Origin: an uncultured Pedobacter sp.
GTDB taxonomy: Bacteria > Bacteroidota > Bacteroidia > Sphingobacteriales > Sphingobacteriaceae
Assembly (NCBI RefSeq): GCF_946479715.1
Contig: NZ_CAMLHF010000162.1
Span: 1 to 13,033 of the forward strand
Length of the DNA: 13,033 nucleotides
Direction of reading: 5' to 3'
Shown here: positions 1 through 13,033 of the stretch, one piece after another
Layout of the letters: every line of letters starts with the position of its first letter
Position numbering within the stretch: position 1 is the first letter of the stretch
Program-made: the position numbers and the translations under genes
Notes under the pieces: model-generated
The model's input: only the letters and a program-made list of their open reading frames with translations
The model's database searches: none
Told to the model about the DNA's origin: nothing

Positions 1-147
1 AGTTTCACTAACATTAAATACACCCCGCCAAACACCCTCTTTAATTACTTTTCCGGCATGGTTCTTATCTAAAGCCCATACAGATACGCCAAAGAGTAAG
101 CCTAATGACAGTAATAATAATTCTTTAAAAAAATTGCGCTTATTCAT
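1..147 (-). CDS. TlpA-like secreted protein, N-terminal 49 codons only (runs off the left edge)
   Basis: The open frame starts at an ATG (145-147) and reaches the window edge without a stop. The visible product begins MNKRNFFKELLLLSLGLLFG, a positively charged start followed by a hydrophobic stretch, so a signal peptide is likely. The mature start contains KEGVWRGVFNVSE, nearly identical to KEGVWRGVFTVSE at residues 37-49 of the gene just upstream (172-1494). This makes it a tandem paralogue of that TlpA-like protein. The gap between the two genes is 24 bp, so they are probably co-transcribed. The thioredoxin domain would lie beyond the window and is not seen; its presence is inferred from the paralogue. 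Confidence 0.85.
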   Translation of the reverse strand, partial: MNKRNFFKELLLLSLGLLFGVSVWALDKNHAGKVIKEGVWRGVFNVSET

Positions 148-171
148 CGTTTAAGTTTTATGGTTATACTA

Positions 172-1494
172 TTATTTACCTTTTATGGTATTGCTTGTCT
201 CTGCATTTTGAAGCGTTGCAGTTGGTTCTGGTTCAGCCAATAATTCGTCAAGCACTTTATTAAATTTCTTCTCATAATCATCGTAATACTTACCTGTTAC
301 AGTGCCAGTATATCCTGTGTAAATTTCTCTCACCTCACCTTTTCTGTCTATGATTATGGTTGTCGGAAAAGCAATGAATTTGTTAATTGCAGGGAGTTTT
401 TGAGCTACCAGCTTTTTATCGGCAAGCCCACCAAAAAGTATGTCATACTTGATATCATATTTATCTCTTAGTTTCCCTAGCGTATATTTAGCATACTCCA
501 AACTGTCTTTCTGTTCAAAACCTATTGCTATGGCTTCTACACCACGCTTTTGATTTTTATTAAACCATGGCGACAAAAACACGGTCTGATCTGTACAGTT
601 AGGGCACCAGGTACCAATAATCTCTACAATTACTACCTTACCTTTATACTTGTCGTCGCTTAGCGAAACAGATTTACCGTTCAAATCAGGAAAAGTAAAG
701 TCAAGCTTTTTATAGCCTTCCTTTAAAAAGGTTAGTTTATAAGGATCAGGCAAATCAGCAACATTATTTTTGGTTGCATCAAATTTGATGTTCTTATAAA
801 TTCCAAAACCCTGCTCTCCGGAAAGGGTTCCATCTTCATTTATTTTTCCTTTAATAATGAAAGGGCTGGGGCCTGTAAAACCCGATAATGCAAATTCATC
901 ACCTTGTACAGTACCTTCTATTTCGCGGCTATCACCAACAACGGTCATTATCACACCGGTGAGTTTATTTCCCGATTGCTTTAATACAGCAATAGAGGCC
1001 GGAACAGCTTCTTTGCTATAAAGCTTAAGTTCCCATTTACCGCTTAAATCTGCTTTGGGTTTCACATCTTTTCCCGGCTCAACAAAGCGATATGCCTTGC
1101 CGTATTCTGCAGTAAAAGGGAGAGCATTTCCTCTAAAATTAGGCACCAGACTACGGTACTCGCCTGTTAGCCTTCCATCGTCTTCTATTTTGGCTACCAA
1201 AGCAGCATCATAAGTGTTCATTTTAACGAATATGGAGTCTTTGCCAATTAGCTGTACGTGGAAATCATCGCGTCGTGTACCATTTAAAAGGGTAAACACT
1301 GCATGCTGAGGATCTTTTCCTTTTAGTTCAAAGTTAAAGGGAACCTGCGATTCGCTCACGGTAAATACACCGCGCCACACGCCTTCTTTAATGAATTTTG
1401 CAGGTTCAGGTTTAGTTCCTGCAAGTGCTGCACCACTCAATAAAATACCTGCCGACAGGCATTTAGCTTTAAATAGATAATCTTTTAAGTTCAT
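172..1494 (-). CDS. TlpA family thiol-disulfide oxidoreductase with an N-terminal beta-rich domain
   Basis: This 440-residue secreted protein has a signal peptide at about residues 1-26. Residues 30-245 form a region rich in beta-type segments with repeated 'LTGxxxxxGD/LSG' patterns. A C-terminal TlpA/AhpC-type thioredoxin fold occupies about residues 260-420. The redox motif is GTWCPNC, with cysteines 297 and 300, and the cis-proline is in AFPTT (Pro377). In the known family such proteins reduce or exchange disulfides in the periplasm; the specific client is unknown. The CPNC motif is intact, so catalysis is plausible. The last 20 residues are a low-complexity tail. The gene is first of a likely two-gene unit with the paralogue at 1-147. 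Upstream, 290 bp separate it from a candidate promoter at 1785-1815, and an operator-like site lies at 1822-1845. Confidence 0.9.
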   Translation of the reverse strand: MNLKDYLFKAKCLSAGILLSGAALAGTKPEPAKFIKEGVWRGVFTVSESQVPFNFELKGKDPQHAVFTLLNGTRRDDFHVQLIGKDSIFVKMNTYDAALVAKIEDDGRLTGEYRSLVPNFRGNALPFTAEYGKAYRFVEPGKDVKPKADLSGKWELKLYSKEAVPASIAVLKQSGNKLTGVIMTVVGDSREIEGTVQGDEFALSGFTGPSPFIIKGKINEDGTLSGEQGFGIYKNIKFDATKNNVADLPDPYKLTFLKEGYKKLDFTFPDLNGKSVSLSDDKYKGKVVIVEIIGTWCPNCTDQTVFLSPWFNKNQKRGVEAIAIGFEQKDSLEYAKYTLGKLRDKYDIKYDILFGGLADKKLVAQKLPAINKFIAFPTTIIIDRKGEVREIYTGYTGTVTGKYYDDYEKKFNKVLDELLAEPEPTATLQNAETSNTIKGK

Positions 1495-1550
1495 TGTATA
1501 GGGGTTTTTAGGTTGTTTAAGAGAATTTTGGGCATAACGATTCCTGCCTC

Positions 1551-1565
1551 AATAGCCTGGCTATT
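1551..1565. repeat. Short perfect inverted repeat in the leader of the TlpA gene
   Basis: AATAGCC and GGCTATT are separated by one T, giving two 7-bp arms. The site lies about 60 bp before the start codon of the TlpA gene. It could be a protein-binding site or a small RNA hairpin; nothing decides between these. Confidence 0.4.
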
Positions 1566-1672
1566 AAATTCTGACGAATAAATTCAAGAAAATCAATCAG
1601 GGAATGCTGTAGAAACTACATGCACATACAACAACAGAATTTTAAATTTTTCATATCACTAGTTAATTTATA

Positions 1673-1696
1673 TTTCTAAAAATCATTTTTTAGAAA
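1673..1696. repeat. AT-rich perfect stem-loop
   Basis: TTTCTAAAAA at 1673-1682 and TTTTTAGAAA at 1687-1696 are exact reverse complements with a four-base loop. It lies in the presumed 5' leader of the TlpA gene. It has no GC stem and is not a typical intrinsic terminator. Confidence 0.5.
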
Positions 1697-1703
1697 ACTT
1701 TAT

Positions 1704-1779
1704 AAATCATCTATTAATGGTGGAGTTACTAGATGTTGGCAATAAAAATCATCTACTAAGGGGTGGAGCTTTATTAGAT
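1704..1779. repeat. Two imperfect direct repeats, each itself an inverted repeat
   Basis: Copy A (1704-1734) and copy B (1746-1779) share AAATCATCTA, TAA, GGTGGAG and TAGAT in the same order. Each forms a hairpin: ATCTATTAA with TTACTAGAT in A, and ATCTACTAA with TTATTAGAT in B, each with one mismatch in nine pairs. Both loops carry GGTGGAG (CTCCACC on the minus strand). The half-sites CTAyTAA resemble those of the operator-like sites at 1822, 3378 and 3619, but with a longer spacer. They may bind the same regulator or form twin RNA hairpins in the TlpA leader. Confidence 0.55.
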
Positions 1780-1784
1780 TGATG

Positions 1785-1815
1785 TAAAGGTAATGCTTAG
1801 AAATAACAATTCAAA
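1785..1815 (-). promoter_or_regulatory. Candidate Bacteroidota promoter for the TlpA gene pair
   Basis: On the minus strand TTTG (1815-1812) and TACCTTTA (1792-1785) are separated by 19 bases. This resembles the Bacteroidota -33 TTTG / -7 TAnnTTTG arrangement with one mismatch in the last base of the -7 element. It predicts a start of transcription near 1779 and a leader of about 285 nt, which is long. A nearer promoter was not evident. Confidence 0.35.
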
Positions 1816-1821
1816 AAAAAT

Positions 1822-1845
1822 CTACCAATTTAGTAGTATTTATTT
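1822..1845. promoter_or_regulatory. Operator-like site, third copy
   Basis: The 24 bases match 3628-3651 at 22 positions, including the complete 16-base arm TTAGTAGTATTTATTT. The opposite half (CTACCAA) departs from the perfect palindrome at one base. It lies just upstream of the candidate promoter of the TlpA pair, so the same regulator may act there. No perfect TAnnTTTG sits at the distance seen at the other two copies. Confidence 0.5.
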
Positions 1846-1902
1846 TTTATGTTATAATCCGGCCTTCTATTAGCAGTTATTGTATATTGTTAAACGTTTA
1901 TT

Positions 1903-1994
1903 AATTAACATCCCGGCGTGTTGCAGAAAGCGAGCTGAATGAACTTTCCACCATTGCATAAAGCCACGCAATCTACACAGCCAGGATGTTAATT
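1903..1994 (-). ncRNA. Structured 92-nt element, predicted three-way junction (unknown family)
   Basis: The outer arms are AATTAACATCC and GGATGTTAATT (11 bp). On the minus strand the stem continues with a U-G pair, GGC/GCC, one bulged U, then GUGU/ACAC, giving about 19 pairs. The enclosed part forms two further hairpins: AUUGC with GCAAU (10-base loop), and GAAAG with CUUUC (about 11-base loop, closed by extra wobble pairs). The plus strand folds less well because the U-G pair becomes a C-A mismatch, which favours the minus strand. The element lies 16 bp past the stop of the desulfurase and far upstream of the TlpA start. It could be a 3' UTR structure with terminator or stability function, a regulatory RNA, or a MITE/REP-like palindromic insertion. 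I do not recognise it as a known riboswitch. Confidence 0.5.
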
Positions 1995-2010
1995 TTTACC
2001 ATTAAGCTCA

Positions 2011-3147
2011 TTATATAGTTACCGGATTATAAATTGCCGAGAGCCTTTCAACGGTATAATCTATTTCTTCTACGGTGTTATACTTGCTAAACGAAAAGCG
2101 CACCGTATGGCGGGATGGGTCTGCATTAATTGCTTTTAGCACATGCGATGCCGACCCTGTAGAGCAGGCGCTTCCTCCAGACACAGAAATATTGTTCAGG
2201 TCCAGATATCCAAGTAAGTCATCAGCACCTTCATGTTGCGGCAGGCTAACACTTAAAACGGTGTAAAGACTCTTATCCGCATCCGCTGAATTTCCATTAA
2301 ACTGTACCCCTTCAATTTCGGCTTTCAATTTAAAGATCATCCTGTCTTTTAGTTTTTGTATATACCTTGCATGCTCATCAATATCCCGGTAAGCAATTTC
2401 CAAAGCTTTTGCCAGTCCAATAATTCCATGAATATTTTCTGTTCCTGCACGTAGTCTGCGTTCCTGAGATCCGCCATGAATCAGCTTCGAAAGCTGGATC
2501 CCATTTTTACAGTAAATAAATCCTACGCCTTTTGGACCATGAAATTTGTGTGCCGATGCAGCTACAAAGTGTGCCTTCAATTTTGACAGATCATGGCGAT
2601 AGTGACCAATGGTCTGAACTGTATCTGAATGAAAAATAGCGTTGCTACTACAACAGAGCTCACCAATTAATTCAATGTCGTTTAAATTTCCGATTTCATT
2701 ATTGGCATGCATTACTGATACCAATGAGCGTTCTTTATTTTTTAATAATTGCTGTACATGCTCAATATCAAGATTTCCCTTTTTATCAGTGTTTATAAAG
2801 CTTAGGGTTATCTCGCCACGCTTTTTAAGTGCTTCAAGCGTATGCAGAACTGCATGATGCTCAAATGGAGTAGTAATTACATGTTTAACCTGTTCAGAAT
2901 ATACACTCGATAATATTGCTGTATTGTCGGCCTCGGTACCGCCACTTGTAAAGACAATTTCATTGGGGGCAGCATTTAGAAGATCTGCGATGGTATGTCT
3001 GGCGTTTTCAATAGCGCTTTTTACAATTCTTCCATCTTCATGATGTGATGATGGATTGCCAAAATACTCCAGCAGGTAAGGAATAATTTCCTTATAAACC
3101 TCTTTGTCCAATTGGGTGGTTGCAGCATTGTCTAGATAAATTCTCAT
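2011..3147 (-). CDS. Cysteine desulfurase (NifS/IscS-like, PLP-dependent class V aminotransferase)
   Basis: This 378-residue cytoplasmic enzyme should convert L-cysteine to L-alanine, passing sulfane sulfur via an enzyme persulfide to Fe-S cluster or thio-cofactor assembly. The family landmarks are present: YLDNAATT at residues 4-11, SGGTEADN at 68-75, the catalytic-type histidine in EHHAV (His97), the PLP-contacting aspartate in HSDTVQ (Asp174), the Schiff-base lysine in SAHKFHGPKG (Lys201), the RAGTEN motif at 233-238, and the active-site cysteine in SGGSACSTGS (Cys328). I chose the ATG at 3147 over an in-frame ATG at 3189. The enzyme homology starts there, a strong GAGGAGG lies 5 bases before it, and the extra 14 residues (ending KKEEEE) are just the translated ribosome-binding region. 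It stands apart from other suf/isc genes. A SAM-I riboswitch in its leader suggests control by S-adenosylmethionine, and an operator overlaps its promoter. Confidence 0.93.
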   Translation of the reverse strand: MRIYLDNAATTQLDKEVYKEIIPYLLEYFGNPSSHHEDGRIVKSAIENARHTIADLLNAAPNEIVFTSGGTEADNTAILSSVYSEQVKHVITTPFEHHAVLHTLEALKKRGEITLSFINTDKKGNLDIEHVQQLLKNKERSLVSVMHANNEIGNLNDIELIGELCCSSNAIFHSDTVQTIGHYRHDLSKLKAHFVAASAHKFHGPKGVGFIYCKNGIQLSKLIHGGSQERRLRAGTENIHGIIGLAKALEIAYRDIDEHARYIQKLKDRMIFKLKAEIEGVQFNGNSADADKSLYTVLSVSLPQHEGADDLLGYLDLNNISVSGGSACSTGSASHVLKAINADPSRHTVRFSFSKYNTVEEIDYTVERLSAIYNPVTI

Positions 3148-3152
3148 TTCTT

Positions 3153-3159
3153 CCTCCTC
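3153..3159 (-). promoter_or_regulatory. Strong Shine-Dalgarno sequence of the cysteine desulfurase
   Basis: GAGGAGG on the minus strand lies 5 bases before the ATG at 3147. Such a strong site is uncommon in Bacteroidota. Its AAGAGG portion (3161-3156) can pair with CCUCUU at 3217-3212, and that segment can alternatively pair with AAGAG at 3227-3223, just after the riboswitch. This gives a possible translational switch, which is an inference. Confidence 0.6.
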
Positions 3160-3232
3160 TTTTTTAATTAATCGTTTATAATTAATCATTCTGTGATGTC
3201 AGCTTATGCAGAAGAGGTACAACTCTTTACCA

Positions 3233-3343
3233 TTTTATCTTTCTCCACATTTGTGGAGCAGGAATTAGCACCTTTTACAAGCAAAGCTGGTACAGGTTGC
3301 TAAGACGTCGTAGGGCCTTTCCCTCTGTCTTTCTGGATAAGTA
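3233..3343 (-). ncRNA. SAM-I (S-box) riboswitch
   Basis: The minus strand carries the S-box core in the correct order: CTTATCCAGAAAGAC, then AGAGGG, GGCCCT, ACGACGTCTTAGCAACC, and finally AAGGTGCTAATTCCTGC. P1 is UUAUC (3340-3336) with GAUAA (3239-3235). P2 includes AAGAC with GUCUU. P3 is a hairpin with an AGC/GCU tip inside ACCU...AGGU. P4 is the palindrome CTCCACA/TGTGGAG at 3243-3258. In the known family S-adenosylmethionine binding turns off sulfur and methionine genes. The conserved AUGA appears here as ACGA. The element starts about 20 nt after the predicted transcription start and precedes the cysteine desulfurase, with about 86 nt between it and the ATG. No U-rich terminator hairpin is visible there, so control at translation is more likely than at transcription termination. 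Confidence 0.93.
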
Positions 3344-3368
3344 AATTACAAGAACAACTATTGAGTCG

Positions 3369-3376
3369 CAAATGTA
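3369..3376 (-). promoter_or_regulatory. -7 promoter element of the cysteine desulfurase transcript
   Basis: TACATTTG on the minus strand is a perfect match to the Bacteroidota -7 consensus TAnnTTTG. It predicts a start near 3363, giving a leader of about 215 nt that contains the whole riboswitch. No TTTG or TTG occurs at the usual -33 distance; that place is taken by the inverted repeat at 3378-3410. Confidence 0.65.
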
Positions 3377-3377
3377 T

Positions 3378-3410
3378 AAATAAAAACTACTAATTTACTA
3401 GACTTTATTA
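3378..3410. promoter_or_regulatory. Operator-like inverted repeat at the desulfurase promoter
   Basis: The arm at 3378-3393 (AAATAAAAACTACTAA) matches the left arm of the 3619-3651 site at 15 of 16 bases. The other arm (3395-3410) matches its partner at 12 of 16, with the core TTAnTAG kept. The centre (3394) lies about 31 bp before the predicted transcription start, covering the -33 region. The same geometry is seen at the divergent promoter. Confidence 0.65.
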
Positions 3411-3506
3411 AAATAAATTTTAATGCCTGCTAATTGGCTTGTTTTACCACAAAAAAGCAAGAAAAAACAACTTTTATAAAGTACTGATAATTAGAACATT
3501 ATTAGG

Positions 3507-3577
3507 GTTTATACAATGCTTAAACAATCATTATACAATGGTGCAACAATGTCTGTACAGTTTCAGATTGTATAAAC
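3507..3577. repeat. Long-spaced inverted repeat around the ACAAT array
   Basis: GTTTATACAAT (3507-3517) and ATTGTATAAAC (3567-3577) are exact reverse complements with 49 bp between them. The pair frames the phased ACAAT boxes midway between the two divergent promoters. It may be a DNA-binding region with sites in both orientations. Confidence 0.5.
3511..3565. repeat. Five tandem 11-bp units with an ACAAT core
   Basis: ACAAT occurs at 3513, 3524, 3535 and 3546, and ACAGT at 3557, each exactly 11 bp after the last. The flanking bases are partly conserved (ATACAATG twice, AACAAT twice). About one helical turn per unit puts all boxes on one face of the DNA, as expected for cooperative binding of a regulator. 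It lies between the divergent desulfurase and hydroxylase promoters. Confidence 0.6.
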
Positions 3578-3618
3578 ATTGAATGAGGAAACATTCGAGT
3601 TTGCTAAAATATAGTTCA

Positions 3619-3651
3619 AAATAAATACTACTAAATTAGTAGTATTTATTT
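3619..3651. promoter_or_regulatory. Perfect 16-bp inverted repeat, operator of the hydroxylase-family gene
   Basis: AAATAAATACTACTAA and TTAGTAGTATTTATTT are exact reverse complements around one central A. The right arm ends where the -7 element begins, so a bound protein would cover the -33 region and block or position RNA polymerase. The symmetric CTACTAA/TTAGTAG core is reminiscent of operators of BlaI/MecI-type dimeric repressors, but no such regulator is encoded here, so the protein is unknown. Confidence 0.75.
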
Positions 3652-3658
3652 ACATTTG
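3651..3658 (+). promoter_or_regulatory. -7 promoter element of the hydroxylase-family gene
   Basis: TACATTTG matches the Bacteroidota TAnnTTTG consensus exactly. Transcription would start near 3665, only about 12 nt before the ATG at 3677. An AGAGGA stretch precedes the ATG. As at the divergent promoter, no -33 TTTG is present. Confidence 0.65.
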
Positions 3659-3676
3659 GCTAAGAGGAATTAAATT

Positions 3677-4900
3677 ATGATTAGTCATTTTAACTATTTA
3701 GCCTTCGCTATTCCGGCTTTTTTTGTGTTTCTATTTTTAGAGTATGGCATCGCTGTAAAGCTAAAAAAGACACATTTGTTCAAATATGAAAGTTCCATTT
3801 CCAACCTCAGCATAGGCATTGCCGAAAGACTTCTTAATCTCTTTATATCAGCTAGTTTCTACAGCTTATTCTTTTGGATTTATACCAACTATGCTCTTTT
3901 TAGTATCCCAAATACCTGGTGGGTATGGATATTATTAATCCTGGTTACAGATCTGGTTTGGTACTGGTATCACCGGCTGGGTCATGAGGTAAACATCCTA
4001 TGGGCAGCTCATATTGTACATCATCAAAGCGAAGAATTTAATTTTACCGTATCAGCACGGATCACTGTTTTTCAAGCTCTTATAAGAAATCTTTTTTGGT
4101 GCGTAATACCACTGCTGGGATTTCATCCTACCATGGTTATCGCTATTCTGGTTGTTCATGGTGCCTACTCTTTTTTTACACATACTCAACTGATCAGAAA
4201 TTTGGGCTGGCTCGAATATATTCTGGTTACACCTTCAATCCATGGCGTTCATCATGCCAGCGATCAAAAATATCTGGATAAAAACTATGGAGATGTATTC
4301 GTGTTCTGGGATAAAATCTTTGGGACATTCCAAAGGGAAGAAGAACCACCTAAGTATGGCCTTACCCATCCAGTAAAGAGTTACAGCTTCTTGTGGCAGC
4401 ACTTCCATTACTACCTGGAGATTTTAGCTGCGTGTAAAAAAGTGCCTGACATAAGGAATAAATTAAAAATCGTCTTCGGTCATCCCTCCAGACTGGATCA
4501 GGAAATCAGGCCAACACTCGAAAAGAAATACTTGCAGCACAAGGCCTCCTCTTCTTATCGTTTTAAATTCAGAGGCTATTTAAACATACAAATAATTATC
4601 AGTGTAATTCTGCTAACACTAATTACCGGTTTATATCCTTTCTTTGAAACCGCCGATAAGCTGTTTATTGTAGGCTTTATTCTGCTTACACTAGTCAATT
4701 GCGGCGCCTTAATGGAACAACGGAAATGGATTTACAATCTTGAGTATACCCGTTTGTTAACGTTATTTACCTATATTTTTTGGAAGTCGGATCATATGGA
4801 ACTGTTACTGCCATTAGTAGTGCTGCTGTTCATTTCAGAACAGCTATTTCGCATTAGTCATTTGTATCGCCATTATGTGCTTAGGTATGATAAAGTTTAA
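3677..4900 (+). CDS. Sterol desaturase / fatty acid hydroxylase superfamily membrane protein
   Basis: This 407-residue integral membrane protein has the eight-histidine di-iron signature of the family: HRLGH (His99, His103), HIVHH (His112, His115, His116), a histidine in FFTHT (His169), and HGVHH (His189, His192, His193) followed by DKNYGD. Family members insert oxygen into, or desaturate, lipid chains; relatives include alkylglycerol monooxygenase, which cleaves ether lipids. Hydrophobic segments lie at about residues 5-22, 50-72, 80-98 and 140-165, with further ones at 302-322, 329-345 and 374-392 after the catalytic core. The C-terminal membrane extension resembles the alkylglycerol monooxygenase-like subgroup more than short desaturases. 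The substrate cannot be read from sequence. The gene stands alone and diverges from the cysteine desulfurase, sharing its operator. Its 3' end is 13 bp from the convergent permease gene. Confidence 0.9.
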   Translation: MISHFNYLAFAIPAFFVFLFLEYGIAVKLKKTHLFKYESSISNLSIGIAERLLNLFISASFYSLFFWIYTNYALFSIPNTWWVWILLILVTDLVWYWYHRLGHEVNILWAAHIVHHQSEEFNFTVSARITVFQALIRNLFWCVIPLLGFHPTMVIAILVVHGAYSFFTHTQLIRNLGWLEYILVTPSIHGVHHASDQKYLDKNYGDVFVFWDKIFGTFQREEEPPKYGLTHPVKSYSFLWQHFHYYLEILAACKKVPDIRNKLKIVFGHPSRLDQEIRPTLEKKYLQHKASSSYRFKFRGYLNIQIIISVILLTLITGLYPFFETADKLFIVGFILLTLVNCGALMEQRKWIYNLEYTRLLTLFTYIFWKSDHMELLLPLVVLLFISEQLFRISHLYRHYVLRYDKV

Positions 4901-4913
4901 CTTATTTAAGAAC

Positions 4914-7286
4914 CTATTCATACTTCAAAGCATCAACCGCATTTGCCTTTGCAACTTTAACGGTTTGAAAGCTCACTGTAATAATTGCAATAAATACAGA
5001 CAAGAATAAAGCAATTAAAAACGGCCAGGCAGTCATGGCAACCTTATAATCATATTTCTGAAGCCACCTTACCGCAATGATGTAAGCAGCAGGAATAGCA
5101 ATCATATTAGACAGAATAACCAGTTTTATAAAATCCTTGTTTAATAGCACAAGAATACTTTTCAAATCGGCACCAAGAACCTTCCTGATACTGATCTCTT
5201 TGCTTCTCTGTTCTGCAATATATAAAGCAAGACCTAGCAAGCCTAAACAAGAGATAAAAATTGCAAAACAACCAAACAGGTTAGATAGCACGCTGAGCAA
5301 TCGCTCTGTTTTTAGCTTCTGCTGCATACCCTGGTTAACGAACTGAAGATCTGCCGGATAAGAGGGATTAAGTTGAAGACTAATGTCTTTGATAGACTGA
5401 ACTGATTTGCTTAGTGGCTGATCTGGATTAAGACGAAGCAGTAATACTTTGCTTTGAGCGATGTTGTAATAAAATACGGTAGGTTTTGACTTTGCACCCA
5501 GTTGTTCGTTCATATAATCTTTAACAACACCAATTACATTTAGCGATTGATCGCCCCAGGTAATCTTAGCACCTACCGGATTTTTAAGCCCCATTGTTCT
5601 CACGGCACTTTCATTTAGCAGTAATGATGTTGCTGTATCAGCAACAAATTTTGGTGAGAAGTCCCTTCCCATCACCATAGTAGTCCCTATCGTTTTTACA
5701 AAATCGAAGCCTGTACTTCGATAATCTATAATAGAATTATCATTTGCAGTCTTACCTGGCCAGCTAATGTCTCCAGTTATTGTGCCTCCCTGAGTAAATG
5801 AGCTTGCAAATTCTGTTGCAGAAACAATAGCTCCGGTATTTTTAAGCTCCGCCTTAAAGATTTCCAGTTTCTGCGGCTTTAACCACTCACCTTCAAGGTC
5901 CAGTTGCACCAGGTTATTCTGGTTAAATCCTAATGGCTTATTCTTTATGAATTGGATTTGGGAATAGATCACAATAGCACAAACGATCATACAAATTGAG
6001 ATGGTAAACTGTACCACAACTAGTATTTTACGCATTGGCAATGAGGATTTACCTATCCCAGTAAAGCCTTTTAATACTTTTACAGGTGTAAAGGATGACA
6101 AATAAAACGCGGGATAACTCCCTGCAAGTACACCTGTGAATAAGATTAGCGATATCAATGTAATCCATGTGTAGGGTGAATTGTAATTGATTTGAATAGA
6201 GATATCCAGCAGATTGTTAAAATAAGGCAACACTCCCTCTAGCAGTACAAATGCAATCAAAATACCAATTAATGAAAGCACAAGTGATTCCAATATAAAC
6301 TGTCCAATCAGCGTTTTTCTGGAAGCACCAAGCGCCTTACGAACCCCTACTTCTCTTGCACGTTTTTCTGACCGCGCGGTAGAAAGGTTCATATAATTAA
6401 TACAAGCGATCAACAAAACACAGAACGCCAAAAATATAAATAGTCTTACCTGATCAATCCTTCCTCCAGCAGGTTTACCGTTCTCAAAATGATCATAAAG
6501 ATGGTATTTGCCAAAGGGGAAAAGAAAAGCCTGGAGTGTGGTCTCCTTATCATTTTTCTTGATCAGTTGCCTTACTGCAGCATCAGTAGTCTCGAGATTA
6601 CCTTTATCTTTTAACTTGAATAAAGTAAAACAGGTAATGCTTCCCCAACCATTGTCTTTCTCTCCGGGATGCTCCTGCTCAAAAAATGACCAGGGTTGTA
6701 GGGCTTCGAATTGATGGGTCATATTCTTTGGCAGATCTTCCACTACCGCAGATACCTTCAATATCTTACTATTATCCCATTTTACACTGCTGCCTAAAAC
6801 GTTCACACTTCCAAATAACCTCTTAGCCGCTGAGGCGGTAAGTAAAACCGAATTGGGTTCGCTTAAAGCTGTTTCGGGGTTTCCCTGAATAAACTTGTAA
6901 TCAAATATCTTCAAAAACCCAGGATCAACATTTAGGGTATTCAACTTAAAATTGTTATTGGCAGTACCAAATAATTTCGTTTTCTCACCCATAGCTATCC
7001 TGCTGGCTGTTTCTACCGAGGGCAAGCTAACCAAAGCAGCACCTGCAAGCTTATTTGGGGTTGCGTCTGTTGTTAAAAGTTTCCCATTTACATTTAAGGT
7101 AAGTTTAGCAGCGTATATCCGATCTATATCTTTAAATTGTTTATCGTAGCTCCATTCGTAACCCACATACATCAGGAGCATTAAACAACAGGTCATGCCA
7201 ATGGCTAATCCTCCAATATTGATCAGAGAAAAACCTTTATTTTTCCAAAGGTTTCTTAAAGCTATTTTAAAGTTGATTAAAAACAT
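4914..7286 (-). CDS. MacB/FtsX-family ABC transporter permease
   Basis: This 790-residue inner-membrane protein has two FtsX-type halves. The start MFLINFKIALRNLWKNKGFS and the first membrane segment (about 20-42) are typical. An extracytoplasmic MacB core-like domain (about 45-280) is followed by membrane segments near 281-300, 331-350, 374-394 and 419-441. A second periplasmic domain (about 445-665) is followed by segments near 669-690, 722-739 and 754-773. The cytoplasmic coupling motif occurs twice: EKRAREVGVRKALGAS (307-322) and EQRSKEISIRKVLGAD (692-707). Such permeases work with a MacB-type ATPase in efflux or in mechanical signalling across the envelope. No ATPase gene is adjacent, which is common for these large Bacteroidota paralogues, so its cargo is unknown. 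The gene is flanked by a possible promoter at 7313-7320 and is independent of the locus to its right, which ends in a terminator. Confidence 0.9.
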   Translation of the reverse strand: MFLINFKIALRNLWKNKGFSLINIGGLAIGMTCCLMLLMYVGYEWSYDKQFKDIDRIYAAKLTLNVNGKLLTTDATPNKLAGAALVSLPSVETASRIAMGEKTKLFGTANNNFKLNTLNVDPGFLKIFDYKFIQGNPETALSEPNSVLLTASAAKRLFGSVNVLGSSVKWDNSKILKVSAVVEDLPKNMTHQFEALQPWSFFEQEHPGEKDNGWGSITCFTLFKLKDKGNLETTDAAVRQLIKKNDKETTLQAFLFPFGKYHLYDHFENGKPAGGRIDQVRLFIFLAFCVLLIACINYMNLSTARSEKRAREVGVRKALGASRKTLIGQFILESLVLSLIGILIAFVLLEGVLPYFNNLLDISIQINYNSPYTWITLISLILFTGVLAGSYPAFYLSSFTPVKVLKGFTGIGKSSLPMRKILVVVQFTISICMIVCAIVIYSQIQFIKNKPLGFNQNNLVQLDLEGEWLKPQKLEIFKAELKNTGAIVSATEFASSFTQGGTITGDISWPGKTANDNSIIDYRSTGFDFVKTIGTTMVMGRDFSPKFVADTATSLLLNESAVRTMGLKNPVGAKITWGDQSLNVIGVVKDYMNEQLGAKSKPTVFYYNIAQSKVLLLRLNPDQPLSKSVQSIKDISLQLNPSYPADLQFVNQGMQQKLKTERLLSVLSNLFGCFAIFISCLGLLGLALYIAEQRSKEISIRKVLGADLKSILVLLNKDFIKLVILSNMIAIPAAYIIAVRWLQKYDYKVAMTAWPFLIALFLSVFIAIITVSFQTVKVAKANAVDALKYE

Positions 7287-7312
7287 ATTCCGGTTTTTTT
7301 CATCTCTTACGC

Positions 7313-7320
7313 CAAAGATA
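7313..7320 (-). promoter_or_regulatory. Candidate -7 element for the permease gene
   Basis: TATCTTTG on the minus strand fits TAnnTTTG exactly and lies 26 bp before the ATG at 7286. A clear TTTG at the -33 position is not present, so the call is tentative. Confidence 0.4.
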
Positions 7321-7397
7321 TGCCATTCTCAGAAACAGCGCCATACACCTAAATATCAAACATTTATATTTATGCCGACAATTTATTGTTCATTTCC

Positions 7398-7423
7398 GTA
7401 CAATCTATGTACATAAATGTACA
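7398..7423. promoter_or_regulatory. Three phased GTACA boxes including a TGTACA palindrome
   Basis: TGTACATAAATGTACA (7408-7423) is two copies of TGTACA, each self-complementary, separated by TAAA. A further GTACA starts at 7398, so the boxes start at 7398, 7409 and 7419, about one helical turn apart. The site lies between the Sus-type terminator and the permease gene and is likely an operator for the latter. The regulator is unknown. Confidence 0.5.
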
Positions 7424-7433
7424 GTTAGGTTTT

Positions 7434-7474
7434 AAATAAGAAAAGCGGCTCAGGAAGCCAAAGCCCTCGCCGCT
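7434..7474 (-). terminator. Intrinsic terminator of the SusC/SusD/DUF3823 operon
   Basis: On the minus strand AGCGGC (7474-7469) pairs with GCCGCT (7449-7444), with further internal pairing (AGG/CCT), followed by TTTTCTTATTT. It begins about 20 bp after the stop codon of the DUF3823 gene. Confidence 0.75.
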
Positions 7475-7494
7475 AAACTAACTAACCTAATAAA

Positions 7495-8199
7495 TTATGG
7501 CGCTACGGTTATCTCTTTTACAGTGGTATAATTGTACTTTTTGAAATTATCATTTACCCTTACACCTACCCTCACGTAGTAAGTAGTAGCATATTTCATT
7601 GGTGCGTTTGTGGTAATTGTAACCTCGGTATTCTCATTTGGGATAGCAGTTATCAGACCATTTGCAGGATCGAAATTATTGTTACCTACATATTTTGTAG
7701 TTGAAACGAACAACCTGTAATCTGCAACGGTCGGTTTGGTTTGTCCGGCTGGCGCCTCATTTCTGTTAAACTTAAATTTAGCAGAGATCTTTTTGTCGGC
7801 TGTAACTACCAGACCGCCAACCCATTCTACAACTACATAAGGTAATACATGAAAATCGTGTGTTGTTGTGCCCTTGATGTCAATTTCCTCTGCTGTTACC
7901 GGATAAAAGGGTCCCTCAATTGGGCTAATGCGATATTTGCCAGCAAACAATTTGTTGTTTACATAACTACCATCCTGTTTAATATTTAAAAACATGGGAG
8001 TTGGTGTACTGCTCCAGCTCAGTTCTTCCATTCTGATTCTGGTGTTCCCCTGGCCTTGTTCAGCTTGCAGACCCTGTCCTTTATCGTCAAGGATTGTTCC
8101 TTGCAATACTGCCGAAGGGGCCTCATAATCATCAATTTTACAGGAATGCAATGCTGCCACTCCTGCAAAAAACAATAATATAAATAATATCTTTTTCAT
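7495..8199 (-). CDS. DUF3823 domain lipoprotein (SusE-position accessory protein)
   Basis: This 234-residue lipoprotein begins MKKILFILLFFAGVAALHSC, with the lipobox cysteine at position 20. KIDDYE follows, an acidic cluster of the kind that directs Bacteroidota lipoproteins to the cell surface. An N-terminal carboxypeptidase-regulatory-like beta domain (about 27-118, with LQGTILDDKGQGL and DGSYVNNKLFAGKY) and a C-terminal beta domain (about 125-234, with YYVRVGVRVND) match the DUF3823 layout as I know it. Such proteins are encoded last in Sus-type operons and probably sit beside SusC/SusD on the surface, perhaps binding the same ligand. It follows the SusD gene by 18 bp and is closed by the terminator at 7434-7474. 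Confidence 0.85.
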   Translation of the reverse strand: MKKILFILLFFAGVAALHSCKIDDYEAPSAVLQGTILDDKGQGLQAEQGQGNTRIRMEELSWSSTPTPMFLNIKQDGSYVNNKLFAGKYRISPIEGPFYPVTAEEIDIKGTTTHDFHVLPYVVVEWVGGLVVTADKKISAKFKFNRNEAPAGQTKPTVADYRLFVSTTKYVGNNNFDPANGLITAIPNENTEVTITTNAPMKYATTYYVRVGVRVNDNFKKYNYTTVKEITVAP

Positions 8200-8217
8200 A
8201 CCTGATTTCTGTAATGG

Positions 8218-10248
8218 TTAATACTGTTCGTTTTGTTTTAGCTTAGGATTTGCTGCAATCTCAGCCCCTGGAATAGCTTCGTAATAATATTTGGTTGCCA
8301 CGGTGAATCTTGAATTGCGCTCTTCCAGTCTGGCATCAAAAATATACTTGCCCTTTACATAATCCGGTGCTTCAGGAACCGATCCTTTAGCAAACAGGAA
8401 GGGATTAAGCTTTCTCCATATCCTTGAATTAACTTCAAGATCGGCAGTTCTCCACCTCAGCATATCCCACCAAAGCTTATGCTCAAAAGCAAGTTCCTTT
8501 CTGCGCTCTATCCTTACAAGCTGCAAGCCTCTTGTTGGCGCCAGCACATATGACCCAACACCGGTGCCCGGTGCAAGTGCTGCGCCTGACGAAAGCTCTC
8601 CCTGGTCTGTTAACAATACCGCTCCCGCTCGTTCGCGAATGGCATTGATCTGCACAAAGGCGTCGTTTTGAAGGTCTACTCCATCTACATTATTTACACC
8701 ATGCTGTGCAAGTTCCAACGCCGCTTCGGCACGGTTTAGCAATACTTCTGCATACCTGATTTCAATCCACGATTGGGTAGATTCATGGAGCTTGGTAAGG
8801 GCAGCCGAAACATTAGGGTTTAGATATTTACGCCCATGAAAACCGGTAATGGTTGCATTATTTGAAGAAGTTGGGCCATCCAAACCAGTGGGATTAATAG
8901 ATTGGCCTGTAGACAATACGATTGGCACCTGACTATTCCATGTTCCTGCCTGTTTTACGTTCGGATTATAAAATGGATTGGAAGAATAAGCTGCGGTTGA
9001 GCCCTCTGGCACTAACTTTTGTATTGGCGTAGCCGGATCTATACTTTCGATAAATGTTCCGCGGCGAAGATCGGTACGTAGTCCTTTAAAAGCCTGGCCC
9101 GGCAATAAAACTGTGCCTCTTAACCTTGGTTCACAATTTTCAAAAAGCTGCTCTACATAATCATATACGATATAGGTTCCATCAGGCTTAGTCGTTTGTA
9201 GCTCACCACGTGAATTCTTTGGCAGTCCATCAAAAAGCTCAACATAATCCAAAGTAGGATTAAAACGATCGCCATAAGTTGAAGTCATGTGTGGCGGAGA
9301 ATAAACTGCGTCAAAACTATGTACATTTTCTACAAAGGAGTAACCTTTAGAGAAGATCGTTTCGGGACTCTCAGTGTCCAGAAAAAGTGCGGCGTAATTA
9401 TTTGCAGAAGCAATTTTATCTGTGGCCGACCACGTTTTTTTATAAAGGGAGTACTTACCCTCTATCATTTTTGCAGCCTGAAAGCTTAATTTAAAGTAAT
9501 CGTTGGCCTTTGCCCCCGGAATACCATTAAGCATTACTCCATCAACAACATACTGTGTGCCATATCTGGCCTTTGACCCTGCAAAAAGCGCAACACGCGA
9601 TTTAAATGCCGCAGCAATGTTTTTATTTACACGTCCCTTTTGCTCGCTTGCCTCGTTCATATTTGTAATGGCATAATCAAGATCTGCGAGTATAAAATCA
9701 TACACTTCCTGCTCACTGCTTCGCGGAATCTGCAATTCTTCAACATTAGCATTTAAAGCCTGAACCTGACTTGTAATAGGTACGCCTCCGTAACGTTTTA
9801 CTAAAGCAAAATAAGTAAAGGCACGAATAAAACGTGCTTCAGCTATCCATTTATCAACTTTGGGCTGTGTTAATGATGCGGCATAGGCCGGTAAATTTTC
9901 TATCAGATAGTTGGAATAGCGAATAACCTGATAACCGCTTTTCCAATATCCTCTGGCAGGATTTACAAAACCTCCGTTGTTGCGGTTAGCATTTTCTCCG
10001 GTATTTAACATGGGCAAGGCGATCTGGTTCCAGGTATTAAACCCTTCAGTACCATCGCCGGCACTATATTTAAAATCCTCAATAGGCATGCGGCTATAAA
10101 GAGCGGCCATATAGGCCTGCATTCCCGCATCTGTGAACAGGTCCTTATCCTGTACAATATTTACAGGGGCAATGTCCAGTTTATTACAAGCGCATACAGC
10201 TCCAAAAAGAAGCATAAATGCTATATATTTTAATTGTTTCATAATCAT
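8218..10248 (-). CDS. SusD/RagB family outer-membrane nutrient-binding lipoprotein
   Basis: This 676-residue surface lipoprotein has a signal peptide ending VCAC; Cys21 is the likeliest lipidated residue, though Cys19 is possible. The sequence after it (NKLDIAPVNIVQDKDLFTD) is the usual SusD start. The helical TPR-type scaffold and a conserved RAFTYFALVKRYGGVPI segment follow. The C-terminal signature ERRKELAFEHKLWWDMLRW lies at residues 581-599, and the protein ends NPKLKQNEQY, as SusD proteins often do. It should form the lid on the SusC transporter and capture the substrate. At 676 residues it is longer than the common size of about 500-600. It begins 15 bp after the SusC stop codon, so the genes are co-transcribed. 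A start at the second ATG (10242, MKQLKY) is equally plausible. The ligand is unknown. Confidence 0.93.
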   Translation of the reverse strand: MIMKQLKYIAFMLLFGAVCACNKLDIAPVNIVQDKDLFTDAGMQAYMAALYSRMPIEDFKYSAGDGTEGFNTWNQIALPMLNTGENANRNNGGFVNPARGYWKSGYQVIRYSNYLIENLPAYAASLTQPKVDKWIAEARFIRAFTYFALVKRYGGVPITSQVQALNANVEELQIPRSSEQEVYDFILADLDYAITNMNEASEQKGRVNKNIAAAFKSRVALFAGSKARYGTQYVVDGVMLNGIPGAKANDYFKLSFQAAKMIEGKYSLYKKTWSATDKIASANNYAALFLDTESPETIFSKGYSFVENVHSFDAVYSPPHMTSTYGDRFNPTLDYVELFDGLPKNSRGELQTTKPDGTYIVYDYVEQLFENCEPRLRGTVLLPGQAFKGLRTDLRRGTFIESIDPATPIQKLVPEGSTAAYSSNPFYNPNVKQAGTWNSQVPIVLSTGQSINPTGLDGPTSSNNATITGFHGRKYLNPNVSAALTKLHESTQSWIEIRYAEVLLNRAEAALELAQHGVNNVDGVDLQNDAFVQINAIRERAGAVLLTDQGELSSGAALAPGTGVGSYVLAPTRGLQLVRIERRKELAFEHKLWWDMLRWRTADLEVNSRIWRKLNPFLFAKGSVPEAPDYVKGKYIFDARLEERNSRFTVATKYYYEAIPGAEIAANPKLKQNEQY

Positions 10249-10263
10249 TCGTCTGGATCGTTA

Positions 10264-13033
10264 TTAAAAGCTAATGCTTGTTCCGAAATTAATTGTACGG
10301 CTGATTGGATAGATATATCCATAAAGTTCTGAAGGACGCTCGGGGTCTAATCCTCTTATCTTGGTAATGGTAAGCAGGTTGTATCCGTTGGCATATACGC
10401 GCAATCCCTGTATTCCTATTTTTGTAAGTATTCTTTTAGGAAGTGAATAACCGAGCTCAGCACTCTTTAAACGCATGTAAGCACCATTTTGAATTGCCCT
10501 TCGTGAATTGTCGTTAATAACTGTCCCGGTATAAGCATAATATCCTTGTACCCATTTATTAGAGGGATCATAAGGGTCTGCCTTGGGGTCAACAGGGTGC
10601 CATCTATCCATAAACATATCCAACGCGTTTCCATCAAAGCCCAATGGCTCTCTAAAGGCTTCAGGATAGGAAACATAAGACATCGCCCCGCCCTGGAAAA
10701 GCAGGTTCAGATCAAAACCCTTGTAATCGAAACCAAGGTTAAGCCCAAAATTTAGCAGTGGATAGTTATGCCTGGCATCGTTTCCATCAGCACTGGTGCT
10801 GTTTGGATTAATAGCAGTAGCAACAGGATAACGGTCAAGATCATCAAAAGTTCCATCGCCATTCCAGTCTTCATAAATGTAATCACCCGGAAGCGTACCT
10901 CGACCGGTAAACTGGTTATAATTGGCAATCTGCTCAAATGATTGAAACTGTCCTACATACCCAAAGCCAAACCATACATCATTATAGCGGTTAAGTTTGT
11001 TGTTTCTCCAGTTTTCCTGTGAATTTCCGGCACGTCCAAGTTCTTCATAAATAATTTTAGTGCGTGTTAAAGATACATTTCCACTGATGTTATAGCCCAG
11101 TTCTCCAAATCTATTTCTGTGACTTAATGCAAGTTCAAGTCCGCGAGTTTCATCACTATTCAGGTTTTCCTGTGGCATATTTGCACCGAATGATCCGGGT
11201 ACAGTTACCAAACGGTTACCTAAAAGTCCATCCCGGCGGCGCTTAAATGCATCAAAAGTAATCCCCAATTTGCCTTTCCATAACTCAGCATCTAATCCGA
11301 TATTAGTTGTTTTAACCTCCACCCATGTCAGATCAGGGTTTGGCACAGCTCTAAAACCAACTGAGTTAACAAAGCCGCCATCAAACATATAACCACCACC
11401 AAGGGCTTCTCTATTTCCGTTAAATGGATAATCATAGCCCGAAAGGAATTGATACCTTACATTTCCGTCATCACCCATAATACCATAAGACGCCCTGACT
11501 TTCAGGTTATCAATAAATGACAGTGATGAATTATTTTTCATAAAAGATTCTTCAGATATGCGCCATCCAATTGAAGCGCCCGGAAAGAACCCAAATTGTT
11601 TCTTATCAGAAAACCTTGAGGAACCATCATAACGAAAGCTAAATTCGGCAAGGTATTTACCTGAAAAATCATAGTTTAACCTTCCAACTACAGCTCTGGT
11701 TGCAGTTTCAGATACACCATCAATATTGGTGTTTGCCACCTGACCTAATGCTTTTCCGGCAAATAGATATTCAACAGGTAAGGCAAGGTCTCGTTGTGCA
11801 AAAAAGTTGTCGGCACTCGAAGTACCTTCTTCGTAAAGCACTAAGGCGTTTATGTTATGTTTCTTTATGCTTTTTACATAATTCAACGAGAGCTGCAATA
11901 ATGAATTGGGTGTTGTACTGTACCTTCTAAGTAACTGGTCGGGTCCATTCTTATTATAGGCTGTATAAGAATTGCTGGCTGCGTTATAATCATAAACGTT
12001 ATACCCTTTTCTATAATCCTTAAAGTTGTTGTTTCTTGCATCGTACGAGAACATTCCCCTTGCGGTTAACCCATCAAGGTATGGAACCTGATAATCTAAT
12101 GAAAACTGGCTCTGTAACCAGCTGTTCTGGTCTTTTTGATAGCCTGACAGGTCACTGTCTGAATTTGCTCCTGGATGTTCAAACACTGGCTTATACAGAT
12201 AATCAGGATTATTATTTGCATAATAGGTTTCGTTGGGTTGTGCTCTCCATAATTGAGAAAACAGTTGCCATGAAGGAACTTTAGGGTTCATTTTATTCTC
12301 TAAAATACCGTTCAGTTTTAAAGAGGCTTTTAAACGATTAGAGATCTGGGCGTTTAAGTTAGAGCGCAGATTATATCTATCGTATTTTAAGGAGTTACTT
12401 TTCCAGATTCCCTCTTGCCTGGCATAACCCAGGTTAATAAAATAATCTATTTTATTATCACCTGAACTGCCGCTGGCACTAAGGTTTTGCTGGAACTGAG
12501 GAGCAAAATCACGCATTGTCATATCGTACCAGTTGGTGCCTGCTTTTGTTCCGTTACGATAAGGGGCAAAATCTTCATCGTTATACGTTATTACAGGTCC
12601 ATCAACCCGGTGCATGGTCTTCTCGTTCATAAGGGTGAAACGGTCAATTACACCTACTGGCTCCGGCAATCCGATTGGTGTTTGCTGACCATAATAAGCA
12701 GCATAAGTAATCTCTGGTTTACCGGATTTCCCTTTTTTGGTGGTTACCAGTACAACACCATTAGCAGCCCTTACTCCGTACACCGCAGCAGCTGCATCCT
12801 TAAGAACTGAAATACTCTCGATCTCGTTAGGATCAAGACGAGTAATATTATCGCGCGGTACTCCATCAATAATAATTAGTGGGTTACCAAAACCCCTTAT
12901 ATCAAATTGATTGGTAAAAACACCAGGTTCTGATGTTCTTTGTACAACACGAAGGCCCGGAACTTTACCTGTTAGCATGTTCTGCACATTCTGTGTTTTG
13001 GTGGTAGAAATTTCCGCATTGGAAACAGAGGCA
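10264..13033 (-). CDS. SusC/RagA family TonB-dependent outer-membrane transporter (5' end outside the window)
   Basis: 922 complete codons are visible and the frame stays open to the window edge, so the true start lies beyond 13033. The visible protein begins ASVSNAEISTTKTQNVQNML, which is inside the plug domain. Plug motifs follow: GKVPGLRV, DIRGFGNPLIIIDGVPRDN (with IIIDGVPRDN at 12847-12876), and VLKDAAAAVYGVRAANGVV. The rest is a beta-barrel with aromatic-rich strands and ends ISRTINFGTSISF, with the terminal phenylalanine expected for outer-membrane insertion. The signal peptide, carboxypeptidase-like domain and TonB box are not in the window. It pairs with the SusD lipoprotein to import large substrates using TonB energy. 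No anti-sigma factor or glycoside hydrolase is visible. Confidence 0.95.
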   Translation of the reverse strand, partial: ASVSNAEISTTKTQNVQNMLTGKVPGLRVVQRTSEPGVFTNQFDIRGFGNPLIIIDGVPRDNITRLDPNEIESISVLKDAAAAVYGVRAANGVVLVTTKKGKSGKPEITYAAYYGQQTPIGLPEPVGVIDRFTLMNEKTMHRVDGPVITYNDEDFAPYRNGTKAGTNWYDMTMRDFAPQFQQNLSASGSSGDNKIDYFINLGYARQEGIWKSNSLKYDRYNLRSNLNAQISNRLKASLKLNGILENKMNPKVPSWQLFSQLWRAQPNETYYANNNPDYLYKPVFEHPGANSDSDLSGYQKDQNSWLQSQFSLDYQVPYLDGLTARGMFSYDARNNNFKDYRKGYNVYDYNAASNSYTAYNKNGPDQLLRRYSTTPNSLLQLSLNYVKSIKKHNINALVLYEEGTSSADNFFAQRDLALPVEYLFAGKALGQVANTNIDGVSETATRAVVGRLNYDFSGKYLAEFSFRYDGSSRFSDKKQFGFFPGASIGWRISEESFMKNNSSLSFIDNLKVRASYGIMGDDGNVRYQFLSGYDYPFNGNREALGGGYMFDGGFVNSVGFRAVPNPDLTWVEVKTTNIGLDAELWKGKLGITFDAFKRRRDGLLGNRLVTVPGSFGANMPQENLNSDETRGLELALSHRNRFGELGYNISGNVSLTRTKIIYEELGRAGNSQENWRNNKLNRYNDVWFGFGYVGQFQSFEQIANYNQFTGRGTLPGDYIYEDWNGDGTFDDLDRYPVATAINPNSTSADGNDARHNYPLLNFGLNLGFDYKGFDLNLLFQGGAMSYVSYPEAFREPLGFDGNALDMFMDRWHPVDPKADPYDPSNKWVQGYYAYTGTVINDNSRRAIQNGAYMRLKSAELGYSLPKRILTKIGIQGLRVYANGYNLLTITKIRGLDPERPSELYGYIYPISRTINFGTSISF

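Follow-up and report, generated by a model that had tools for sequence, protein, structure and literature searches.

We found that a SAM-I (S-box) riboswitch aptamer stands in front of a cysteine desulfurase gene on the minus strand of the 13,033-nucleotide stretch of Pedobacter DNA analysed here (the window), and that relatives share this pairing; the riboswitch and its link to the desulfurase are near certain. The joint explanation that we favour, and consider reasonably probable, is that the riboswitch turns off translation of a second, apparently non-housekeeping desulfurase which would supply sulfur to O-acetylhomoserine sulfhydrylase (MetY). The computations presented below established the aptamer, a promoter motif, the conserved link to the gene, the catalytic residues of the enzyme and the complementarity of an anti-P1 element across leaders.

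3232..3343, minus strand: SAM-I (S-box) riboswitch aptamer, RF00162 (Rfam score of 79.8 bits and pair counts on 32 aptamers).

Scanning the whole window with cmscan at curated thresholds, we matched a single Rfam family, RF00162 (SAM). The match extends from 3343 to 3232 on the minus strand, covers model positions 1-108 of 108 and scores 79.8 bits (gathering score 44.4; E 7.8e-18), which confirmed the original prediction that this leader is a SAM-I riboswitch. The S-box core strings that had been listed were all found in the window aptamer in the order given, and the proposed P1, P3 and P4 pairings are contained in the covariance-model alignment, in which P1-P4 are all present. We then counted pairing over 27 pairs, including two pseudoknot pairs, in 32 aligned SAM aptamers from the window and related genomes. 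With the nested pairs taken from the same alignment on which they were counted, 95.9% of cells were paired and 15 of the 27 pairs had changed on both sides; none of 500 shuffles had as high a share of paired cells or covariation score as the aptamers, and the number of further pair types in this alignment was not above that of shuffles (445 of 500). The two pseudoknot pairs, which join the P2 loop to J3/4, were formed in 95.3% of cells, so that the set to which the window aptamer belongs has the four-helix core with its P2-loop/J3-4 pseudoknot. The reported change of the conserved AUGA to ACGA is real: the position is U in 25, C in five and A in two of the 32 aptamers. Since the other four C-bearing aptamers (L004, L042, L059 and L063) lie upstream of genes with metH-like N-termini, the U-to-C exchange seems to be natural variation. 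The window aptamer is predicted to bind SAM.

2011..3147, minus strand: cysteine desulfurase, 378 aa, NifS/IscS-like, of a SAM-riboswitch-linked subfamily (Pfam Aminotran_5, E 5.6e-80).
172..1494, minus strand: TlpA-like redoxin (AhpC-TSA/Redoxin), the following codirectional gene, separated by a 516-nt gap.

The open reading frame of the desulfurase was listed with a start at 3189; the start common to relatives is the ATG at 3147, and we adopted it because the 99% identical protein of G001 and the alignment of relatives begin there and AGAGGAGG lies 5 nt ahead. G001 is the nearest genome compared, and its leader and that of the window are near copies. The protein carries a PF00266 Aminotran_5 domain, and its best NCBIfam model is the NifS equivalog TIGR03402, at 387.5 bits under a cut-off of 530.75. 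As it also falls under the cut-offs of the IscS and DndA equivalogs, we refer to it as NifS/IscS-like and not as NifS. K201, H97 and C328, which we take to have catalytic roles in cysteine desulfurase, are invariant in all 23 linked proteins aligned (G001 copy left out), and the window protein can be aligned with the solved cysteine desulfurase 9wep. With an Aminotran_5 domain and the catalytic Lys and Cys it shows the features of the class-V aminotransferase fold and is predicted to be a cysteine desulfurase. The original prediction had described the next gene as a stand-alone NifS/IscS-like desulfurase. The desulfurase is indeed the gene that comes next on this strand, but it stands alone only in part, for in the window and in several relatives it is followed by TlpA-like, SusC/SusD or peroxiredoxin genes with the same orientation.

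Following the earlier proposal to survey homologous desulfurases in relatives, we found, after removal of duplicates, the same leader in 24 cases, all of them belonging to one protein clade, with 46-104 nt between the end of the aptamer and the desulfurase ATG. Within the genus, probably Pedobacter or a near neighbour of it, aptamer and desulfurase are adjacent in at least five of 23 genomes (G001, G009, G010, G014 and G018), and four further genomes of the genus (G029, G032, G034 and G035) have the pairing. When 151 genomes of the family, probably the Sphingobacteriaceae, were searched with a profile, 15 had a desulfurase scoring 571 bits or higher, the next score being 546 bits. The high-scoring linked gene thus appeared in only 15 of 151 genomes, which counts against our explanation; the 15 fall under four genus codes. 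The aptamer was present at all 15 of these loci, although two of the 15 genomes, G001 and G035, had themselves given rows of the linked-set profile or near copies of them. No aptamer was found at the next 15 loci examined (546 bits or less). In Pedobacter sp. BAL39 (L131), also of the Sphingobacteriaceae, a linked desulfurase of the same clade has an aptamer that Rfam scores at 87.5 bits. A tree of 119 desulfurases, a quick LG+G4 reconstruction with SH-aLRT values only, places all 24 linked proteins together on one side of a branch supported at SH-aLRT 98; 30 of 80 named loci were left out of this tree, and L138 was dropped from it for want of a full open reading frame. Searching the 80 named loci with our own model R1 gave clear matches at L131, L154 and L157 and a weak one at L165 (20.6 bits). 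The flanks searched of 29 other desulfurase loci (L006-L034) contained no aptamer, and none was found at the 24 new loci from a class-wide search of 345 genomes, including the high-scoring L233 and L234 of another family. Two Dyadobacter species have an aptamer (Rfam 50.5 and 49.3 bits) followed by a TlpA-like gene, a desulfurase outside the linked clade, SusC and SusD, with domains checked in L154 only. That the pairing is kept in relatives suggests that the enzyme contributes to making methionine at times of shortage.

3368..3376, minus strand: TACATTTGC, Bacteroidota-type -7 promoter element (TANNTTTG), identified by motif and starting 33 nt upstream of the aptamer.

In all 24 leaders, the motif TANNTTTG, presumably the Bacteroidota -7 element, begins 23-36 nt 5' of the aptamer, with a chance expectation of 8.9% per 75 nt in mononucleotide shuffles, and TANNTTTGC at 3376-3368 is the sole occurrence in the 13-kb window. 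Because the motif recurs in every leader and TANNTTTGC is unique in the window, the transcript of the desulfurase most likely begins with the aptamer region. As far as can be told from sequence, it therefore sits in the 5' leader of its target, the promoter element being upstream and the start codon 84 nt downstream. A transcript start downstream of 3233, named at the outset as evidence that would count against the riboswitch, is unsupported, given that the predicted promoter TANNTTTGC lies upstream of the aptamer. No sigma-70-type promoter was found at 3100-3450. Between the promoter of the desulfurase and a fatty acid hydroxylase gene (3677-4900), we observed a perfect palindrome, TAAATACTACTAAATTAGTAGTATTTA, at 3622-3648, which is perhaps an operator. 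Imperfect palindromes resembling TAAATACTACTAAATTAGTAGTATTTA occur between the promoter elements of some leaders and, by eye, before the TlpA gene of the window; operator-like palindromes between promoter elements reached p<=0.05 individually in four of 24 leaders, with a combined p of 0.015. Farther upstream, at 4914-12987, the window holds SusC, SusD and DUF3823 genes (7495-12987) and an ADOP-type duplicated permease (4914-7286), all on the same strand; nothing connects these genes with the riboswitch as far as we could see.

3332..3341, minus strand: 5' strand of P1 with J1/2 (CUUAUCCAGA), the proposed switching strand, which pairs with the P1 3' strand or with anti-P1 at 3212-3203.
3203..3212, minus strand: anti-P1 element UCUGCAUAAG, complementary to 3341-3332 with one central mismatch.
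3210..3217, minus strand: anti-Shine-Dalgarno CCUCUUCU, overlapping anti-P1 and forming an 8-pair helix with 3160-3153.
3153..3160, minus strand: Shine-Dalgarno-like AGAGGAGG, 5 nt ahead of the start codon, recognised by sequence and paired with 3217-3210 in the fold.

The linker between aptamer and gene contains a segment whose complementarity to the 5' strand of P1 extends past P1 into J1/2. The energy of the duplex between the 5' strand and the linker reached p<=0.05 for 17 of the 24 leaders (Fisher p 2.5e-20), and a set of 14 representatives with identities under 70% gave a Fisher p of 6.1e-13; as the leaders are related, these p-values are overstated. The control values were 0.96 for the region upstream of the aptamer and 0.086 for the reversed linker, and the complementarity of the window leader taken by itself was not better than that of shuffles (p 0.13). 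The commonest form of anti-P1, UCUGNAUAAG, occurs exactly in eight and with at most one mismatch in 13 of the 24 leaders, the rest being complementary with other letters. Across leaders, anti-P1 complementarity thus provides an expression platform that is mutually exclusive with P1. It is not a general property of SAM leaders, however, since p<=0.05 was reached in seven of ten desulfurase, six of 15 SusC and one of 17 metH leaders (Fisher 0.0036), in none of the metY (0/10), metX-like (0/3), DUF4833 (0/4), TlpA (0/5), M28 (0/2), Dyadobacter (0/2) and other (0/4) leaders, and in the one leader without a gene (1/1).

In the linker of the window, both the MFE and the centroid fold place the Shine-Dalgarno in the 8-pair helix, and the fold as a whole has a z of -1.63, with 13 of 200 shuffles as good. 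Blocking anti-P1 raised the predicted accessibility of the start region above that of control blocks in only 15 of 24 leaders (Wilcoxon p 0.079). When the whole leader of the window was folded without constraint, the Shine-Dalgarno stayed paired, implying that the ON state would depend on kinetics or some other aid. These two results, and the p of 0.13 for the window leader by itself, speak against control at the ribosome site. No intrinsic terminator-like hairpin with a T run was detected at 3100-3450. In view of the overlap between anti-P1 and the anti-Shine-Dalgarno and of the missing terminator, translational OFF control is the natural reading, and the sequence makes such a switch likely; its direction and the step at the ribosome site are predictions. 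Sections of PMC2258182 report SAM-I riboswitches in Bacteroidetes and describe the antisequestor logic that we apply here.

In the mechanism that we propose, the transcript would begin just 5' of the aptamer. With plentiful SAM, the aptamer would bind its ligand and P1 would form, leaving UCUGCAUAAG free, so that CCUCUUCU could pair with the Shine-Dalgarno and translation would be off. Under SAM shortage, UCUGCAUAAG would instead be engaged in a duplex with the 5' strand of P1, the anti-Shine-Dalgarno would be drawn off and the desulfurase would be made. The enzyme would release cysteine sulfur as persulfide or sulfide, which MetY would use for the synthesis of homocysteine and, from this, of methionine and SAM.

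Two other readings concern the RNA itself. The aptamer might be a relic, or might bind another ligand, with the desulfurase gene not regulated by it; ACGA in place of AUGA would fit such a loss, but the score of 79.8 bits, the intact core motifs and pseudoknot, the occurrence of ACGA upstream of the four metH-like genes and the conservation of the aptamer with the desulfurase gene in 24 leaders all speak against it, and we regard it as highly improbable. The switch might also act by transcription attenuation, Rho or RNA decay and not by hiding the ribosome site. Bacteroidota often initiate translation without a strong Shine-Dalgarno, which together with an accessibility gain in only 15 of 24 leaders (p 0.079) lends this possibility some weight; it is nonetheless improbable, considering the missing terminator-like hairpin, the short distance of merely 46-104 nt from aptamer to start codon and the conserved anti-P1 complementarity, and translational control remains our preferred reading.

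The aptamers of the genus offer a view of what else may be under SAM control. We tallied 59 of the 77 aptamers of G001-G023 by the first downstream gene (18 were left out), with classes assigned by N-terminal patterns: 15 precede SusC/TonB receptors, 13 metH, ten metY, five the desulfurase, five TlpA-like genes (one of them 'other' by pattern), four DUF4833, three metX-like and two M28 peptidase genes, and two are unassigned. Of the representatives checked, metH and metY scored over and metX-like below the NCBIfam cut-off. That this aptamer class also precedes metH, metY, metX-like, SusC and TlpA-like genes suggests a role in providing sulfur for methionine. The idea that SAM level is linked to sulfur mobilisation from cysteine, put forward in the original prediction, is thereby favoured by both the conserved pairing and the methionine and import genes that share the aptamer, as far as sequence comparison can indicate.

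The genes behind the desulfurase differ among genomes: TlpA-like genes in the window, G001, G009, G034 and G147, SusC-SusD in G164, G110 and G125, peroxiredoxin in G169 and G200, and tRNA-Cys in G141 and G182. The TlpA-like protein of the window is 78% identical to that encoded at L077 542-1852 (G011), where the TlpA gene has a diverged SAM aptamer to itself, and 55% identical to the Dyadobacter TlpA-like protein, and its gene possibly belongs to the same regulon. A SAM aptamer of its own was sought and dismissed, as no Rfam match appeared at 1400-2100 up to an E of 1. Similarly, G164 has behind its desulfurase a SusC that shares 69% identity with a G001 SusC having its own SAM aptamer. Such similar functions under SAM control in differing arrangements favour sulfur acquisition for methionine. 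We tentatively extend this to a SAM-repressed regulon for scavenging of organosulfur, consisting of SusC/SusD, M28, TlpA-like and desulfurase genes and feeding MetY, to which Dyadobacter would have come separately, with one aptamer before TlpA-desulfurase-SusC-SusD. At low SAM, importers, M28 peptidase, redoxins and desulfurase would be turned on together, and imported cysteine-bearing compounds would be stripped of their sulfur for direct sulfhydrylation by MetY.

Several further arrangements were observed around these genes. The aptamers before TlpA-like genes are diverged SAM-type aptamers of 53.7-56.2 bits (L077 2103-2006, L078 3078-3175, L080 3098-3195, L081 2541-2637 and L083 2498-2594) and possibly represent a SAM-I variant; in the two aligned, L077 and L081, a P3 pair is changed from C-G to U-A and J3/4 is altered, with a pseudoknot in shifted register still possible by eye. 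A run of TlpA, TlpA, YceI and di-haem cytochrome c peroxidase/MauG genes was seen at L068 1-4119, L216 735-5077 and L217 4328-8869, domains being checked in L068 and the other two recognised by N-terminal likeness; it has its own SAM aptamer in G009 and G013 and lies behind the SAM-linked desulfurase in G001. At L232 1771-2682 (G144), a PALP-family (cysteine synthase-like) gene lies in the same direction just upstream of aptamer and desulfurase. A tRNA-Cys gene is located 3 nt before a SAM aptamer leading to a DUF4833-type gene at L076 2829-2900, L077 2868-2939, L078 2169-2098 and L086 773-702.

Considering what the sulfur is for, we asked whether the linked gene is found where sulfate assimilation is missing, and this explanation was rejected: PF03460 NIR/SIR-family proteins, a domain not specific in that it covers sulfite and nitrite reductases, and CysD (TIGR02039) scored over curated cut-offs in all 49 genomes, 22 linked and 27 with no link seen. 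Lack of sulfate assimilation therefore does not explain the distribution of the gene. The presence of CysD throughout also lowers our confidence in both MetY supply and the scavenging regulon and raises it in a further alternative, namely that riboswitch and target are the same but the sulfur released goes to Fe-S cluster assembly or tRNA thiolation and not to methionine. NifS/IscS-type desulfurases usually serve these pathways, the sulfate assimilation genes point to another source of sulfide, and in two linked species a tRNA-Cys gene lies 9 and 11 nt past the desulfurase stop (L229 3528-3599 and L230 4560-4489). On the other hand, no IscU, SufE or SufU-like neighbour was recognised by eye in the N-termini of the open reading frame lists, and G001 has a paralogue (L075 3064-4212) of the same NifS/IscS-like class, 58% identical to the window-type linked desulfurase, which lies outside the linked clade and differs in having no SAM aptamer in the flanks searched. 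The 29 other desulfurase loci are likewise free of the aptamer, and metH, metY, metX-like genes and importers are under it. We thus consider service to Fe-S clusters or tRNA rather unlikely, and the use of the sulfur for methionine our best inference.

Cysteine desulfurases are usually associated with the supply of Fe-S clusters and thiolated cofactors. That a subfamily spread over four genus codes within one family is kept under a SAM riboswitch points to a desulfurase that may work to provide sulfur for methionine, and gives a testable function to a gene otherwise named NifS- or IscS-like. It also sketches a sulfur-uptake regulon responsive to SAM, with TonB/SusCD systems among its members. 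We recognised no report of a SAM riboswitch on a cysteine desulfurase in the openly licensed literature, mostly judged from titles. The name csd, which appears below, denotes a different desulfurase group. The words desulfurase, iscS and nifS do not occur in the main text of Sun et al. 2013 (PMC3766115). A desulfurase as target of a SAM riboswitch therefore appears to be unreported, and it is an unusual, conserved target of a riboswitch that is itself canonical.

Related control has been described by other means. According to passages of PMC4239095, MetJ controls csd in Vibrionales, likewise a methionine/SAM-responsive control of a cysteine desulfurase gene; there, however, a DNA-binding repressor of Proteobacteria acts, whereas the window has an RNA switch and a NifS/IscS-like enzyme. 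In Streptococcus pneumoniae, passages of PMC5359408 describe the CmhR-activated metB-csd, which also includes a named cysteine desulfurase and is induced by methionine lack, but the regulator is a protein activator and the introduction of that paper treats Csd as acting on cystathionine. The iscS of C. perfringens is, in an excerpt of PMC2940859, induced by cysteine lack without an S-box. Compared with the SAM-I riboswitches of RF00162, the window aptamer is alike in its full-length match, P1-P4, pseudoknot and predicted P1-based switching and carries a U-to-C exchange in AUGA, as do some metH aptamers; the usual targets of these riboswitches are methionine and SAM genes, whereas here the target is a cysteine desulfurase.
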